Origin: Kitasatospora cineracea
Lineage (GTDB): Bacteria > Actinomycetota > Actinomycetes > Streptomycetales > Streptomycetaceae
Assembly: GCF_003751605.1 (NCBI RefSeq)
Contig: NZ_RJVJ01000001.1
Location: 1,364,001 to 1,428,000 of the forward strand
Reading direction: 5' to 3'
DNA length: 64,000 bases
This document shows, one piece after another, positions 1 through 64,000 of the stretch (position 1 is its first letter; every line of letters starts with the position of its first letter). The position numbers and the translations under genes are program-made. Below the pieces are notes generated by a model. It was not told where the DNA came from and made no database searches. It worked only from the letters and a program-made list of their open reading frames with translations.

Positions 1-145
1 TCTCCACGATGGTGTTGGCGCCGATGACCAGGCCGGCCCCTATCGAGTGGAATGCCTTGATCATCGCAAGCAGCTCCCGGTCCTGCGAGATCCAGGCGGA
101 CATTCCCTGGGAGTCCAGCACCACGGTCTCGATCCGCACGCTCAC
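1..145 (-). CDS. PIN-domain (VapC-like) toxin, N-terminal part only
   Basis: The gene starts with GTG at 145-143, overlapping the antitoxin stop codon (GTGA), and runs off the left edge after about 48 codons. The visible N-terminus has a beta-strand followed by an aspartate (VVLDSQG), as expected for the first acidic residue of a PIN nuclease, then an amphipathic segment. PIN toxins of type II systems are metal-dependent RNases. The call rests on this motif and on the upstream antitoxin-like gene. The catalytic C-terminal half lies outside the window, so activity cannot be judged. Confidence 0.6.
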   Translation of the reverse strand, partial: MSVRIETVVLDSQGMSAWISQDRELLAMIKAFHSIGAGLVIGANTIVE

Positions 146-390
146 GCGGCGGCCGCTCCGCTGCCCGGCTCGGACGAACCGAGGATCCTCGCGTGCGCGG
201 CGGCGAGCTCCTCTTCCGTGAACGCGCCGTGCTCTTCCTCGTACTGACGGAGTTCTTCCGCGACCAGTTGATGCCTGATCTGCCGGGCCACCGCTTCCGC
301 GACGTAGCCGGAGACGTTGTCGGTGAGCTTCTTCAGCTCGGCCACCTGCTCCGTGGGCAGGGTGACCGTGATGCGCGTGGTAGCCGCCAT
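142..390 (-). CDS. Type II antitoxin, ribbon-helix-helix (CopG/VapB-like)
   Basis: 82 aa. The N-terminus ATTRITVTLPTEQVAEL has the beta-strand plus helix pattern of a ribbon-helix-helix DNA-binding domain. The C-terminal half (EELRQYEEEHGAFTEEEL) is acidic and would be the toxin-binding segment. The gene overlaps the downstream PIN gene by 4 nt, the usual coupled antitoxin-toxin arrangement. A 17-bp palindrome sits just upstream of the start, consistent with autorepression. The family assignment is by pattern only. Confidence 0.65.
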   Translation of the reverse strand: MAATTRITVTLPTEQVAELKKLTDNVSGYVAEAVARQIRHQLVAEELRQYEEEHGAFTEEELAAAHARILGSSEPGSGAAAA

Positions 391-395
391 GAAGC

Positions 396-414
396 AAGCA
401 TACCGCCGGTATGC
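396..414 (-). promoter_or_regulatory. Palindromic operator overlapping a leaderless -10 of the toxin-antitoxin operon
   Basis: GCATACCG (398-405), one central C, then CGGTATGC (407-414): a perfect palindrome 8 nt upstream of the antitoxin ATG. On the minus strand TATGCT (401-396) matches the TANNNT -10 pattern and lies 6 nt from the ATG, which predicts a leaderless transcript. Binding of a ribbon-helix-helix antitoxin here would block the promoter. That function is inferred. Confidence 0.6.
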
Positions 415-451
415 ACATTCCGGCCGGTCTTCGGCGGCATAGGGTCAGGCC

Positions 452-1339
452 ATGCGACTGAGCACGGTGATCCTCCCCGTCCACCGGTGGGCCGAGGGGC
501 AGAAGGTCTGGCGGCGGGCCGAGGAACTCGGCTTCCACGCGGCCTACACGTACGACCACCTGAGCTGGCGGTCCTTCCGGGACGAGCCCTGGTTCGGGTC
601 GGTGCCGACGTTGACGGCGGCGGCGACGGCGACCGAGCGGATCCGGTTGGGGACGCTGGTGACCTCGCCGAACTTCCGGCATCCGGTGACGTTGGCGAAG
701 GAGCTGATCACGCTGGACGACGTGTCGGGCGGGCGGTTGACGTTGGGGATCGGGGCCGGTGGGGCCGGGTTCGATGCGACGGCGCTGGGGCAGGAGGCGT
801 GGTCGGGGCGGGAGCGGGCGGCGCGGTTCGGGGAGTTCGTGGGGCTGTTGGACGAGTTGCTGCGCAACGACGCGGTGACCCGGGAGGGGGTGTACTACTC
901 GGCGGTGGAGGCGCGGAACGTGCCGGGGTGCGTGCAGGTGCCGCGGGTGCCGTTCTACGTGGCGGCGACCGGGCCGAAGGGGCTGCGGCTGGCGGCGGAG
1001 CAGGGGCAGGGCTGGGTGACGTACGGGGACCCGCGCGGGCCGGCGGACGTGCCGGTGCAGCAGGCGCCGGAGGTGATCGCCCGGCAGGTCGGGCAGCTGG
1101 CGGCCGCGTGCGAGGCGGCGGGGCGGGACGTCGGCGAGTTGGAGAAGGTGCTGCTGCAGGGGTCGACGGCGGAGCGGCCGCTGGAGTCGGTGGGCGCGTT
1201 CGTCGACTGGGCCGGGACGTACCGCGAGCTGGGGATCACCGAGCTGGTGGTGCACTGGCCGGTGCCGGACTCGGTCTTCGCCGGCGACCTTGCGGTCTTC
1301 GAGCGGATCGCCACCGAGGGCCTCGCGCAGCTGGGTTGA
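452..1339 (+). CDS. LLM-class (luciferase-like) F420-dependent oxidoreductase
   Basis: 295 aa. It has the luciferase-like TIM-barrel pattern: an N-terminal strand (LSTVILPVHRW), TATERIRLGTLVTSP, then HPVTLAKELITLDDVSGGRLTLGIGAGG, the typical LLM core, and a C-terminal segment with SVGAFVDWAGTYRELGITELVVHWP. Members reduce varied substrates with F420H2 or FMNH2; the substrate cannot be read here. It starts at ATG 452, where TAGGGT at 440-445 is a plausible leaderless -10. It is divergent from the toxin-antitoxin pair and appears monocistronic. Confidence 0.85.
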   Translation: MRLSTVILPVHRWAEGQKVWRRAEELGFHAAYTYDHLSWRSFRDEPWFGSVPTLTAAATATERIRLGTLVTSPNFRHPVTLAKELITLDDVSGGRLTLGIGAGGAGFDATALGQEAWSGRERAARFGEFVGLLDELLRNDAVTREGVYYSAVEARNVPGCVQVPRVPFYVAATGPKGLRLAAEQGQGWVTYGDPRGPADVPVQQAPEVIARQVGQLAAACEAAGRDVGELEKVLLQGSTAERPLESVGAFVDWAGTYRELGITELVVHWPVPDSVFAGDLAVFERIATEGLAQLG

Positions 1340-1462
1340 GGACGGGCGCGGGGCGGGTGGATCGTCCGGGCGCGTTCTCCGGGAGTCCACGCCGCCGATC
1401 CCGGGTGTTGGCCGGCCGCTGGCACGCTCGCGGACCACAACAAGCCGTTCGCAGGGAGTGTC

Positions 1463-2530
1463 ATGCGTTTCCGAGTCCCGTCCGCCGCGCCGCTGCTGGC
1501 GGTCGGCGCGGCCCTGGCCACCGTTGCCGCCACCGCCCCGACCGCGTTCGCCGCGCCCGGTGCGCCGGGTGAGCGGCCGTCGTTCTGCGGCCACGACAAC
1601 CGCCGGACGCCGTTCGCCCCGTACCTGTGCGCCCGGCCGGGCCAGCTGCTGGACGTCCGGATCGGCGACGTGCACCCGACCCAGCCGTCGCTCGGCTACG
1701 ACGAGGTGTACTACAAGCTCGGCCGGTACACGCTGGGCAAGGACGCGGTCAACAAGAAGTTCAGCGACTGGTGCGAGGCCGACGGCCGGATCGAGGCGGT
1801 CGCGGTGCAGCCGAACGCCCGCCTGGACGACCCGTCCTCGTTCACCTGCACGCTGCCGGTGGGCGGCGAGACCGCGGACAGCACCGCCGCGATGAAGACC
1901 GTGGTGATCGGCCCCGGCGGCGAGCCGTTCCTGACGGACGGCCACCACACCCTGACCTCGTTCTACGAGACCCCGGACGGCGGCGCGGACCTGCACGTGC
2001 GGCTGCGGGTGCTGGCCAACCTGAGCACCCTGACCCAGAAGGACTTCTGGGCGCGGATGCAGGCCAACAAGTGGGTGTACCTGAGCGACCCCGAGGGGCG
2101 CCCGGTCAAGACCAACAAGCTGCCGACCTCGGTCGGGCTGGCGAACTTCCAGGACGACAAGTACCGCAGCCTGCTCTACTTCGGCCGCGACATCGGCTAC
2201 ACCCAGAACTCGGTGCCGTTCCAGGAGTTCTACTGGGGCAGCTGGATCCGCGACGCCGCCCCGGTCGACCTGACCGCCTGGAACCGGAACGACCTGACCG
2301 GATACCTGGCCGCGGTCAAGGGCACCACCGAGGCGATGGTCGCGCTGCCGAAGACCGCCCCGGTGAACAACGGCTTCACCGCGGCGGACCTGGGCGCGCT
2401 GGACCAGTGGAACGCCGGGAAGGCCGCCGGCAAGGGCGAGTTCGACAAGCTGAGCAAGCCGTACACGGACGCCAAGCCGGGCAAGCTGGCCTACGCGCTG
2501 GAGTACAAGAAGGTCAACGGCCTCGGCTGA
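1463..2530 (+). CDS. Secreted ParB-like nuclease-fold protein (ParBc_2 type)
   Basis: 355 aa. The first ~30 residues form a signal peptide (basic MRFR, hydrophobic core, AFAAPGA cleavage region). The mature protein has RPGQLLDVRIGDVHPTQPSLGY and later VVIGPGGEPFLTDGHHTLTSFYE, the two signature segments of the ParB/Srx-like PF08857 family, including the DGHHxL motif. Export makes a chromosome-segregation role unlikely; a secreted nuclease or binding protein is more plausible. A strong hairpin follows 10 nt after the stop. Confidence 0.75.
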   Translation: MRFRVPSAAPLLAVGAALATVAATAPTAFAAPGAPGERPSFCGHDNRRTPFAPYLCARPGQLLDVRIGDVHPTQPSLGYDEVYYKLGRYTLGKDAVNKKFSDWCEADGRIEAVAVQPNARLDDPSSFTCTLPVGGETADSTAAMKTVVIGPGGEPFLTDGHHTLTSFYETPDGGADLHVRLRVLANLSTLTQKDFWARMQANKWVYLSDPEGRPVKTNKLPTSVGLANFQDDKYRSLLYFGRDIGYTQNSVPFQEFYWGSWIRDAAPVDLTAWNRNDLTGYLAAVKGTTEAMVALPKTAPVNNGFTAADLGALDQWNAGKAAGKGEFDKLSKPYTDAKPGKLAYALEYKKVNGLG

Positions 2531-2540
2531 GAAGGTAGTT

Positions 2541-2586
2541 GACGGCCCGGCGGCACCCCGTCCCGAGCGGGGGCCGCCGGGCCGTC
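2541..2586 (+). terminator. Intrinsic-type terminator hairpin
   Basis: A 14-bp perfect stem (2541-2554 with 2573-2586) is extended by an inner CCCCG/CGGGG pairing (2556-2560 with 2568-2572) and starts 10 nt after the secreted-protein stop codon. There is no U-tract, as is usual in high-GC actinomycetes. Confidence 0.8.
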
Positions 2587-2648
2587 GGCTTTCGGCCGGG
2601 GTGCCGCCCGCCGCCCGCGGCCACGCCTGTTCGATACGGGGCGGGGGT

Positions 2649-3140
2649 ATGCTGAGCGGGATGACGGAGCGGACGGGACGGGCTACGGACCCGGCAGCGG
2701 CCGGGCGGGCGGCCGCCCGGTGGGCGGTGCTGTGCGCGCTGCTGCTCGGGCTGTTCCTGATGCACGGCAGCCCGGCGAGCGCCACCGGCTGCCACCCGGC
2801 GCCGTCCGCGCCGCCGTCCGCGCCCCCGCCGCTGCCGCTGCCGCTGCCGCCCGCGTCCGCTTCGCCGCCCGCGTCACACGCGGCGACCGGGCACACCCGG
2901 CCCGGGGAGGGTCGGCCGAGCGTCAACGCGCCCATGCGGAACGGGAGTTCGGCGGCCGCGTGCGTCTCCACCCAGGCCCGTGACCGGGCGCCGGTGCCCG
3001 CGCCGGGCGCGGCCCTTCCGCCGCACCCGCCGCTGCTGCCGCTCACCGGGCCCGGCCCGGTCGGGGCGGAGCGGGGCGGGCGGGCGCCGCCGGACGGCGG
3101 GCGGGAGTTGCTGATCCGGGTCTGCGTCGCCCGCAGGTGA
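2649..3140 (+). CDS. DUF6153-like small membrane/secreted protein
   Basis: 163 aa from ATG 2649; ATG 2661 is an alternative, and an in-frame GTG at 2601 lies too close to the preceding hairpin. One hydrophobic segment (VLCALLLGLFLMHG) is followed by a Cys-His pair (TGCHP) and a Pro/Ala-rich tail. The LFLMHG plus CH arrangement resembles DUF6153 proteins of streptomycetes, which often sit next to copper-related secreted proteins, as here. No enzymatic motif is visible. The ORF has good codon bias, but its low-complexity tail limits certainty. Confidence 0.55.
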   Translation: MLSGMTERTGRATDPAAAGRAAARWAVLCALLLGLFLMHGSPASATGCHPAPSAPPSAPPPLPLPLPPASASPPASHAATGHTRPGEGRPSVNAPMRNGSSAAACVSTQARDRAPVPAPGAALPPHPPLLPLTGPGPVGAERGGRAPPDGGRELLIRVCVARR

Positions 3141-3237
3141 GGGCGCCACCCGGCCGGTTCCGTGCAGGCGGACGGCCGGGCGCCGCGTCCTGTCCGCGAC
3201 CGCGCACCCGCGCGCGCACCCATGGAGCGAACCCCCG

Positions 3238-4206
3238 ATGACCCGTACCACCCCGACCCGCCGCACCCTGCTCGCCGCCGCCGCGGCCACCGTCCTCGCC
3301 CTGGGCCTGGCCGCCTGCGGCAGCGACGGCACGGGCGGCACGGGCGGCATGGACCACGCCGCCTCCCCGTCCGCCACCGCCACCGGCACCGGCTCCGCGG
3401 CCGGGCACGACATGGCCGGGATGAGCCACGGCCCGGACGGCGGCACGAGCGGCACGAGCGGCATGGACGGCACGAGCGGCATGCCCGGCACCGGCGGGGC
3501 GGCCGCCGACGGCCTGGCCGCCGAGCAGGGCGGCTACCGGCTGGACGGCGCGCTGTCCGGCAGCGAGTACCGGTTCACCGTGACCGGCCCGGACGGCAGG
3601 GCGCTGACCTCGTACCGGCCGGAGCAGACCAAGGAGATGCACTTCTACGCGATCCGCTCCGACCTGTCCGGCTTCCGGCACCTGCACCCGGTGATGTCCC
3701 CGGACGGCACCTGGACCGCCCCGCTGGCCGACCTGCAGCCCGGAGACTGGCGGATGTACGCCTCGTTCGTACCGGGCGCGGGCAGCGGCGCGGGCACCGG
3801 CCTGGTGCTCAGCCGCACCGCGGCGGTGCCCGGGCAGGCCGCGCCGGTGCCGCTGCCGGCCGCCGCCGCGAGCACCACCGCGGACGGCTACACGGTGACC
3901 GTGGCGGGCACCCCGGAGGCCGGGGCGGCCGGGGAGCTGACCGTCACCGTCAGCAAGGACGGGCGGCCGGTCACCGACCTGCAGCCGTACCTGGAGACGT
4001 ACGCGCACCTGACCGCCTTCCACGCCGGCGACCGGGCGTTCGCGCACCTGCACCCGCAGGCGAAGGCCGCCGAGGGCACGGGCGGCGGGCCGACCCTGGC
4101 GTTCCACGCCGAGCTGCCGAAGGCCGGCGACTGGCGGCTGTTCCTGCAGTTCCAGACCGGCGGCACGCTGCACACCGCGGCGCTCACCCTGAACGTCGCG
4201 GCCTGA
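3238..4206 (+). CDS. His/Met-rich lipoprotein, probable copper-binding
   Basis: 322 aa. The lipobox LGLAACGS places the lipidated Cys near residue 23. Residues ~38-90 are rich in Met, His, Gly and Ser (MDHAAS, GHDMAGMSHG, GMDGTSGM), typical of periplasmic copper-handling segments. Two repeated beta-rich domains follow, each with an HLHP motif (GFRHLHP and FAHLHP) and a DWR strand (GDWRMYASF, GDWRLFLQF), suggesting an internal duplication. The DUF6153-like gene is immediately upstream. Metal binding is inferred from composition. Confidence 0.7.
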   Translation: MTRTTPTRRTLLAAAAATVLALGLAACGSDGTGGTGGMDHAASPSATATGTGSAAGHDMAGMSHGPDGGTSGTSGMDGTSGMPGTGGAAADGLAAEQGGYRLDGALSGSEYRFTVTGPDGRALTSYRPEQTKEMHFYAIRSDLSGFRHLHPVMSPDGTWTAPLADLQPGDWRMYASFVPGAGSGAGTGLVLSRTAAVPGQAAPVPLPAAAASTTADGYTVTVAGTPEAGAAGELTVTVSKDGRPVTDLQPYLETYAHLTAFHAGDRAFAHLHPQAKAAEGTGGGPTLAFHAELPKAGDWRLFLQFQTGGTLHTAALTLNVAA

Positions 4207-4215
4207 CCCGCCCCC

Positions 4216-4248
4216 CGGCCGGACCCGCCCGCCCGGCGGGTCCGGCCG
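4216..4248 (+). terminator. Terminator hairpin after the lipoprotein gene
   Basis: Perfect 14-bp stem (4216-4229 with 4235-4248) with a 5-nt loop, beginning 10 nt after the stop codon. Confidence 0.8.
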
Positions 4249-4356
4249 CACTCCCCGCAGCCTCCCCGCGCGCTCGCCCGGCACTCGCCCCGCGCTCCGG
4301 TGCTTCCCCGCCGACGGGCGGGTCCGGTTGCCGGACGAGTGCGCGAAGATGGACGG

Positions 4357-5169
4357 ATGACCGCCTCCCCGCGCCCCCGCCTGATCGCCACCGACCTCGA
4401 CGGCACCCTGCTGTGCTCCGGCGGCACGGTGACCTCCCGGACGGCCGCCGCGCTGGCCGCCGCCGAGGCCGCCGGGGTGCAGGTGGTGTTCGTCACCGGG
4501 CGGCCGCCGCGCTGGATGCAGCACCTCGGCCCGCACATCGGCGGCCACGGCGTGGCGATCTGCTCCAACGGCGGCGCGGTGGTCGACGTCCGGCGCGGCG
4601 AGCTGCTGGAGACCCACCCGCTCGACCCGGCCGGGACGCTCACCGTGGTGGACCTGCTGCGGGCCGAACTGCCCGGCACCGCCTTCGCGTTCGAGTTCCC
4701 CGGCGGCTTCGCCCGGGAGCCGGAGTACAACGTGGCGATGTGGGAGTCCGACAAGGAGCACCCGGTCGGCACCGCCGCGGAGCTGTTCGCCGACGGGCGG
4801 GTCGACGGCCTGTTCAAGCTGCTCGGCAAGCACCCCGACCTCGGCCCGGACGAGTTCCTGGACCGGGCCCGGGCGGCGGTCGGCCCGCTCGCCGAGGTCA
4901 CCCGCTCCAGCCCGATACCGCTGATCGAGATCAGCGCCCCCGGCGTCACCAAGGCCAGCAGCCTGGCCCGCTGGTGCGCCCAGCAGGGCATCGGCGCCGA
5001 CGAGGTGGTCGCCTTCGGCGACATGCCCAACGACCTGGAGATGCTCGCCTGGGCCGGCCGCTCCTACGCCGTCGCCAACGCCCACCCGCTGGTGCTGGCC
5101 GCGGTCGCCCACCACACCGTCAGCAACGAGCAGGACGGCGTCGCCGCGGTCATCGAGACCCTGCTCTGA
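4357..5169 (+). CDS. HAD-superfamily (Cof-type) phosphatase
   Basis: 270 aa. Motif I is IATDLDGTLL near the N-terminus, with two aspartates for nucleophile and acid/base. Motif II is VVFVTGRPP. Lys in GLFKLLGK and motif IV VVAFGDMPNDLEMLAWAG complete the set. The type IIB cap and the tail SYAVANAHP...VSNEQDGVAAVIE are characteristic of Cof/YbiV-like sugar-phosphate or FMN phosphatases. ATG 4357 is chosen because motif I then starts about 10 residues in, which is usual for the family. Substrate unknown. Confidence 0.9.
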   Translation: MTASPRPRLIATDLDGTLLCSGGTVTSRTAAALAAAEAAGVQVVFVTGRPPRWMQHLGPHIGGHGVAICSNGGAVVDVRRGELLETHPLDPAGTLTVVDLLRAELPGTAFAFEFPGGFAREPEYNVAMWESDKEHPVGTAAELFADGRVDGLFKLLGKHPDLGPDEFLDRARAAVGPLAEVTRSSPIPLIEISAPGVTKASSLARWCAQQGIGADEVVAFGDMPNDLEMLAWAGRSYAVANAHPLVLAAVAHHTVSNEQDGVAAVIETLL

Positions 5170-5178
5170 CGTCCGCCT

Positions 5179-5208
5179 GACGCCGGCCGCCGGAACGTCG
5201 CCGGCGTC
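5179..5208. terminator. Convergent terminator between HAD gene and the 139-aa gene
   Basis: GACGCCGGC (5179-5187) pairs with GCCGGCGTC (5200-5208). It lies between two converging genes and overlaps the stop codon of the minus-strand gene, so it can serve both directions. Confidence 0.6.
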
Positions 5209-5626
5209 AGATGAACGGCCCGTCCAGGACCTCGTAGCCGATCCGCTCCCCGACGGCGTACTGCTTCGCGTACGCGCCCGGGCGGCCCACCTGCTCCGGC
5301 GACCACGCGTCCGGCCCCGGGTCCAGGTCGAGGACGCAGCGTCCGCCGGTGACGTCCAGGTTCAGGCCGTCGGAGAGGACGAAGTAGCTGAACCCGTCGC
5401 TGCACGGGAAGAGGTACTCGTGGACGCCGCCGAGCGTGAGCCGGACGAGCCGCCACACGTCGCCCCGGTCCGTGTCCACGGCCTGGATGTCGAACGCGGC
5501 CTCCCGCCCGGTGATCGGGCCGCGGGGCAGGTGCAGCCGGATGCCGGTGATCACCCCGTCCTCGAAGTGCCCGAACCGGGCCAGGAACGCGGCGCTGTTC
5601 TCCGCCGTGAGTGGTGTGATGCCCAT
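5207..5626 (-). CDS. Conserved-looking hypothetical protein, 139 aa
   Basis: I do not recognise a family. It starts at ATG 5626 (MGITPLTAENSAAFLARFG). The sequence is beta-rich with FDIQAVDTDRGDVWRLVRLTL and VLDLDPGP, has no signal peptide or membrane segment, and looks soluble and globular. Codon use is typical of the region. It lies downstream of the DUF72 gene but is separated from it by a strong hairpin, so it is probably transcribed on its own. Confidence 0.65.
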   Translation of the reverse strand: MGITPLTAENSAAFLARFGHFEDGVITGIRLHLPRGPITGREAAFDIQAVDTDRGDVWRLVRLTLGGVHEYLFPCSDGFSYFVLSDGLNLDVTGGRCVLDLDPGPDAWSPEQVGRPGAYAKQYAVGERIGYEVLDGPFI

Positions 5627-5638
5627 CGTGCCTTCCGT

Positions 5639-5681
5639 CCGCCGCTTCCGGGAGTTACGGCCAGTGTCCCGGAAGCGGCGG
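5639..5681 (-). terminator. Terminator hairpin after the DUF72 gene
   Basis: 14-bp perfect stem (5639-5652 with 5668-5681) with a 15-nt loop, 13 nt downstream of the DUF72 stop on the minus strand. Confidence 0.75.
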
Positions 5682-5694
5682 CCCGCTACGGGGT

Positions 5695-6546
5695 TCAGGA
5701 GCAGGTCAGCAGGCCGGTCATCGTCTCGGCGGCCCGGACCGCGGCGTCGCCGCAGCAGTTGTTGAACAGGACGTGGACCTCCCGGGCCCGGTCGGCCATC
5801 GTCCGGATCCGCTCGACCCAGGGGGTCAGCTCCCCGGGGGTGTAGTCGTGGCGGAAGCGGTCCTCCTTCGAGCCGGTGCCCCAGGCCGGGCTGCGGCCGT
5901 GGAGGCGGACCACCGCGAGGCGCGGGGAGGTGACCGGGGCGACCGGGGGGACGGAGGTGGGCAGGTTCTGGGCGGTGTCCACGGCCACCGCGGCCGCGTC
6001 CAGCTCGGTCAGCAGGGCGCGGGTGTCGGCGGCGAGGTCGGGGCGCCACCAGTCGGGGTGGCGGAACTCCACCGCCAGCGGCCAGCCCGCGGTGCGCTCC
6101 CGGCAGGCCCGCAGCACCGCCCGGGCGGGGGCTCCCGGAGCCAGTCGCGGCGGGAACTGGAAGAGCAGGGTGCCGAGGCGGTCGGCCGCGCGCAGGGGTT
6201 CGAGGGCGCCGCTGAACCGGGCCCACGCCTCGTCCAGCAGCCCGGGGTCGTCCCGGCGGGCCGTCCGCAGGTCGGCGGGGAGCGCGGCGGTCCGGGTGGG
6301 GTGGCCGGTGAGCAGCGAGAACGCCTTCACGTCGAAGCGGAACCCGGCGGGCGTGCGCTCGGCCCACAGGGTGCTGTTGCGGGTGCTGGGCAGCGCGTAG
6401 TAGGTGGCGTCGACCTCGACGACCGGGAACCTCGACGCGTAGTGGCGCAGCCTGCCCTCGGCGTCCCGGTGGCCGGCCGGGTACCAGCCGCCGGCCACCA
6501 GCTCCTTGTCCGTCCAGGAGCACGCACCGACCCTGATCTCTCCCAT
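5695..6546 (-). CDS. DUF72 (YecE-like) protein
   Basis: 283 aa with the DUF72 signature set: IRVGACSWTDKEL at the N-terminus, VVEVDATYYALPS, FDVKAFSLLTGH, LLFQFPPRL, LAVEFRHPDWW, and the C-terminal YTPGELTPW...VHVLFNNCCGDAAVRAA. The family has a TIM-barrel fold of unclear biochemical role. It starts at ATG 6546. A hairpin lies between it and the upstream sensor-kinase gene, and another follows it, so it is likely monocistronic. Confidence 0.9.
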   Translation of the reverse strand: MGEIRVGACSWTDKELVAGGWYPAGHRDAEGRLRHYASRFPVVEVDATYYALPSTRNSTLWAERTPAGFRFDVKAFSLLTGHPTRTAALPADLRTARRDDPGLLDEAWARFSGALEPLRAADRLGTLLFQFPPRLAPGAPARAVLRACRERTAGWPLAVEFRHPDWWRPDLAADTRALLTELDAAAVAVDTAQNLPTSVPPVAPVTSPRLAVVRLHGRSPAWGTGSKEDRFRHDYTPGELTPWVERIRTMADRAREVHVLFNNCCGDAAVRAAETMTGLLTCS

Positions 6547-6563
6547 GCGAACGCGCCTTCCCC

Positions 6564-6590
6564 GTCCCGGCCCGGCGTAACGGCCGGGAC
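6564..6590 (-). terminator. Hairpin after the GAF sensor kinase gene
   Basis: GTCCCGGCC (6564-6572) pairs with GGCCGGGAC (6582-6590), 9-nt loop, 8 nt past the kinase stop on the minus strand. Confidence 0.65.
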
Positions 6591-6597
6591 GCCGTCG

Positions 6598-8388
6598 TCA
6601 GAGCCGGGCGGTCCAGCGGACCCGGGTGCCCTTGCCGTGCGGTCCGGCCTCGTGCCAGGCGTCGCCGCCGAGCGCCTCGGCGCGGCGGGTGAGGTTGCGC
6701 AGGCCGGAGCGGCGGCCGCCGTCGGGGATGCCGACGCCGTCGTCGGTGACGGTGAGCAGGACGCCGGGCGGGCCGGTGCGGGTGGGGGACGGGGAGAGCG
6801 GGCGGCCGTCCTCGCCGAGGTGGACGGTGGCGTCGAGTTCGACGGCGACCCGGGAGGCGCGGGCGTGCCGGGCCGTGTTGGAGAGCATCTCGCGCAGCGC
6901 GGCCAGCAGTTGGCGGGAGGTCTTCTCGCCGACCAGGCTCTCCACCGGGCCGGTGAAGGTGACGGCGGGCTTGAAGCCGAGCGCCGCCGCGGCCTGGCTG
7001 CCCTCGCGCAGCACCCGGGTGCGCAGGGTGTCCGGCCGGTCGTCGGTGTCGCCGTGCTGGAGGGCGTAGATGGTGGTGCGGACCTCCTGGATGGTGGCGT
7101 CCAGCTCGTCGACGGCCCGGCCGATCCGCTCCTGCACCTCGGGGACGACGGCCCGGCGGGCGGCGGACTCCAGCATCATGCCGGTGGCGAACAGCCGCTG
7201 GATGACCAGGTCGTGCAGGTCGCGGGCGATCCGGTCGCGGTCCTGGAAGACCGCCAGCCGCTGCTGGTTGCGCTGGTACTCGGCCAGCCGCAGGGCCAGC
7301 GCCGCCTGCGAGGCGAAGGTCTCGGAGAGCTGCCGCTCGGTGTCGGTGAACGGGGTGGTGCCGGCCTCGCGCCACACGCACAGCGCGCCCAGCACCCGGC
7401 CCGCGGAGACCATCGGCACCGCCATCGACGGTCCGAACTCCCGTGCCAGCCGGTCGAACTGGGCGCCGGAGGCGGTCTCGGGCGCGGTCGCCAGGTCGTC
7501 CAGGTAGACCGCCTCGCCGGCCAGCAGGCGGGGCGCGAAGCCGTGTTCGGGCAGCAGTTCGCCGGTCAGGTGGTCGGCCCGTTCGCCGGAGGCGTGCGCC
7601 ACCCGCATCCGGTCCTCGCCGGCCGGCAGCAGGATCATCCCCAGCGCGCCCCCGGCGAGTTCGCGGACCTGCTCGGCGGCCACCGTCAGCGCGATCTGCG
7701 CCTCGTCGGTGGACAGCAGCGAGGTGGTGACCGCGGCGGCGCCGGTGATCCAGCGCTCGCGGCGGCGGCCCTGCTCGTACAGCCGGGAGTTCTCGATCGC
7801 CACGCCGGCCGCCGCGCCCAGCGCCAGCACCACCTGCTCGTCCTCGGGCGTGAACGAGCCGCCGCCCTTCTTCCCGGTCAGGTACAGGTTGCCGAACACC
7901 TCGCCGCGGACCCGGATCGGCACCCCCAGGAAGGACACCATCGGCGGGTGGTGCGGCGGGAAGCCGACCGAGCGCGGGTCGGTGGACAGGTCGGTCAGCC
8001 GCAGCGGCCGCGGGTCGTCGATCAGCGCGCCGAGGATGCCCCGGCCGGTCGGCAGGTGGCCGATCTCGGCGGCGGTCGCGCCGTCGATGCCGATGTGGAT
8101 GAAGTCCGACAGGCCGCTGCCGTTCGGGTTCACCACGCCCATCGCCGCGTAGTCGGCGTCCACCAGCTCGGCGGCGCCGGCCGCGATCCGCTGCAGCGTG
8201 GCGTGCGGGTCCAGGCCCGCGCCGACCGACACCACCGCCTCCAGCAGCCGCTGCATCCGGTCGGTGACCGCGGCGGCCGACTGGAGCCGTTCGGAGACCT
8301 CGGTGACCAGGGTGTCCAGCCCGAGCGAGGAGATCTCGGGGATGCGCGGCCGACCGCCCGTGGCGGTCGGCTCCTCCGGCGTCTGCAT
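6598..8388 (-). CDS. GAF-GAF sensor histidine kinase (NarL/DevS-type)
   Basis: 596 aa from ATG 8388. After a short linker come two GAF domains (the first around VDADYAAMGVVNPNGSG...GRGILGALI, the second with LLSTDEAQIALTVAAEQ...GPSMAVPMVSAGRVLGALCVW). A HisKA_3 dimerisation/phosphoacceptor helix (DRIARDLHDLVIQRLFA) and an HATPase_c domain (MLSNTARHARAS, VTDDGVGIPDGG, SGLRNLTRRAEALGG) follow. This matches DevS/DosS-like redox, oxygen or NO sensors; haem ligands cannot be assigned by eye. No membrane segment and no partner regulator nearby. Its position next to cyd genes suggests a redox link. Confidence 0.88.
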   Translation of the reverse strand: MQTPEEPTATGGRPRIPEISSLGLDTLVTEVSERLQSAAAVTDRMQRLLEAVVSVGAGLDPHATLQRIAAGAAELVDADYAAMGVVNPNGSGLSDFIHIGIDGATAAEIGHLPTGRGILGALIDDPRPLRLTDLSTDPRSVGFPPHHPPMVSFLGVPIRVRGEVFGNLYLTGKKGGGSFTPEDEQVVLALGAAAGVAIENSRLYEQGRRRERWITGAAAVTTSLLSTDEAQIALTVAAEQVRELAGGALGMILLPAGEDRMRVAHASGERADHLTGELLPEHGFAPRLLAGEAVYLDDLATAPETASGAQFDRLAREFGPSMAVPMVSAGRVLGALCVWREAGTTPFTDTERQLSETFASQAALALRLAEYQRNQQRLAVFQDRDRIARDLHDLVIQRLFATGMMLESAARRAVVPEVQERIGRAVDELDATIQEVRTTIYALQHGDTDDRPDTLRTRVLREGSQAAAALGFKPAVTFTGPVESLVGEKTSRQLLAALREMLSNTARHARASRVAVELDATVHLGEDGRPLSPSPTRTGPPGVLLTVTDDGVGIPDGGRRSGLRNLTRRAEALGGDAWHEAGPHGKGTRVRWTARL

Positions 8389-8451
8389 GCCACCAGTGTG
8401 CCTGTCTGTCACGGTTTGCCCGCTTTCTCCGGACGGCGACACTCGATCGAC

Positions 8452-8541
8452 GCGGGGCACCGCGTTCCGGCCCGGGCCCAGGCGCGGGGCACCGCGTTCC
8501 GGCCCGGGCCCAGGCTCGGGGCACCGCGTTCCGGCGCGGGC

Positions 8542-8546
<5 letters not shown>
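8452..8546. repeat. Three tandem copies of a 32-bp GC-rich repeat
   Basis: The core ACCGCGTTCCGG recurs at 8459, 8491 and 8523, an exact 32-bp period. Copies 1 and 2 include GGCCCGGGCC, a perfect 10-bp palindrome; copy 3 is diverged and runs into the 3' end of cydCD. The array lies between cydCD and the sensor kinase, both on the minus strand. It could act as an mRNA 3'-end or transcription barrier. Confidence 0.85.
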
Positions 8547-12039
<3,493 letters not shown>

Positions 12040-12056
12040 CTGTTCGGCTCCTGCGG

Positions 12057-13061
12057 TCAGTGGTGCGCGGCGGGGATGTGCTGGACGCCGATCCGGCGGC
12101 GGAACACCCAGTACGTCCAGCCCTGGTAGAGCAGCACGAGCGGGGTGAAGACGAGGGCGACGACGGTCATCACCTTGAGCGTGTAGGGCGAGGACGAGGC
12201 GTTGGTGACGGTCAGCGACCAGTCCGGGTTCAGCGTGGAGGGCATCACGTCGGGGAACAGCGACAGGAAGAGCATGCCGACGGCGGCGACGACGGTCAGG
12301 CCGCTGAGCGCGAACGCCCAGCCCTCGCGGGCGAGTCGGTTGGCGCCGAGCGCGCCGAGCAGGGCGAGGACGGCGACGACCAGGGCGGCCAGGCTCCAGC
12401 CGTTGCCGGAGTGGGCCTGGGTCCAGACCAGGAAGACCAGGGCGAGCACGGCGGTGGCCAGGCCGAGCGCGGTGGCCTGGGCGCGGGCCCGGATCCGGAT
12501 CTCGCCGCTGGTCTTGAGCGAGGCGAACACCGCGCCGTGGAAGGTGAACAGCACCAGGGTGGTGAGTCCGCCGAGCAGCGCGTACGGGTTGAGCAGGTCC
12601 CAGAGGGTGCCGACGTAGTTCTTGTCGGCGTCGATGTCGACGCCGTGCACGATGTTGGCGAAGGCGACGCCCCACAGGAAGGCGGGCAGCAGCGAGGTCC
12701 AGAAGATCGCCAGTTCCCAGTTGCGCTGCCAGCGTTCGCCGCTGCGCTGGTGCCGGTACTCGAAGGAGACGCCGCGGACGATCAGGCAGACCAGGATCAG
12801 CAGCAGCGGGATGAAGAAACCGCTGAACAGGGTGGCGTACCAGTCGGGGAAGGCCGCGAAGGTGGCGCCGCCCGCGGTGAGCAGCCACACCTCGTTGCCG
12901 TCCCAGACCGGGCCGATGGTGTTGATCAGGACGCGGCGCTCGGCGGTGTCGCGGGCCAGCAGCCGGGTGAGGACGCCGATGCCGAAGTCGAAGCCCTCGA
13001 GGAAGAAGTAGCCGATCCACAGGACGGCGATCAGGACGAACCAGAGGTCGTGCAGGTGCAT
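12057..13061 (-). CDS. cydB: Cytochrome bd oxidase subunit II
   Basis: 334 aa, about nine hydrophobic helices. The N-terminus has the family motif WIGYFFLEGFDFGIGVL, then NTIGPVWDGNEVWLLTAGGATFAAFPDWYATLFSGF... (only the first part is diagnostic). CydB is the structural partner of CydA in the quinol-oxidising terminal oxidase. ATG 13061 lies 11 nt after the cydA stop, indicating one transcript with cydA and cydCD. Confidence 0.96.
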   Translation of the reverse strand: MHLHDLWFVLIAVLWIGYFFLEGFDFGIGVLTRLLARDTAERRVLINTIGPVWDGNEVWLLTAGGATFAAFPDWYATLFSGFFIPLLLILVCLIVRGVSFEYRHQRSGERWQRNWELAIFWTSLLPAFLWGVAFANIVHGVDIDADKNYVGTLWDLLNPYALLGGLTTLVLFTFHGAVFASLKTSGEIRIRARAQATALGLATAVLALVFLVWTQAHSGNGWSLAALVVAVLALLGALGANRLAREGWAFALSGLTVVAAVGMLFLSLFPDVMPSTLNPDWSLTVTNASSSPYTLKVMTVVALVFTPLVLLYQGWTYWVFRRRIGVQHIPAAHH

Positions 13062-13072
13062 GTGATCCGTCC

Positions 13073-14614
13073 TCAGTACGCGAAGGCGAGGGGCTGGTCG
13101 GCGTCCTCGTCGTCGGAGGGGCCGCGCAGGGTCGGGTCCTTGGCGGGCGGCTTCTCCTCGGTGTCCGGCCCGGCGGCGGCGTACTTGGCGAGCAGTCTGA
13201 CCTCGATGACGGCGAGGACGGCGTACAGCACGGTGAGCGTGGTGAGGCCGACCGCCTGGGTGCCGACGGTGACGTTGGGGGAGACGGCGTCGCGGGTGCG
13301 CATCAGGCCGAACACCACCCAGGGCTGGCGGCCCATCTCGGTGAAGATCCAGCCGAAGCTGTTGGCGAGCAGCGGGAAGCCCATGGTGAGGATGCCGATC
13401 CGCCAGCTCCACCGGGTGAAGAAGACGTTCATCTCGCGGTTCCTGGTGAGCATCAGCTTCGGCGGCTCGTCCTCGGCGGTGCGGTGCTCGGGGGCGAGCC
13501 AGAACCTGCGGCGGGTGGTCCACAGGCCGATCAGCGCGGCGGCGAAGGACGTCATGCCGAAGCCGATCATCAGCCGGAATCCCCAGTAGGTGACGAAGAT
13601 GTTGGGGATGTAGTCGTCGGGCTGCCCGCCGTACTCGGCGGCTTCGGCGGCGGCGGTGTCGTTGATGCCGGGCACCGAGGACGAGAAGTCGTTGTGGGCG
13701 AGGAAGGACAGTATCCCGGGGATCTCCAGCTCGACCGAGTTGTGGCCCTTGGAGACGTCGCCGACCGCGAAGACCGAGAACGGGGCGGGTGCCTGGGTGT
13801 CCCACAGGGCCTCGGCGGCGGCCATCTTCATCGGCTGCTGCTCGAACATCACCTTGCCGAGGGTGTCGCCGCTGATCGCGGTGCCCAGGCCGGCGACCAC
13901 GGCGATGGCCAGGCCGACCCGCAGCGAGGTGCGCATCGCGGCGGTCTTCCGGCCGTCGGTCTGCTTGCCGCGCTTGGCCCGCCACAGGTGGTAGCTGGCG
14001 ATGCCGACCACGAAGGCGGCGCCGGTGAGGAAGGCGGCGGTGAGGGTGTGGAAGACCTGCACCACGGTGGTGTTCTGGGTCAGCACCCGGACGATGTCGG
14101 TGAGCTGGGCCTTGCCGGTGGCCGGGTCGACCTTGTAGCCGACCGGGTGCTGCATCCAGGAGTTGGCGGCCAGGATGAAGTAGGCGGAGAGGGCGGTGCC
14201 GATCGCCACCAGCCAGATGCAGGCCAGGTGGATCTTCTTCGGGAGGCGGTCCCAGCCGAAGATCCACAGGCCGATGAAGGTGGACTCGAAGAAGAAGGCG
14301 ATCAGCGCCTCCATCGCCAGCGGGGCCCCGAACACGTCGCCGACGAAGCGGGAGTAGTCGGACCAGTTCATGCCGAACTGGAACTCCTGGACGATGCCGG
14401 TGACCACGCCCATGGCGATGTTGATCAGGAAGAGCCTGCCCCAGAACTTGGTGGCGTGGAAGTACTTCTCCTTGCCCGTGCGCACCCAGGCGGTCTGCAG
14501 TCCGGCCACGATCGAGGCCAGGCTGATGGTGAGGGGCACGAAGAGGAAGTGGTAGACGGTGGTGATGCCGAACTGCCATCGCGAGATGGTCTCGTGAGCG
14601 ACTGCTAGGTCCAC
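13073..14614 (-). CDS. cydA: Cytochrome bd oxidase subunit I
   Basis: 513 aa from GTG 14614, which has GAGAGGG about 5 nt upstream and gives the standard CydA N-terminus (DLAVAHETISRWQFG). The haem b595 ligand His is in TVYHFLFVPLT (about residue 22). The helix MNWSDYSRFVGDVFGAPLAMEAL and FFFESTFIGLW carry the conserved acidic residues of the proton path, and TGEGRQPW-like TEMGRQPWVV is present near residue 440. It is the haem-bearing catalytic subunit for O2 reduction at low oxygen. First gene of the cydA-cydB-cydCD operon, under a Rex-type operator. Confidence 0.96.
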   Translation of the reverse strand: MDLAVAHETISRWQFGITTVYHFLFVPLTISLASIVAGLQTAWVRTGKEKYFHATKFWGRLFLINIAMGVVTGIVQEFQFGMNWSDYSRFVGDVFGAPLAMEALIAFFFESTFIGLWIFGWDRLPKKIHLACIWLVAIGTALSAYFILAANSWMQHPVGYKVDPATGKAQLTDIVRVLTQNTTVVQVFHTLTAAFLTGAAFVVGIASYHLWRAKRGKQTDGRKTAAMRTSLRVGLAIAVVAGLGTAISGDTLGKVMFEQQPMKMAAAEALWDTQAPAPFSVFAVGDVSKGHNSVELEIPGILSFLAHNDFSSSVPGINDTAAAEAAEYGGQPDDYIPNIFVTYWGFRLMIGFGMTSFAAALIGLWTTRRRFWLAPEHRTAEDEPPKLMLTRNREMNVFFTRWSWRIGILTMGFPLLANSFGWIFTEMGRQPWVVFGLMRTRDAVSPNVTVGTQAVGLTTLTVLYAVLAVIEVRLLAKYAAAGPDTEEKPPAKDPTLRGPSDDEDADQPLAFAY

Positions 14615-14700
14615 TGCGCCCTCTCTCACAGGTTTCGCACATAACGGACGGAACGCATATGTAGCACTCAGGTGCGACATACCCGCCCAAGCTTGTCCGC

Positions 14701-14724
14701 TTGTGAACGTGAACACGTTCACAA
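14701..14724. promoter_or_regulatory. Rex (NADH/NAD+ sensor) operator upstream of cydA
   Basis: TTGTGAACGT (14701-14710), spacer GAAC, ACGTTCACAA (14715-14724): 10-bp perfect inverted arms matching the streptomycete Rex operator pattern TGTGAACG-n-CGTTCACA known upstream of cydABCD. It lies about 87 nt upstream of the cydA start. High NADH would release Rex and derepress bd oxidase. Rex itself is not encoded in this window. Confidence 0.9.
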
Positions 14725-14896
14725 GGGAAGTATCCATGATGCTTATCGGTGCGGATGCACGGGGGTGGGGTGTTCTCGGACACGCCGATGATCCGACGTC
14801 CGGCCGACCCCCCACAAGCGGCACCGGGGCAGCCCGGCTGTACCGAACGGCGCTTGACACCGCCCGCCCTGACCTGGCGTCAGACCGGCGCGGGCC

Positions 14897-16360
14897 TCAG
14901 CGCTGCAGCGGCAGCGAGAGCCGGAACACCGCGCCCTCGCCCGGGGAGGTGCGCAGCGACAGCTCCCCGTCGTGCGCCGAGACCAGGGCGCTGGCGATGG
15001 CCAGGCCCAGGCCCGACCCGCCGCTCTGGCCGGGCAGCCGGGTGCGGGCGGCGTCCGCCCGGTAGAAGCGCTCGAAGACCAGGGCGGCCTGCTCCTGCGT
15101 CAGCCCCGGCCCCTGGTCGGCGACCTCCAGCAGGCAGCCGCCGGACGCCCGGCCCACGCCGATCCGCACCGCGGTGCCGGACGGGGTGTGCTTGACCGCG
15201 TTGCCCACCAGGTTGGTCACCACCTGGCGCAGCCGGGCCTCGTCGCCCAGCACCGGCGCGGCCTGCGGGGAGCCCAGGCCGTTCGGGCCGGTCAGCGCGA
15301 CCGGGCGGCCCGGGTCCAGCGCGGTCAGGTCGTGCAGGGCGTCGGCGGCCAGCGTGCGCAGGTCCATCGGGGCCAGGTTGAGCGGGCGCTCCTCGTCGAG
15401 CCGGGCCAGCATCAGCAGGTCCTCGACCAGTGCGCCCAGGCGCACCGCCTCCGACTCGATCCGGTCCATCGCCCGGTCCACGTCCTGCAGCGCGCCCATC
15501 CGGTGCAGCTCGGCGAAGCCCCGGATGCCCGCCAGCGGGGTGCGCAGCTCGTGCGAGGCGTCCGCGACGAAGCGGCGCATCCGCTGCTCGGAGGCGGCCC
15601 GGGCGGCGAACGCCGTCTCGATGTGGGTGAGCATCCCGTTCAGCGCGGCGGACAGCCGGCCCGCCTCGGTGCGCACCGGCAGCTCCGGCATCCGGTACGA
15701 CAGGTCGCCGTCGGCGATCCGCTGGGCGCCCGCCTCCAGCTGGCGCAGCGGCCGCAGCCCGGCCCGCACCGCGAGCGCGCCGAGGCCCGCGAGGCCGACC
15801 AGCACCGCGCCGCCGATGGTCAGGAAGGTGGTGCGCAGGTGCGAGATGGTGGACTCGACGTCCGCCAGCGGCACCGCGACCTGCACGTACCGGGGCACCG
15901 CGAGGTCGCCGCCCGCGGTGGCGCGCTGCAGCGGCAGCACCATCGAGCGCCACTCGCCGGCCTTCGGCCCCGAGGCGGTGAACGGGTCGTCCAGCCGATC
16001 GGTCAGGCCCTTGCGGTCCAGCGCGGGCAGCTGCGGGGCCGGGTCGGAGTCGCTCAGCGGCTGCCGGATCACCGACAGCACCGAGCCGTCCTCGGCCAGG
16101 TAGCGCACCACGTACTCGCTGGGCAGGCTCTGCCCGGAGCGGCGGCCGACGTTCTGCGCGCTGAACACCGAGCTGGTGGTCTGCCGGGTCGGCGGGCGGC
16201 GGGAGAGCGGTTCGGCGAACCGGTCGAGCTGCTCGTCGGCCCGGTCCACCAGCTGGCCGCGGACGGTGCCCAGCACCAGGGTGTCGCTCACCACCAGCCC
16301 GGTGGTGACCAGCAGCAGCGCGAGCACCAGCAGGCGCACCCGCAGCGAGAAGCGGGCCAT
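14897..16360 (-). CDS. Membrane sensor histidine kinase (OmpR-class, TrcS/TcrY-like)
   Basis: 487 aa. TM1 is at ~7-30, an extracytoplasmic sensor region of ~145 residues follows, TM2 at ~177-200, HAMP at ~200-250, the phosphoacceptor His270 in FVADASHELRTPLAG, then HATPase_c with NLVGNAVKHTPSG, VADQGPGL and GGSGLGLAI. It autophosphorylates in response to an unknown envelope signal. The gene starts 1 nt after the response-regulator stop codon, so the two are translationally coupled. They follow the MacAB-like operon on the same strand. Confidence 0.93.
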   Translation of the reverse strand: MARFSLRVRLLVLALLLVTTGLVVSDTLVLGTVRGQLVDRADEQLDRFAEPLSRRPPTRQTTSSVFSAQNVGRRSGQSLPSEYVVRYLAEDGSVLSVIRQPLSDSDPAPQLPALDRKGLTDRLDDPFTASGPKAGEWRSMVLPLQRATAGGDLAVPRYVQVAVPLADVESTISHLRTTFLTIGGAVLVGLAGLGALAVRAGLRPLRQLEAGAQRIADGDLSYRMPELPVRTEAGRLSAALNGMLTHIETAFAARAASEQRMRRFVADASHELRTPLAGIRGFAELHRMGALQDVDRAMDRIESEAVRLGALVEDLLMLARLDEERPLNLAPMDLRTLAADALHDLTALDPGRPVALTGPNGLGSPQAAPVLGDEARLRQVVTNLVGNAVKHTPSGTAVRIGVGRASGGCLLEVADQGPGLTQEQAALVFERFYRADAARTRLPGQSGGSGLGLAIASALVSAHDGELSLRTSPGEGAVFRLSLPLQR

Positions 16361-16361
16361 C

Positions 16362-17123
16362 TCAGCTGTTCGGCGGGCGGCGCAGCGCGTAGCCGATGCC
16401 GCGCACCGTGTGGATCAGCTTGGGGCCGTGCATCGGGCCGGAGTCGAGCTTGCGGCGCAGGTAGGAGATGTACGACTCGACGATGGAGAGGTCGCCGCCG
16501 AAGTCGTACGCCCACACGTGGTCGAGGATCTGCGCCTTGGAGACCACCCGGCCGACGTTGGCCATCAGGTAGTGCAGCAGCTTGAACTCGGTGGGGGAGA
16601 GCGAGACCGGGACGCCGCCGCGGGTGACCTCGTGCGCGGTCGGGTCCAGGGTGAGGTCGGCCACCACCAGGCGGCCGTCGTCGGCGGGGCCGCCGGCCCG
16701 GCGCAGGATCGCCCGGATCCGGGCGATCAGCTCCTCCAGGCTGAACGGCTTGGTGACGTAGTCGTCGGCGCCGACCGCCAGGCCCTGCACCTTGTCGCCG
16801 GTGCCGTCCTTGGCGGTCAGGAACAGCACCGGGACGTGCTCGGGGCTCTGCGGCCACTGGGTCTGGTCGCGCAGCCGCTGCACCACGGTGAAGCCGTCCA
16901 GGTCGGGCAGCATGACGTCCAGCACGACCAGGTCGGGCCGCTCGGCGGCGACCGCGTCCAGGGCCTCCTGGCCGGTGGCGGCGGAGGCCACCCGGAAGCC
17001 GGAGAACCGCAGGCTGGCCGAGAGCAGCTCGCGGATGTTCGGTTCGTCGTCCACCACCAGCAGGAACGGCTCGCCGCCGACCTGGGTCGCCGCGGCCGGG
17101 TTCGACTGCACTGCGCCTGACAC
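16362..17123 (-). CDS. OmpR/PhoB-family response regulator
   Basis: 253 aa from GTG 17123 (GGAG about 8 nt upstream). Receiver domain: acidic pair D25/D26 in VVDDEPN, phosphoacceptor D69 in VVLDVMLPDLDG, LFLTAKD and VTKPFSLEEL. The winged-helix effector has TPTAHEVTR, LSPTEFKLLHYLM, SIVESYISYLRRKLD and LIHTVRGIGYALR. It pairs with the adjacent kinase and, from its position, probably controls the adjacent MacAB-like export operon. That last point is inference. Confidence 0.94.
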   Translation of the reverse strand: MSGAVQSNPAAATQVGGEPFLLVVDDEPNIRELLSASLRFSGFRVASAATGQEALDAVAAERPDLVVLDVMLPDLDGFTVVQRLRDQTQWPQSPEHVPVLFLTAKDGTGDKVQGLAVGADDYVTKPFSLEELIARIRAILRRAGGPADDGRLVVADLTLDPTAHEVTRGGVPVSLSPTEFKLLHYLMANVGRVVSKAQILDHVWAYDFGGDLSIVESYISYLRRKLDSGPMHGPKLIHTVRGIGYALRRPPNS

Positions 17124-17269
17124 GATTGCTCCGCCTCCCGGCCGGACGAATGGGCCACCCCGGACACCACGGGGCCTGTCCGCGGTGCCCGCCGGGCTGA
17201 CCCGACCGGACACCGTCAGACAGACCCTAGCCCGACCAGACTACGCAAAGTGAATGAAGATTGGATTAG

Positions 17270-17899
17270 TCATCCGCTCGTACCCGAACCGGTACCCGCG
17301 CCCGCCCCGGTGCCGCCGCCGGTGCCGCCGCGGCCGCCGAAGCCGCCCGCGGCGCCGCCCTCGGTGAGCTGGGTGGCGTTGTAGGAGCCGTCCTCGGCCT
17401 TGCTGCCCAGCACGGTGACGCTCTGGCCGGGCTGCAGGTCGCCGACCTTGCCCTCCTTGGTGGTGGTGACCTTGGTGGAGTCGCCGGTGGTGATCTTGAC
17501 GGTGGTGCCGTTGGCCTCGGTCAGGTAGACGGTGCTGCCGTCCACCGACTTCACGGTGCCGCGGGTGAAGCCGCCCGCCGCGCCGCCGGGGGCCTGGCCG
17601 TTGCCGGTGCCGCCGTTCTGGCCGCCGCCGAAGCCGCCGTAGCCGCCGCGGCCGGTGCCGCCGGTGCCGGTGCCGCCGGGGAACCGCCCGTTCGTGGCAC
17701 TCGCCCGGTTGCCGCCGCCGGTGCTGGTTCCGTTGTCCTTCTGGTACCAGACACCGCCCGCGAACGAGAGCACCGCGACGACGCAGCCGGCCAGCGCCAG
17801 GGTCGGCCAGGGGAGCTTGCGGCGCGGTGGCGCGGCCAGCTCGGCGGTGATGTCGCGGGCGTCCGGCGCGGTGGCCAGCAGCTCCTGGTCGTCAGACAC
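17270..17899 (-). CDS. Membrane-anchored Gly-rich protein with DUF5666-like domain
   Basis: 209 aa. A cytoplasmic N-terminus of ~30 residues is followed by one TM helix (PTLALAGCVVAVLSFAGGVWY), a Gly/Thr-rich linker, and a beta-rich module RGTVKSVDGSTVYLTEANGTTVKIT ending in LQPGQSVTVLGS, like DUF5666/OB-type domains. A Gly-rich tail follows. It lies 12 nt after the MacB-like permease stop, so it is probably the last gene of that operon and could be an accessory envelope component. Confidence 0.75.
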   Translation of the reverse strand: MSDDQELLATAPDARDITAELAAPPRRKLPWPTLALAGCVVAVLSFAGGVWYQKDNGTSTGGGNRASATNGRFPGGTGTGGTGRGGYGGFGGGQNGGTGNGQAPGGAAGGFTRGTVKSVDGSTVYLTEANGTTVKITTGDSTKVTTTKEGKVGDLQPGQSVTVLGSKAEDGSYNATQLTEGGAAGGFGGRGGTGGGTGAGAGTGSGTSG

Positions 17900-17911
17900 G
17901 GGGGTCTCCTT

Positions 17912-19114
17912 CTACTCGTGCCGGAGGGCGTCGATCGGGCGCAGCGAGGCGGCCCGGTTGGCGGGGTAGCTGCCGAAGAACAGGCCGATGGCGACGGCGA
18001 TGGCGAACGCGCCGAGCACCGACTCGGGGATGACCACCGGCTTGATGCCGACCACCGAGAAGTGCGAGCCGACGATGCCGGCCAGCACGCCGAGCCCGGC
18101 GCCGACCACCGACAGCAGGGTGGACTCGGCGAGGAACTGGCCGAGGATGACGGCGCGGGGCGCGCCGAGCGCCTTGCGGATGCCGATCTCCCTGGTCCGC
18201 TCGGTGACGGTGACCAGCATGATGTTGGTGATGCCGATGCCGCCGACCAGCAGCGAGATCGCGGCGACCGCGCCGAGCAGGACGGTGAAGGTCTTGGTGG
18301 TGGACTCGCGGGCGGTCAGCAGCGAGGTCTGGTTGCTGATCCGGAAGTCGACCTTGGTGGCGTCCTTGATGGCGTGGGTGCCCATCAGGATCCGGGTGAT
18401 GTCGGCCTGCGCCTCGGTGGTGGCCTCGGCGGAGGACGCCTGCACCAGGATCTGGTTGACCGAGCCGAAGCCGGTGAACGCGTTCTGCACGGTCGGCAGC
18501 GGGGCGATCACCACGTCGTCGGGGTCGTTGAAGCCGGTGGAGCCCTTGGTCCTCAGCACGCCGGTCACGGTGAACGGGGTGCCGCCGATGGTGATCTTCT
18601 TGCCGACCGGGTCCTCGGCGGCGAACAGCTCCTTGGCGGTGGTCGCGCCGAGCACCGCGACCTTGCGGGAGTTGAGCACGTCGTCGGCGGAGAAGTAGTC
18701 GCCCCTGTCGACCTTCAGGTTGGCGGTCTCGAAGTAGGCGGGGTAGGTGCCGACGATCTGCCCGGGCTGGTACGAGATGTTCCCGTACAGCGCGGTGCCG
18801 CTGGTGGTGACCACCGGGGCGACCGACTTGACGGCCGGGGCGTCGGTGGCCGAGGCGAGCGCCTTGGCGTCCTCGACGGTGAGCTTCTTGGCGGCGGTGG
18901 CCGAGCCGCGCGAGGCGGAGGAGGAGACGGTCAGCGAGTTGGTGCCGAGCGAGGTGATCGACTCCTTGACCGCCACCGAGGAGCCGTTGCCGACCGCGAG
19001 CAGCAGGATCACCGAGGCCACGCCGATCAGCACGCCGAGCATGGTCAGCGCGGAGCGGACCTTGTTGGCGGCCAGGCCGCCGACCGCGAAGCGGATCATC
19101 TGCCAGGCGATCAC
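17912..19114 (-). CDS. MacB-like ABC transporter permease
   Basis: 400 aa with the FtsX/MacB layout: one N-terminal TM (LAANKVRSALTMLGVLIGVASVILLLAVG), a large extracytoplasmic MacB_PCD domain (~residues 45-260, with LGATTAKELF and GVLRTKGSTGF), then three C-terminal TMs (FTVLLGAVAAISLLVGGIGI, plus two near the end) with ERTREIGIRKALGA, the coupling motif. It overlaps the ATPase gene by 4 nt. With the ATPase and adaptor it forms a putative peptide or antibiotic efflux complex. Confidence 0.92.
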   Translation of the reverse strand: MIAWQMIRFAVGGLAANKVRSALTMLGVLIGVASVILLLAVGNGSSVAVKESITSLGTNSLTVSSSASRGSATAAKKLTVEDAKALASATDAPAVKSVAPVVTTSGTALYGNISYQPGQIVGTYPAYFETANLKVDRGDYFSADDVLNSRKVAVLGATTAKELFAAEDPVGKKITIGGTPFTVTGVLRTKGSTGFNDPDDVVIAPLPTVQNAFTGFGSVNQILVQASSAEATTEAQADITRILMGTHAIKDATKVDFRISNQTSLLTARESTTKTFTVLLGAVAAISLLVGGIGITNIMLVTVTERTREIGIRKALGAPRAVILGQFLAESTLLSVVGAGLGVLAGIVGSHFSVVGIKPVVIPESVLGAFAIAVAIGLFFGSYPANRAASLRPIDALRHE

Positions 19115-19890
19115 GCGACCACCCCCGCGGCGGCGGCCAGCGCGGGCGGCGGCCCGTCGGCCGGGGCCTGCCGGACGTCGGAGACGACCGCGCCGTCGAC
19201 CAGCCGGACCACCCGCTTGGCGTGCAGCGCGACCTCGTCCTCGTGGGTGATCACCACCACGGTGCGGCCGCGCGCGTTGAGTCGGTCGATGATGCCCAGC
19301 ACCTCCTCGGTGGAGCGGCTGTCGAGGTTGCCGGTGGGCTCGTCGGCGAGCAGCATCGCGGGCGCGGTGACCAGCGCCCGGGCCACCGCGACGCGCTGCT
19401 GCTGGCCGCCGGAGAGCTGGTTGGGCTTGTGCCCGGCCCGGTCGGCCAGGCCGACCAGGCCGAGCGCGGCCAGCGCCCGGCGGCGCCGCTCGGCGGCCCG
19501 CACGCCCGCGTAGGCGAGCGGCAGTTCGACCTGGGCCAGTGCGGTGGTGCGGGGCACCAGGTTGAAGGACTGGAACACGAAGCCGATCTTGCGGTTGCGG
19601 ACCAGTGCGAGCTGGCCCTCGTCCAGGTGGCCGACGTCGGTGCCGTCCAGCAGGTAGCGGCCGGAGGTGGGCACGTCCAGGCAGCCCAGGATGTTCATCA
19701 GGGTCGACTTGCCGGAGCCGGAGGAGCCCATCACCGCGACGTAGTCGCCCTCCGCGATGTCCAGGTCGACGCCGAGCGGCTCGCCGCCGCCGGTCGTCGG
19801 CCCGCGCAGGGCGTGCACGACGGCGTCGCCGTGGCCGTACGACTTGGTGACCTTGCGGATCTGGATCACCGGGGGCTTGGCGGTGCGCAT
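19111..19890 (-). CDS. MacB/LolD-type ABC transporter ATPase
   Basis: 259 aa. Walker A GSSGSGKSTLMNILGCLD, Q-loop GFVFQSFNLVPR, signature LSGGQQQRVAVARAL, Walker B MLLADEPTGNLD and the H-loop VVVITHE are all present. An unusual insert (GPTTGGGEPLGVDLDI) lies ahead of the first strand. ATG 19890 overlaps the adaptor stop as TGATG, and the 3' end overlaps the permease by 4 nt, so adaptor, ATPase and permease are translationally coupled. Confidence 0.94.
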   Translation of the reverse strand: MRTAKPPVIQIRKVTKSYGHGDAVVHALRGPTTGGGEPLGVDLDIAEGDYVAVMGSSGSGKSTLMNILGCLDVPTSGRYLLDGTDVGHLDEGQLALVRNRKIGFVFQSFNLVPRTTALAQVELPLAYAGVRAAERRRRALAALGLVGLADRAGHKPNQLSGGQQQRVAVARALVTAPAMLLADEPTGNLDSRSTEEVLGIIDRLNARGRTVVVITHEDEVALHAKRVVRLVDGAVVSDVRQAPADGPPPALAAAAGVVA

Positions 19891-21275
19891 CAGCGGGTGC
19901 CTCCGGCGCCGCCGCCGCTGCGGGAGCCGCCGGTCCCGCCGCCGAAGCCGCCCGTGCCGCCGCCGAAGCCGCCGGCGCCGCCGTTCAGGCCGGGGAACTG
20001 GCCGGACGGGAAGCCGTTGCCGGTGCCCGCGGTGGTGGAGGTCAGCTCGACCTTCTCGCCCTCGGTCAGGCCGTCGGTGACCTGCACGGTGCTGTCGCCC
20101 TCGATGCCGACGGCGACCTGCACCCGCTCGGTGGAGCCGTCGTCGTGCACCACGGTGGCGGTGCGGGTGCTGCCGGTGCCCTGGAGGGCCGAGGTGGGCA
20201 CCGAGAGGGCGTTCTCGGCGGAGCCGGTGGTCACCGAGATGGTGGCGCTCAGGCCGGTGCGCAGGGCGGAGGTGTCGCCGCCGATCTGCAGCGTCGCGCC
20301 GTACTGCACGGCGCCGTTGGTGGAGCTGGAGGGCAGCGAGGAGACCGACAGCACGGTGGCGTCCAGCCTGGTGTCGGACTGCGCGTTCAGGGTGACGGTC
20401 GCGCTCTGGCCCTTCTTCAGCTTGAGCGAGTCCAGCTCGGAGAAGTTCGCGGTGACCTCCATCCCGGCCGGGTTGGTCAGCACGATGAAACCGGTCGGGG
20501 TGCTGCTCGAACTGCCGCTGCCGGTGCCGGTCTTGGTGCCGGACGAGCCGGAGGAGCTGCCGCCGGAGGAGGACGAGCCGGCGGATCCGGTGCCGGAGAC
20601 GGTCTCGCCGACCTTGCCGGTGACCGAGGCGACGGTGCCGTCGGTGGTGGCGGTGAGCGTGGTGCCGGCCAGCGCGTCCTTGGCGTTGGCGAGCGTCGCC
20701 TCGGCGTTGTCGACCTGCTGCTGGGCGGAGGCCACCTGGGCCTGGTCGACCTTGACGGTGGTCGTGGTGGTCGGCTGCGGGGTGCTCTGGGCGCCCGCGC
20801 CGCTGCTGCTGCCGCTGCCGCCGCTGCGGCCGGAGTTCGAGGAGCCGGAGCCGACCGTGCCGGGCACCGTGGTGGTGACCGTCTCGCCCGCCTCGGCCTT
20901 GGTCAGGTTGGCCTCGGCCGTGTTGAGCGCGGCCTGCGCCTGGTCGACCTGCTGCTGGGTGGCGGCGGTGTCGACGGTGGCGAGCACCTGGCCCTTCTTC
21001 ACCGCGTCGCCGACCGCGACCTTCACCGCGGTGAGCCGGCCGCCGGTGGTGAAGTCCTGCGCGGCGTCGGACGGCGAGAACAGCGTGCCCGATCCGGACA
21101 CGGTGGCCTGGACCGTCCCCTTGGCGACCGTGGCGGTCCTGACCTTGGAACTGGTGGCGGCCTTGCTGGTGCCGCTGTCCAGCGTGGTGTACGCCAGCGC
21201 GGCCCCGCCGAGCAGGGCCACGCCGAGCGCGGAGTTGACGAGGACGGCCCCACGCCGTCGCGGAAGCACCTTCAT
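19890..21275 (-). CDS. HlyD/MacA-like adaptor subunit
   Basis: 461 aa. An N-terminal signal anchor is followed by a split lipoyl/barrel-sandwich domain: TVAKGTVQATVSGSGTL and GGRLTAVKVAVGDAVKKGQVLATVD on one side, GTTLTATTDGTVASVTGKVGETV on the other. Two helical arms between them (TQQQVDQAQAALNTAEANLTK and VDQAQVASAQQQVDNAEATL) would form the hairpin. A Gly-rich C-terminal tail ends the protein. First gene of the operon. In a Gram-positive it would bridge substrate to the MacB-like permease without an outer-membrane partner. Confidence 0.9.
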   Translation of the reverse strand: MKVLPRRRGAVLVNSALGVALLGGAALAYTTLDSGTSKAATSSKVRTATVAKGTVQATVSGSGTLFSPSDAAQDFTTGGRLTAVKVAVGDAVKKGQVLATVDTAATQQQVDQAQAALNTAEANLTKAEAGETVTTTVPGTVGSGSSNSGRSGGSGSSSGAGAQSTPQPTTTTTVKVDQAQVASAQQQVDNAEATLANAKDALAGTTLTATTDGTVASVTGKVGETVSGTGSAGSSSSGGSSSGSSGTKTGTGSGSSSSTPTGFIVLTNPAGMEVTANFSELDSLKLKKGQSATVTLNAQSDTRLDATVLSVSSLPSSSTNGAVQYGATLQIGGDTSALRTGLSATISVTTGSAENALSVPTSALQGTGSTRTATVVHDDGSTERVQVAVGIEGDSTVQVTDGLTEGEKVELTSTTAGTGNGFPSGQFPGLNGGAGGFGGGTGGFGGGTGGSRSGGGAGGTR

Positions 21276-21576
21276 GGCGCAGAAGCATCGCCGGGCGCTC
21301 TTGCTCCGCTCTGTGCGGATCCTGGACGCCCGCTGGGACCAGCGATCCGGACAAATCCCCGCGCACCGGCCGCCCCCGGACCGGCCCCCTACCGGCCGAC
21401 CACCAGCCCTTGACCCTGCTCCCAGAAACCTCCCAGCGAAGTCCCGTCACCGCTTCACCCGGAGCCCGTCGCCGACCACCGCCCGAGCACGACCGAAGGC
21501 CCTGGCCGGCCCGGTCCGTTGCGCCCCCGCCGGGGGCGGGCGACCGCGCCGCCCGCCCCCGGCACCCGACGGCGCC
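21276..21576. other. Intergenic: adaptor-operon promoter region and hisC 3' end
   Basis: About 300 bp between two minus-strand genes. It contains the hisC terminator hairpin (21529-21563). The remainder upstream of the adaptor start presumably holds the operon promoter, but I see no convincing operator or -10/-35 pair and no coding potential. Confidence 0.5.
21529..21563 (-). terminator. Terminator hairpin after hisC-like gene
   Basis: 14-bp perfect stem (21529-21542 with 21550-21563), 7-nt loop, 13 nt beyond the aminotransferase stop on the minus strand. Confidence 0.8.
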
Positions 21577-22653
21577 TCAGAGCTCCTTGCGGAACGCCTC
21601 CGCGGCGGCCAGGAACAGGTCGTTGCCCCGGACCTCGCCGATCGAGACCCGGACGCCCTCGCCGGCGAACGGGCGGACCACCACGCCGGCCTCGGCGCAG
21701 GCGGCGGCGAAGTCCAGGGTGCGCTCGCCCAGGCGCAGCCAGACGAAGTTGGCCTCGGAGTCGACGACCGTCCAGCCCTGGGCGCGCAGGGCGGCGGTGA
21801 CCCGGGTGCGTTCGGCGACCAGGGCCTCGACCCGCTCCAGCAGGGCCTGTTCGGCGCGCAGCGAGGCGACCGCGGCGTCCTGGGCGAGCTGGCTGACGCC
21901 GAACGGGACGGCGGTCTTGCGCAGCGCGTCGGCGACCGGCTCGTGGGCGATCGCGAAGCCGACCCGCAGGCCGGCCAGGCCGTACGCCTTGGAGAAGGTG
22001 CGCAGCACGCAGACGTTGGGGCGGTCGCGGTAGAGCTCGATGCCGTCGGGGACGTCGGCGTCGCGGATGAACTCGCGGTACGCCTCGTCCAGCACGACCA
22101 GGACGTGCGCGGGGACGGCGTCCAGGAAGCGGACCAGTTCCTCGCGGTGCAGGGCCGCGCCGGTCGGGTTGTTGGGGTTGCAGACGAAGATCAGCCGGGT
22201 GCGGTCGGTGATCGCGGCGAGCATCGCGTCGAGGTCGTGGGCCTCGTCGGCGGTCAGCGGGACGGGCACGGGGGTGGCGCCGGCGACCTGGGTGATGATC
22301 GGGTACGCCTCGAAGGAGCGCCAGGCGAAGATCACCTCCTCGCCGGGGCCGGCCGCGGAGAGCACCAGGGACTGCGCGACGCCGACCGAGCCGGTGCCGG
22401 TGGCGACGTGCTCGGCGGGGACGCCGAAGCGGGCGGCGAGTTCGGCGGTCAGGCCGCTGACCGCCATGTCGGGGTAGCGGTTGAAGGCGCCCGCGGCGGC
22501 GATCGCGGCTTCCAGCACGCCGGGCAGCGGCGGGTAGGGGTTCTCGTTGGAGGAGAGCTTGAAGGCGTCGGCTCCGGCGGGCTTGCCCGGCTTGTAGCTG
22601 GGGATGCCGTCCAGGCTGGGCCGCAGGCGGGGGCCGTGTTCGCGCTGAACCAC
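21577..22653 (-). CDS. hisC: Histidinol-phosphate / aromatic aminotransferase (HisC family)
   Basis: 358 aa PLP fold type [14 protein letters not shown] at the N-terminus, [29 protein letters not shown], the PLP lysine in [18 protein letters not shown], and [10 protein letters not shown] toward the end are HisC/Pat hallmarks. GTG 22653 is preceded by GGAGAA. It is not in a his operon here. Streptomycetes carry extra HisC-like enzymes, some acting on phenylalanine/phenylpyruvate, so substrate choice between histidinol-phosphate and aromatic amino acids is open. Confidence 0.9.
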
Positions 22654-22940
22654 GGGGTTCTCCGTTTCTCGTTACTCGGCGGTGGCGCCGTTCCGCCCCC
22701 GGTCGGGTGCCGTGAACGATACCGACCGCCCTCACCCGTGCGGGTGAGATGCTCGTCCGGGTTACGGGTGCAGTTCGGCCATTCTGCCGGGTTCCTTTGG
22801 CACATGTCAGAGGTATCGGGGCCGGAAAACGGCGGGGTTCGAAGGGGGGCCGCCGGAGCCGTTCATGGAGAAACGTATCTCCGACGTCCTGTAGCGAACC
22901 GGTCACGGACCGCCGCCGTGCGCCATACGATCGGTCCGCC

Positions 22941-24098
22941 ATGACAGCAGCAGCCAACCAGAACGGTCGACGGGCCACCGCGTCCCGGCGCCTGGAGCGG
23001 GCCGGCATCCGGGACGTCGCGGCGGCCGCCGGCGTGTCCATCACCACCGTCTCGGACGCCCTGAACGGCAAGGGCCGGCTCCCCGACGAGACCCGCAGCC
23101 GGGTCCGCGAGGTCGCCGAGCGCCTCGGCTACCGGCCGTCCGCGGCCGCCCGCACCCTGCGCACCGGGCGGTCCGGCCTGATCGGACTGACCGTCACCAC
23201 GTACGGCGAAGAGCCGTTCACCTTCACCGAGTTCGCCTACTTCGCCGAGATGGCCCGGGCCGCCACCAGTGCCGCGCTGGGCCGCGGCTACGCCCTGGTG
23301 GTGCTGCCCGCCTCCTCCCGGCACGACGTGTGGAGCAACATCGCGCTCGACGGCACGGTGGTGATCGACCCGCCCGACCAGGACCCGCTGGTCACCGAGC
23401 TGTACCGGTCCGGGGTGCCGGTGGTCTCCGACGGGAAACCGGGCAACTGCCCGGTCACCGCCTGGGTCGACAACGACCACGAGGCCGCCGTGCTGGGCAT
23501 CCTGGAGCACCTGAGCGAGGCCGGCGCCCGCCGGATCGGCCTGCTCACCGGCACCTCCACCGACACCTACACCCGGCTCTCCACCGAGGCGTACCTGGCC
23601 TGGTGCGACCGGGTCGGCCAGGAGCCGGTCTACGAGGCGTACCCGGCGCACGACCCGGCCGCCGGGGCGGTGGCCGCCGACCGGCTGCTGGCCCGCCCGG
23701 ACCGCCCGGACGCGGTCTACGGCCTGTTCGACCCGAACGGCACCGACCTGCTGGCCGCCGCCCGCCGGTACGGGCTGCGGGTGCCGGACGACCTGCTGCT
23801 GGTGTGCTGCAGCGAGTCCGACGTGTACGCCAACACCGAACCGCCCATCACCACGCTGTCGCTGAAACCCCGTCGGATCGGCACCACCGTGGTCAACCTG
23901 CTGATCGACGCGATCGAGGGGGTCGACGCCGGCACCGGCACCGCCCCCGGCCGGCTCTTCCCGCCGCGCTACCGCACGGCCGGCACCGGCCCGCCGCCCG
24001 GCACCCTGATGCCCACCGAGCTGATCGTCCGGGCCTCCTCGCAGCGCCGCAGCCCGCGCACCACCGTCAGCCCGCCCCGGCCGCCCGGCGAGGTGTAG
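22941..24098 (+). CDS. LacI-family transcriptional regulator
   Basis: 385 aa from ATG 22941. HTH and hinge: IRDVAAAAGVSITTVSDALNGKGRLPDETRSRV and ERLGYRPSAAARTLRTGR (each only partly quoted for pattern). A periplasmic-binding-protein-like effector domain follows, with EHLSEAGARRIGLLTG, AVYGLFDPNGTDLLAAA and ITTLSLKPRRIGTTVVNLLIDAI. The C-terminus carries an extra Pro/Arg-rich tail. The target is not evident; it is divergent from hisC, separated by ~290 bp, and no sugar operon is nearby. Confidence 0.92.
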   Translation: MTAAANQNGRRATASRRLERAGIRDVAAAAGVSITTVSDALNGKGRLPDETRSRVREVAERLGYRPSAAARTLRTGRSGLIGLTVTTYGEEPFTFTEFAYFAEMARAATSAALGRGYALVVLPASSRHDVWSNIALDGTVVIDPPDQDPLVTELYRSGVPVVSDGKPGNCPVTAWVDNDHEAAVLGILEHLSEAGARRIGLLTGTSTDTYTRLSTEAYLAWCDRVGQEPVYEAYPAHDPAAGAVAADRLLARPDRPDAVYGLFDPNGTDLLAAARRYGLRVPDDLLLVCCSESDVYANTEPPITTLSLKPRRIGTTVVNLLIDAIEGVDAGTGTAPGRLFPPRYRTAGTGPPPGTLMPTELIVRASSQRRSPRTTVSPPRPPGEV

Positions 24099-24172
24099 CC
24101 GCCCCGCCCGCCGCCGGCCCGCCCCACCACTGGTCGAGACCACCGCGAAACGGTGCAGACCGGACGGTGCGG

Positions 24173-24193
24173 CGGCCCGCGCGGGGCGGGCCG
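24173..24193 (+). terminator. Hairpin after the LacI-type gene
   Basis: CGGCCCGC (24173-24180) pairs with GCGGGCCG (24186-24193), 5-nt loop, 75 nt after the stop codon. Confidence 0.5.
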
Positions 24194-24251
24194 GGCGGTG
24201 CGGCGGAAATCGGATACCGACCAGGTGAGGACGACGGGAGACTGCGCTTCC

Positions 24252-24257
24252 TATGAT
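24252..24257 (+). promoter_or_regulatory. -10 element predicting a leaderless mRNA for the metallophosphatase
   Basis: TATGAT lies 6 nt upstream of ATG 24264, placing the expected transcription start at the A of the start codon. No Shine-Dalgarno sequence is visible. The -35 region is weak. Confidence 0.5.
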
Positions 24258-24263
24258 GGGCGA

Positions 24264-25412
24264 ATGACACCCGAGGACCTCTTCCGCGAACCCGAGCACC
24301 CGCACTCGGGTCCCCGCCCCCGCCAGGACCTCGACGTGCTCCCGCAAGGCTCCTACTTCGAACCGGCCGCACCCGTCGGCTACCCGTACGAGGAGACCCA
24401 CAGCACCTTCGGCGGCGCCCGCTACCTGGAACAGCACTGGGCCCCCGCAAGCCAGTTCGGCACCGGGGCGGCCCCCGTCCCCGGGCACTACGCGCCCACC
24501 GGGCAGGCCCCGCACGAGGACCCGCCGACCATCGAGCTCGGCCCGCCGATCGAGACCCAGCCGGTCGAGGTGCACTTCCCGTACCCGCAGCCCGAGCCCG
24601 GCGAGGGCCCCGGCCCGCTGTTCGTCATCGGCGACGTGCACGGCTACCTCGACGAACTGCTCGCCGCCCTCCACCAGCAGGGCCTGATCGACACCGACGG
24701 CCACTGGTCGGCCGGCCGCTCCCGGGTCTGGTTCCTCGGCGACTTCACCGACCGCGGCCCCGACGGCATCGGCGTGATCGACCTGGTCATGCAGCTCGCC
24801 GCCGAGGCCGCCGCGGCCGGCGGCTACTGCCGCGCCCTGATGGGCAACCACGAACTGCTCTTCCTCGGCGCCTCCCGCTACGGCGACGAGGCCGTCCAGT
24901 CCACCGCCGGCACCGCCTCCTTCCTCGCCGCCTGGCGGCTCAACGGCGGCCAGCAGCACGACCTGGAGCGCCTGCAGCCGCACCACATCAGCTGGCTGTC
25001 CCGGCTGCCCGCGATGGCCCTGGAGGACGGCCACCTGCTGCTGCACTCCGACACCACCGCGTACCTCGAGTACGGCGAGACCATCGCCGACGTCAACGAC
25101 GCCGTGCACGCCCTGCTCGCCGACGAGGGCATCGACGAGTGGTGGGACGCCTTCCGCAAGTTCACCAAGCGCTTCGCCTTCCGCGGCCAGGCCGGCACCA
25201 TGGCCGCCCAGGAACTGCTCGCCGTGTACGGCGGCTACCGGGTCGTCCACGGCCACAGCCCGATCCCGTACCTCACCGGCGACCAGCCCGAGGACGGCTC
25301 CCCGCCGCACGTCCCCGGCCCGTACATCTACGCCGACGAGCTGGCCATCGCCATGGACGGCGGCGTGACCATGGACGGCCGCCTGCTGGTCGCCCGGCTG
25401 CCGCTGAACTGA
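24264..25412 (+). CDS. Calcineurin-like metallophosphoesterase (PPP-type)
   Basis: 382 aa. An N-terminal ~110-residue Pro/Glu-rich region with no clear fold is followed by the phosphoesterase core: FVIGDVHGYLDELLAAL (GDxHG), FLGDFTDRGPDGIGVIDL (GDxxDRG), LMGNHELLFLG (GNHE), and YRVVHGHSPIPY (the metal-binding H-G-H). These are the dinuclear metal ligands of Ser/Thr protein phosphatases and related hydrolases. It could be a protein phosphatase or act on a small phosphoester. No operon partner. Confidence 0.92.
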   Translation: MTPEDLFREPEHPHSGPRPRQDLDVLPQGSYFEPAAPVGYPYEETHSTFGGARYLEQHWAPASQFGTGAAPVPGHYAPTGQAPHEDPPTIELGPPIETQPVEVHFPYPQPEPGEGPGPLFVIGDVHGYLDELLAALHQQGLIDTDGHWSAGRSRVWFLGDFTDRGPDGIGVIDLVMQLAAEAAAAGGYCRALMGNHELLFLGASRYGDEAVQSTAGTASFLAAWRLNGGQQHDLERLQPHHISWLSRLPAMALEDGHLLLHSDTTAYLEYGETIADVNDAVHALLADEGIDEWWDAFRKFTKRFAFRGQAGTMAAQELLAVYGGYRVVHGHSPIPYLTGDQPEDGSPPHVPGPYIYADELAIAMDGGVTMDGRLLVARLPLN

Positions 25413-25576
25413 CCCCCGCCGGAACACCCCCGCACTGAACAACCGAACGGCAACTGCACCGCGGCGCAAGGGAACTGAGCGCCCGGAAGTTCCGGAAAGA
25501 GACTGTCGGCCCGCTCCCGGCCGCCCCTACCATCGAGGCCACAGACCCTCCGTCGACCTCGCGGAACGGGGCACCC

Positions 25577-26440
25577 ATGAGCAACCCCCCGCGCCTGCTC
25601 GCCGAGGACCGCGCCGACTTCGCGCGCCTGCTCGGCGAAACACTGCGCGACACCGGCGTCCGACAGGCCCTCGCCGAACCCGGCGCCCACCTCACCGCCG
25701 AACAGCTCCACACCAAGGCGCTCGCCGACGCCGACACCGTGGCCGCACCGGCCGCCCCCGAGTACGCGCACTACCTGGCGCTGCGCACCGCGCTCGCCGA
25801 GCACCCGGGCAGTGCCCCGGCCGCCGGGGCCGGGCTGTTCCCCGTCCTCACCGTGCTCACCCCCGTCCTGGCCGGCGCCGCCGGACTCGTCCTGCTGCTG
25901 CTCGGCTGGCTGCTGCGGGCCGCCGCGCCCGACCTCGCGCTCGGCCGCTCCACCGTCACCGCCGGCGTGCTGGCGCTGGCCGTCGCCGCCGCCGCCCTGC
26001 TGGTCGGCGGCGCCGGACTCGTCCTCACCGCGCTGCGCGACGCCGCCACCACCCCCGGCCACGCCGACCCGCAGCAGCACGCCGACCTCGCCGAGGCCCG
26101 CGACGCCTGGCGCACCGCGCTGCGCGAACGCGCCCTGCTGCCCTGGCTGCACGCCAACCTGGCCGCCGCCCCCGCGGCCGCCCCGCTGCCGGCCGCCCGC
26201 ACCGCCCCGCCCGACCTGCACAGCCCCGGCTACAGCCGCGCCGCGTACTCCTCCCCCGGCTTCAGCAGCCCCGGCGCCGAGGGCCTGACCGACGGTCAGG
26301 GGAACTCCCGCCCGGCCGAGTTCACCGGCCCCGGCTACTCCTCCCCCGACTTCACCAGCCCCGGCCCCGAGGGCCTCACCGACGACCGGGGCCACCCCCG
26401 TCCCGAGGGCCCGGGCTTCACCGGCCCCAACGAGGTCTGA
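25577..26440 (+). CDS. Two-TM membrane protein with Pro/Gly/Ser repeat tail
   Basis: 287 aa, no family recognised. Residues 1-80 look soluble and helical. Two hydrophobic helices follow (FPVLTVLTPVLAGAAGLVLLL and GVLALAVAAAALLVGGAGLVL), a helical segment with QQHADLAEARDAWRTALRERA, then a C-terminal tail with repeated units of the type SPGY/F-SSP-GLTD (for example GYSSPDFTSPGPEGLTD, occurring twice in related form). Initiates at ATG 25577 and stands alone. Confidence 0.75.
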   Translation: MSNPPRLLAEDRADFARLLGETLRDTGVRQALAEPGAHLTAEQLHTKALADADTVAAPAAPEYAHYLALRTALAEHPGSAPAAGAGLFPVLTVLTPVLAGAAGLVLLLLGWLLRAAAPDLALGRSTVTAGVLALAVAAAALLVGGAGLVLTALRDAATTPGHADPQQHADLAEARDAWRTALRERALLPWLHANLAAAPAAAPLPAARTAPPDLHSPGYSRAAYSSPGFSSPGAEGLTDGQGNSRPAEFTGPGYSSPDFTSPGPEGLTDDRGHPRPEGPGFTGPNEV

Positions 26441-26702
26441 ACCCCGGGGCCGGAACACGCTCCGCCCCGGAGGCAGCGACGGCCGCCAGGGCGGAGCAGG
26501 CCGGCGCCGGAGCGGCCGGCCGCGGGCCCCGCCGGGGAGGCGTACGGGACTCACACCAGGCGGACATCCCGCACCCGCGCCCGGTCCGTCACCACCGCGC
26601 CACAGCCGACCGCACCGCATCCACCCGGTACTGTCCGGGAAGTTGACGTACCGTCGGGACACCGCCGAGGCCCGCCCGGACGGACGGCCGCCCCGGGGCC
26701 GC

Positions 26703-28100
26703 TCAGCGGCGCGGCCGCAGCGCCAGCGCCACCGGCACGCCCAGCGCGCACAGCACCGCGCAGCCCGCCCAGACCAGGGTGTACGCGGCGGCGGAGGGGA
26801 CGTCGGGCCGCAGCAGCAGGTGGTCCAGCACGGCGGCCGCGACCACGCCCGCCGCCGCGCCCGCCAGCGACTTCAGGGTGTTGTAGACGCCCGTCCCGAT
26901 GCCGGTCTGGTCGGCGGGCAGCCGCCGCATCAGCAGGGCCGGCAGCAGGCTCAGCCCCAGCCCGGCCCCGTACCCGGCCAGCGCGCCGCCCAGGGCGAAC
27001 TGCCAGGCCGCCGCGTGCCCGAGCGCGATCGTCCCGTAGCCCGCCGCGCACAGCGCGAACCCGGCCCCGAGCACCGCCGAGACGTCGTGGCGCCGGGTCA
27101 GCCGGTGCGCCGTCACCGCGCCCAGCGTCGCCGCCGCGGTCTGCGGCAGCACCAGCAGCCCCAGCACCAGCGGCACCGCGCCCAGCCCGTAGCCGGTCTC
27201 CGCGGGCTTCGCCGCCTCGAACGCCAGCGTCGGCCCCTGCGCCCCGTACAGCGCGCAGCCCAGCAGGAAGCTCAGCCCGAACACCGGCGCGGTGGCCCGG
27301 CGGGCCAGCAGCCGGACGTCCACCATCGGCTCGGCCGCCCGCAGTTCCTGCCGGACGAACAGCGCCAGCAGCAGCGCCCCCGCCGCCAGCAGCGGCAGCG
27401 TCACCGCGCCCGGCAGCACCCCGCTCGCGCCCAGGCCGGACAGCAGCAGGGTCAGGCCCAGCGAGAGCAGGACCGCGCCCGCCCAGTCGGTCCGGCCCGC
27501 CGCCCGGGTCTCCGACTCCGGGACCAGCCACCACACCACCGGCAGCGCCAGCACCGGCAGGACGGCCAGCGCCCACAGCAGCGGGCGGGTGGCCGCCGGG
27601 TCCGCGCCCAGGCCGCCGACCGCGAGCGCGCCCAGCGTGGAGCCCACCGTCAGCGCGCCGACCAGCAGCCCGACCGCCCGGCCGCCGCGCTCCTCGCCGA
27701 GGCGGTCGCGCAGCACGGCGAACTCCAGCGGCAGCCAGCACGCCAGGAACCCGGACAGCGCCCGCCCGGCCAGCAGCACCGGCAGGTCCGGGGCCAGCGC
27801 GGTGACCGCGAAGCCCAGCAGGGTCAGCAGCACGGTGGCCCGCAGCAGCCGGCGGTGCCCGTACAGGTCGCCCAGCCGGGAGGTCAGCGGCACCGCGACG
27901 CCCGACACCAGGAACTCGACGCCCAGCGCCAGGCTCAGGTCGGAGGCCCTCAGGTCCAGGTGCTCGCCGAGCCGGGGCAGCAGGATCGGGAACCCGCCCT
28001 GCAGCACCCCGCTGGCGAACTCCACCAGCGCCAGCAGCGGGACGGCGGAGGCGGCGGCGCGGGGGAGGCGGGACGGTCGGGGTTCGACGGCGACGGTCAT
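26703..28100 (-). CDS. MFS transporter (drug:proton antiporter type)
   Basis: 465 aa with about 12-14 hydrophobic helices. The family motif A region is SRLGDLYGHRRLLRATVLL between helices 2 and 3, and GRALSGFLACWLPLEF and LLPALLMRRLPADQTGIGTGVYNTLKSL also fit DHA-type exporters. ATG 28100 (MTVAVEPRPSR) is chosen because longer versions add unstructured residues. It is divergent from an Lrp/AsnC-type regulator with ~120 bp between, a classical regulator/exporter pair. Confidence 0.9.
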   Translation of the reverse strand: MTVAVEPRPSRLPRAAASAVPLLALVEFASGVLQGGFPILLPRLGEHLDLRASDLSLALGVEFLVSGVAVPLTSRLGDLYGHRRLLRATVLLTLLGFAVTALAPDLPVLLAGRALSGFLACWLPLEFAVLRDRLGEERGGRAVGLLVGALTVGSTLGALAVGGLGADPAATRPLLWALAVLPVLALPVVWWLVPESETRAAGRTDWAGAVLLSLGLTLLLSGLGASGVLPGAVTLPLLAAGALLLALFVRQELRAAEPMVDVRLLARRATAPVFGLSFLLGCALYGAQGPTLAFEAAKPAETGYGLGAVPLVLGLLVLPQTAAATLGAVTAHRLTRRHDVSAVLGAGFALCAAGYGTIALGHAAAWQFALGGALAGYGAGLGLSLLPALLMRRLPADQTGIGTGVYNTLKSLAGAAAGVVAAAVLDHLLLRPDVPSAAAYTLVWAGCAVLCALGVPVALALRPRR

Positions 28101-28221
28101 CGGCGGTTCCGTGGGGGTGCGGAGGGCGGTGGGGGTGGCGGCAAGGATGGCTAACCTGGAGGCCACCGCACCGCCCACGCACGAATCCGTTCCTGCGGCC
28201 GACCCCGCGCAAGGATCAGCC

Positions 28222-29217
28222 ATGATCGACGAACTCGACCTGGCGCTCGTCGACGCCCTCCGGGTCGACCCGCGCGCGCCCTGGTCCCGGCTGGCCGCCC
28301 CGCTGGGCGTCGACCCGGCCACCCTGTCCCGCCGCTGGGCCCGGCTCACCGCGAACGGCGACGCCTGGGTCACCTGCTACCCCTCCGCCGACCGGATCGG
28401 CCGCGGCCTCACCGCGCTGGTCCGGGTCGACTGCCCCGCCGACCGGGTCACCGGCGTCGCCGCGGCCCTGGCCCGGCACCCGCAGGCCGCCAGCATCGAA
28501 CTCGTCACCGGCGACGCCGACCTGCTGCTCACCGTCGCCGCCTACGACCACGCCGCCCTCACCGCCTACCTGCTGGACCGGCTCGGCACCGTCCCCGGCG
28601 TGCTGCGCACCCGCACCACGCTGGTCGAGCGCACCGTGGCCGAGGGCAGCCGGTTCAGCAACGGGGCGCTGGACGCCGAGCAGCGCCGCGCGATCGCCGC
28701 GCCCCCGCCCGGCACGGCCCGCCCGGTCGCCGACCGCCGGGTCGAGGAGGACCTCGCGCTGATCCGGGCGCTCGGCGCGGACGGCCGGATGCCCTACGCC
28801 GAACTCGCCGCCCGCACCGGCCTGCCCGCCACCACCGTCCGCCGCCGCCTCGCCGAACTGCGCGACTCCGGCCGGGCGGTGCTGCGCTGCGACGCCTCCC
28901 CGCGGGTCACCGGGCACCCGGTCGGCGCGATGCTCTGGCTCGACGTCCCGCCCGCCGCGCTGCCCGACACCGCCCGCCGCCTCACCGCCCTCCCGCAGAC
29001 CCGGATGTGCGCGGTCACCGTCGGCCCGGCGAACCTCGCCCTCTACCTGGTCGCCCCGCAACTGCCCGACCTGCGCCGGATCGAGCAGGACCTCGCCCAG
29101 CACCACCCGGCGATCCGGGTGCACGACCGCCACGTCACGCTGCGCACCCTCAAACTGGTCGGCCACCTGCTCACCCCGGACGGCCGCCGGACCGACTACG
29201 TCCCGATCGAGCCCTGA
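28222..29217 (+). CDS. Lrp/AsnC-family regulator with duplicated HTH-RAM units
   Basis: 331 aa, about twice the usual Lrp length. Unit 1: DELDLALVDALRVDPRAPWSRLAAPLGVDPATLSRR (partial) and a RAM-like region (ALVRVDCPADRVTGVAAALA). Unit 2: DLALIRALGADGRMPYAELAARTGLPATTVRRRL and a second RAM-like segment. Such tandem proteins bind amino acids or related effectors. Divergent arrangement with the MFS gene suggests it controls that exporter. Confidence 0.85.
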   Translation: MIDELDLALVDALRVDPRAPWSRLAAPLGVDPATLSRRWARLTANGDAWVTCYPSADRIGRGLTALVRVDCPADRVTGVAAALARHPQAASIELVTGDADLLLTVAAYDHAALTAYLLDRLGTVPGVLRTRTTLVERTVAEGSRFSNGALDAEQRRAIAAPPPGTARPVADRRVEEDLALIRALGADGRMPYAELAARTGLPATTVRRRLAELRDSGRAVLRCDASPRVTGHPVGAMLWLDVPPAALPDTARRLTALPQTRMCAVTVGPANLALYLVAPQLPDLRRIEQDLAQHHPAIRVHDRHVTLRTLKLVGHLLTPDGRRTDYVPIEP

Positions 29218-29235
29218 CCGCGCCCCGCCGGGGCC

Positions 29236-30450
29236 TCAGCCCAGCCGGCCGAGCGCCAGCGCCGCCAGCAGGGCCGCCGCGTCGCCGAGGACGCCGTCGT
29301 CGAAGCGGGCCCCGGCGGAGTGGTTGTACGGGGCGGTGAACGGGTCGGTGTCCGGCGGGCAGGCGCCGACCATGACGTACGCGGCGGGGACGTGCTCGGC
29401 CAGCACGCCGAAGTCCTCGGAGCCGGCCAGCGGGCGCGGCATCTCGATGTAACGGTCCTCGCCCAGCAGTTGACGCACCGTCCGCTCCGCGTGGGCGGCC
29501 TCGGCGGGGTCGTTGACCGTCACCGGGTAGCCGTGCTCGACCACCGCGTCGACCCGGCAGCCGTGCGCCTCGCCGACGCCGCGGACCACCCGGACCGCCT
29601 CGGCGAGCACCCGTTCCCGGGCGGCGGGGGAGAAGGAGCGGACGGTCGCCTCGAAGACCGCCTCGTCGGGGATGACGTTCGCCGCGGTGCCCGCGTGGAG
29701 GGTGCCGACGGTCAGCACCACCGGGTCGAAGGCGTCGAAGCGCCGGGTGACCATGGTCTGCAGGGCCAGGACGGCCTCGCAGGCGGCGGGCACCGGGTCG
29801 GTGGCCAGGTGCGGGCTGGAACCGTGGCCGCCGCGGCCGCGGACCACCACCCGCAGGGTGTCGGAGGCCGCCATGATCGGCCCGGGCCGGCCGGCCACGT
29901 AGCCGGCCGGCAGCAGGGCGGCGCCGACGTGCAGGGCGTACGCGGCCCGGACCCGCTCGCCGGCCGCGTCCAGGACGCCGTCCTCGACCATCAGGGCCGC
30001 GCCGCCGCCGCCCTCCTCGCCGGGCTGGAACATGAACACCACGCTGCCCGCCAGCCGTTCGCGGCGGGCGGCGAGCAGCCGGGCCGCGCCGACCAGCGCC
30101 GCGGTGTGCAGGTCGTGGCCGCAGGCGTGCATCGTGCCGGGGTTCTCGGAGGCGTACGGCAGACCGGTGTCCTCCTGCACGGGCAGGCCGTCGAGGTCGG
30201 CGCGGAGCAGCACGGCCGGGCCGGGGCGGGCGCCGCGCAGCACGGCGGTGACCGAGGAGAGCCGCTCGCCGAGGGTGACCTCCAGCGGGAGGCCGTCCAG
30301 GGCGGCGAGGATCCGGTCCCTGGTGCGGGGCAGGTGGAGCCCGAGCTCGGGGTCGCGGTGCAGGGCGCGCCGCAGGTCGACGAGGCCGGGCTGCAGCGCG
30401 GCGGCGGCGCGGCGGAGTTCGTCGAGCGGGGGGTGAACGTCGGCCGACAT
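29236..30450 (-). CDS. M20-family amidohydrolase (peptidase/aminoacylase-like)
   Basis: 404 aa from ATG 30450 (AGGAGG 8 nt upstream). Conserved elements: LRRALHRDPELG, VLLRADLDGLPVQEDTG, GTMHACGHDLHTAALVGAA, VVFMFQPGEEGGGG, ALHVGAALLPAG, the dimerisation-domain GRGGHGSSPHLATDP, ANVIPDEAVFEATVRSF, and SEDFGVLAEHVPAAYVMVG. These match IAA-amino-acid/hippurate hydrolase-type M20D enzymes that hydrolyse N-acyl amino acids with a metal pair. The gene converges on the Lrp-type gene; the TetR gene is 85 bp upstream on the same strand. Confidence 0.92.
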   Translation of the reverse strand: MSADVHPPLDELRRAAAALQPGLVDLRRALHRDPELGLHLPRTRDRILAALDGLPLEVTLGERLSSVTAVLRGARPGPAVLLRADLDGLPVQEDTGLPYASENPGTMHACGHDLHTAALVGAARLLAARRERLAGSVVFMFQPGEEGGGGAALMVEDGVLDAAGERVRAAYALHVGAALLPAGYVAGRPGPIMAASDTLRVVVRGRGGHGSSPHLATDPVPAACEAVLALQTMVTRRFDAFDPVVLTVGTLHAGTAANVIPDEAVFEATVRSFSPAARERVLAEAVRVVRGVGEAHGCRVDAVVEHGYPVTVNDPAEAAHAERTVRQLLGEDRYIEMPRPLAGSEDFGVLAEHVPAAYVMVGACPPDTDPFTAPYNHSAGARFDDGVLGDAAALLAALALGRLG

Positions 30451-30535
30451 GGGTGCGCCTCCTGGGTGGACGGGGAGCGGACGGTTCCCCGGCATCCTCA
30501 CCCCGCGGCGGCCCGGCCCGGCCCCGGTGCACGGA

Positions 30536-31126
30536 TCAGGCGGGACGGACGGGTGACGCGCACGAATCTTCCGGCGGCGGCCCGGGCGGCGCGGCGGCCA
30601 GCAGGGCGGCGGCGATCGCCCGGGCCTCGGCGGCGGGCGCGGGGGCGCCCTCGCGCAGCGCGGTGACGGTCGCGCCGTCCATCAGCAGGAGCAGCTGCCG
30701 GGCCAGGGCGGGCGGGTGCCCGGCGGCGGCCAGCAGCCCGGCCAGGTAGCCGGCGACCCGCCGCTTGTGGGCGGCGGCGACCCGGTGCGCGGGGCTGTCC
30801 CGGTCGGCGGTCTCCAGCATGGTGTTGAGGAAGGCGCAGCCGCGGAAGCCCTCCCGGGCGAAGCGTTCGGCGAGCGCGTCGAACACCGCGAGCGGGTGGC
30901 CGCCGAGCTCGGCCACCCGGGCGGCCAGCCAGTCCCGCCAGTCCCGGTCGTGGCGGGTGAGCACGGCGACGGCCAGCGCGTCCTTCCCGGCGAAGTGCCG
31001 GTAGAAGGAGGCCCGGCCGACACCGGAAGCGGCGAGGATCCGCTCGACCCCGACCGCGCGGATGCCCTCGGCGTAGAACAGCGCCTCGGCGGTGTCGAGC
31101 AGACGGGCACGGGCATGGGTGGCCAT
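30536..31126 (-). CDS. TetR-family regulator
   Basis: 196 aa. The HTH is RARLLDTAEALFYAEGIRAVGVERILAASGVGRASFYRHFAGKDAL (pattern), with the family recognition helix RASFYRHF. The ligand-binding part has FRGCAFLNTMLE, like TetR regulators near small-molecule oxidoreductases. The C-terminus is Pro/Ala-rich. It is divergent from the SecD-like lipoprotein and upstream of the amidohydrolase on the same strand; either could be a target. Confidence 0.9.
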   Translation of the reverse strand: MATHARARLLDTAEALFYAEGIRAVGVERILAASGVGRASFYRHFAGKDALAVAVLTRHDRDWRDWLAARVAELGGHPLAVFDALAERFAREGFRGCAFLNTMLETADRDSPAHRVAAAHKRRVAGYLAGLLAAAGHPPALARQLLLLMDGATVTALREGAPAPAAEARAIAAALLAAAPPGPPPEDSCASPVRPA

Positions 31127-31224
31127 GCCTCCCAGGCTAAGCGGTCCCGGCGCTTCCCGCCCCGCCTCGAACTCCCTTGCGCATCAAGCGGATTCGGCCC
31201 GCGCCCGGACCTCCGGCTGCCACC

Positions 31225-32073
31225 ATGGACGGCATGAGGCACCCGCGTCGAACCACCGGCGGCGCCACCGCCGCCCTGCTGCTCGCCTGCGCCCTCGGCG
31301 CCGCCGCCTGCGCCTCCGGCGCCCCGGCCGACACCCGGCCCCGGACGGTGGCCGCCTTCACCACCGACCAGCCGCTGAACGCCGACGCGCTCGGCCGGGC
31401 GGCCGAACAGCTGCGCCGGCGCGCCGAGTTGCTGGGCCTGGCGGATCCGAAGGTGACCACCGACGGCGGCGTCCTCTCGCTCTCGGTGGCCGGCCCGATC
31501 GGCGACCGGCTCACCGCCCTCACCCACCGGCCCGCCCTGGAGTTCCGCCCGGTGCTCGCCGCCGCGGCGGACGGCGCCACCCCCGCCGCACCGGCGGCGG
31601 GCGTCCCGGCGCCGTTGCAGGACCGCTTCGCCGCCCTGGACTGCGCCACGGCCCCCGCCGCCGCCGACCCCGGCGAGCAGGTCCTGGCCTGCGACAGCAC
31701 CCCGCAGCCGCAAGGCCGTTCGAAGTTCGTCCTGGGCCCGGTCGCGCTCCGGGGCCCCGACATCACCGACAGCAGCGCCGCGCTCGACCCGAACGGCTCC
31801 GGCTGGCAGGTGCGGCTGAACTTCACCCCCGCCGGGACGACCGCCTTCGCCGACCTCACCGGCCGGATCGCCGTCCTCGACTCCCCCGCCAACCAGCTCG
31901 CCGTCGTCCTGGACGGCGCGGTCGTCTCCCACCCCGCCGTCCAGCAGGCCATCACCGGCGGCTCGGCCGTCATCACCGGCTCCTTCGACGCCGACGAGGC
32001 CAAGCAGCTCGCAGCCCAACTCGCCACCCCCACCCTGCCCGCCGACCTCCACCCCGTCACCCCGGCACCCTGA
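31225..32073 (+). CDS. Lipoprotein with SecDF P1-head-like domain
   Basis: 282 aa from ATG 31225 (ATG 31234 also possible). Signal peptide and lipobox LGAAACAS. The C-terminal half matches the P1-head subdomain of SecD: WQVRLNFTPAGTTAFADLTGRI and ANQLAVVLDGAVVSHPAVQQAI then GSAVITGSFDADEAKQLAAQL. The N-terminal part has a P1-base-like LRRRAELLGLADPKVTTDGG. SecD transmembrane segments are absent, so this is a free lipoprotein form of the periplasmic head, function unknown. Confidence 0.78.
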   Translation: MDGMRHPRRTTGGATAALLLACALGAAACASGAPADTRPRTVAAFTTDQPLNADALGRAAEQLRRRAELLGLADPKVTTDGGVLSLSVAGPIGDRLTALTHRPALEFRPVLAAAADGATPAAPAAGVPAPLQDRFAALDCATAPAAADPGEQVLACDSTPQPQGRSKFVLGPVALRGPDITDSSAALDPNGSGWQVRLNFTPAGTTAFADLTGRIAVLDSPANQLAVVLDGAVVSHPAVQQAITGGSAVITGSFDADEAKQLAAQLATPTLPADLHPVTPAP

Positions 32074-32299
32074 ACCAGGCAGCCCTGCACCCGGCCGCCG
32101 CCGACTCGTACGCGGTACGGAGCGGCCCCGAGCAGCTCTCCTGACGGCCTGTTACACGAAGGTGACGGTTCCAGGACCGCGCACGAACGGTCCGCCTGCG
32201 AAGATCTGTCCGACGCAGCCGCTGGGTCCGCGAAGGAACCCGGACCGATCCACAGCGCACGACCGCCGCGTCCAGCAGTTCTCCGGGGGGAGACCACTC

Positions 32300-33292
32300 A
32301 TGTCCGCACGTCCGTCCGTCCGCCGTTCCCGCCTGCTCGCCACCGCCGTCGCGGTGGCCGCGACCGCCGCCGCCCTCGCGCCCACCGCCGCCTCCGCCGC
32401 CGACGCCCCGTCCGGCGACCCCGCCGCCAAGCCCCTGGTCGCCACCCTGGCCCAGGCCCCCGACCAGGGCCCGCTGACCCGCAGCGGCGACGGCGCCGAC
32501 CTGACCATGACCGTCACCAACAACTCCGACCAGGCGCAGCCGTTCCACCCGTCGGTGGCCGTCACCCCGGTCGGCTCCGCCCCGGCCAACTGGCAGTGGA
32601 TCGACTTCAGCGCCACCGCGGTCTCCGCCCCGGACACCTACGGCCTGCGGACCTGGAGCGGCACCAACGAGTTCGCCGGCGCCGTCCTCCCCCTGAACTC
32701 CATGGCCAGCACGCCCTTCACGGTGCCGGCCCACACCACCTACAGCTGGAAGGTCTCGTTCAAGCTCACCGCCGCGCTCCCGGCGGACGACACCGCCGTG
32801 AACGTCGCGCTGCGCAACGACCTCGGCGACAGCACCGTCAGCGACCCGCTGAACCTGCCGGTCACCGCCCCCACCGGCGCCTTCTACCAGACCTTCGACG
32901 GCTTCTCCGGCACCGTCCGCTTCCAGCAGCCGATGGAGACCACCCTCAACCTGCTCAACAACGGCGCGAGCACCAGCACCGTCCACCCGACCCTCCGCTT
33001 CGGCGACGGCACCCGGCAGAGCCCCGCCACCCTCGCGCTGGAGGTCTGGGGCGACGGCGCCTGGGTCACCGTCCCCGGCACCGACAACACCTGGCGCCTC
33101 CCCCCGGTCCCCGGCGGCCTGGCCAGTGGCGCGAGCCACCAGTACCGGCTGCGCCTCTCCCTCGTCGACTTCGACCGCAGCAGCAGCTCCTACTTCAGCG
33201 ACCGGCTCAGCCTCACCTCCACCACCGACCGCGGCCCGGTCGAGAACTCCGTGAAGTACTACCTCGACCTCGACGGCACCCCGGCCGGCTGA
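32300..33292 (+). CDS. Secreted beta-rich protein of unknown function
   Basis: 330 aa from ATG 32300 (GGGGAG upstream). Signal peptide with Ala-rich core and ASAADAP cleavage region. The mature protein is built of two Ig/FN3-like beta regions (TMTVTNNSDQAQPFHPSVAV..., then TTLNLLNNGASTSTVHPTLRF...), with similar T-x-N-N-S/G motifs suggesting repeated domains. No catalytic motif. A strong hairpin follows the stop codon by 20 nt. Confidence 0.75.
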   Translation: MSARPSVRRSRLLATAVAVAATAAALAPTAASAADAPSGDPAAKPLVATLAQAPDQGPLTRSGDGADLTMTVTNNSDQAQPFHPSVAVTPVGSAPANWQWIDFSATAVSAPDTYGLRTWSGTNEFAGAVLPLNSMASTPFTVPAHTTYSWKVSFKLTAALPADDTAVNVALRNDLGDSTVSDPLNLPVTAPTGAFYQTFDGFSGTVRFQQPMETTLNLLNNGASTSTVHPTLRFGDGTRQSPATLALEVWGDGAWVTVPGTDNTWRLPPVPGGLASGASHQYRLRLSLVDFDRSSSSYFSDRLSLTSTTDRGPVENSVKYYLDLDGTPAG

Positions 33293-33312
33293 CCCGCCCC
33301 GCCGCACCCCGT

Positions 33313-33349
33313 CCGCTGCCCCGACCGGTCCCCCCGGCCGGGGCAGCGG
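33313..33349 (+). terminator. Terminator hairpin after the secreted protein gene
   Basis: CCGCTGCCCCG (33313-33323) pairs with CGGGGCAGCGG (33339-33349); inner CCGG/CCGG pairing can extend the stem. Confidence 0.75.
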
Positions 33350-33563
33350 CGTCCCCCGCCCCGGGTCCGCCGCCCGACCGCCCGGCTCATGGCGCCCGGC
33401 GCAGGGCGCGGGCGGGCCGGGGGCGCAGCGCGGCCAGCCCGCAGAGCTGCCCGGCTGCCGGACCCTCCTCGATGATCGCCTCGCGCGCGGCGGCGACGAG
33501 CCGACGGTGGGCGAGGTCGACACGCGCGTCCACGTGGACCGCTGCCGCGGTGGGAGGGCGGCC

Positions 33564-33644
33564 GCGGACTTCTCGGCCATGTCGGCGATCGCGGCCCGTT
33601 CGGCCTCACCGCCGTGCTCGTCGCGGAGCTGGCGGCCGGTCTTC
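33564..33644 (-). pseudogene. Truncated copy of the thiC 3' coding region
   Basis: 81 bp align without gaps to 34368-34448 inside thiC with 8 mismatches (about 90% identity), in the same orientation. On the minus strand it reads [22 protein letters not shown] against [23 protein letters not shown] in ThiC (each shortened here). The FeS cysteine motif and the rest of the gene are absent, so it cannot encode a functional product. Together the two copies flank the 153-aa gene as direct repeats. Confidence 0.8.
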
Positions 33645-33731
33645 GTCGGCGACCGCTTCAGCCCGAAAGCAGGACGACAAGTCCCTCCGGCAGGGCGCGT
33701 CACCCACTTGTCGTCCAAGGTCAGGTGCCGA

Positions 33732-34193
33732 TCAACGGAACACCCGGATCATGGAGAGCCGTTCTGCCCGATTGATCACGTCCACAAGGCCCGGGTCCCC
33801 GCCGGCCGCAGCCTCGTACGCGAGTCCGGGAACATCCACCGGAGCCGTCTCCTGGCCCATCGGGTGAACGAAGTCCGTGATGACCCAGCGGCCGCCCAAG
33901 GGGGACGATGCGTCGATCACCCAGTCCCACCGGGCCCCGTGCACGCTGATCAGGAACTCGGCGGTGAACCCCATGATCACCTGGGAGTTGAACATCCGGT
34001 CCTGCTCGGTCTGAAGAGCGGGATCGGCCGCCCGCTCGTCGAGTTGTTCCCCGACGAGGCGGATCGCCCTGCCCGGATCGGTCCGCACGAGGTCCCGGGG
34101 CAGACCGAGGGCCGCCAGCACGTCGTGGGTGATGGTGCGGCAGTCAGTCGTCCATCCGGCGACGTCCGGGGCGGCCTGGTTCTGCTGAGTCAT
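33732..34193 (-). CDS. Hypothetical protein, 153 aa
   Basis: No family recognised. Begins at ATG 34193 (ATG 34205 also possible), without a clear ribosome-binding site. The sequence looks soluble and mixed alpha/beta, with TDCRTITHDVLAALGLPRDL, FNSQVIMGFTAEFLISVHG and WVIDASSPLGGRWVITDFVHP. Third-position G/C is visibly more relaxed than in neighbouring genes. It is located between thiC and the partial thiC copy, which suggests it arrived with, or was trapped by, a duplication. Confidence 0.65.
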   Translation of the reverse strand: MTQQNQAAPDVAGWTTDCRTITHDVLAALGLPRDLVRTDPGRAIRLVGEQLDERAADPALQTEQDRMFNSQVIMGFTAEFLISVHGARWDWVIDASSPLGGRWVITDFVHPMGQETAPVDVPGLAYEAAAGGDPGLVDVINRAERLSMIRVFR

Positions 34194-34318
34194 GGCGGAA
34201 TGCATACCAGTGGGCCCGTGCCGCCCCGGGAAGTCCCCTCCCGCCTCCCGGGGCGGCCACCGCCGGCAGGGCCCGGGAGCAGGACGGTGCTCCCGGGCCT
34301 GGCGGCCGACGGGCCCGG

Positions 34319-36222
<1,904 letters not shown>

Positions 36223-36223
36223 G

Positions 36224-36243
36224 CACAGGCGTTTGCGCCTGTG
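36224..36243. other. 8-bp hairpin directly upstream of the TPP aptamer
   Basis: CACAGGCG (36224-36231), loop TTTG, CGCCTGTG (36236-36243). It lies next to the aptamer 5' end, where the promoter or transcript start is expected. It could be an operator dyad or a 5'-protecting RNA stem. Confidence 0.5.
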
Positions 36244-36352
36244 TCCGCCGCTCACCGTAGGGCACCGGGCGCGGACGGTCCAGGGCGCACCCCCGGTGCG
36301 GGGCGTGCGCCCGGCCTGTGCGGGCGGCGTGCGGGGTGGAAGAATCGCCGGG

Positions 36353-36553
36353 GTGATCGGACTGGTGGGGCGGGTGACGGGGCGGATCGGCGCGGGCCTG
36401 GTCGGCGAGGTGATGGTGAGCGTTCCCGAACGCCCGGGCAGCGAGGCGTTCCTGGCGTACCGGGCCGTTCCGGGTGAGCCGCTGGAGCCGGGCTCCATGG
36501 TGGTCGTGGTCGATTACCAGCCACCGCGCACGGTGTACGTCGAGCCCTTCTGA
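36353..36553 (+). CDS. Small NfeD-like OB-fold protein paired with flotillin
   Basis: 66 aa from GTG 36353 (GGAAG about 10 nt upstream). IGLVGRVTGRIGAGLVGEVMV and a closing strand GSMVVVVDYQPPRTVYVEPF give a compact beta-rich domain like the C-terminal OB fold of NfeD. NfeD-type proteins typically accompany SPFH/flotillin genes, and a flotillin gene follows 185 bp downstream on the same strand. No TM segment, so it is a minimal form. Confidence 0.7.
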   Translation: MIGLVGRVTGRIGAGLVGEVMVSVPERPGSEAFLAYRAVPGEPLEPGSMVVVVDYQPPRTVYVEPF

Positions 36554-36738
36554 CTACACCTCAGCAGGGCTTTGCAAACCCTTTACCACTGTTTCGAGAC
36601 AGTGACAGTTCCCACGGGTGCGGGGCCTTCCACCCCGCCGCCGGGCGGCGGAGAATGCCGCTGCCACCGGATTCCGCGCCCACAACTGCACCACCCTGCG
36701 CAGCCACGGACCGGTGTGCCACGAAGGGGGAGTTCCCG

Positions 36739-38223
36739 ATGCTCATCGGCATCGCCGGGGGAGTCGTCGCCGGCATCGTTCTGCTGGTCCTGCTGTTCAA
36801 GTTGATGTGGCGGGTGGCGGAACCGAACGAGGCACTGGTCATCTCGGGTTCCAAGCACGGCGAGGGCCTCGGCTTCCGCATCATCACCGGACGGGGCACC
36901 CTCGTGGTGCCCGGCGTCCAGGTGGTCCGGCGGCTGTCGCTGGACCTCAACGAGGCCGCGCTGGACGTCGAGTGCGTGACCTCGCAGGGCATTCCGGTCC
37001 ACGTCAAGGGCGTGGTCATCTTCAAGGTCGGCGACGACCCGTCGTCCATCGCCAACGCCGCCCGCCGCTTCCTGGACCAGCAGAAGATGATGGGCCAGCG
37101 GGTGCACAACGTGTTCGCCGGCCACCTGCGCTCCATCGTCGGCGGGCTGACCGTCGAGGACATGATCCGCGACCGCGAGCGGCTCACCGGGGAGACCCGC
37201 TCCGCCTCGGGGATCGAGATGGAGAAGCTCGGCCTGATCATCGACTCGCTGCAGATCCAGGAGATCCTGGACCCGACCGGCTACATCACCAACCTGGCCG
37301 CCCCGCACGCCGCCGCCGTCCAGCGCGACGCCCGGATCGCGGCCGCCGAGGCCGACCGCCGGGCCACCGAGGCCGAGCAGGAGGCGTTCGCCCGCAAGGC
37401 CGAGGCGACGCGCAACTCCGGCATCCAGCAGGCCGGTTACCAGGCCGAGATGGACACCGCCGCGGCCCGCGCGCTGCAGGCCGGCCCGCTCGCCCAGGCC
37501 GCCGCCCGGCAGGAGGTCGTGGTCCAGGAGACCAAGGTCGCCGAGCTGGAGGCGCACCGCAAGGAGCAGCAGCTCCAGGCCGACGTCCGCAAGCCCGCCG
37601 ACGCCCGCGCGTACGAGACCCGCACCAAGGCCGAGGCCGACCGCGACGCCCGGATCTCCGCCGCCGAGGCGCTCTCCCGGGAGACCGACCTGAAGACCGC
37701 CGCCGAGGCCAACCGGGTCAAGGTCGCCGCGGCCGCCGAGGCCGAGGCCACCCGGGCCCGCGGCCTGGCCGCCGCCGAGGCCACCCGCGCCACCGGTGAG
37801 GCCCAGGCCGCCGCCGAGGCCGCCAAGGGCCTGGCCGAGGCGGAGGCCGCCCGCGCCAAGGGCCTCGCCGAGGCCGAGGCCACCCGGGCCCAGGGCCTGG
37901 CCGAGGCCGAGGGCATCAAGGCCCGCGCCGCGGCCCTCGCCGAGAACCAGGAGGCCGTCGTCGCCCAGCAGTTGGCCGAGAACTGGCCCGCCATCGTCCG
38001 GGCCGGCGCGGACGCCTTCGGCAACGTCGAGCACATGGTGCTGCTGAACGGCGCCGAGGGCATGTCCGAGATGTTCGCCAAGGCGCTCACCATGGGCGGC
38101 ACCGGCCTCGGCCTGGCCCGCCAGCTGCTCACCTCGATGAACACCGGCGCCCCCGCCGAGGCCCCGGCGGAGCCCGCCCCGGCCACCCAGGTCATCCCGG
38201 TGCAGGCCGACAGCGGCAACTGA
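36739..38223 (+). CDS. Flotillin / SPFH-domain membrane protein
   Basis: 494 aa from ATG 36739 (GGGGAG 6 nt upstream). An N-terminal TM (IGIAGGVVAGIVLLVLLFKL) is followed by the SPFH/band-7 domain (NEALVISGSKHGEGLGFRII, VPGVQVVRRLSLDLNEAALD, VHVKGVVIFKVGDDPSSIA), then a long Ala/Glu-rich coiled coil with EAEATRARGLAAAEA-type repeats, and a C-terminal AENWPAIVRAGADAFGNVEH. Flotillins organise membrane microdomains. Preceded by the NfeD-like gene and followed by a very strong hairpin. Confidence 0.93.
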   Translation: MLIGIAGGVVAGIVLLVLLFKLMWRVAEPNEALVISGSKHGEGLGFRIITGRGTLVVPGVQVVRRLSLDLNEAALDVECVTSQGIPVHVKGVVIFKVGDDPSSIANAARRFLDQQKMMGQRVHNVFAGHLRSIVGGLTVEDMIRDRERLTGETRSASGIEMEKLGLIIDSLQIQEILDPTGYITNLAAPHAAAVQRDARIAAAEADRRATEAEQEAFARKAEATRNSGIQQAGYQAEMDTAAARALQAGPLAQAAARQEVVVQETKVAELEAHRKEQQLQADVRKPADARAYETRTKAEADRDARISAAEALSRETDLKTAAEANRVKVAAAAEAEATRARGLAAAEATRATGEAQAAAEAAKGLAEAEAARAKGLAEAEATRAQGLAEAEGIKARAAALAENQEAVVAQQLAENWPAIVRAGADAFGNVEHMVLLNGAEGMSEMFAKALTMGGTGLGLARQLLTSMNTGAPAEAPAEPAPATQVIPVQADSGN

Positions 38224-38249
38224 CGCACCGCCGGGACACCGGCAGCACC

Positions 38250-38284
38250 CGGCCCGTACGGCAGCACCACCGCCGTACGGGCCG
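38250..38284 (+). terminator. Terminator hairpin after flotillin gene
   Basis: 13-bp perfect stem (38250-38262 with 38272-38284), 9-nt loop, 26 nt after the stop. Confidence 0.8.
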
Positions 38285-38346
38285 CGCCGTTCCCGCCCGG
38301 CGCTTCCGCGTACCGACGCATCGTCTCCGCAATCCCGGGCAGCAGC

Positions 38347-38362
38347 TGAGTACCCGTACTCA
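38347..38362. promoter_or_regulatory. 16-bp palindrome upstream of the OleA-like cluster
   Basis: TGAGTAC-CC-GTACTCA, a perfect palindrome 36-51 nt upstream of the first gene of the five-gene cluster. Its position suits a transcription-factor operator. I cannot assign the regulator, and no regulator gene is adjacent. Confidence 0.6.
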
Positions 38363-38397
38363 CGCCCCCTCCACCGCCCCCGCGCCAGCATCGGAGC

Positions 38398-39405
38398 ATG
38401 GACCTGCTGCCCCGTGTCGGAATCACCGCCGTCGGCTCCCACCTCCCGCAACGGGCCGTCACCTCACGGCAGTTGCAGGATGAGGTGGCGGCCGGCGCCC
38501 GCCTGCCGCTGCCCGACGGCATGTTCGAGAAGGCCACCGGCATCCGCACCCGCCGCTTCGCCGGGCCCGACGAGCACCCCTCCACGCTCGCCCTCGGCGC
38601 CGCCCGCCGGGCCCTGGCCGCCCGCGGACTGGAACCCGCCGACCTCGACCTGCTGCTGTTCGCCTCCGCCTCCCGGGACGTCTGCGAACCCGCCACCGCC
38701 CACCTCGTCCAGGCCGAACTCGGCTCCCGCGCCCACGCGTTGGACATATCCAACGCCTGCAACAGCTTCCTCAACGGCATCGACACCGCCCGCGCGATGA
38801 TCCTGGCCGGCCGCGCCACCCGCGCCCTGGTGGTCACCGGCGAGACCCCCAGCCGGGCCATGCGCCGCGACCCGTCCGGGCTCGCCGAGTTCCGCGCGGG
38901 CTTCGCCGGCTACACCTTCGGCGACGGCGCCGCCGCCGTCCTGGTCGAACGGGTCGACCGCGGCGGCATCCTCGACGTCGAGACCCAGACCGCCTCCGAG
39001 CACTGGGAGGTCGGCGGCATCCCCGGCGGCGGCTCCCGCCACCCGCGCGGCGACGAGTGGAGCTACTTCCGCGGCGGCGGCAAGGAACTGCGCGGCGTCT
39101 TCGAGCAGATCGGCGCCGACATCCTCACCCGGGTCGCCGCCCGCACCGGCCTCGGCTGGGACGCCTACGCCCGGGTCCTGGTCCACCAGGTCACGCTGCC
39201 CTACCTGGAGCGCTTCGTGGAGCTCACCGGCGTCCCCGCCGACAGGCTGGTCGTCACCGTCCCCGAACTCGGCAACCTGGCCTCCGCCACCATCGGCGTC
39301 CAACTCGACCGCATCATGCCGGAGTTGGAGACCGGCGACCGCGTCCTGATGGTCGGCCTCGGCGGCGGCGTCAGCCTGATGACGATGGTCTGGGAGAAGT
39401 CGTGA
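38398..39405 (+). CDS. OleA-like thiolase / 3-oxoacyl-ACP synthase III homologue
   Basis: 335 aa KAS III fold. Catalytic triad candidates: Cys121 in LDISNACNSFLNG, His263 in VLVHQVTLPY, Asn293 in PELGNLASATIG. The segment SASRDVCEPATAHLV contains Glu97, matching the RD-x-x-EP-x-x-A pattern I associate with OleA, whose Glu acts across the dimer in head-to-head Claisen condensation of two acyl-CoAs. FabH proper lacks this. First gene of a five-gene operon; its stop overlaps the next start (GTGA). Condensation of two acyl chains is the favoured role; plain FabH-like priming is the alternative. Confidence 0.8.
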   Translation: MDLLPRVGITAVGSHLPQRAVTSRQLQDEVAAGARLPLPDGMFEKATGIRTRRFAGPDEHPSTLALGAARRALAARGLEPADLDLLLFASASRDVCEPATAHLVQAELGSRAHALDISNACNSFLNGIDTARAMILAGRATRALVVTGETPSRAMRRDPSGLAEFRAGFAGYTFGDGAAAVLVERVDRGGILDVETQTASEHWEVGGIPGGGSRHPRGDEWSYFRGGGKELRGVFEQIGADILTRVAARTGLGWDAYARVLVHQVTLPYLERFVELTGVPADRLVVTVPELGNLASATIGVQLDRIMPELETGDRVLMVGLGGGVSLMTMVWEKS

Positions 39406-40142
39406 CCGAGCTGTGGGTGATCGTCCCCGCCTACCAGGAGGCCGCCCGGATCGACGCCACCCTGCGCGCCCTCGCCGCCCAGCACGACCGCGACTTCACC
39501 CTGCTGGTCGTCGACAACGGCTCCACCGACACCACCCCCGACCAGGTGCTCGCCTTCGCACGCACCGCCCCCTTCCCGGTCCACCTGCTGGTCGAACCCG
39601 AGAAGGGCGTCGGCTGCGCCGTCGACACCGGCTTCCGCCACGCCATCGACCACGGCGCCACCCTGCTCGCCCGCACCGACGCCGACTGCCTCCCCGAACC
39701 CGGCTGGGCCGGCGCCGCCCGCGCCGGGATGCTGGCCTCCGGCGGGCTGGTCTGCGGCCGCGTCACCGCCCGCCGGGACGAGCACGGCCCGCTCGGCCGG
39801 GCCGTCTTCCGCGCCCTGGTCGCCCTCGGCGCCCTCTTCGGCCGGATCCGCCCCGCCCACCGCCGCCGCCACGGCTACCTCACCCCCTACCGCATGCACG
39901 CCGGCAACAACATGGCCATCACCGCCGACCTCTACCTCGCCACCGACGGCATGCCCCGCCGCCCCTCCCCCACCGACCGCGCCTTCATCAACCGGATCCG
40001 CCGCCACACCACCGCGATCGTCCACCGCCCCGACATGGTCGTCCAGAACTCCACCCGCCGCATCCGCGCCTACGGCCTGCGCGGCACCGCCCGCTGGTAC
40101 CTCGAACGCGGCCCCGGCCACCGCAGCGCCGACGTCAGATGA
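39402..40142 (+). CDS. Family 2 glycosyltransferase
   Basis: 246 aa from GTG 39402, overlapping the upstream stop by 4 nt. GT-A fold: LWVIVPAYQEAARIDATLRA, LLVVDNGSTDTTP, EKGVGCAVDTGFRHA, and the metal-binding LARTDADCLPEPGW (DxD). The acceptor region has YRMHAGNNMAITADLY. No C-terminal TM helices, so probably soluble or peripheral. It sits inside a lipid-type cluster, which suggests glycosylation of the cluster's product. Sugar donor unknown. Confidence 0.88.
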   Translation: MTELWVIVPAYQEAARIDATLRALAAQHDRDFTLLVVDNGSTDTTPDQVLAFARTAPFPVHLLVEPEKGVGCAVDTGFRHAIDHGATLLARTDADCLPEPGWAGAARAGMLASGGLVCGRVTARRDEHGPLGRAVFRALVALGALFGRIRPAHRRRHGYLTPYRMHAGNNMAITADLYLATDGMPRRPSPTDRAFINRIRRHTTAIVHRPDMVVQNSTRRIRAYGLRGTARWYLERGPGHRSADVR

Positions 40143-40317
40143 CCGGAGGCCCCGCCGGAGAACCCCGTCGCAGAGCCCCGTCAGGGGCCCGGGGAGAGGC
40201 GGGTCGATGCCGCCGGAGGCCGGATCCCACCGAAGAGCCCACGCTGCAGAGGGCCGGTCGGAACAGCACCCCGGAACAACGCCCCTCGAAGCACCCACCC
40301 GCCGGAAGGACCCCGCC

Positions 40318-41793
40318 GTGCTCGACCAGCTCGCCCGCACCCTGCGCGAAGGCGCCTCGCGTCCGGCCCTGCTCGGCACCACCCGCGGCGGCAGCCCCCG
40401 CGTCCTCGCCCGCTGCGGCGAACTCTCCGCCCTCGCCGAGCAGTACGCCGCCGCCCTGCACCACGTCCACGGCCTGCGTCCGGGCGACACCCTGGGCGTG
40501 GCGGTGCGTCCCGGCCCGCGGGCCCTCGCGGTGCTGCTGGCCGCGCACCGGCTGGGCCTGCGCAGCGCGGTGCTCGACCCGGGCGCCGGCCCGGAGGTGC
40601 TGCGGGCCCGGCTCGCGCTGGCCCCGCCCGCGCTGGTCCTGGCCGACGCCGCCGCACAGGCCGTCGCGGGGTGGGCCCGTCCGCTGGCCCGCCGGGCCCA
40701 CCTGGAGCTGCCGCCGCTGGAGGCGCTGGCACCGGTGGCGACCGTCGGCCCCCGGCACCCGTGGTGCGCCCGGTCGCTGGCCGCGCACCCGGCGCCCGCC
40801 CCGGCCCCGTACGAGGGGGACGGTGACGCGGTGATCGTGTTCACCTCCGGCACCACCTCCGCGCCGCGCGCGGTGGTGCACTCGCGGGCCTCGCTGGCCG
40901 CCGGGATGCGGGCCGTCGACGCACTGGTGCGCCCCCGCCCCGGGCGGACGGTGCTGGGCGGGACGACGTTCGTCCTGGTCCCGGCGCTGGCCGCGGGCGC
41001 CATCGCCGCCCTGCCGGCCCGGCGCACCGCCGTCCTGCAGCGCCAACTCGACCGGCTCGCCCCGGACGAGACCTACCTGACGCCGCCCCGGCTCCGGCCG
41101 CTGCGCCGGCTCACCGGCCGGGTCTGGACCGGCTCCGCGCCCGCCGACGCCGCGCTGCTGCGCCGGGCGAAGCAGGCGGGGGCGAGCGAGGCGTGGGGGG
41201 TGTACGCGCTGACCGAACTGTTCCCGGCCGCGGCCGTCGAGGAGCGCGACAAGAGCGCCCACGACGGCCCGGGCGACCTGCTCGGCCACCCGCTGCCGGG
41301 CGTCCGCACCCGGCTCGGCGCGGACGGCGAACTCCTGCTCGCCGCCCCGTCCGCCCGCGACCGCTACCTCGGCGAGGACCCGGACCCGTGGGTGCGCACC
41401 GGCGACCGGGCCCGCCTCGACCCGGACGGGCGGATCGTGCTGGCGGGCCGGCTCAAGGACATGGTGCTGCGCCGCGCCGAGAACATCTACCCGGGCCTGT
41501 ACGAGCCGTCCCTGCACCTGCCGGACGTCGAACTCGCCGTCCTGGTCGGCGTCCCCGGCCCGGACGGCGACGAACAGCTGGTCGCCCTGGTCCAGCCCCG
41601 CCCCGGCGCCGACCGCCACCGGCTGCGCGCCGCCCTGCGCGCCCCGCTCGACCGGATGGGCACCGCCCGCCCCGACGCCCTGCTGCTCGGCCCCGTCCCG
41701 CTGACCGGCCGCTCCCGCAAACCCGACCGCCCCGCCGCCGCCCACTACTGCGCCGCCCACCTCGCCAAGTCCCCCGCCCGGAGCACCCGTTGA
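40318..41793 (+). CDS. AMP-forming acyl ligase, OleC-like
   Basis: 491 aa from GTG 40318 (GGAAGGA 8 nt upstream). ANL-superfamily: P-loop IVFTSGTTSAPRAV (about 173-186), GVYALTELFP, the hinge TGDRARLDPDGRIVLAGRLKDMV, and catalytic Lys468 in GRSRKPDRP. OleC enzymes of the family adenylate a beta-hydroxy acid to form a beta-lactone; simple fatty acyl-CoA or acyl-AMP ligase activity is the alternative. Third gene of the operon, ~175 bp after the glycosyltransferase. Its stop codon lies in the first copy of a triplicated segment. Confidence 0.82.
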   Translation: MLDQLARTLREGASRPALLGTTRGGSPRVLARCGELSALAEQYAAALHHVHGLRPGDTLGVAVRPGPRALAVLLAAHRLGLRSAVLDPGAGPEVLRARLALAPPALVLADAAAQAVAGWARPLARRAHLELPPLEALAPVATVGPRHPWCARSLAAHPAPAPAPYEGDGDAVIVFTSGTTSAPRAVVHSRASLAAGMRAVDALVRPRPGRTVLGGTTFVLVPALAAGAIAALPARRTAVLQRQLDRLAPDETYLTPPRLRPLRRLTGRVWTGSAPADAALLRRAKQAGASEAWGVYALTELFPAAAVEERDKSAHDGPGDLLGHPLPGVRTRLGADGELLLAAPSARDRYLGEDPDPWVRTGDRARLDPDGRIVLAGRLKDMVLRRAENIYPGLYEPSLHLPDVELAVLVGVPGPDGDEQLVALVQPRPGADRHRLRAALRAPLDRMGTARPDALLLGPVPLTGRSRKPDRPAAAHYCAAHLAKSPARSTR

Positions 41794-41932
41794 CCCCCGC
41801 CCGCCGCGCCTCCGCACCCGCCCCGTGCCACCCCCATCAAGTCCCCCGCCCGGACCGCCCGTTGACCCCCGCCCCGTGCCAACCCACCAAGTCCCTTCCC
41901 CGGAACGCCCGTTGACCCCAGCCCGCCGCGCC
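41766..41932 (+). repeat. Triplicated translation-start segment at the ligase-P450 junction
   Basis: Units beginning CAAGTCCC at 41766, 41838 and 41888 (72- and 50-bp offsets) each reach CCGTTGACCC exactly 24 nt later. In unit 1 the TTGA is the ligase stop overlapping a TTG. In unit 3 the TTG (41912) is in frame with the P450. Units 1 and 3 are both followed by CCCGCCGCGCC. The P450 start appears to have been displaced by tandem duplication. Confidence 0.75.
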
Positions 41933-43015
41933 GACCGCGCGGTGTACCTGCGCAGCCACCCGCTGCTGTTCGCCCTGCTCGCCGCGACCCGGCACCGGCC
42001 GGTGCTCCGGCTCGGCCGCACCGTGCTGGTGCACCACCCGGACGCCTACCGCGAGGTGCTCACCCGGGTGCCGCTCGACCGGACGGCCGAGCACACCACC
42101 GGCGGCACCGCCGCCCGGCTCACCGGCGGCAGCCTGCTCTTCGACCAGCAGGGAGCCGAACACCGAGCCGCCCGGAGGGAGTTGGCCGCCCTGCTGGGCC
42201 CGGCGGGGGCGGCCGCGCTGGAACCGGGCTGGCAGCGGATCCTGGACCGGCACCTGGCCGGCCTCACCGCGCCGGTCGACCTGGTCCCCGCCGTCCGCGA
42301 ACTGGCCGGGGCGACGGCCGCCGCGCTCACCGGCAGCGACGCCGACCCGGTCCGCCTCGCCCGCGCCGCCGAACGCGCCGCGGCCGCCACCGCCCGCGCG
42401 CACCTGCCCGCCCTGCTGCCCCGTCCGGGCGGCGCCCGCCGGGCCCGGGCGGCCGCCGAGCGGCTCCGGCTGCTGCTGCCCGACCCGCGCGACGCGATGC
42501 TCGCCGTCGCCGCCGTCAACACCACCCTCGCCGCGCTGCCCCGGGCCGCCGCCTGGTGCGCCCGCGAGCAGCTCTGGGACCGCGCCCGCGAGGACGCCCC
42601 GGCGCTGGCCGCCGAGCTGCTCCGCCGCACCGCCGCCTCCCCGGTCCTGCCCCGGGCCGCGGCCGCCGACGCCACCGTCCTCGGCCACCGGATCCGCCGC
42701 GGCGACCGCCTCCTGCTGGTCGCCCGGCACGCCGCCGAGGCCCACCGCGACGCCCCCGCCCACCCCCACGCCGTCCGGGCCCCGTTCGGCTTCGGCCCGC
42801 ACACCTGCCCGGGCGCCGGCCTGGCCCGCGCCCAACTCGCCCTGCTGCTCGGCACCCTGGCCCCGTACGCCCCCCGGGTCCTGCGCACCGCCCCGCACCC
42901 CGGCAGCGCCCTCCCCTCCTACCGCAGCTGCGTCCTCGCGGCGCCCGCGGCGGAGACCCGAGCCCCCGTCCGCCCGGAACCCGGCCGCCCGGAGGAGCCC
43001 CCGTGCCCCCGCTGA
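41912..43015 (+). CDS. Small divergent cytochrome P450
   Basis: 367 aa from TTG 41912 (GGAA 7 nt upstream); GTG 41942 is an alternative start. The haem-binding loop FGFGPHTCPGAGLARAQ gives Cys299. The K-helix ExxR is ELLR at 235-238. The C-helix has HRAARRELAALL. The I-helix lacks the usual acid-alcohol AGxxT; instead AAVNTTLAAL stands there, so oxygen activation may be atypical. It is shorter than the usual ~400 residues. Fourth gene of the OleA-like operon; it overlaps the next gene by 13 nt. It would oxidise the lipid product or intermediate. Confidence 0.88.
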   Translation: MTPARRADRAVYLRSHPLLFALLAATRHRPVLRLGRTVLVHHPDAYREVLTRVPLDRTAEHTTGGTAARLTGGSLLFDQQGAEHRAARRELAALLGPAGAAALEPGWQRILDRHLAGLTAPVDLVPAVRELAGATAAALTGSDADPVRLARAAERAAAATARAHLPALLPRPGGARRARAAAERLRLLLPDPRDAMLAVAAVNTTLAALPRAAAWCAREQLWDRAREDAPALAAELLRRTAASPVLPRAAAADATVLGHRIRRGDRLLLVARHAAEAHRDAPAHPHAVRAPFGFGPHTCPGAGLARAQLALLLGTLAPYAPRVLRTAPHPGSALPSYRSCVLAAPAAETRAPVRPEPGRPEEPPCPR

Positions 43016-43905
43016 CCCTCGCCCTGACCGGCGCCACCGGCTTCTGCGGCGGACACCTCGCCGCCCTCGCCACCGCCCGCGGCCACCGGGTGCTCGCGCT
43101 CGGCCGCCGCCCCGCCCGGCACGGCGTGCACGTGCCGTGGGACGCCGCCGCCGACGCCCCCGCCCCGCCCGAACTGCGCGCGGCGGACCTCGTGGTGCAC
43201 TGCGCCGCGGCCGTCGGCGACCACCCGCCGGGCTCCCCCGCCGAACGGCACCAGCACACCGTCAACGTACGGGCCACCGAACGCCTGCTGGCGGCCGCCG
43301 CCGGCACGCCCTTCGTGTTCGTGAGCAGCGCCAGCGTCTACGACCCCCGCCCGGACCGGTCCCTGGTCGGCGAGCAGCACCCCACCGCCGCAGGGCACTT
43401 GAACGCCTACGGCCGGACGAAGGCCCGCGCGGACGCCCTCGCGCTCGCCGCCGGCGCCGTCGTGCTGCGCCCGCGCGCGGTGTACGGACCGGGGGACCCG
43501 CACCTGGTGCCGCGGCTGCTGGCGTCGGTCCGGTACGGGGTGCTGGCGCTGCCGGGCGGGGACGTCGAGCTGAGCCTGACCGCGGTGGAGAACCTGGCCG
43601 AGGCGTGCCTGGCGGCGGTGGGCTGGCCGCCGGGCGCGTACAACGTCGCCGACCGGGCCCCGTACCGGCGGGACGCGGCGCTGCGCCGGGTGCTGGCGGC
43701 GCACGGCCGCCGGGCCCGGCTGCTGCACGTGCCGCCCGGGCTGGCGGCGCTCGCGGTCGGCCGGCGCCCGCAGCTGACCCGGTACGCGCTGGACCAGCTC
43801 GCGCACCGGGTGGTGCTGGACACGCGGAAGTCCCGGTCCCGGGGCTTCACCCCGGGCCGGGACCTCGACGACTACCTCGCTGCCCTCGGCAGCCGTGGTG
43901 CCTAG
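43003..43905 (+). CDS. NAD(P)-dependent epimerase/dehydratase, OleD-like
   Basis: 300 aa from GTG 43003 with strong GGAGGA upstream. Extended SDR: LTGATGFCGGHLA dinucleotide motif (10-17), VVHCAAAVGDH, FVSSASVYD with catalytic Ser, and Tyr136/Lys140 in NAYGRTK. VLRPRAVYGPGD and GAYNVAD are also typical. In Ole pathways OleD reduces the beta-keto acid made by OleA, and this gene fits that slot. Last gene of the operon; its stop overlaps the converging DUF5326-like gene by 3 nt. Confidence 0.88.
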   Translation: MPPLTLALTGATGFCGGHLAALATARGHRVLALGRRPARHGVHVPWDAAADAPAPPELRAADLVVHCAAAVGDHPPGSPAERHQHTVNVRATERLLAAAAGTPFVFVSSASVYDPRPDRSLVGEQHPTAAGHLNAYGRTKARADALALAAGAVVLRPRAVYGPGDPHLVPRLLASVRYGVLALPGGDVELSLTAVENLAEACLAAVGWPPGAYNVADRAPYRRDAALRRVLAAHGRRARLLHVPPGLAALAVGRRPQLTRYALDQLAHRVVLDTRKSRSRGFTPGRDLDDYLAALGSRGA

Positions 43906-44102
43906 TTCTTGGCGGCCTTCTTGATCAGGATCACCACGGCCGCGGCGATGCCGACCAGGACCAGCACGTTGATGGCGAAGCCCACGATGCCGGCGACCAC
44001 GCCGACGATGGTCCAGAAGATCTTCCAGGCGATCACCAGCAGCAGGATCGGGACCACGATGTTGCGCACCCACGAGGGCAGCGACTTCCAGAGCTCGGCC
44101 AT
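43902..44102 (-). CDS. Small two-TM membrane protein (DUF5326-like)
   Basis: 66 aa: an amphipathic start ELWKSLPSWVRN, then hydrophobic helices IVVPILLLVIAWKIFWTIVG and AGIVGFAINVLVLVGIAAAV, and a basic end KKAAKN. Similar 60-80-residue proteins in streptomycetes are annotated DUF5326. ATG 44102. Its TAG stop shares bases with the stop of the converging OleD-like gene. Confidence 0.7.
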   Translation of the reverse strand: MAELWKSLPSWVRNIVVPILLLVIAWKIFWTIVGVVAGIVGFAINVLVLVGIAAAVVILIKKAAKN

Positions 44103-44278
44103 GTCCGTACCTTCTCCCCTCGGGGTCGGTGCCGGTGGTTCCGGCTGCGTTCCCGCTCCCTCGATCTCGACACTTCGATCGTAGGCGGCGCCGGGAGCCG
44201 AAATCGAGGGGGAGCGGCCCGGAGAGAACCCGGAGATCCTTCCCTGAGTCCCGGCCGGGCGCGGCCCCGGGAGAACCC

Positions 44279-44935
44279 TCAGACCGGCCAGGTCTCGCCG
44301 CGCCAGGCGGCGTCCCAGAACATCCACTCGTAGCGCGAGGTGGTGGTGAAGTGCTCGACCACGCGCCGCCGTTCGGCCGCGGACAGCTCCGCGCCGATCC
44401 GGTCGGTGAGGTCCAGGACGCGGCGCACCACGCTCTGGAAGCCCTCGTCGCCGTAGGCGGCGATCCACTTGGCGTAGAGCGGCTCGGGGGAGGAGCGGCG
44501 GGCCAGCTCCTCGCCGACCCGGGCGTAGATCCAGTAGCAGGGCAGGACGGCGCCGAGCGCCTCGGCGAAGGAGCCGCCGTACGCGGTGGCCAGCAGGTAG
44601 GAGGTGTAGGCCCGGGTGGTGGGCAGCACCGCCTCGTCGCCGTCGGCCGGGCCGCCGAGCGCGGCCGTGAACTCGCCGTGCATCTCCTGCTCGGCGGCGA
44701 TCGCGCCGACCGCGTCGTTGCAGAAGGCCAGTACCTCGTCCTCGCCGGGCGCCTTGGCGGCGCAGACGGCCAGCGCCCGGGCGTAGTCGCGCAGGTAGTG
44801 GGAGTCCTGGACGACGAAGTGCCGGAACGCGGCGCGCGGGAGGGTGCCGTCGGCGAGGCCGAGCAGGAAGGGGTGGTCGAGGATCCGGCGGTAGGTCGGC
44901 TCGGCGGCCGCCCACAGTTCGTCGGTGAGCTTCAC
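44279..44935 (-). CDS. TenA/thiaminase II-like protein
   Basis: 218 aa from GTG 44935 (AGGAGG upstream). All-helical haem-oxygenase-like fold with TenA signatures: HPFLLGLADGTLPRAAFRHFVVQDSHYL, EQEMHGEF, TRAYTSYLL, AVLPCYWIYARVGEEL, and YAKWIAAYGDEGF. The pyrimidine-binding acid is the Asp in VVQDSHYLRDY. TenA enzymes salvage degraded thiamine pyrimidines; related proteins have other roles. It follows a cupin gene with 38 nt between and lacks its own riboswitch. Confidence 0.88.
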   Translation of the reverse strand: MKLTDELWAAAEPTYRRILDHPFLLGLADGTLPRAAFRHFVVQDSHYLRDYARALAVCAAKAPGEDEVLAFCNDAVGAIAAEQEMHGEFTAALGGPADGDEAVLPTTRAYTSYLLATAYGGSFAEALGAVLPCYWIYARVGEELARRSSPEPLYAKWIAAYGDEGFQSVVRRVLDLTDRIGAELSAAERRRVVEHFTTTSRYEWMFWDAAWRGETWPV

Positions 44936-44973
44936 GGGTTCGTCCTCCTGCGCGGGTGCGGCCTCGGCACGGG

Positions 44974-45291
44974 TCAGTCCTCCGGCGGGGAGAAGACCAC
45001 CAGCACCCGCAGTTCCTCGGTGATGTGGTGGAAGCGGTGCTCCGTCCCGGCGGGGACGAACACCACGCTGCCGCGCCCGACCGTGGCGGTCTCCCGTCCG
45101 ACGGTGAGCTCGGCCCGGCCGCTGACCACCAGGTAGATCTCGTCCTGGGCGTGCGGGGTCTGCGGGTCGGTGTCGCCGGGGGAGAGCGCGTACAGGCCGG
45201 CGGACATCGTCGGCTGCTTCAGGAAGCGCAGGTACGCGCCGTCGCTCCCGGCGCGCTCGGCGTCGAGTTCGTCCAGCCGGAACAGTTTCAT
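44974..45291 (-). CDS. Single-domain cupin protein
   Basis: 105 aa from ATG 45291. Cupin motif 1 is PHAQDEIYLVVSGRAELTVG and motif 2 GSVVFVPAGTEHRFHHI; His and Glu residues can bind a metal. Upstream and co-directional with the TenA-like gene, so likely cotranscribed. The catalytic role is unknown; such small cupins are often dioxygenases or sugar/isomerase accessory proteins. Confidence 0.88.
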   Translation of the reverse strand: MKLFRLDELDAERAGSDGAYLRFLKQPTMSAGLYALSPGDTDPQTPHAQDEIYLVVSGRAELTVGRETATVGRGSVVFVPAGTEHRFHHITEELRVLVVFSPPED

Positions 45292-45384
45292 CGGGGCTCG
45301 GCTCCTCTCCCGGGTCGGCCCCATTCAACAACACCGTCCCGGGGAGCTTCCGCGCGGCCGTCCGGGCCTGCCACCATCCGCAGC

Positions 45385-45759
45385 ATGAAGAATTTCGTGA
45401 TCAAAACGCTCGTCAACGCGGCGGCCATCTGGGTCGCCGCCTGGATCGTCACCGGGATCACGCTCTCGGGGGACGACTGGCAGCACAAGGCGCTCACCGT
45501 GATCGGGGTCGCCCTGGTCTTCGGGGTGATCAACTTCCTGATCAAGCCGCTGGTGAAGCTGTTCTCGCTGCCGCTGTTCTTCCTCACACTGGGTCTGATC
45601 ACCTTCGTGATCAACGCCCTGATGCTCTGGCTGACCTCCTGGGCCTCGGACAAGCTGAGCCTGGACTTCCACGTCGAGGGCTTCTGGTCGGCGCTGCTCG
45701 GCGCGCTGATCATCAGCCTGGTGTCCTGGGGCCTCAACCTGGCCCTCAACGAGGACTGA
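45385..45759 (+). CDS. Phage holin family 4-type membrane protein (PF04020)
   Basis: 124 aa with four TM helices (TLVNAAAIWVAAWIVTGITL, TVIGVALVFGVINFLI, LFFLTLGLITFVINALMLWL, FWSALLGALIISLVSWGLNLAL). The motif VFGVINFLIKPLVKLFSLPL is typical of this chromosomal family, which is not phage lysis machinery despite its name. ATG 45385. Divergent from the cupin gene by ~95 bp. Confidence 0.88.
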   Translation: MKNFVIKTLVNAAAIWVAAWIVTGITLSGDDWQHKALTVIGVALVFGVINFLIKPLVKLFSLPLFFLTLGLITFVINALMLWLTSWASDKLSLDFHVEGFWSALLGALIISLVSWGLNLALNED

Positions 45760-45763
45760 CCGC

Positions 45764-45795
45764 CCGCGGGCGGCCCACCGCCGGGCCGCCCGCGG
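45764..45795. terminator. Bidirectional terminator between holin-like gene and ssgA
   Basis: 13-bp perfect stem (45764-45776 with 45783-45795), 6-nt loop, between two convergent stop codons. Confidence 0.8.
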
Positions 45796-45808
45796 AACGC
45801 ACCCGGGG

Positions 45809-46237
45809 TCAGCCCGCGTTCTCGTGCCCGGTGGTGGAGAGGATCGAGGCCAGTTCCTCGTCCAGCTCCCCGCCGGACAGCTCCTGGCCCATCGGCACCA
45901 GCCGGTCGGTGCGGGCCAGGAAGGCCAGCAGCGGCGCGGTGGCCGCCCGCAGCAGGGCGTCGCCGGCGGGGGAGCGCAGCACGACGCAGGTCTCGCCGAG
46001 GTCCTCGTCCGCCGGGTGGACGTGCACGTCGCCCTCCCCGGTGGGCCGGCCGGTCCCGTCCACCAGCAGCTCCCGGGCGAAGACCCAGCCGACCGGCTCG
46101 TCGCCGGGCAGGTGGAAGGTGAGGCGGACGGCGAACGGGTCGTCGCCGTCGTAGTCCAGGTCGACCGCGATGCGGAAGGAGAGCTCGCTCGACACCACGA
46201 GGTGCATCGCCATCCGGGCTCGGACCGTGTTGTGCAT
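45809..46237 (-). CDS. ssgA: SsgA sporulation/septation regulator
   Basis: 142 aa. SALP family: HLVVSSELSFRIAVDLDYD, DPFAVRLTFHLPGDEPVGW, FARELLVDG, GEGDVHVHP, and AFLARTDRLVPMGQE closely follow SsgA itself; the IclR-type ssgR gene upstream supports SsgA rather than SsgB-G. SsgA recruits SsgB, and thereby FtsZ, to septation sites during sporulation. ATG 46237 with GAGAGG about 8 nt upstream. About 180 bp separate it from ssgR, so it has room for its own promoter. Confidence 0.9.
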   Translation of the reverse strand: MHNTVRARMAMHLVVSSELSFRIAVDLDYDGDDPFAVRLTFHLPGDEPVGWVFARELLVDGTGRPTGEGDVHVHPADEDLGETCVVLRSPAGDALLRAATAPLLAFLARTDRLVPMGQELSGGELDEELASILSTTGHENAG

Positions 46238-46417
46238 GCGCCAGTACCTCTCGTTCTGCCCGCACGGTGCGCCGAGGGTCGTGCGGGTACCTGCGGACGG
46301 GTGGCTGCGTCTGTGGTTCTTTGTCCCCTGATTCCCTGTTCGACGCCCATCGTCCACGTTTGCGGCCGATGCGGACAAGGTCCGCTTTTTCAAATGGTGA
46401 ACGAACCGCACACGGAA

Positions 46418-47254
46418 TCACCCCACCGCCCCGCCCCCGCCGCCCCGGACGAACGCCGGGAACATCGCGCCGACCAGGCAGCGCAGCCGGGCCGCGGCGG
46501 GGCCGAGCCGGTCGCCCTGCTCCAGCGGGAGCGAGATGGCCATGGTGGCGACCACCGAGCCGACGGTGATCGGCACGGCCGCGCAGACCGTGCCGAGCGC
46601 GTACTCCTGGCGCTCCAGCACCGGCATGGTCGGCCGGACCCGCTCCAGCCGGCGCAGCACGGTGCGGACGTCGCCGGAGGTGGAGGGGGTGAGGGCGGCG
46701 GGGCGGTACCGGGAGAGGTGGTCGAGCCGTTCCTCGGCGCCGAGTTGGGAGAGCAGGCAGAGCCCGATGGCGTGCGCGTGCGCGGTGGCGCGGAAGTCCG
46801 CCCACTCCTCGACCTGCGGCTGCCCGGTGCCGGAGACCACGTCGACCAGCCGCACCTCGCCGTCCTGGTAGACCGCGTAGTAGACGGCGGCGCCGAGTTC
46901 GTCGCGCAGCTCCTCCATCCGCCCGTGCAGGCGGACGCGTTCGGACTGCCGGGTGTCGGCGCGGCTGATCCCGCCGACCGAGTCGCCGTAGTAGAACCGG
47001 CCGTCCTCGCGCCGCAGGTAGCCCTCGTGGGCGAGGGTGCGCAGCAGGTGGTAGGTGGTGCCGAGGGGCAGTCCGGCGGAGCGGGCGAGCTGCTTGGCGG
47101 TGGCGCCGTGGACGTGCGAGCCGACCTCCTCCAACAGGCGCAGGGCGCGCTGCACCGAGGTGATCAGGGTGGGCGCCCGCGGCGCGCGTATCGCGCCGTC
47201 GGCCGCGGGGGCCGTGGTCCGCCCTGCCGGTCGCCCGGTCCGGTGCATGCTCAT
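46418..47254 (-). CDS. ssgR: IclR-family activator of ssgA
   Basis: 278 aa from ATG 47254 (ATG 47248 also possible). The IclR HTH is VQRALRLLEEVGSHVHGATAKQLARSAGLPLGTTYHLLRTL in pattern; the effector domain has ELGAAVYYAVYQDGEVRLVDVV, AHAHAIGLCLLSQL and ALGTVCAAVPI. In streptomycetes SsgR, encoded directly upstream of ssgA, activates it; the same order and orientation hold here. The C-terminal tail is Gly-rich. Confidence 0.9.
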   Translation of the reverse strand: MSMHRTGRPAGRTTAPAADGAIRAPRAPTLITSVQRALRLLEEVGSHVHGATAKQLARSAGLPLGTTYHLLRTLAHEGYLRREDGRFYYGDSVGGISRADTRQSERVRLHGRMEELRDELGAAVYYAVYQDGEVRLVDVVSGTGQPQVEEWADFRATAHAHAIGLCLLSQLGAEERLDHLSRYRPAALTPSTSGDVRTVLRRLERVRPTMPVLERQEYALGTVCAAVPITVGSVVATMAISLPLEQGDRLGPAAARLRCLVGAMFPAFVRGGGGGAVG

Positions 47255-47617
47255 CCCCGTCCCCCGGGCGTCGAATGGCGCTCGGAGGAGGGTGCTCCGA
47301 GTCCGCCCGGCAGGCGGACATTTGAGCACAGGGCGGGCACCGCTGCAATGACAATGCCCCACACATCGGGCAATTCGCCTTCTATTCGAAGGTGAACGAT
47401 CGACCGAATCGGTGCCTTGCGAGGCGTCAGCCCGCCCGACCGGTCGAATCGAAGATCCACAGCGGCCGCACCCCCCGCCACCTCCTGACACTCCCGGGCC
47501 CGCCGTTCCACCCGTCCGGCGGAACAGGTACCTCCGATTCGTCCCCGTGTGCGAGTTTCGCGCCCGCCGCCGCGCGGGAGACTCCCGCACAACGCTCGCG
47601 CCCCGGAGGTGGCAGCC
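47255..47617. other. Divergent intergenic region between ssgR and Nudix gene
   Basis: About 360 bp with two adjacent small hairpins, CTCGGAG/CTCCGAG (47281-47287, 47295-47301) and GTCCGCC/GGCGGAC (47301-47307, 47313-47319), close to ssgR. A relatively AT-rich stretch (47320-47400) probably contains the ssgR promoter. No convincing ORF. Confidence 0.55.
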
Positions 47618-48145
47618 ATGTCGGGCCCGGTCCGTCCTGTCGTCAAACGCACCGCCCGCGCGATCCTGCTGGAGGTCGACCCGGACGACCCGCACGCGCC
47701 CGCCTCGCTGGTGCTGATCCGCCGGGTCCGCCCCGGCTCCCCGCACCCGTACTGGATCACCCCCGGCGGCGGCGTCGAGCCCACCGACCCGACGGTGGTC
47801 GCCGCCCTGCACCGCGAGGTGGACGAGGAGTTGGGCGGCAAGGTCACCGACGTGGTGCCCGCCTTCGTCGACACCGTCGCGCACTCCCACCACGAGGACG
47901 GCACCCCCGCGCACCCGCACGGCGTCAAGGTGCAGCACTTCTTCGTCTGCCGGCTCGCCGCGCTGGACGAGTCCCGCCGGCACGGCCCCGAGGTCGAGCA
48001 GCCCAACGGCGAGTACGCGATCGTCCGGGTCCCCTTCACCCGCGAGGGCGTCACCTCGGTCAACGTCGTCCCTCCCAGCCTGCGCGCCTACCTCGCCGCC
48101 AACATCGAGGGCGTCCGCGCCCTGCTCGCCCCCGACCTGGGCTGA
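47618..48145 (+). CDS. Nudix hydrolase
   Basis: 175 aa from ATG 47618 (GGAGG 10 nt upstream). The Nudix box reads GGVEPTDPTVVAALHREVDEELGG: the catalytic helix REVDEELG is intact, but the first Glu of the consensus (G-x5-E) is Pro. The domain is otherwise regular, with ARAILLEVDPDD and YWITPGG. Substrate, probably a nucleoside diphosphate derivative, is unknown. Divergent from ssgR and tightly convergent (6 nt) with the globin gene. Confidence 0.9.
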   Translation: MSGPVRPVVKRTARAILLEVDPDDPHAPASLVLIRRVRPGSPHPYWITPGGGVEPTDPTVVAALHREVDEELGGKVTDVVPAFVDTVAHSHHEDGTPAHPHGVKVQHFFVCRLAALDESRRHGPEVEQPNGEYAIVRVPFTREGVTSVNVVPPSLRAYLAANIEGVRALLAPDLG

Positions 48146-48151
48146 CCGCCC

Positions 48152-49804
48152 TCAGTCCGCCCGCGCCGCCAGGTCGTGCCGGACGCTCCCCTCCGGCACC
48201 CCGCAGCGCCGCAGCACCGCCGCCCCGGCCCGCACCATCGCCGCCGGGCCGCTCAGGTACGCCGCGAAGCCGTGCCAGGGCGCGTACCGGGCCACCGCCT
48301 CCGGCAGGTCCCCGACCAGCGCCCCGGCCGGTGCGCCCGCCGACTCCGACACCACCGGACGCACCGTCAACCAGGAGTGCCGGGACGCCAGTTCGCGCAG
48401 CTCCTCCAGCCGGTACAGCTCCGCGGCCCGCCGCACCCCGTAGAACACCTCCACCCGCCGCCCGGCCGCCCCCCGCTCGGCGACCTCCTCGACCAGCGCC
48501 GCGACCGGCCCGATCCCGGTGCCGCCGCCCAGGCAGAGCAGGTCCTCCCCCGCCGCGTGGTCCACCGTCATCGCGCCCTCCGCCGCCCCCAGCCGCAGCA
48601 CGTCGCCCGGCCGCGCCCGGTGCACCAGCGCGTTGCTCACCCAGCCCGCCTGCACCGCCTTCACGTGCAGCGTCAGCAGCCCGTCCGCCCGCGGCGCCGA
48701 ACCGAACGAGTACGGCCGCCACACCCGCGGCCACCACGGCGTCTCCACCGCCGCCCACTGCCCGGCCCGGAACGGGTACGCCTGGTCCGGACGGAGCGTC
48801 AGCACCGCGACGTCCCGGGTGGCCTGGCGGTGCTCCACCACCTCGGCCTGCCACCACGGCGGGGTCGAACGGGCCTCCTCGTCCGCGCCCTCCGCCATCA
48901 GCCGGACCACCAGCGCCAGCAGCCGCCGCCAGGCCGCCTCGGTCCGCCCGTCCCAGCCGCTGCCGCCGTACCGGGCCAGCGCCGCCACCAGGCAGTCCGC
49001 CACCGAGGCGTAGTGCCGGGGCAGCGCCCCGTACTTGCGGTGCCGCCGCCCCAGCGGGCCCAGGTACTCCCGCAGCGCCACCGGGTCGCCCGCCCGGGAC
49101 GCGCACAGCCGCAGCGCCCGGAACAGCCGGGTGCGCTGCTCGTCCATCGCCGCCGGGAACATCGCTCGCAGTTCCGGGTGGCGCAGGAACACCAGCGCGT
49201 GGAAGTGCGCCATCGCCCGGTCCGCGTCCGCCGCCACCGCGGCCAGGGCGGCCCGCACCAGCACCAGGTCCTCGGCCCCCGGCGGCTCCGGCACCGGCCC
49301 GGCCGCCCCGGCCGGCTCCAGCGCGGGCGGCGGCTCGACGGCCGCCGGCACCCCCCAGGCCCGGCTCCACCGGTCGTCCGGGCCGACCCGGTTCAGCGCC
49401 GGGGCCTGCCGGGGCGGCGGCGCGGACGGCACCGGAGCAGCCGTCGCGGGCACCGTCGGCGCCCAGGTCGGCTTCGCCGGGACGGCCGGCACCGGCACCA
49501 GCCCCGCCGCGCCCACCGGCACCACCGGTGCCACCGGCCCCACCGGGAACGGGAGCGCGGACGGCGAGACGGCCGGGAACGCCGCCGCGGCCGGGACGGG
49601 CCCGGGCCCCGGGGCCGGCTCCGGCTGCTCCGGGGCGGTCGAGGGTCCGTCCGCCGGGGCGTCCTGGGCGTCCGGGGCGTCCGGGGCGGACGACGGGGTG
49701 GCGGCAGCGGACCCGGCACCGGGCAGCACGGGGCCGGCCGCGGTGCCCCGGCCGACCCCGTCCTTCGACGGCCGGCTCCCCAGGACGAGCTGACGAGTGC
49801 TCAA
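48152..49804 (-). CDS. Globin-reductase (flavohaemoglobin-like) with disordered N-terminus
   Basis: 550 aa from TTG 49804; an upstream ATG near 49912 is an alternative. Residues ~1-175 are Pro/Ala/Val-rich and low complexity. A globin domain follows (RAMAHFHALVFLRHPELRAMFP, proximal His in LGRRHRKYGALPRHY). Then an FAD-binding domain (FRAGQWAAVE, WRPYSFGSAP) and an NAD-binding domain (DLLCLGGGTGIGPVAALVEEV, VFYGVRRAAELYRLEEL). Order globin-FAD-NAD is that of NO dioxygenases, though haem-pocket residues differ from Hmp, and it may instead be an oxygen sensor-reductase. Confidence 0.85.
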   Translation of the reverse strand: MSTRQLVLGSRPSKDGVGRGTAAGPVLPGAGSAAATPSSAPDAPDAQDAPADGPSTAPEQPEPAPGPGPVPAAAAFPAVSPSALPFPVGPVAPVVPVGAAGLVPVPAVPAKPTWAPTVPATAAPVPSAPPPRQAPALNRVGPDDRWSRAWGVPAAVEPPPALEPAGAAGPVPEPPGAEDLVLVRAALAAVAADADRAMAHFHALVFLRHPELRAMFPAAMDEQRTRLFRALRLCASRAGDPVALREYLGPLGRRHRKYGALPRHYASVADCLVAALARYGGSGWDGRTEAAWRRLLALVVRLMAEGADEEARSTPPWWQAEVVEHRQATRDVAVLTLRPDQAYPFRAGQWAAVETPWWPRVWRPYSFGSAPRADGLLTLHVKAVQAGWVSNALVHRARPGDVLRLGAAEGAMTVDHAAGEDLLCLGGGTGIGPVAALVEEVAERGAAGRRVEVFYGVRRAAELYRLEELRELASRHSWLTVRPVVSESAGAPAGALVGDLPEAVARYAPWHGFAAYLSGPAAMVRAGAAVLRRCGVPEGSVRHDLAARAD

Positions 49805-49930
49805 GAGAATCGTTTCGCTTCCGATCGGCCTGTGTACTGACGCACCAGCACAGTGACACCGACCGGACAGATCGTCCGAAGAATCCGTCGAACCCCGGAC
49901 ACCCGGGCCGTCCACCCGCTACCCTCGCCC

Positions 49931-49960
49931 GCCGGGCGGCACCTCCCGGCGCCGCCCGGC
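49931..49960 (-). terminator. Terminator hairpin after the bkd operon
   Basis: GCCGGGCGGC (49931-49940) pairs with GCCGCCCGGC (49951-49960), 10-nt loop, 36 nt past the E2 stop on the minus strand. Confidence 0.7.
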
Positions 49961-49995
49961 CCCCCACCGCGTCCTACCGCGCTCCCACAGCGCTC

Positions 49996-51291
49996 CTACA
50001 GCGCCCGCAGCAGCGTCCCCGGGCGCTCCACGCAGTCCGCGACGAACCGCAGGAATCCGCCCGCCGTGCCGCCGTCGCAGACCCGGTGGTCGAAGGTGAA
50101 GGACAGCTGGGTGACCTGGCGGACCGCCAACTCCCCCTCGTGCACCCAGGGTTTGGGGGTGATCCGGCCCACCCCGAGCATCGCCGCCTCCGGGTGGTTG
50201 AGCAGCGGCGTCGAGCCGTCCACCCCGAACACGCCGTAGTTGTTCAGCGTGAACGTCCCGCCCGTCAGCTCCGCCGGGCCCAGGCTGCCCGACCGGGCCC
50301 CCTCGGTCAGCCGGGCCAGCTCCGCCGAGAGCCGCTCGGTGCCGAACTGCCGGGCGTCCCGGACCACCGGCACCAGCAGGCCGCGCGGGCCCTGCGCCGC
50401 GAAGCCCAGGTGCACGGCGCGGTGCCGGCGCACCGCCTCGCCCTCGACGCTCGCGTTCAGCTCGGGGAAGCGCTCCAGCCCGGCCAGGCAGATCCGGGCC
50501 AGCAGCGCCAGCACGCTCACCTTCGGGCCCGGCACCTGGTTCAACTGGGCGCGCAGCGCCATCAGTTCGGTGGCGTCCGCGTCCACCCAGCAGGTCGCGG
50601 CCGGGATCTCCCGGTGGCTGCGGGTGAGCTTCTCGGCCACCGCCCGGCGCAGCCCGCGCAGCGGCACCAGTTCCTCGTCCGGTCCGGTTCCACGTGGAAC
50701 AACGACCGCCTCGGGGGCCGCGGTTGCCTCGATCGCCCGCTCCACGTCCCGTCGGGTGACCAGCCCGTCCGGGCCGCTGCCGGCCACCGCGGCCAGGTCC
50801 AGCCCGTGCTCCCGGGCGATCCGGCGCACCAGCGGCGAGATCACCGCCACCACGGCCGGAGCCGGAGCCACCGGGGCGGCCGGAGCCGGAGCCGGGGCCG
50901 CGGCGGGGACGGCCGGGGCCGCCGGAGCGCCCCCGGGCAGCACCCGCCGCCGTCCGGCCCGCCGGGCCTCGGCGACGCCGTACCCGACCAGCGGCCGCTC
51001 CACCGCGGGCTCGCCGCCGCCCCCGGAGTCCCCGGGCCCGGGCGCCACCGCGACGGTCACCAGCGGGGCGCCGACCGGCACCTCCTGCCCGACCTCGCCG
51101 TACCGCGCGGTCACCACCCCGCCGTACGGGCAGGGCACCTCGACCACCGCCTTGGCGGTCTCCACCTCCACCACCGGCTGGTCGACGGCGATCACCTCGC
51201 CGACCTCGACCATCCAGCGCACCACTTCCGCCCCGGTGAGTCCCTCACCGAGGTCGGGCAGCGTGAACTCGCGGACCACCGCCACCGCCAT
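49996..51291 (-). CDS. bkdC: Branched-chain 2-oxoacid dehydrogenase E2 (dihydrolipoyl acyltransferase)
   Basis: 431 aa. One N-terminal lipoyl domain with lipoyl-Lys47 (EVETAKAVVEV), a Pro/Ala linker, a peripheral-subunit-binding domain (ISPLVRRIAREHGLDLAAVAGSGPDG, partial), and the catalytic CAT domain ending with FTFDHRVCDGG (His and Asp of HxxxDG). Forms the core of the BCDH complex supplying branched acyl-CoA starters for iso/anteiso fatty acids and polyketides. Start overlaps the E1beta stop (TGATG). No E3 gene here. Confidence 0.94.
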   Translation of the reverse strand: MAVAVVREFTLPDLGEGLTGAEVVRWMVEVGEVIAVDQPVVEVETAKAVVEVPCPYGGVVTARYGEVGQEVPVGAPLVTVAVAPGPGDSGGGGEPAVERPLVGYGVAEARRAGRRRVLPGGAPAAPAVPAAAPAPAPAAPVAPAPAVVAVISPLVRRIAREHGLDLAAVAGSGPDGLVTRRDVERAIEATAAPEAVVVPRGTGPDEELVPLRGLRRAVAEKLTRSHREIPAATCWVDADATELMALRAQLNQVPGPKVSVLALLARICLAGLERFPELNASVEGEAVRRHRAVHLGFAAQGPRGLLVPVVRDARQFGTERLSAELARLTEGARSGSLGPAELTGGTFTLNNYGVFGVDGSTPLLNHPEAAMLGVGRITPKPWVHEGELAVRQVTQLSFTFDHRVCDGGTAGGFLRFVADCVERPGTLLRAL

Positions 51292-52298
51292 CACTCCTCC
51301 CACTGCAGCCGCGCGACCGCGTCCAGGATCCGGTCCACCCCGGGCAGGTGGTGGTGCTCCAGCATCGGCGGCGGGTACGGGATGTCGAAGCCGGTGACCC
51401 GCAGCACCGGCGCGGCCAGGTGGTGGAAGCACTTCTCGGTCAGCCGGGCGGCGATCTCCGCCCCGGCCCCGCCGAAGCCGGCCGCCTCGTGCACCACCAC
51501 GGCCCGGCCCAGCGAGCGGACCACCTCGCAGGCGGTGGCCTCGTCGAACGGCACCAGCGAGCGCAGGTCGAGCACCGCCAGGTCCCAGCCCTCGGCCTTC
51601 GCGGCCTCGGCGGCCTCCAGGCAGACCGGCAGCGAGGGCCCGTAGGTGACCAGCACCGCCGAGGTCCCGGGGCGGCGCAGCACGGCCTTCCCGATCGGCG
51701 CGACGGCCGCCGCCGGGTCCCACTCGGCCTTGCCCCAGTAGAGCCGCTTGGGCTCCAGGAACACCACCGGGTCGTCCGAGGCGATCGCCTCCCGCAGCAG
51801 CCCGTACGCGTCGGCGACGGTGCCGGGGGTGACCACGTGCAGGCCGGGGGTGTGCGCGTAGTACGCCTCGGAGGCGTCGCTGTGGTGCTCGACGCCGCCG
51901 ATGCCGCCGCCGTACGGGATCCGGACGGTGATCGGCAGCGGGAGCTTCCCGGCGGTGCGGTTGCGCATCTTGGCGACGTGCGAGAACAGCTGCTCCATGG
52001 CCGGGTAGGCGAAGGCGTCGAACTGCATCTCGACCACCGGGCGCAGCCCGTACATGGCCATGCCGACGGCGGTGCCGAGGATGCCGGCCTCGGCCAGCGG
52101 GGTGTCCAGGCAGCGGTCCGAGCCGAACTCGGCGGTCAGGCCGTCGGTGATCCGGAAGACGCCGCCGAGCGCGCCGACGTCCTCGCCGAGCACGTGCACG
52201 GTCTTGTCGGCGTGCATGGCGTCCCGCAGCGCGAGGTTCAGGGCCTGCGCCATGGTGCCGGTGCGCAGGCCGTGCTGTTCGCGGACGACGGTGCTCAT
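51291..52298 (-). CDS. bkdB: Branched-chain 2-oxoacid dehydrogenase E1 beta
   Basis: 335 aa. MAQALNLALRDAMHADKTVHVLGEDVGALGGVFRIT (pattern), DTPLAEAGILGTAVGMAMYGLRPVVEMQF, GGGIGGVEHHSDASEA, and DLRSLVPFD are E1beta hallmarks; it pairs with E1alpha to form the TPP site. ATG 52298 overlaps the E1alpha stop by 4 nt and its stop overlaps the E2 start, so the three are translationally coupled. Confidence 0.95.
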   Translation of the reverse strand: MSTVVREQHGLRTGTMAQALNLALRDAMHADKTVHVLGEDVGALGGVFRITDGLTAEFGSDRCLDTPLAEAGILGTAVGMAMYGLRPVVEMQFDAFAYPAMEQLFSHVAKMRNRTAGKLPLPITVRIPYGGGIGGVEHHSDASEAYYAHTPGLHVVTPGTVADAYGLLREAIASDDPVVFLEPKRLYWGKAEWDPAAAVAPIGKAVLRRPGTSAVLVTYGPSLPVCLEAAEAAKAEGWDLAVLDLRSLVPFDEATACEVVRSLGRAVVVHEAAGFGGAGAEIAARLTEKCFHHLAAPVLRVTGFDIPYPPPMLEHHHLPGVDRILDAVARLQWEE

Positions 52299-53449
52299 CG
52301 GCCCTGCACCTCGGCCTCCGCGGCGAGTTCGGCGGCGAGCCGGTCGGCCTGCTCGCGCAGCTGCTGGGTGGGTTCGGCGTAGACGTGCGCGAACAGCGAC
52401 ATCGGGTCCGGTTCGGGGTCGGCGTGGAACTCGGCGCGCATCCGGGCGGCCAGTTGCTCGGCCTGTTCGGCGGCACCGGCGACCAGCTGCTCGTCCAGCA
52501 GGCCGCGCCCGCGCAGGGCGTCCTCCAGCAGCCGGACCGGGTCGTGCTGCTGCCAGGCCTCGACCTCCTCGGCCTGCCGGTAGCGGGTGGCGTCGTCGGC
52601 GTTGGTGTGCGCCTCGATCCGGTAGGTGAGCGCCTCGACCAGGGTGGGGCCGCCGCCGGAGCGGGCCCGCTCGACGGCCTCGGTGAGCACCTGGTGCACG
52701 GCGAGCGCGTCGTTGCCGTCGACCAGTCGGCCGGGCATGCCGTAGCCGACCGCCTTGTGGGCCAGGGTCGGCGCGGCGGACTGCCGGGTCAGCGGGACGG
52801 AGATCGCGTAGCCGTTGTTCTGCACCAGGAACACCACGGGGGCGTGCAGCACGGCGGCGAAGTTCAGGCCCTCGTGGAAGTCGCCCTCGCTGGTGCCGCC
52901 GTCGCCGAGCAGGGCCAGCGCGACCGTGTCGTCGCCGGCCAGCCGGGCGGCGTGCGCCAGGCCGACGGCGTGCGGGACCTGGGTGGCCAGCGGGGTGCAC
53001 AGCGGGGCGGTGCGGGTGGCGCGCGGGTCGTAGCCGGTGTGCGCGTCGCCGCGCAGCAGGGTGAGCGCCTGCAGCGGGTCGACGCCACGGGCGACCACGG
53101 CGAGGGTGTCCCGGTAGGACGGGAACAGCCAGTCCTGGGGGCGCAGCGCGAGCGCGGCGGCCACCTGGCAGCCCTCCTGGCCGGTGGACGCCGGGTAGAC
53201 GGCGAGCCGGCCCTGCTTGGTGAGGGTGGTGGCCTGCTGGTTGTAGCGGCGTCCGGCGACCAGCCGCCGGTACAGCTCGCGCAGCAGCTCGGGGTCGGCC
53301 GCGTCGGCGGCGGGGGTGCCCAGGACCCGGTGCGGCTCGGCGTCGGGCAGCAGCGGGGCGGGGTCGGTGCGGGGCGCGGTGGCGCCGGGGCGCCAGCCGG
53401 GGACGGTGTCGGCCTCGGCGGGCTGGTTCCTGTGGTCCAGGACGGTCAT
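52295..53449 (-). CDS. bkdA: Branched-chain 2-oxoacid dehydrogenase E1 alpha
   Basis: 384 aa from ATG 53449 (GGAGG 9 nt upstream). TPP-binding motif: LLGDGGTSEGDFHEGLNFAAVL...VQNNGYAI. YPASTGQEGCQVAAALAL, FPSYRDTLAVVARG and the phosphorylation-loop-like YRIEAHTNADDATRYR are family segments. First gene of the operon. Its promoter region contains an ACCGA-N4-TCGGT dyad and, further upstream, a TCTTGAC-N9-GTCAAGA dyad shared with divergent bkdR. Confidence 0.95.
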   Translation of the reverse strand: MTVLDHRNQPAEADTVPGWRPGATAPRTDPAPLLPDAEPHRVLGTPAADAADPELLRELYRRLVAGRRYNQQATTLTKQGRLAVYPASTGQEGCQVAAALALRPQDWLFPSYRDTLAVVARGVDPLQALTLLRGDAHTGYDPRATRTAPLCTPLATQVPHAVGLAHAARLAGDDTVALALLGDGGTSEGDFHEGLNFAAVLHAPVVFLVQNNGYAISVPLTRQSAAPTLAHKAVGYGMPGRLVDGNDALAVHQVLTEAVERARSGGGPTLVEALTYRIEAHTNADDATRYRQAEEVEAWQQHDPVRLLEDALRGRGLLDEQLVAGAAEQAEQLAARMRAEFHADPEPDPMSLFAHVYAEPTQQLREQADRLAAELAAEAEVQGR

Positions 53450-53481
53450 CTCGGGCACCTCCGGGGTGGTGGGGGCTCCCT

Positions 53482-53495
53482 ACCGATTGTTCGGT
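53482..53495. promoter_or_regulatory. ACCGA-N4-TCGGT operator in the bkd promoter
   Basis: ACCGATTGTTCGGT lies 33 nt upstream of bkdA. On the minus strand TGAACA (53507-53502) and TAGGGA just after the dyad make a possible -35/-10 pair with the dyad in the spacer. The same dyad with one base change (ACCGATCGTTCGGT) occurs in the paaN promoter. Confidence 0.65.
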
Positions 53496-53505
53496 CGCCT
53501 GTTCA

Positions 53506-53528
53506 TCTTGACCATATCCCCGTCAAGA
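53506..53528. promoter_or_regulatory. Probable BkdR operator between bkdR and bkdA
   Basis: TCTTGAC (53506-53512), 9-nt AT-richer spacer, GTCAAGA (53522-53528): perfect 7-bp arms in the divergent intergenic region. Lrp-type regulators commonly bind such spaced dyads and autoregulate. Assignment to BkdR is inferred from position. Confidence 0.6.
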
Positions 53529-53596
53529 CGGTGGACAGTCGGCCGAAAGGGAGGTCTGCTGGGGCCAGCACGTCCAATCACGAGGGATGGGGGGCC

Positions 53597-54064
53597 ATGT
53601 CGGCTGAACAGGTGTCCAGACTCGACCGCGTCGACCGGTCGATCCTGCGGCTGCTGCGGCAGGACGGCCGCGCCTCGATCCGCTCGGTGGCCGAGCGGGT
53701 GCACGTGTCCCGGGCGAACGCGTACGCCCGGATCTCCAGGATGGTCGAGGACGGGGTGATCCGCGGCTTCACCGCCCGGGTCGACCACGAGAAGGCCGGC
53801 CAGGCCGCGTCCGCGTACGTCACGCTGCGGATCGTGCAGAACTCCTGGCGCACCGTGCGCGAGCAGCTGCTGCGGCTGCCCGGGGTGGCGCACATCGCGC
53901 TGGTCGGCGGCGACTACGACGTGCTGATGCTGGTCCACACCGACGACAACCGGGCGCTGCGCGAGCTGGTGCTGGGCAGCATCCAGTCCATCCCGGAGGT
54001 GCTGGGCACCCGCACCATGCTGGTGTTCGAGGAGACCGACCAGATCCCGGCCGAGGGGCTGTAG
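53597..54064 (+). CDS. bkdR: Lrp/AsnC-family regulator of the bkd operon
   Basis: 155 aa from ATG 53597. HTH: VDRSILRLLRQDGRASIRSVAERVHVSRANAYARI (pattern). RAM domain: ASAYVTLRIVQNSWRTVREQL, VGGDYDVLMLVHTDDN, TRTMLVFEET. Divergent from bkdA, as known for bkdR of streptomycetes, whose product responds to branched-chain amino acids. Confidence 0.92.
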   Translation: MSAEQVSRLDRVDRSILRLLRQDGRASIRSVAERVHVSRANAYARISRMVEDGVIRGFTARVDHEKAGQAASAYVTLRIVQNSWRTVREQLLRLPGVAHIALVGGDYDVLMLVHTDDNRALRELVLGSIQSIPEVLGTRTMLVFEETDQIPAEGL

Positions 54065-54088
54065 GGCCGCCCTTCCGGATCCGGCCGC

Positions 54089-54598
54089 TCAGTCCTCGCC
54101 GACCGCGACCACCACCACGGCGTACCCGCCGCCGATGCCGACCAGCGCCGCGTCGAAGGTGCACTCGGTGACGGACCGCCAGCCGCGGTGGGCCCCGCCG
54201 GGCGCGGGGTGCGCGGCGTGGCCGTTGGCCCGCCAGTCGGCGTCCGGGCCGAGCAGCGCGGCCAGCGCCCCGGCGTCCGCCACCGCCCTCGGGTCCGGCC
54301 CGGCGTCGGAGCGGAACACCAGGTCCTGCCAGAGCGTGGCGGCCACCCAGTCCGCCGCCCGCGCCGCCGGGACGCGCACCTCCAGCCGCTCGTGCAGCTC
54401 CCGGTCGGTGCGCGGGCCGCCGTGGTCGCGGCAGTGCCCGCAGTGCGGGTGCAGCAGTCCGGTCGGCTCCAGCGCGTCCCAGCACAGCCGCCCGTGGTCG
54501 AGTCCGCGGTCCGCGCCGAGCACGGCCACCCGGCCGTTCTCCCGGGCCCACCAGGCCAGCCTCCGGCGCAGCTCCTCCGGTTCCCCGGGCCCGCTCAC
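54089..54598 (-). CDS. Hypothetical protein, 169 aa
   Basis: Starts at GTG 54598, overlapping the TetR stop (GTGA), so translationally coupled to TetR. No family recognised. Features: LRRRLAWWARENGRVAVLG, a Cys/His cluster HPHCGHCRDHGG that could bind a metal, ADWVAATLWQDLVF, and a hydrophobic C-terminus FDAALVGIGGGYAVVVVAVGED. No signal peptide. Confidence 0.65.
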   Translation of the reverse strand: MSGPGEPEELRRRLAWWARENGRVAVLGADRGLDHGRLCWDALEPTGLLHPHCGHCRDHGGPRTDRELHERLEVRVPAARAADWVAATLWQDLVFRSDAGPDPRAVADAGALAALLGPDADWRANGHAAHPAPGGAHRGWRSVTECTFDAALVGIGGGYAVVVVAVGED

Positions 54599-55179
54599 CG
54601 GGCGCGCAGCCCCTCGAAGGCGAACCGGGCGACCGCGTCGGGCAGGTGCTCGGCGCCGCGCTGGCCGGGCCGGTACCACTCGACCAGCGAGTTGACCGTG
54701 CCGAACAGCAGCCGGGTGGCCAGCCGGGGTTCGACGTCGGCGCGCAACTGCCCGGCGGTGACGGCGTCCTGGACCAGTTCGGCGACCCGGTGGTCGAAGT
54801 CGCGCCGCCGCTCCAGCGCCCACTGCTCGGTGGCGGTGTTGCCGCGCACCCGCAGCAGCAGCGTCACGTACGGCAGTTCGGCCAGCAGCACCTCGGCGGT
54901 GCGGCGCACCACGTGCTCCAGCCGGTCCACCGGGCGGCCCGCGGTGGCGTCCGGCTCCTCGAGGATCGTGAACAGCGCGTCCAGGGCCCGGCCGACGGCG
55001 AGGCGCAGCAGTTCCTCCTTGCCGCGCACGTGGTGGTAGATCGAGGACTTGGAGATCCCGGCGGCCCTGGACAGGTCCTCCATCGAAGTGCCGTCGTAGC
55101 CGCGTTCGTTGAAGACCCGCACGGTGACGGCGAGCAGCGATTCGACGGTGTAGGCGGCGCGCGCGGGGTGATCGGCCAT
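54595..55179 (-). CDS. TetR-family regulator (candidate for the ACCGA-N4-TCGGT sites)
   Basis: 194 aa. HTH: LLAVTVRVFNERGYDGTSMEDLSRAAGISKSSIYHHVRGKEEL (pattern), with recognition helix KSSIYHHV. The C-terminal domain has LYVTLLLRVRGNTATEQWALERRR-type sequence and FGTVNSLVEWYRPG, as in TetR regulators of acyl-CoA/aromatic catabolism. It lies between bkd and paaN, whose promoters share a dyad of TetR-operator type. No such dyad is seen before its own start. Confidence 0.88.
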   Translation of the reverse strand: MADHPARAAYTVESLLAVTVRVFNERGYDGTSMEDLSRAAGISKSSIYHHVRGKEELLRLAVGRALDALFTILEEPDATAGRPVDRLEHVVRRTAEVLLAELPYVTLLLRVRGNTATEQWALERRRDFDHRVAELVQDAVTAGQLRADVEPRLATRLLFGTVNSLVEWYRPGQRGAEHLPDAVARFAFEGLRAR

Positions 55180-55226
55180 GCGACGAGTATCCCCGGCGCC
55201 CGCCCGTCCCGCCCCGGCGGGTGTCC

Positions 55227-56234
55227 TCAGGCCCCGGGGCGCCCGGCGGGGTCGCGGCCGGCGGCGGCCCGGGCGGCGGGGGCGGCCGGGCCCGCGGTGT
55301 CCTCGGCGACGAAGTAGGCGGGCCGGCGCTGCACCGCGGTGTAGATCCGGGCCACGTACTCGCCGAGCAGGCCGACGCAGATCAGCTGCACCCCGCCGAT
55401 GAACAGCAGGCCGACGAAGAGCGAGGTCCAGCCAGGCACGGTGGCGCCGAACAGGTAGACGGTCAGGCAGAAGGCCAGCAGCAGCAGGCAGGTGAAGAAG
55501 GCGACGGTGCCGAGCCAGGTGGCCAGCCGCAGCGGGGCGGCGGAGAAGCCGGTGATGCTGTCCAGGGCCAGCCGGACCATCTTGGTCAGCGGGTACTTGG
55601 TGCTCCCGGCGACCCGCTCCTCGCGCACGTAGCGCACCTCGCCGCTGGGGAAGCCCAGCCAGGGCACCAGCAGCCGGTAGACCCGCTGCTGGTCGGGGAG
55701 GTCCTTGAGCGCCTCGACGGCCTCCCGGCTGAGCAGCCGGAAGTCGCCCGCGTTGGCCGGCACCTGGCGGCCGACCAGGCGGCGGATCAGCCAGTAGTAG
55801 CCGCCGGCCGTCCAGCGCTTGAAGCCGGTGTCGGTGGAGCGGTCCTCGCGCACCCCGTAGACGATGTCCAGGCCCTCGCCGCGGGCCAGTTCCAGCATCT
55901 CGGGGATCTTCTCCGGCGGGTCCTGCAGGTCGGCGTCGATGCTGGCCACGTAGGCGCCGACGGCGTGGTCCAGCCCGGCGGTCAGCGCGGACTGGTGGCC
56001 GCTGTTGCGGCGCAGCCGGACCATCCGCAGCTCGGGCCAGTCGGCGGACAGGTCGCGCAGCAGGGCGGCGGTCTTGTCGGCGCTGCCGTCGTCGACGGCG
56101 AGCACCTCGTAGCGGGCGCCGAGGCCGTCCAGCACCGGGCGCATCCGGGCGGCGAAGGCGGGGAGGGCGTCCTCCTCGTTGTACATGGGGACGACCACCG
56201 ACAGCAGGGTGCCCTCCGGTGCAGGTGCACTCAT
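55227..56234 (-). CDS. Polyprenyl-phosphate glycosyltransferase (GT2, ArnC/GtrB-like)
   Basis: 335 aa. GT-A domain: LLSVVVPMYNEEDALPAF, EVLAVDDGSADKTAALL, YVASIDADLQDPPEKIPEM (DxD), RQVPANAGDFRLLSREAVEAL and ERVAGSTKYPLTKMVRLALD. Two C-terminal TM helices (LGTVAFFTCLLLLAFCLTVYL and LFVGLLFIGGVQLICVGLLG). Such enzymes charge a lipid carrier with a sugar. Divergent from a membrane glycosyltransferase that may use the product. Confidence 0.9.
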   Translation of the reverse strand: MSAPAPEGTLLSVVVPMYNEEDALPAFAARMRPVLDGLGARYEVLAVDDGSADKTAALLRDLSADWPELRMVRLRRNSGHQSALTAGLDHAVGAYVASIDADLQDPPEKIPEMLELARGEGLDIVYGVREDRSTDTGFKRWTAGGYYWLIRRLVGRQVPANAGDFRLLSREAVEALKDLPDQQRVYRLLVPWLGFPSGEVRYVREERVAGSTKYPLTKMVRLALDSITGFSAAPLRLATWLGTVAFFTCLLLLAFCLTVYLFGATVPGWTSLFVGLLFIGGVQLICVGLLGEYVARIYTAVQRRPAYFVAEDTAGPAAPAARAAAGRDPAGRPGA

Positions 56235-56383
56235 GTGTCTCTCCCGCCGCTGGGTGTCGTCCGTCCGATGGTGGGGAGTGTAGTCAGGTGGCCGTCCCGT
56301 CAGGTACAGACCAGCAGTACGTACCGTAGGCTCGCCCGAGCACCCGGGCGGCCCGGCGGGGCCCGAGACCCAGACAGGACCTG

Positions 56384-57649
56384 ATGGAGATGGCAGCGAG
56401 CCCCGACACCGAAGTGGTCGAGCGACCCGATCCGCCCGCGGACGGCGACGCGCCCGCCCCCGGCCCCCGTGCCTGGCTGCGGCACGTCCTGGCCGAGTAC
56501 GGGCCGGCCCTGGCGGCGTTCGCGGCGGTCCGGCTGATCGCCTTCACCTCTTTCATGTGGCTGCTGTCCTGGTCCGGGGAGTACCTGACGAAGGACCCGC
56601 GGTTCGGCGGCGGCAAGAACGTCTGGGACGTGCTCGGCGGCTGGGACGGCTGGTGGTACCAGCAGGTCGCGCAGAACGGCTACGACCCGAAGCTGCTGCC
56701 GTCCACCTCCGGCCCGTGGACGCTGGAGCAGAACTCGGTCGCGTTCTTCCCGCTCTACCCCGGCATGATCAAGATGGTCTCCGCGGTGACCGGCCTGAAC
56801 TCGCTGGGCGCGGGCATCGTGGTCTCGGTGCTGTCCTCGTTCGTCGCGGCGGCCGGCGTCTACGCGGTGGCCAAGCTGATCGCGGGCCACCGGGCCGCGG
56901 TGATCGCCGCCGCCGTCTGGGGCGTGTTCCCCGGCTCCGGCGTCGAGTGGGCGGTCTACTCGGACTCGCTGTTCGTCGCGCTGGCCGCCTGGGCCTGCTA
57001 CTTCGTGATGACCCGCAACTGGCTGGCCGCGGGCGTCACCTCCTTCGTCGCCGGGCTGAACCGGCCGACCTCGGCCGCGCTCGCCGCGGGCGTCGGGGTG
57101 GCCGCGCTGATCGCGCTGTGGAAGCGCCGCGACGGCGTGCTCGGCCCGCTGGCCGCCCTGGTGATCGCCCCGCTCGGGTTCGCCGGCTACATCGCCTGGG
57201 CCAGCTGGCGGATGGGCAGCATGACCGCCTACTTCGACCTCCAGCGCGGTGCCTGGCTGCACTTCTTCGACTGGGGCAAGCACACCGGCAACGTGATCAC
57301 GAACCTGCTGTTCGGGCACCACGACTACATCTTCGGCTACCCCACCGAGGACCTGATCGCGCTGTTCCTGGTGTTCTCGCTGCCGATCCTGATCTTCCTG
57401 CTGGTCCGGATGCGCCCGCCGGTCTTCCTGCTCGTCTACACCGGCATCACCCTGGTGCTGGTCCTCGGCAGCCAGCAGATCTTCGGCAACACCTCCCGCT
57501 ACCTGCTGCCCTGCTTCCCGCTCTTCCTGCCGATCGCGGTCGCCCTCAAGCGGCTCTCCCGGGCCTCCCTCGCGTTCACCCTGGGCACCGTCGCGGTGGC
57601 CTCCGGCTGGTACGCCGGCTACGTCCTGTTCGAACTGGGCATCCCGTAA
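56384..57649 (+). CDS. Integral-membrane mannosyltransferase-like protein (PIG-V/GT-C type)
   Basis: 421 aa, about nine TM helices. The first periplasmic loop has DVLGGWDGWWYQQVAQNGYDP, an Asp-rich GT-C catalytic pattern, then NSVAFFPLYPGMIKM, SGVEWAVYSDSLFVALAAWACYF and GLNRPTSAALAAGVG, resembling PIG-V-like actinobacterial mannosyltransferases that use polyprenyl-phosphate mannose. Divergent from the GT2 gene. Followed by a near-ideal terminator. Confidence 0.85.
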   Translation: MEMAASPDTEVVERPDPPADGDAPAPGPRAWLRHVLAEYGPALAAFAAVRLIAFTSFMWLLSWSGEYLTKDPRFGGGKNVWDVLGGWDGWWYQQVAQNGYDPKLLPSTSGPWTLEQNSVAFFPLYPGMIKMVSAVTGLNSLGAGIVVSVLSSFVAAAGVYAVAKLIAGHRAAVIAAAVWGVFPGSGVEWAVYSDSLFVALAAWACYFVMTRNWLAAGVTSFVAGLNRPTSAALAAGVGVAALIALWKRRDGVLGPLAALVIAPLGFAGYIAWASWRMGSMTAYFDLQRGAWLHFFDWGKHTGNVITNLLFGHHDYIFGYPTEDLIALFLVFSLPILIFLLVRMRPPVFLLVYTGITLVLVLGSQQIFGNTSRYLLPCFPLFLPIAVALKRLSRASLAFTLGTVAVASGWYAGYVLFELGIP

Positions 57650-57679
57650 GGATCCCTAAAGGACGGTCAAGAACACCTG

Positions 57680-57714
57680 AAGGGGGCGGCTCCGGTGCGC
57701 GGAGCCGCCCCCTT
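57680..57714 (+). terminator. Strong terminator after the membrane glycosyltransferase gene
   Basis: 14-bp perfect stem (57680-57693 with 57701-57714) with a 7-nt loop, preceded by A residues and followed by TTCCT. Confidence 0.85.
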
Positions 57715-57775
57715 CCTGCCACACTCGCGCGTTCCGGGCTCTTCGTCCTCCCCCACGCCCCCGAGGAACCACGCG

Positions 57776-58537
57776 ATGCGCACCCGCCGGCCGCTGGCCG
57801 CCACCGCCCTGTCCGCCCTCGCCCTGTGCGCGCTGACGGCCTGCGGGCCGGACCGCGACAAGGGCGCCGCCGCCCCGTCCGCCCCCGCCGCGCCCTCCGC
57901 CGCCGCCCCGGCCCCGACCGGCACCCCGCTGGCCGACCTGCCGGTGGCCGACGTCGTGGCCAAGTCGCGGGCCGCGGGCGCCGCGCTGACCGGCCTGACC
58001 CTGACCGTCAGCGTCCCCGGCCACCGGGACGGCCCGTTCGACGGCACCTTCGCCGAGGACGGCGCGGGCGCCTGCACCGGCCGGTTCACCGTGCGGGACA
58101 AGGGCTCGGCGGAACTGCTGCGCAGCGGCGGCCGGGCCTGGATCCGGCCGGACAAGGACTACCTGGCGGTCGCCCTGCCGGACGCCCCCGCGGCGGCCGC
58201 CGGCAAGTGGCTGCCGGTGGAGGGCGGCGTCCCGGACTACACCTCCTTCTGCGACCTGGGCGTCCGGATGGCCCGGCAGGTCGGCCTGGACACCGACGGC
58301 AGCCCGGGCCGGGACCTCGCCAAGGCGGGCACCGAGCAGATCAACGGGGTCGCGGCGGTGGTCGTCACGATGACCGACCGGGACGGCACCCCGGTCCGCT
58401 ACGCCGTCGCCGCCCAGGGCGAGCCCCGGCTGCTGGCCGGCGAGAGCGGCTCCGGTGCGACGACCGTGCGGCTCGGCGGCTTCGACCGGCCGGTGCAGGC
58501 CGCCCCGCCCGCCGAGGACCAGGTCTTCCGGCGCTGA
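57776..58537 (+). CDS. Lipoprotein of unknown function (LppX/LprG-like size)
   Basis: 253 aa from ATG 57776 (GAGGAA 9 nt upstream). Lipobox LCALTACGP. An Ala/Pro linker precedes a beta-rich domain with VVAKSRAAGAALTGLTLTVSV, DGTFAEDGAGACTGRFTV, SAELLRSGGRAWIRPDKDYL and NGVAAVVVTMTDRDGTPVRYAV. Pattern and length recall LppX/LprG-type half-barrel lipoproteins that carry lipids. The similarity is by pattern only. Confidence 0.75.
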   Translation: MRTRRPLAATALSALALCALTACGPDRDKGAAAPSAPAAPSAAAPAPTGTPLADLPVADVVAKSRAAGAALTGLTLTVSVPGHRDGPFDGTFAEDGAGACTGRFTVRDKGSAELLRSGGRAWIRPDKDYLAVALPDAPAAAAGKWLPVEGGVPDYTSFCDLGVRMARQVGLDTDGSPGRDLAKAGTEQINGVAAVVVTMTDRDGTPVRYAVAAQGEPRLLAGESGSGATTVRLGGFDRPVQAAPPAEDQVFRR

Positions 58538-58572
58538 ACCGGCGTCCCCGCGCACGGGACGGGCCGGGGGCC

Positions 58573-58600
58573 TTGCACCGACCGATCGTTCGGTTACGCT
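58573..58600 (+). promoter_or_regulatory. paaN promoter with operator in the spacer
   Basis: TTGCAC (58573-58578) and TACGCT (58595-58600) are separated by 16 nt. The spacer contains ACCGATCGTTCGGT (58581-58594), an ACCGA-N4-TCGGT dyad nearly identical to that upstream of bkdA. Binding there would block RNA polymerase. Confidence 0.7.
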
Positions 58601-58637
58601 GAGGAGCGTCCCGCCCCGCCCCCGTGAGGAGCGCACC

Positions 58638-60332
58638 ATGGCCGCTGCGACCCCTGCCCTGCCGGTCGCCGAACTGCTCGCCCGCCACCAGGACACCCTC
58701 GACCGTGCCCTGGCCGCGATCGCCGCCCGCGACTACTGGTCGCCGTACGCGGAGTTCCCCAAGGCCTACGGGGAGAGCGCCCCCGCCGACGGCAAGGCCG
58801 CCTTCGAGGCCCTGCTGGGGCGGGAGTTCGACCTTCCCGGCCACCCCGCCGGCGGCGCGCCGGTCGGCTCCGAGACCTCCCCGTACGGCCTCGAACTGGG
58901 CATCGGCTACCCGCACGCCGAACCGGACGCGCTGCTCGGCGCGCTGGAGGCGGCCCGGCCCGGCTGGGCCCGGGCCACCCCCGCCGAGCGGGCCGCGGTC
59001 TGCCTGGAGGTGCTGGCCCGGATCAACGCCCGCTCGCACGAGTTCGCGCAGGCCGTGATGCACACCACCGGCCAGGCGTACGGCATGGCCTTCCAGGCCG
59101 GCGGCCCGCACGCCCAGGACCGCGGCCTGGAGGCGGTGGCGTACGCGTACGCCGAGCAGACCCGGCTGCCCCGCTCGGCGAGCTGGACCAAGCCCCAGGG
59201 CAAGCGCGAACCCCTGGTGATGACCAAGGAGTTCACCGCGGTGCCGCGCGGCACCGCGCTGCTGGTCGGCTGCAACACCTTCCCGACCTGGAACGGCTAC
59301 CCGGGCCTGTTCGCCTCGCTGGCCACCGGCAACGGCGTGCTGGTCAAGCCGCACCCGCGCGCGGTGCTGCCGCTGGCGCTGACCGTGCGGACCGCCCGCG
59401 AGGTGCTCGCCGAGGCCGGCTTCGACCCGAACCTGGTCTGCCTGGCCGCCGAGCCGGAGGGCGCCGCCACCGCCAAGGTGCTGGCGCTGCGCCCGGAGGT
59501 GAAGCTGATCGACTACACCGGCTCCACCGGCTTCGGCGACTGGCTGGAGGACAACGCCCGGCAGGCGCTGGTGTACACCGAGAAGGCCGGCGTGAACACC
59601 GTCGTCCTCGACTCCACCGACGACTACCGCGGCATGCTGAACAACCTGGCGTTCTCGCTCAGCCTGTACAGCGGCCAGATGTGCACCACCCCGCAGAACC
59701 TGCTGATCCCGCGCACCGGCATCCGCACCGAGGACGGCGAGCGCAGCTACGAGCAGGTGGTGGCCGACCTGGCCGCCGCCGTCGAGGGCCTGCTCGGCGA
59801 CGACGCCCGGGCCGCCGCCGTCCTGGGCGCCGTGGTCAACCCGGGCGTGCTGGCCCGCAGCGCCGCCGCGGCCGGCGGCGAGTACGGCGAACTCGCGCTC
59901 GCCCCGCGGGTGGTGGCCTCCGCCGAGTTCCCGGGCGCGACCATCCGCACCCCCGCCCTGGTGAAGGCCGACGCCGACAAGCCGGACGACCGCGCCCGCT
60001 TCCTGGCCGAGTGCTTCGGCCCGGTGGCCTTCGCGGTCGCCGTGGAGTCCACCGCCGCCGCCGTCGAGCTGCTGCGCCGCACCACCGCCGAGCACGGCGC
60101 GATGACGGCCGGCGCCTACACCACCGACCCGGCCGTCGAGACCGCCCTGGTCGACGCCTGCCTGGACGCCGGCGTCTCGCTCTCGCTCAACCTGACCGGC
60201 GGCGTCTACGTCAACCAGACCGCCGGCTTCTCCGACCTGCACGGCACCGGCGCCAACCCGGCCGCCAACTCGGCGTACTGCGACGCCGCGTTCGTGGCCA
60301 ACCGCTTCCGCACCATCGAGGTCCGCAAGTAG
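58638..60332 (+). CDS. paaN: PaaN-type aldehyde dehydrogenase (phenylacetate degradation)
   Basis: 564 aa from ATG 58638 (GAGGAG 7 nt upstream). ALDH-like fold: YSGQMCTTPQNLLIP with catalytic Cys349, VNTVVLDSTDDY, IDYTGSTGFGDWLE, LVGCNTFPTWNGYPGLFASL and TGGVYVNQTAGFSDLHGTGANPA (partial) match the actinobacterial PaaN family. In the phenylacetate route PaaN-type domains oxidise the ring-cleavage aldehyde. No other paa gene is present here. Probably repressed through the promoter dyad. Confidence 0.9.
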   Translation: MAAATPALPVAELLARHQDTLDRALAAIAARDYWSPYAEFPKAYGESAPADGKAAFEALLGREFDLPGHPAGGAPVGSETSPYGLELGIGYPHAEPDALLGALEAARPGWARATPAERAAVCLEVLARINARSHEFAQAVMHTTGQAYGMAFQAGGPHAQDRGLEAVAYAYAEQTRLPRSASWTKPQGKREPLVMTKEFTAVPRGTALLVGCNTFPTWNGYPGLFASLATGNGVLVKPHPRAVLPLALTVRTAREVLAEAGFDPNLVCLAAEPEGAATAKVLALRPEVKLIDYTGSTGFGDWLEDNARQALVYTEKAGVNTVVLDSTDDYRGMLNNLAFSLSLYSGQMCTTPQNLLIPRTGIRTEDGERSYEQVVADLAAAVEGLLGDDARAAAVLGAVVNPGVLARSAAAAGGEYGELALAPRVVASAEFPGATIRTPALVKADADKPDDRARFLAECFGPVAFAVAVESTAAAVELLRRTTAEHGAMTAGAYTTDPAVETALVDACLDAGVSLSLNLTGGVYVNQTAGFSDLHGTGANPAANSAYCDAAFVANRFRTIEVRK

Positions 60333-60343
60333 CCGACGGGCCC

Positions 60344-60384
60344 CGGGCGGGCGCGGCCGTCCCCGGGACGGCCGCGCCCGCCCG
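60344..60384. terminator. 41-nt near-perfect palindrome between convergent paaN and sigma-factor genes
   Basis: 20-nt arms (60344-60363 and 60365-60384) are perfectly complementary around a single C; in RNA the innermost bases form the loop. It lies 12 nt after the paaN stop and 14 nt from the sigma-factor stop, so it can terminate both. Confidence 0.85.
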
Positions 60385-60398
60385 CAGCACGGCGGCGC

Positions 60399-61322
60399 TC
60401 AGCCGAGGTCGTACCGGGTGCCGTCCTCGACGGCGCGCAGCTTGTCGGGATTGGCCACGTTGTGGACGGTCGAGATCAGGCCCTCCGCGTCGAAGTCGAA
60501 GGTCAGCGTGGCCATCACCCGGTCGGGGCCGCGGAAGACCACTCCGGGGCCGCCGTTGATCGTGGTGAGTTCGGCCCGCATCGCACCGGGTTCGACGCCC
60601 TGGTAGGTCGCGGTGCCGAGGGCCGCGAACCAGTTGGCCACGGTCTGCCGGCCGACGACCGGCTTGAGGGCCTGGCGGACCTTGCCTCCGCCGTCGGTCC
60701 ACACCGTCACGTCCGGGGAGAGCAGTTCCATCAGGGTGTTGAGGTCGCCACCGGTCGCCGCCGCCAGGAACCGCTCGGTGACCTCGCGCCGGCGGGCCCG
60801 GTCCGCGGGGAAGCGGGGCCGGCGGGCCCGGACGTGCTCGCGGGCGCGGTGCGCGGCCTGCCGGACCGCCGGTTCCGAGCGCTCCACCGCCTGCGCGATC
60901 TCGGCGTAGCCGAAGGCGAAGACCTCCTTCAGCACGAAGACGGCGCGCTCCAGCGGGCTGAGCGTCTCCAGGACGACCAGCAGGGCGGTGGAGACCGAGT
61001 CCGCCGCGGCGACGCCGTCCGCGGTGTCCGGGCCGGTGAGGATCGGTTCGGGCAGCCACGGCCCGACGTAGGCCTCGCGCCGGTGGCGGGTCGAACGGAG
61101 CCGCTCCACCGCCAGGTTGGAGACGATCCGGGACAGGTAGGACTTGGGGTCGGCGACCTGGGAGCGGTCGGCCGCGGACCACTTCAGCCAGGCGTCCTGG
61201 ACGGCGTCCTCGGCGTCGGCGGCGCTGCCGAGGATCCGGTAGGCGACCGAGAAGAGCAGGGTGCGGTAGCTCTGGAAGGCGAGCTGGTCGGGATCGTCCG
61301 GGCGGGGAACCGGTCTGGTCAC
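60399..61322 (-). CDS. ECF sigma factor, SigJ-type (ECF41-like) with SnoaL-like C-terminus
   Basis: 307 aa from GTG 61322, overlapping the oxidoreductase stop (GTGA). Region 2: FQSYRTLLFSVAYRILGSAADAEDAVQDAWLKW; region 4: LSPLERAVFVLKEVFAFGYAEIAQAVERSEPAVRQAAHRARE (patterns). A C-terminal NTF2/SnoaL-like domain (RFLAAATGGDLNTLMELLSPDVTVWTDGGG, partial) is the mark of ECF41 sigma factors, which use it in place of an anti-sigma factor. ECF41 genes are typically next to an oxidoreductase or carboxymuconolactone-type gene, as here. Confidence 0.9.
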   Translation of the reverse strand: MTRPVPRPDDPDQLAFQSYRTLLFSVAYRILGSAADAEDAVQDAWLKWSAADRSQVADPKSYLSRIVSNLAVERLRSTRHRREAYVGPWLPEPILTGPDTADGVAAADSVSTALLVVLETLSPLERAVFVLKEVFAFGYAEIAQAVERSEPAVRQAAHRAREHVRARRPRFPADRARRREVTERFLAAATGGDLNTLMELLSPDVTVWTDGGGKVRQALKPVVGRQTVANWFAALGTATYQGVEPGAMRAELTTINGGPGVVFRGPDRVMATLTFDFDAEGLISTVHNVANPDKLRAVEDGTRYDLG

Positions 61323-62521
61323 TTCGCGCTCCTGGTGCGGGTGTGGCGGCCGCCGCGCGGCCAGATCGCGCCCGAGGCGGGCGCCTTCTTCATCCGGACG
61401 AAGGTCGGCCACGGCGAGGCGGTGACCGTCTCCTTGTACTTCGCGGCCCACCGGCCGGTCAGCACGATCCGGCGCGGGCTGCCGTCGGGGTGGGTGAACT
61501 GCACGACGGCGTCGTTGCGGCCCAGGCTGACGGGGGTGTGGTAGTAGCCGAAGCGGAAGTCCCGGGGTTCCTTCCCGGCCAGGGTCCGCAGGATCGAGAG
61601 GGCCGCGTGCACGCCGGTGGGCATGCCGCTCTGGCAGGTCCCGTGCAGCACTCCGTACCCCTGGCGGACCGCCGCCGCGTCGCCCACCGCGTAGACGTCC
61701 GGGTGCGAGACCGAGCGCAGCGCGCGGTCGGTGACCACCCGGCCGCGTCCGTCGACGGCCAGGCCCGCGGCGGCGGCCAGCGGCAGGACGCGGGTGCCGC
61801 TGGTCCACAGCACCGCGTCGGCCGGGACGCGGGTGCCGTCCGCGAGGGCGACGCCGTCCGGCAGCACCCCGGTCACCTCGACCCCGCCGCGCACCCGCAC
61901 GCCGAGCCGGGCGAGGGCCGCGTCCAGGTGGGCCCTGGCCCTGGGGCGGGTGCCCGCGCCCGGCTCGTCCCGGCCGAGCAGCACGACGGTGAGCTCCGGG
62001 TGCCGTTCGGCGATCTCCGCGGCGGCCTCGACGCCGGTGAGGCCGCTGCCGCCGACCACGACCGTTCCCGCGCCGCGCCGGGCCAGCCGGTCGAGCCGAT
62101 CGGCGAGGACGGCGGCGCCCTCCGGGCCGTCGAGGGTGTGGGCGTGCTCCGCCGCGCCGGGGACCGCGGTGTCCGCGACGCTGCCCAGGCCGTAGACCAG
62201 GGTGTCGTAGCGCAGGACGCGGCCGTCGTCGATCCGGACGGTCCTCGCCCCGGGGTCCACGGCGGTGACCCGGCCGCGGACGAACTCGGCGCCGGTGCCG
62301 TCCAGCAGCTCCGGGATGCTCAGCTCCGCGGTCCGCCGGCCGGTGGCGGTCATGTGCAGGCGCAGCCGCTCGGTGAAGGTGTCGTACGGGTTGACCAGGG
62401 TCACCCGCAGGTCGCCGCGCCCGCGGGTGCGGGCCGCGAGCTGGACCGCGGCCGCGAGCCCGGCGTAGCCGGCGCCCAGGACCAGGACCTCGTGCCGCCG
62501 CGGTGCCACCGTGCTGTTCAT
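61319..62521 (-). CDS. FAD-dependent oxidoreductase (NDH-2-like)
   Basis: 400 aa. Rossmann FAD site EVLVLGAGYAGLAAAVQLA, YDTLVYGLGSVAD, NAD site TVVVGGSGLTGVEAAAEIAERHP, and VYAVGDAAAVRQGYGVLHGTCQSG near the C-terminus. Membership of the NADH:quinone/disulfide reductase superfamily is clear; the electron acceptor is not. ATG 62521. It is translationally coupled to the SigJ-type sigma gene, which probably directs its own operon from a promoter upstream. Confidence 0.9.
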   Translation of the reverse strand: MNSTVAPRRHEVLVLGAGYAGLAAAVQLAARTRGRGDLRVTLVNPYDTFTERLRLHMTATGRRTAELSIPELLDGTGAEFVRGRVTAVDPGARTVRIDDGRVLRYDTLVYGLGSVADTAVPGAAEHAHTLDGPEGAAVLADRLDRLARRGAGTVVVGGSGLTGVEAAAEIAERHPELTVVLLGRDEPGAGTRPRARAHLDAALARLGVRVRGGVEVTGVLPDGVALADGTRVPADAVLWTSGTRVLPLAAAAGLAVDGRGRVVTDRALRSVSHPDVYAVGDAAAVRQGYGVLHGTCQSGMPTGVHAALSILRTLAGKEPRDFRFGYYHTPVSLGRNDAVVQFTHPDGSPRRIVLTGRWAAKYKETVTASPWPTFVRMKKAPASGAIWPRGGRHTRTRSAK

Positions 62522-62538
62522 CTGCCGCCTCTTTCCGT

Positions 62539-62565
62539 TGGTCGTCTCCGCCGTGCGGACGACCA
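62539..62565. promoter_or_regulatory. Inverted repeat upstream of the oxidoreductase-sigma operon
   Basis: TGGTCGTC (62539-62546), 11-nt spacer, GACGACCA (62558-62565), 17 nt upstream of the oxidoreductase ATG. Could be an operator or a leader hairpin. Confidence 0.45.
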
Positions 62566-62698
62566 CCGGACGCAAGCTGCCTCCCCGTTCGTGACACCGG
62601 CCCCGCGTGACCTGCGCCACACCGCGCGCGGCAGCTCCCCGAGCGCCGGGACACAGCATTGAACCACGGCCGGCCGGCGCCGCCCGGGGGAACGAGAA

Positions 62699-62736
62699 CG
62701 GGCCCGGACGCCGTCCCACAACGGCGTCCGGGCCCG
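62699..62736. terminator. Very strong hairpin after the GT2-GtrA gene
   Basis: 16-bp perfect stem (62699-62714 with 62721-62736), 6-nt loop CCCACA. A second stem CCCTGTCC/GGACAGGG (62740-62747 with 62761-62768) precedes it on the minus strand, making a tandem terminator after the gene ending at 62788. Confidence 0.85.
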
Positions 62737-62787
62737 CGGCCCTGTCCTGGAGGGGGGAGGGGACAGGGAGCCTTTCCAGGGGGTTCC

Positions 62788-63951
62788 CTACGCCCGCCTC
62801 GGATGGAAGACCCACACCCGCAGCAGCACGAACCGCACCACCGTGGCGGCCGCGTTCGCCGCCACCAGCACCGCCAGCTCCACCCCGTGCCCGGCGTCCG
62901 GCGAGGCCGCGTGCAGCACCGCGACGGCGCCGCTGGTGAGCACCAGGCCGACCAGGAAGGCCAGTCCGCCCTCCAGTTGGTGCTTGAGGGCGTCCCGACG
63001 GCCCGTCACCCCGAAGGTGAAGCGCCGGTTCGCGGCGGTGTTGAACACCGCGGTGACGGCCAGCGCCAGCGCGTTGGCCACCAGGGCGGGCAGCGGCTGC
63101 CGCAGCCCCAGGTAGAGCAGCAGGTACGCCAGCGTGCACAGGCCGCCGATCACCGCGAAGCTGACGGACTGCCAGCCCAGCCCGGGCGGCACCTGCGCCT
63201 GCCGGACCCGGTCGGGCAGGTCGACGCCGCCCTTGCCGGCCAGGGTGCGCCGGGCCACCCGGGCCATGCCCTTGAGGTCGTCGACGACCGTGCGGACGAT
63301 GTCGACCCGGCTGTCCGGGTCGTCCACCCAGTCCACCGGCACCTCGTGGATCCGCAGTCCGGAGGCCTCGGCGAGCAGCAGCAGCTCGGTGTCGAAGAAC
63401 CAGGCGTTGTCCTCGACCCGCTCCAGCAGCCGCTTGACCACCTCGGTGCGGCCCGCCTTGAACCCGCACTGGGCGTCGGAGAACTTGGCCGCCATGGTGG
63501 CCCGCAGCAGCAGGTTGTAGGTGCGCGAGATGAACTCCCGCTTGGGCCCGCGCACCACCGCCGAACCCCGGTGCAGCCGGCTGCCGATGGCCAGGTCGCT
63601 GTGCCCGGACAGCAGCGGCGCGACCAGCGGCAGGAAGGCCTCCAGCCCGGTCGACAGGTCGACGTCCATGTACGCCACCACGTCGGCCGCGCTGTCGCCC
63701 CACACCTGCCGCAGCGCCCGCCCGCGCCCCTTCAGGTCGAGGTGCACGGCGCGCACCGGCCCGAGTTCGGCGGCGAGCGCGGTGGCCACCTCCCAGGTGC
63801 CGTCGATCGAGGCGTTGTCCGCCACCGTGATCAGGTAGTCGTACGGGAACGTCTCCGACAGGTAGGCGTGCAGCTCACGGACGCACCGCTCCAACGAGTG
63901 CTGCTCGTTGTACACGGGTACGACGATCTCCACGAGCCTGGTCCTCACCAC
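62788..63951 (-). CDS. GT2 glycosyltransferase fused to a GtrA-like membrane domain
   Basis: 387 aa if GTG 63951 is used (a second GTG follows directly; the reading frame stays open to the right edge). N-terminal GT2 domain of dolichyl-phosphate glucosyltransferase type: VEIVVPVYNEQHSLERCVREL, VADNASIDGTWEVA, VVAYMDVDLSTGLEAFLPL (DxD), KFSDAQCGFKAGRTEVVKRLL and FFDTELLLLAE. After ~245 residues, four TM helices of GtrA type (SFAVIGGLCTLAYLLLYLGL onward, with NTAANRRFTFG). It would make or flip a polyprenyl-phosphate sugar for surface glycans. Confidence 0.9.
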   Translation of the reverse strand: MVRTRLVEIVVPVYNEQHSLERCVRELHAYLSETFPYDYLITVADNASIDGTWEVATALAAELGPVRAVHLDLKGRGRALRQVWGDSAADVVAYMDVDLSTGLEAFLPLVAPLLSGHSDLAIGSRLHRGSAVVRGPKREFISRTYNLLLRATMAAKFSDAQCGFKAGRTEVVKRLLERVEDNAWFFDTELLLLAEASGLRIHEVPVDWVDDPDSRVDIVRTVVDDLKGMARVARRTLAGKGGVDLPDRVRQAQVPPGLGWQSVSFAVIGGLCTLAYLLLYLGLRQPLPALVANALALAVTAVFNTAANRRFTFGVTGRRDALKHQLEGGLAFLVGLVLTSGAVAVLHAASPDAGHGVELAVLVAANAAATVVRFVLLRVWVFHPRRA

Positions 63952-64000
63952 GGTGTCGGCCCGGTCCCGGCCGCCGACCGCCGGGACGGGGCGCGTGGTC

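Follow-up and report, generated by a model that had tools for sequence, protein, structure and literature searches.

The window, that is, the whole stretch of 64,000 nucleotides of Kitasatospora cineracea DNA that was analysed, contains an operon of five genes encoding an OleA-type KAS III thiolase (KS), a GT2-family glycosyltransferase (GT), an AMP-forming ligase (AL), a P450 and an extended short-chain reductase (SDR). This operon is of the OleA/OleC/OleD type but without OleB, and we give about even chances to the reading that it makes a P450-oxidised, glycosylated α-alkyl β-lactone or the corresponding open β-hydroxy acid. The observation made in an initial annotation of this DNA is confirmed and its interpretation is partly supported; the pathway had been called possibly undescribed there, and this did not hold, because the same gene set in the same order had already been reported from Actinoplanes atraurantiacus. 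Smith et al. (2020) described in that species the arrangement OleA-GT-OleC-P450-OleD, saw no oleB candidate in the genome and proposed nearly the same product, a hydroxylated, glycosylated β-lactone formed by Claisen condensation, reduction, hydroxylation, glycosylation and ring closure (PMC7064751). The OleA of A. atraurantiacus was active on p-nitrophenyl hexanoate, while the purified protein, which was scarce, gave no reaction with any of the C8-C16 acyl-CoAs tried (PMC7064751). Our locus L059 is from Paractinoplanes atraurantiacus, has the operon order of the window and encodes a KS 66-67% identical to that of the window; judging from species and gene order, it is presumably the very gene assayed by these authors. 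The operon type has therefore been described already and its product predicted in print from one relative, and what is new here is the clades of the enzymes, the distribution, the borders of the cassette, the exchange of genes in Micromonospora and the counts of gene orders.

Organization of the Operon

The five genes are complete, intact frames on the + strand and span 38398-43905 in a genome of 8.76 Mb, in the order 5' to 3' KS, GT, AL, P450 and SDR. They are co-directional with overlapping or close ends, as first noticed, the overlaps being 4 bp between KS and GT and 13 bp between P450 and SDR; the start given earlier for KS, 38347, lies 5' of the first in-frame start. Families were assigned by Pfam and NCBIfam, and that of the P450 by Pfam only; the Pfam matches are ACP_syn_III/_C, Glycos_transf_2, AMP-binding, p450 (strongest near the heme site) and Epimerase/3Beta_HSD. 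The features are as follows.

36655..38223, + strand, flotillin-like gene, upstream border outside the cassette (flank comparison)
38398..39405, + strand, KS, OleA-type KAS III thiolase, ATG start, 335 aa
38686..38688, + strand, KS Glu97 codon in the EP motif, equivalent of OleA Glu117 (alignment)
38758..38760, + strand, KS Cys121 codon (81/81 operon rows)
39184-39186, + strand, KS His263 codon (81/81 operon rows)
39274-39276, + strand, KS Asn293 codon (81/81 operon rows)
39402..40142, + strand, GT, GT2-family glycosyltransferase, 246 aa, Pfam Glycos_transf_2, DAD at 39678-39686
40207..41793, + strand, AL, AMP-forming ligase of a divergent clade, Pfam AMP-binding, possible later GTG start at 40318
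41719-41721, + strand, AL Lys505 codon (kept in 76/78 rows)
41912..43015, + strand, P450, frame open from 41825, TTG start at 41912 guessed from relatives
42518-42520, + strand, P450 I-helix AVNTT, Asn at the usual acid position (alignment)
42806-42808, + strand, P450 heme Cys codon (70/73 rows)
43003..43905, + strand, SDR, OleD-related extended short-chain reductase, YxxxK at 43408-43422
44282..44935, - strand, gene that we take to be TenA-like, downstream border outside the cassette (translation, ortholog search)

Conservation and Distribution

Patterns derived from the window KS gave 202 loci, of which the best 80 were compared, so close relatives are over-represented among them. Conservation of the gene order, which the initial annotation had proposed to check, was found in 52 of these best 80 of 202, including L017, which was counted from match positions although the start of its scripted ORF implied another order. 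The order KS-GT-P450-AL-SDR is present in 14 of the 80 (Actinomadura and a Spirillospora) and KS-P450-AL-SDR in three, and 11 are partial. Seven partial loci lie at a contig edge (L019, L021, L025, L045, L049, L061 and L062), L072 has all but a detected P450, with a gap of 1.3 kb in its place, and in L071, L074 and L078 at least one operon gene had no match within the stretch fetched.

Searches of the genus and family covered KS, AL and the two flanks. KS was found in 37 of 70 Kitasatospora genomes (E 1e-90) and AL in 35, each within 3.5 kb of KS (35/35); KS matches were also present in 58 of 249 genomes of the family (E 1e-70) and in 3 of 396 genomes sampled evenly from the phylum, the own genome being one of the three (E 1e-60). 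The grouping is more than chance, since these proteins adjoin repeatedly in dozens of loci and the thiolase and ligase adjoin in all 35 genus genomes that yielded both.

A strong flotillin match was obtained in 51 genomes of the genus. In 30 of these KS lies between the flotillin and TenA-like genes, the flanks being 5,720-14,698 bp apart, and in 16 the same flanks are only 506-2,561 bp apart and KS is absent; among the rest, KS is at another site in two and the region is split over contigs in three, and four further carriers of KS had no strong flotillin match. One site is thus occupied in 30 genomes and empty in 16, and the operon is a presence/absence cassette in the genus, located mostly between these two genes. 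Carriers and non-carriers at one chromosomal site make a comparison of products possible.

Flanking genes were compared among three lineages, namely Kitasatospora/Streptomyces, Actinomadura and its kin, and the rest, using gene calls that include wrong-frame ORFs. Among the 25 most widespread flanking families listed, none is common to all three lineages and one is common to two. This suggests that the functional unit consists of the five genes, and a larger biosynthetic cluster around the operon was rejected on these grounds.

The Thiolase

Residue 97 of KS is a Glu within SRDVCEPATA and aligns with a Glu of the Xanthomonas protein 3fk5, in agreement with the Glu previously read in the EP segment, and it is conserved in 81 of 81 operon rows. 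Its equivalent is present in 22/22 operon, 13/13 OleA-clade and 2/2 nlt-type rows of the alignment and in 0/9 rows of other KAS III, one of which is a fragment (L006_own_2474, part of L004_own_592) that was left out of the shared-column counts and of the outgroup tree test. KS has the OleA signature of Glu97, NACxxFxN and Cys/His/Asn, which bears out the assignment as OleA-type. KS forms a clade of its own (support 99/98) and, in a tree whose comparison enzymes outside the Ole type were FabH, PqsD and own-genome KAS III, does not fall inside their group, as the proposed phylogeny was meant to decide; residues and clade both speak against KS being a FabH. In a tree with an outgroup the clade joins OleA with support 94/91, the rival topology not being rejected (p-AU 0.069). 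On the model NF006720, KS scores 172 bits, below the cut-off of 285, as does the orthologue of A. atraurantiacus in L059 (162), and two ole-cluster thiolases reach 424 and 465. Relatives of KS in K. phosalacinea match at 95-96%. Columns common to KS and OleA but not to other KAS III outnumber the reverse by 12 to 4; such counts, here and below for AL and SDR, are a leaning and no test, because the "other" groups are more varied and share fewer columns.

It is conceivable, although improbable, that KS does not condense two chains and instead takes a partner that is short, branched, aromatic or carried by an ACP, in the manner of PqsD or a priming enzyme, so that a small glycosylated metabolite would result. 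C8-C16 acyl-CoAs were not accepted by the sister enzyme, the best single-sequence match of KS in the PDB is PqsD (130.6 bits, versus 108.2 for 3fk5), and the separate clade also fits such a specificity. However, both Glu97 and the full NACxxFxN are missing from PqsD and from the remaining rows of other KAS III, and the structure model of KS matches X. campestris OleA first, by a small margin over PqsD.

The Reductase, the P450 and the Glycosyltransferase

The OleD-like nature of the SDR, proposed earlier, is upheld by its position as sister to OleD/NltD (support 99/97) in a tree of 29 rows with ten own-genome SDRs as comparison, four own-genome SDR loci without a frame being omitted. Its best NCBIfam models are those of OleD (65.5-65.8 bits; runner-up, 34.2), and although 65.8 bits is below the OleD cut-off of 580, so is the score of the nlt-type SDR of L107 (217). 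Tyr and Lys of YxxxK are each present in 71 of 72 rows, and columns shared with OleD but not with other SDRs exceed the reverse by 11 to 2.

At the acid position of the P450 I-helix, 48 of 73 rows have Asn, 14 Glu and 8 Thr; Glu marks the Actinomadura type, in which identity to the P450 of the window is only 26-31%. The DAD motif of GT is present in 76 of 76 rows. The AF2 model of GT (pLDDT 86.8) gave Foldseek matches to many different glycosyltransferases, PcManGT first, which are too diverse for donor or acceptor to be read from them. In addition, 16 of the best 80 of 202 loci, belonging to Micromonosporaceae, one Nocardioides and one Streptomyces, have a second GT2 that separates AL from P450, and in 6 of those 16 it sits behind a fused BrkB-type membrane domain.

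The resemblance of KS and SDR to OleA and OleD would also be expected of an ordinary head-to-head olefin pathway drawing OleB from elsewhere in the genome. This is very improbable, as the operon has kept the added GT and P450 across loci. OleB, already reported as absent, is not in the operon, and the best partial match in the own genome was at most 37 bits when a piece of the OleB portion of an OleBC fusion served as the query; with no convincing OleB in this search of the own genome, the olefin pathway with a distant OleB was rejected.

Exchange Operons in Micromonospora

Three Micromonospora loci (L034, L035 and L064) encode a KS 65-66% and a P450 52-56% identical to those of the window. 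In the trees, KS of L034 and L064 is nested within the operon clade, and their ligase and SDR belong to the OleC and OleD/NltD clades, closest to the nlt-like locus L107; the ligase of L064 scores 556 bits on NF006754, above the cut-off of 478, and its SDR 206 bits on the OleD model. No GT match was found in the three loci, and in all three the genes are followed by an NRPS-like protein of about 1,000 aa that combines AMP-binding and the C-terminal domain belonging to it with PP-binding. Each of the four proteins of L035 shares 90-96% identity with its counterpart in L034, and the three loci, being near kin, count as one event.

The occurrence of KS and P450 with OleC- and OleD-clade genes and without GT suggests that AL and SDR of the window take the roles of OleC and OleD, and that the P450 would act on the thiolase product and not serve GT alone. 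These operons are a natural experiment on the functional equivalence of the enzymes. Lipstatin, a lipase inhibitor among the β-lactones, bears an amino-acid ester, and this analogy suggests that the hydroxyl made by the P450 may be a handle that receives a sugar in the window operon and an amino acid in Micromonospora.

The Ligase

AL had been called OleC-like, which as a statement of membership has to be abandoned. It forms a separate clade (100/100) beside the OleC/NltC clade (100/100), and the comparison ligases, that is, 11 own-genome ligases or NRPS domains and one Micromonospora NRPS domain, form a third group (100/98), so that AL is likewise not among the own-genome enzymes with which it was compared as ordinary acyl-CoA synthetases. 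AL scores 82.6 bits on NF006754 against a cut-off of 478, practically the same as on a generic model for acyl-CoA ligases (81.6), and 49 bits on NF045786 against a cut-off of 900. The separate clade and these scores do not support AL as a member of OleC. The actinobacterial OleC references are also below the NF045786 cut-off, but the two that were scanned exceed that of NF006754; as the NF045786 cut-off was not reached by any match among 296 phylum genomes, the OleC references were drawn from clusters in which genes of the OleA and OleD types adjoin. In the P-loop, Arg-Ala replaces Lys-Gly in most rows. Columns shared with OleC but not with other ligases exceed the reverse by 6 to 2, and seven columns common to OleC and other ligases are absent from AL. 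A PDB sequence search gave only generic matches for AL and the P450.

These features leave room for a less probable reading, a glycolipid without β-lactone, in which KS and SDR would make a mycolate-like 2-alkyl-3-hydroxy acid to be oxidised by the P450 and glycosylated by GT, and AL would feed acyl-CoA to KS or activate the acid for another acceptor. The separate clade of AL, its C-terminal Lys in 76 of 78 rows and its like scores on the OleC-containing and generic models are in favour of it, and the second GT2, BrkB-fused in six of the loci, would fit a membrane glycolipid. On the other hand, OleC-clade ligases replace AL beside the same KS and P450 in three loci, and the shared columns of AL lean to OleC.

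Proposed Pathway

For the oxidised, glycosylated β-lactone, the following route is envisaged. A homodimeric KS would form a 2-alkyl-3-oxo acid by non-decarboxylative condensation of two acyl thioesters, using Cys121, His263 and Asn293 together with Glu97 from the partner subunit. The ketone would be reduced by SDR, one chain would be hydroxylated by the P450, and GT would put a sugar on that hydroxyl. Finally, AL would adenylate the acid and the 3-hydroxyl would close the four-membered ring, the product stopping before the olefin because OleB is absent. We infer these reactions, the KS dimer, the order of the steps, the chain lengths, the sugar and the ring closure.

A broader view, which is tentative, regards the operon as a modular cassette in which the thiolase and P450 build a two-chain hydroxylated scaffold, lineages add a sugar or an amino acid as the finish, and glycosylated β-lactones are a new class closed by a ligase clade outside OleC. 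The sugar would then be found in Kitasatospora, Streptomyces and Micromonosporaceae, and the amino acid in the Micromonospora exchange operons. If this is true, glycosylated β-lactones would be new actinobacterial serine-hydrolase inhibitors or envelope lipids.

Comparison with Known Systems

No isolated glycosylated head-to-head lipid of such kind was found in the open-licence literature searched, and the main text of a survey of Gram-positive ole clusters (PMC7158056) does not contain the terms Kitasatospora, Streptomyces, Actinoplanes, glycosyl or P450. KS shares with FabH and PqsD the fold and the Cys-His-Asn triad, but differs from them in Glu97, the full NACxxFxN and the separate clade. 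Like the ole clusters (oleABCD or oleA-oleBC-oleD), the window operon has an OleA-type Glu/Cys/His/Asn thiolase, an OleD-related SDR and an adjoining AMP-forming ligase; unlike them, it is without OleB and has a P450 and a GT, and its KS and AL are outside the OleA and OleC clades. The lst and nlt clusters, whose products, lipstatin and nocardiolactone, are β-lactones (PMC7064751), are similarly devoid of OleB and have KAS III, ligase and SDR. Lipstatin is made by a KAS III heterodimer, according to a passage in PMC12141560. The nlt/lst-like locus L107 has two KAS III genes. Nocardiolactone is likewise made with two KAS III, and a heterodimer encoded by two neighbouring genes is the mark of the lst/nlt type. 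In contrast, the window operon has one KS gene carrying both Cys and Glu, and it has a GT as against the amino-acid ester on lipstatin. The nearest system is the A. atraurantiacus cluster, which agrees with the window in all five gene types, in their order and in the absence of oleB, and differs in genus.

P450 and Genomic Neighbourhood of the Cassette

The cassette in Kitasatospora cineracea is flanked by a ThiC gene and by a gene which we take to be TenA-like, so its neighbourhood in this genome is thiamine-related:

Window 34319-36100, ThiC gene
Window 44282-44935, minus strand, TenA-like gene

In the I-helix of the cassette P450, AVNTT, Asn precedes Thr at the position where Asp or Glu is usual:

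Window 42518-42520, Asn codon of the I-helix

Because this replacement is kept by most members outside Actinomadura, oxygen activation by the P450 may, judging from the sequence, be unusual. In Planosporangium thailandense, the ligase and the P450 are separated by an open frame that runs on the opposite strand and weakly matches P450:

Locus L038 12199-13371, minus strand, open frame

Variants and Related Clusters

Among the best 80 of 202 loci that patterns derived from the window's KS picked out, six (L044, L050, L063, L065, L068 and L069) encode within the operon a BrkB-type membrane domain followed by a second GT2, and 10 more have the second GT2 without that domain:

Locus L044 12183-13766, BrkB-type domain and second GT2

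In Micromonospora operons L034, L035 and L064 (about 8962-16850), genes of the OleC/OleD type accompany the operon-type KS and P450, as does an adenylation-PCP protein, of which residues 1-420 matched no Pfam family in a scan of the L064 protein. A genus-mate of the source carries a KS of another subtype than the usual one of the genus, only 46% identical (G342:C420:6134-7111).

An nlt/lst-like (nocardiolactone/lipstatin) cluster occurs in genome G235, of the same class as the source:

Locus L107 4075-9053, nlt/lst-like cluster

It comprises two KAS III genes, an OleC-type ligase and an OleD-type SDR, and in the aligned KAS III sequences its second KAS III has apparently lost the active-site Cys.
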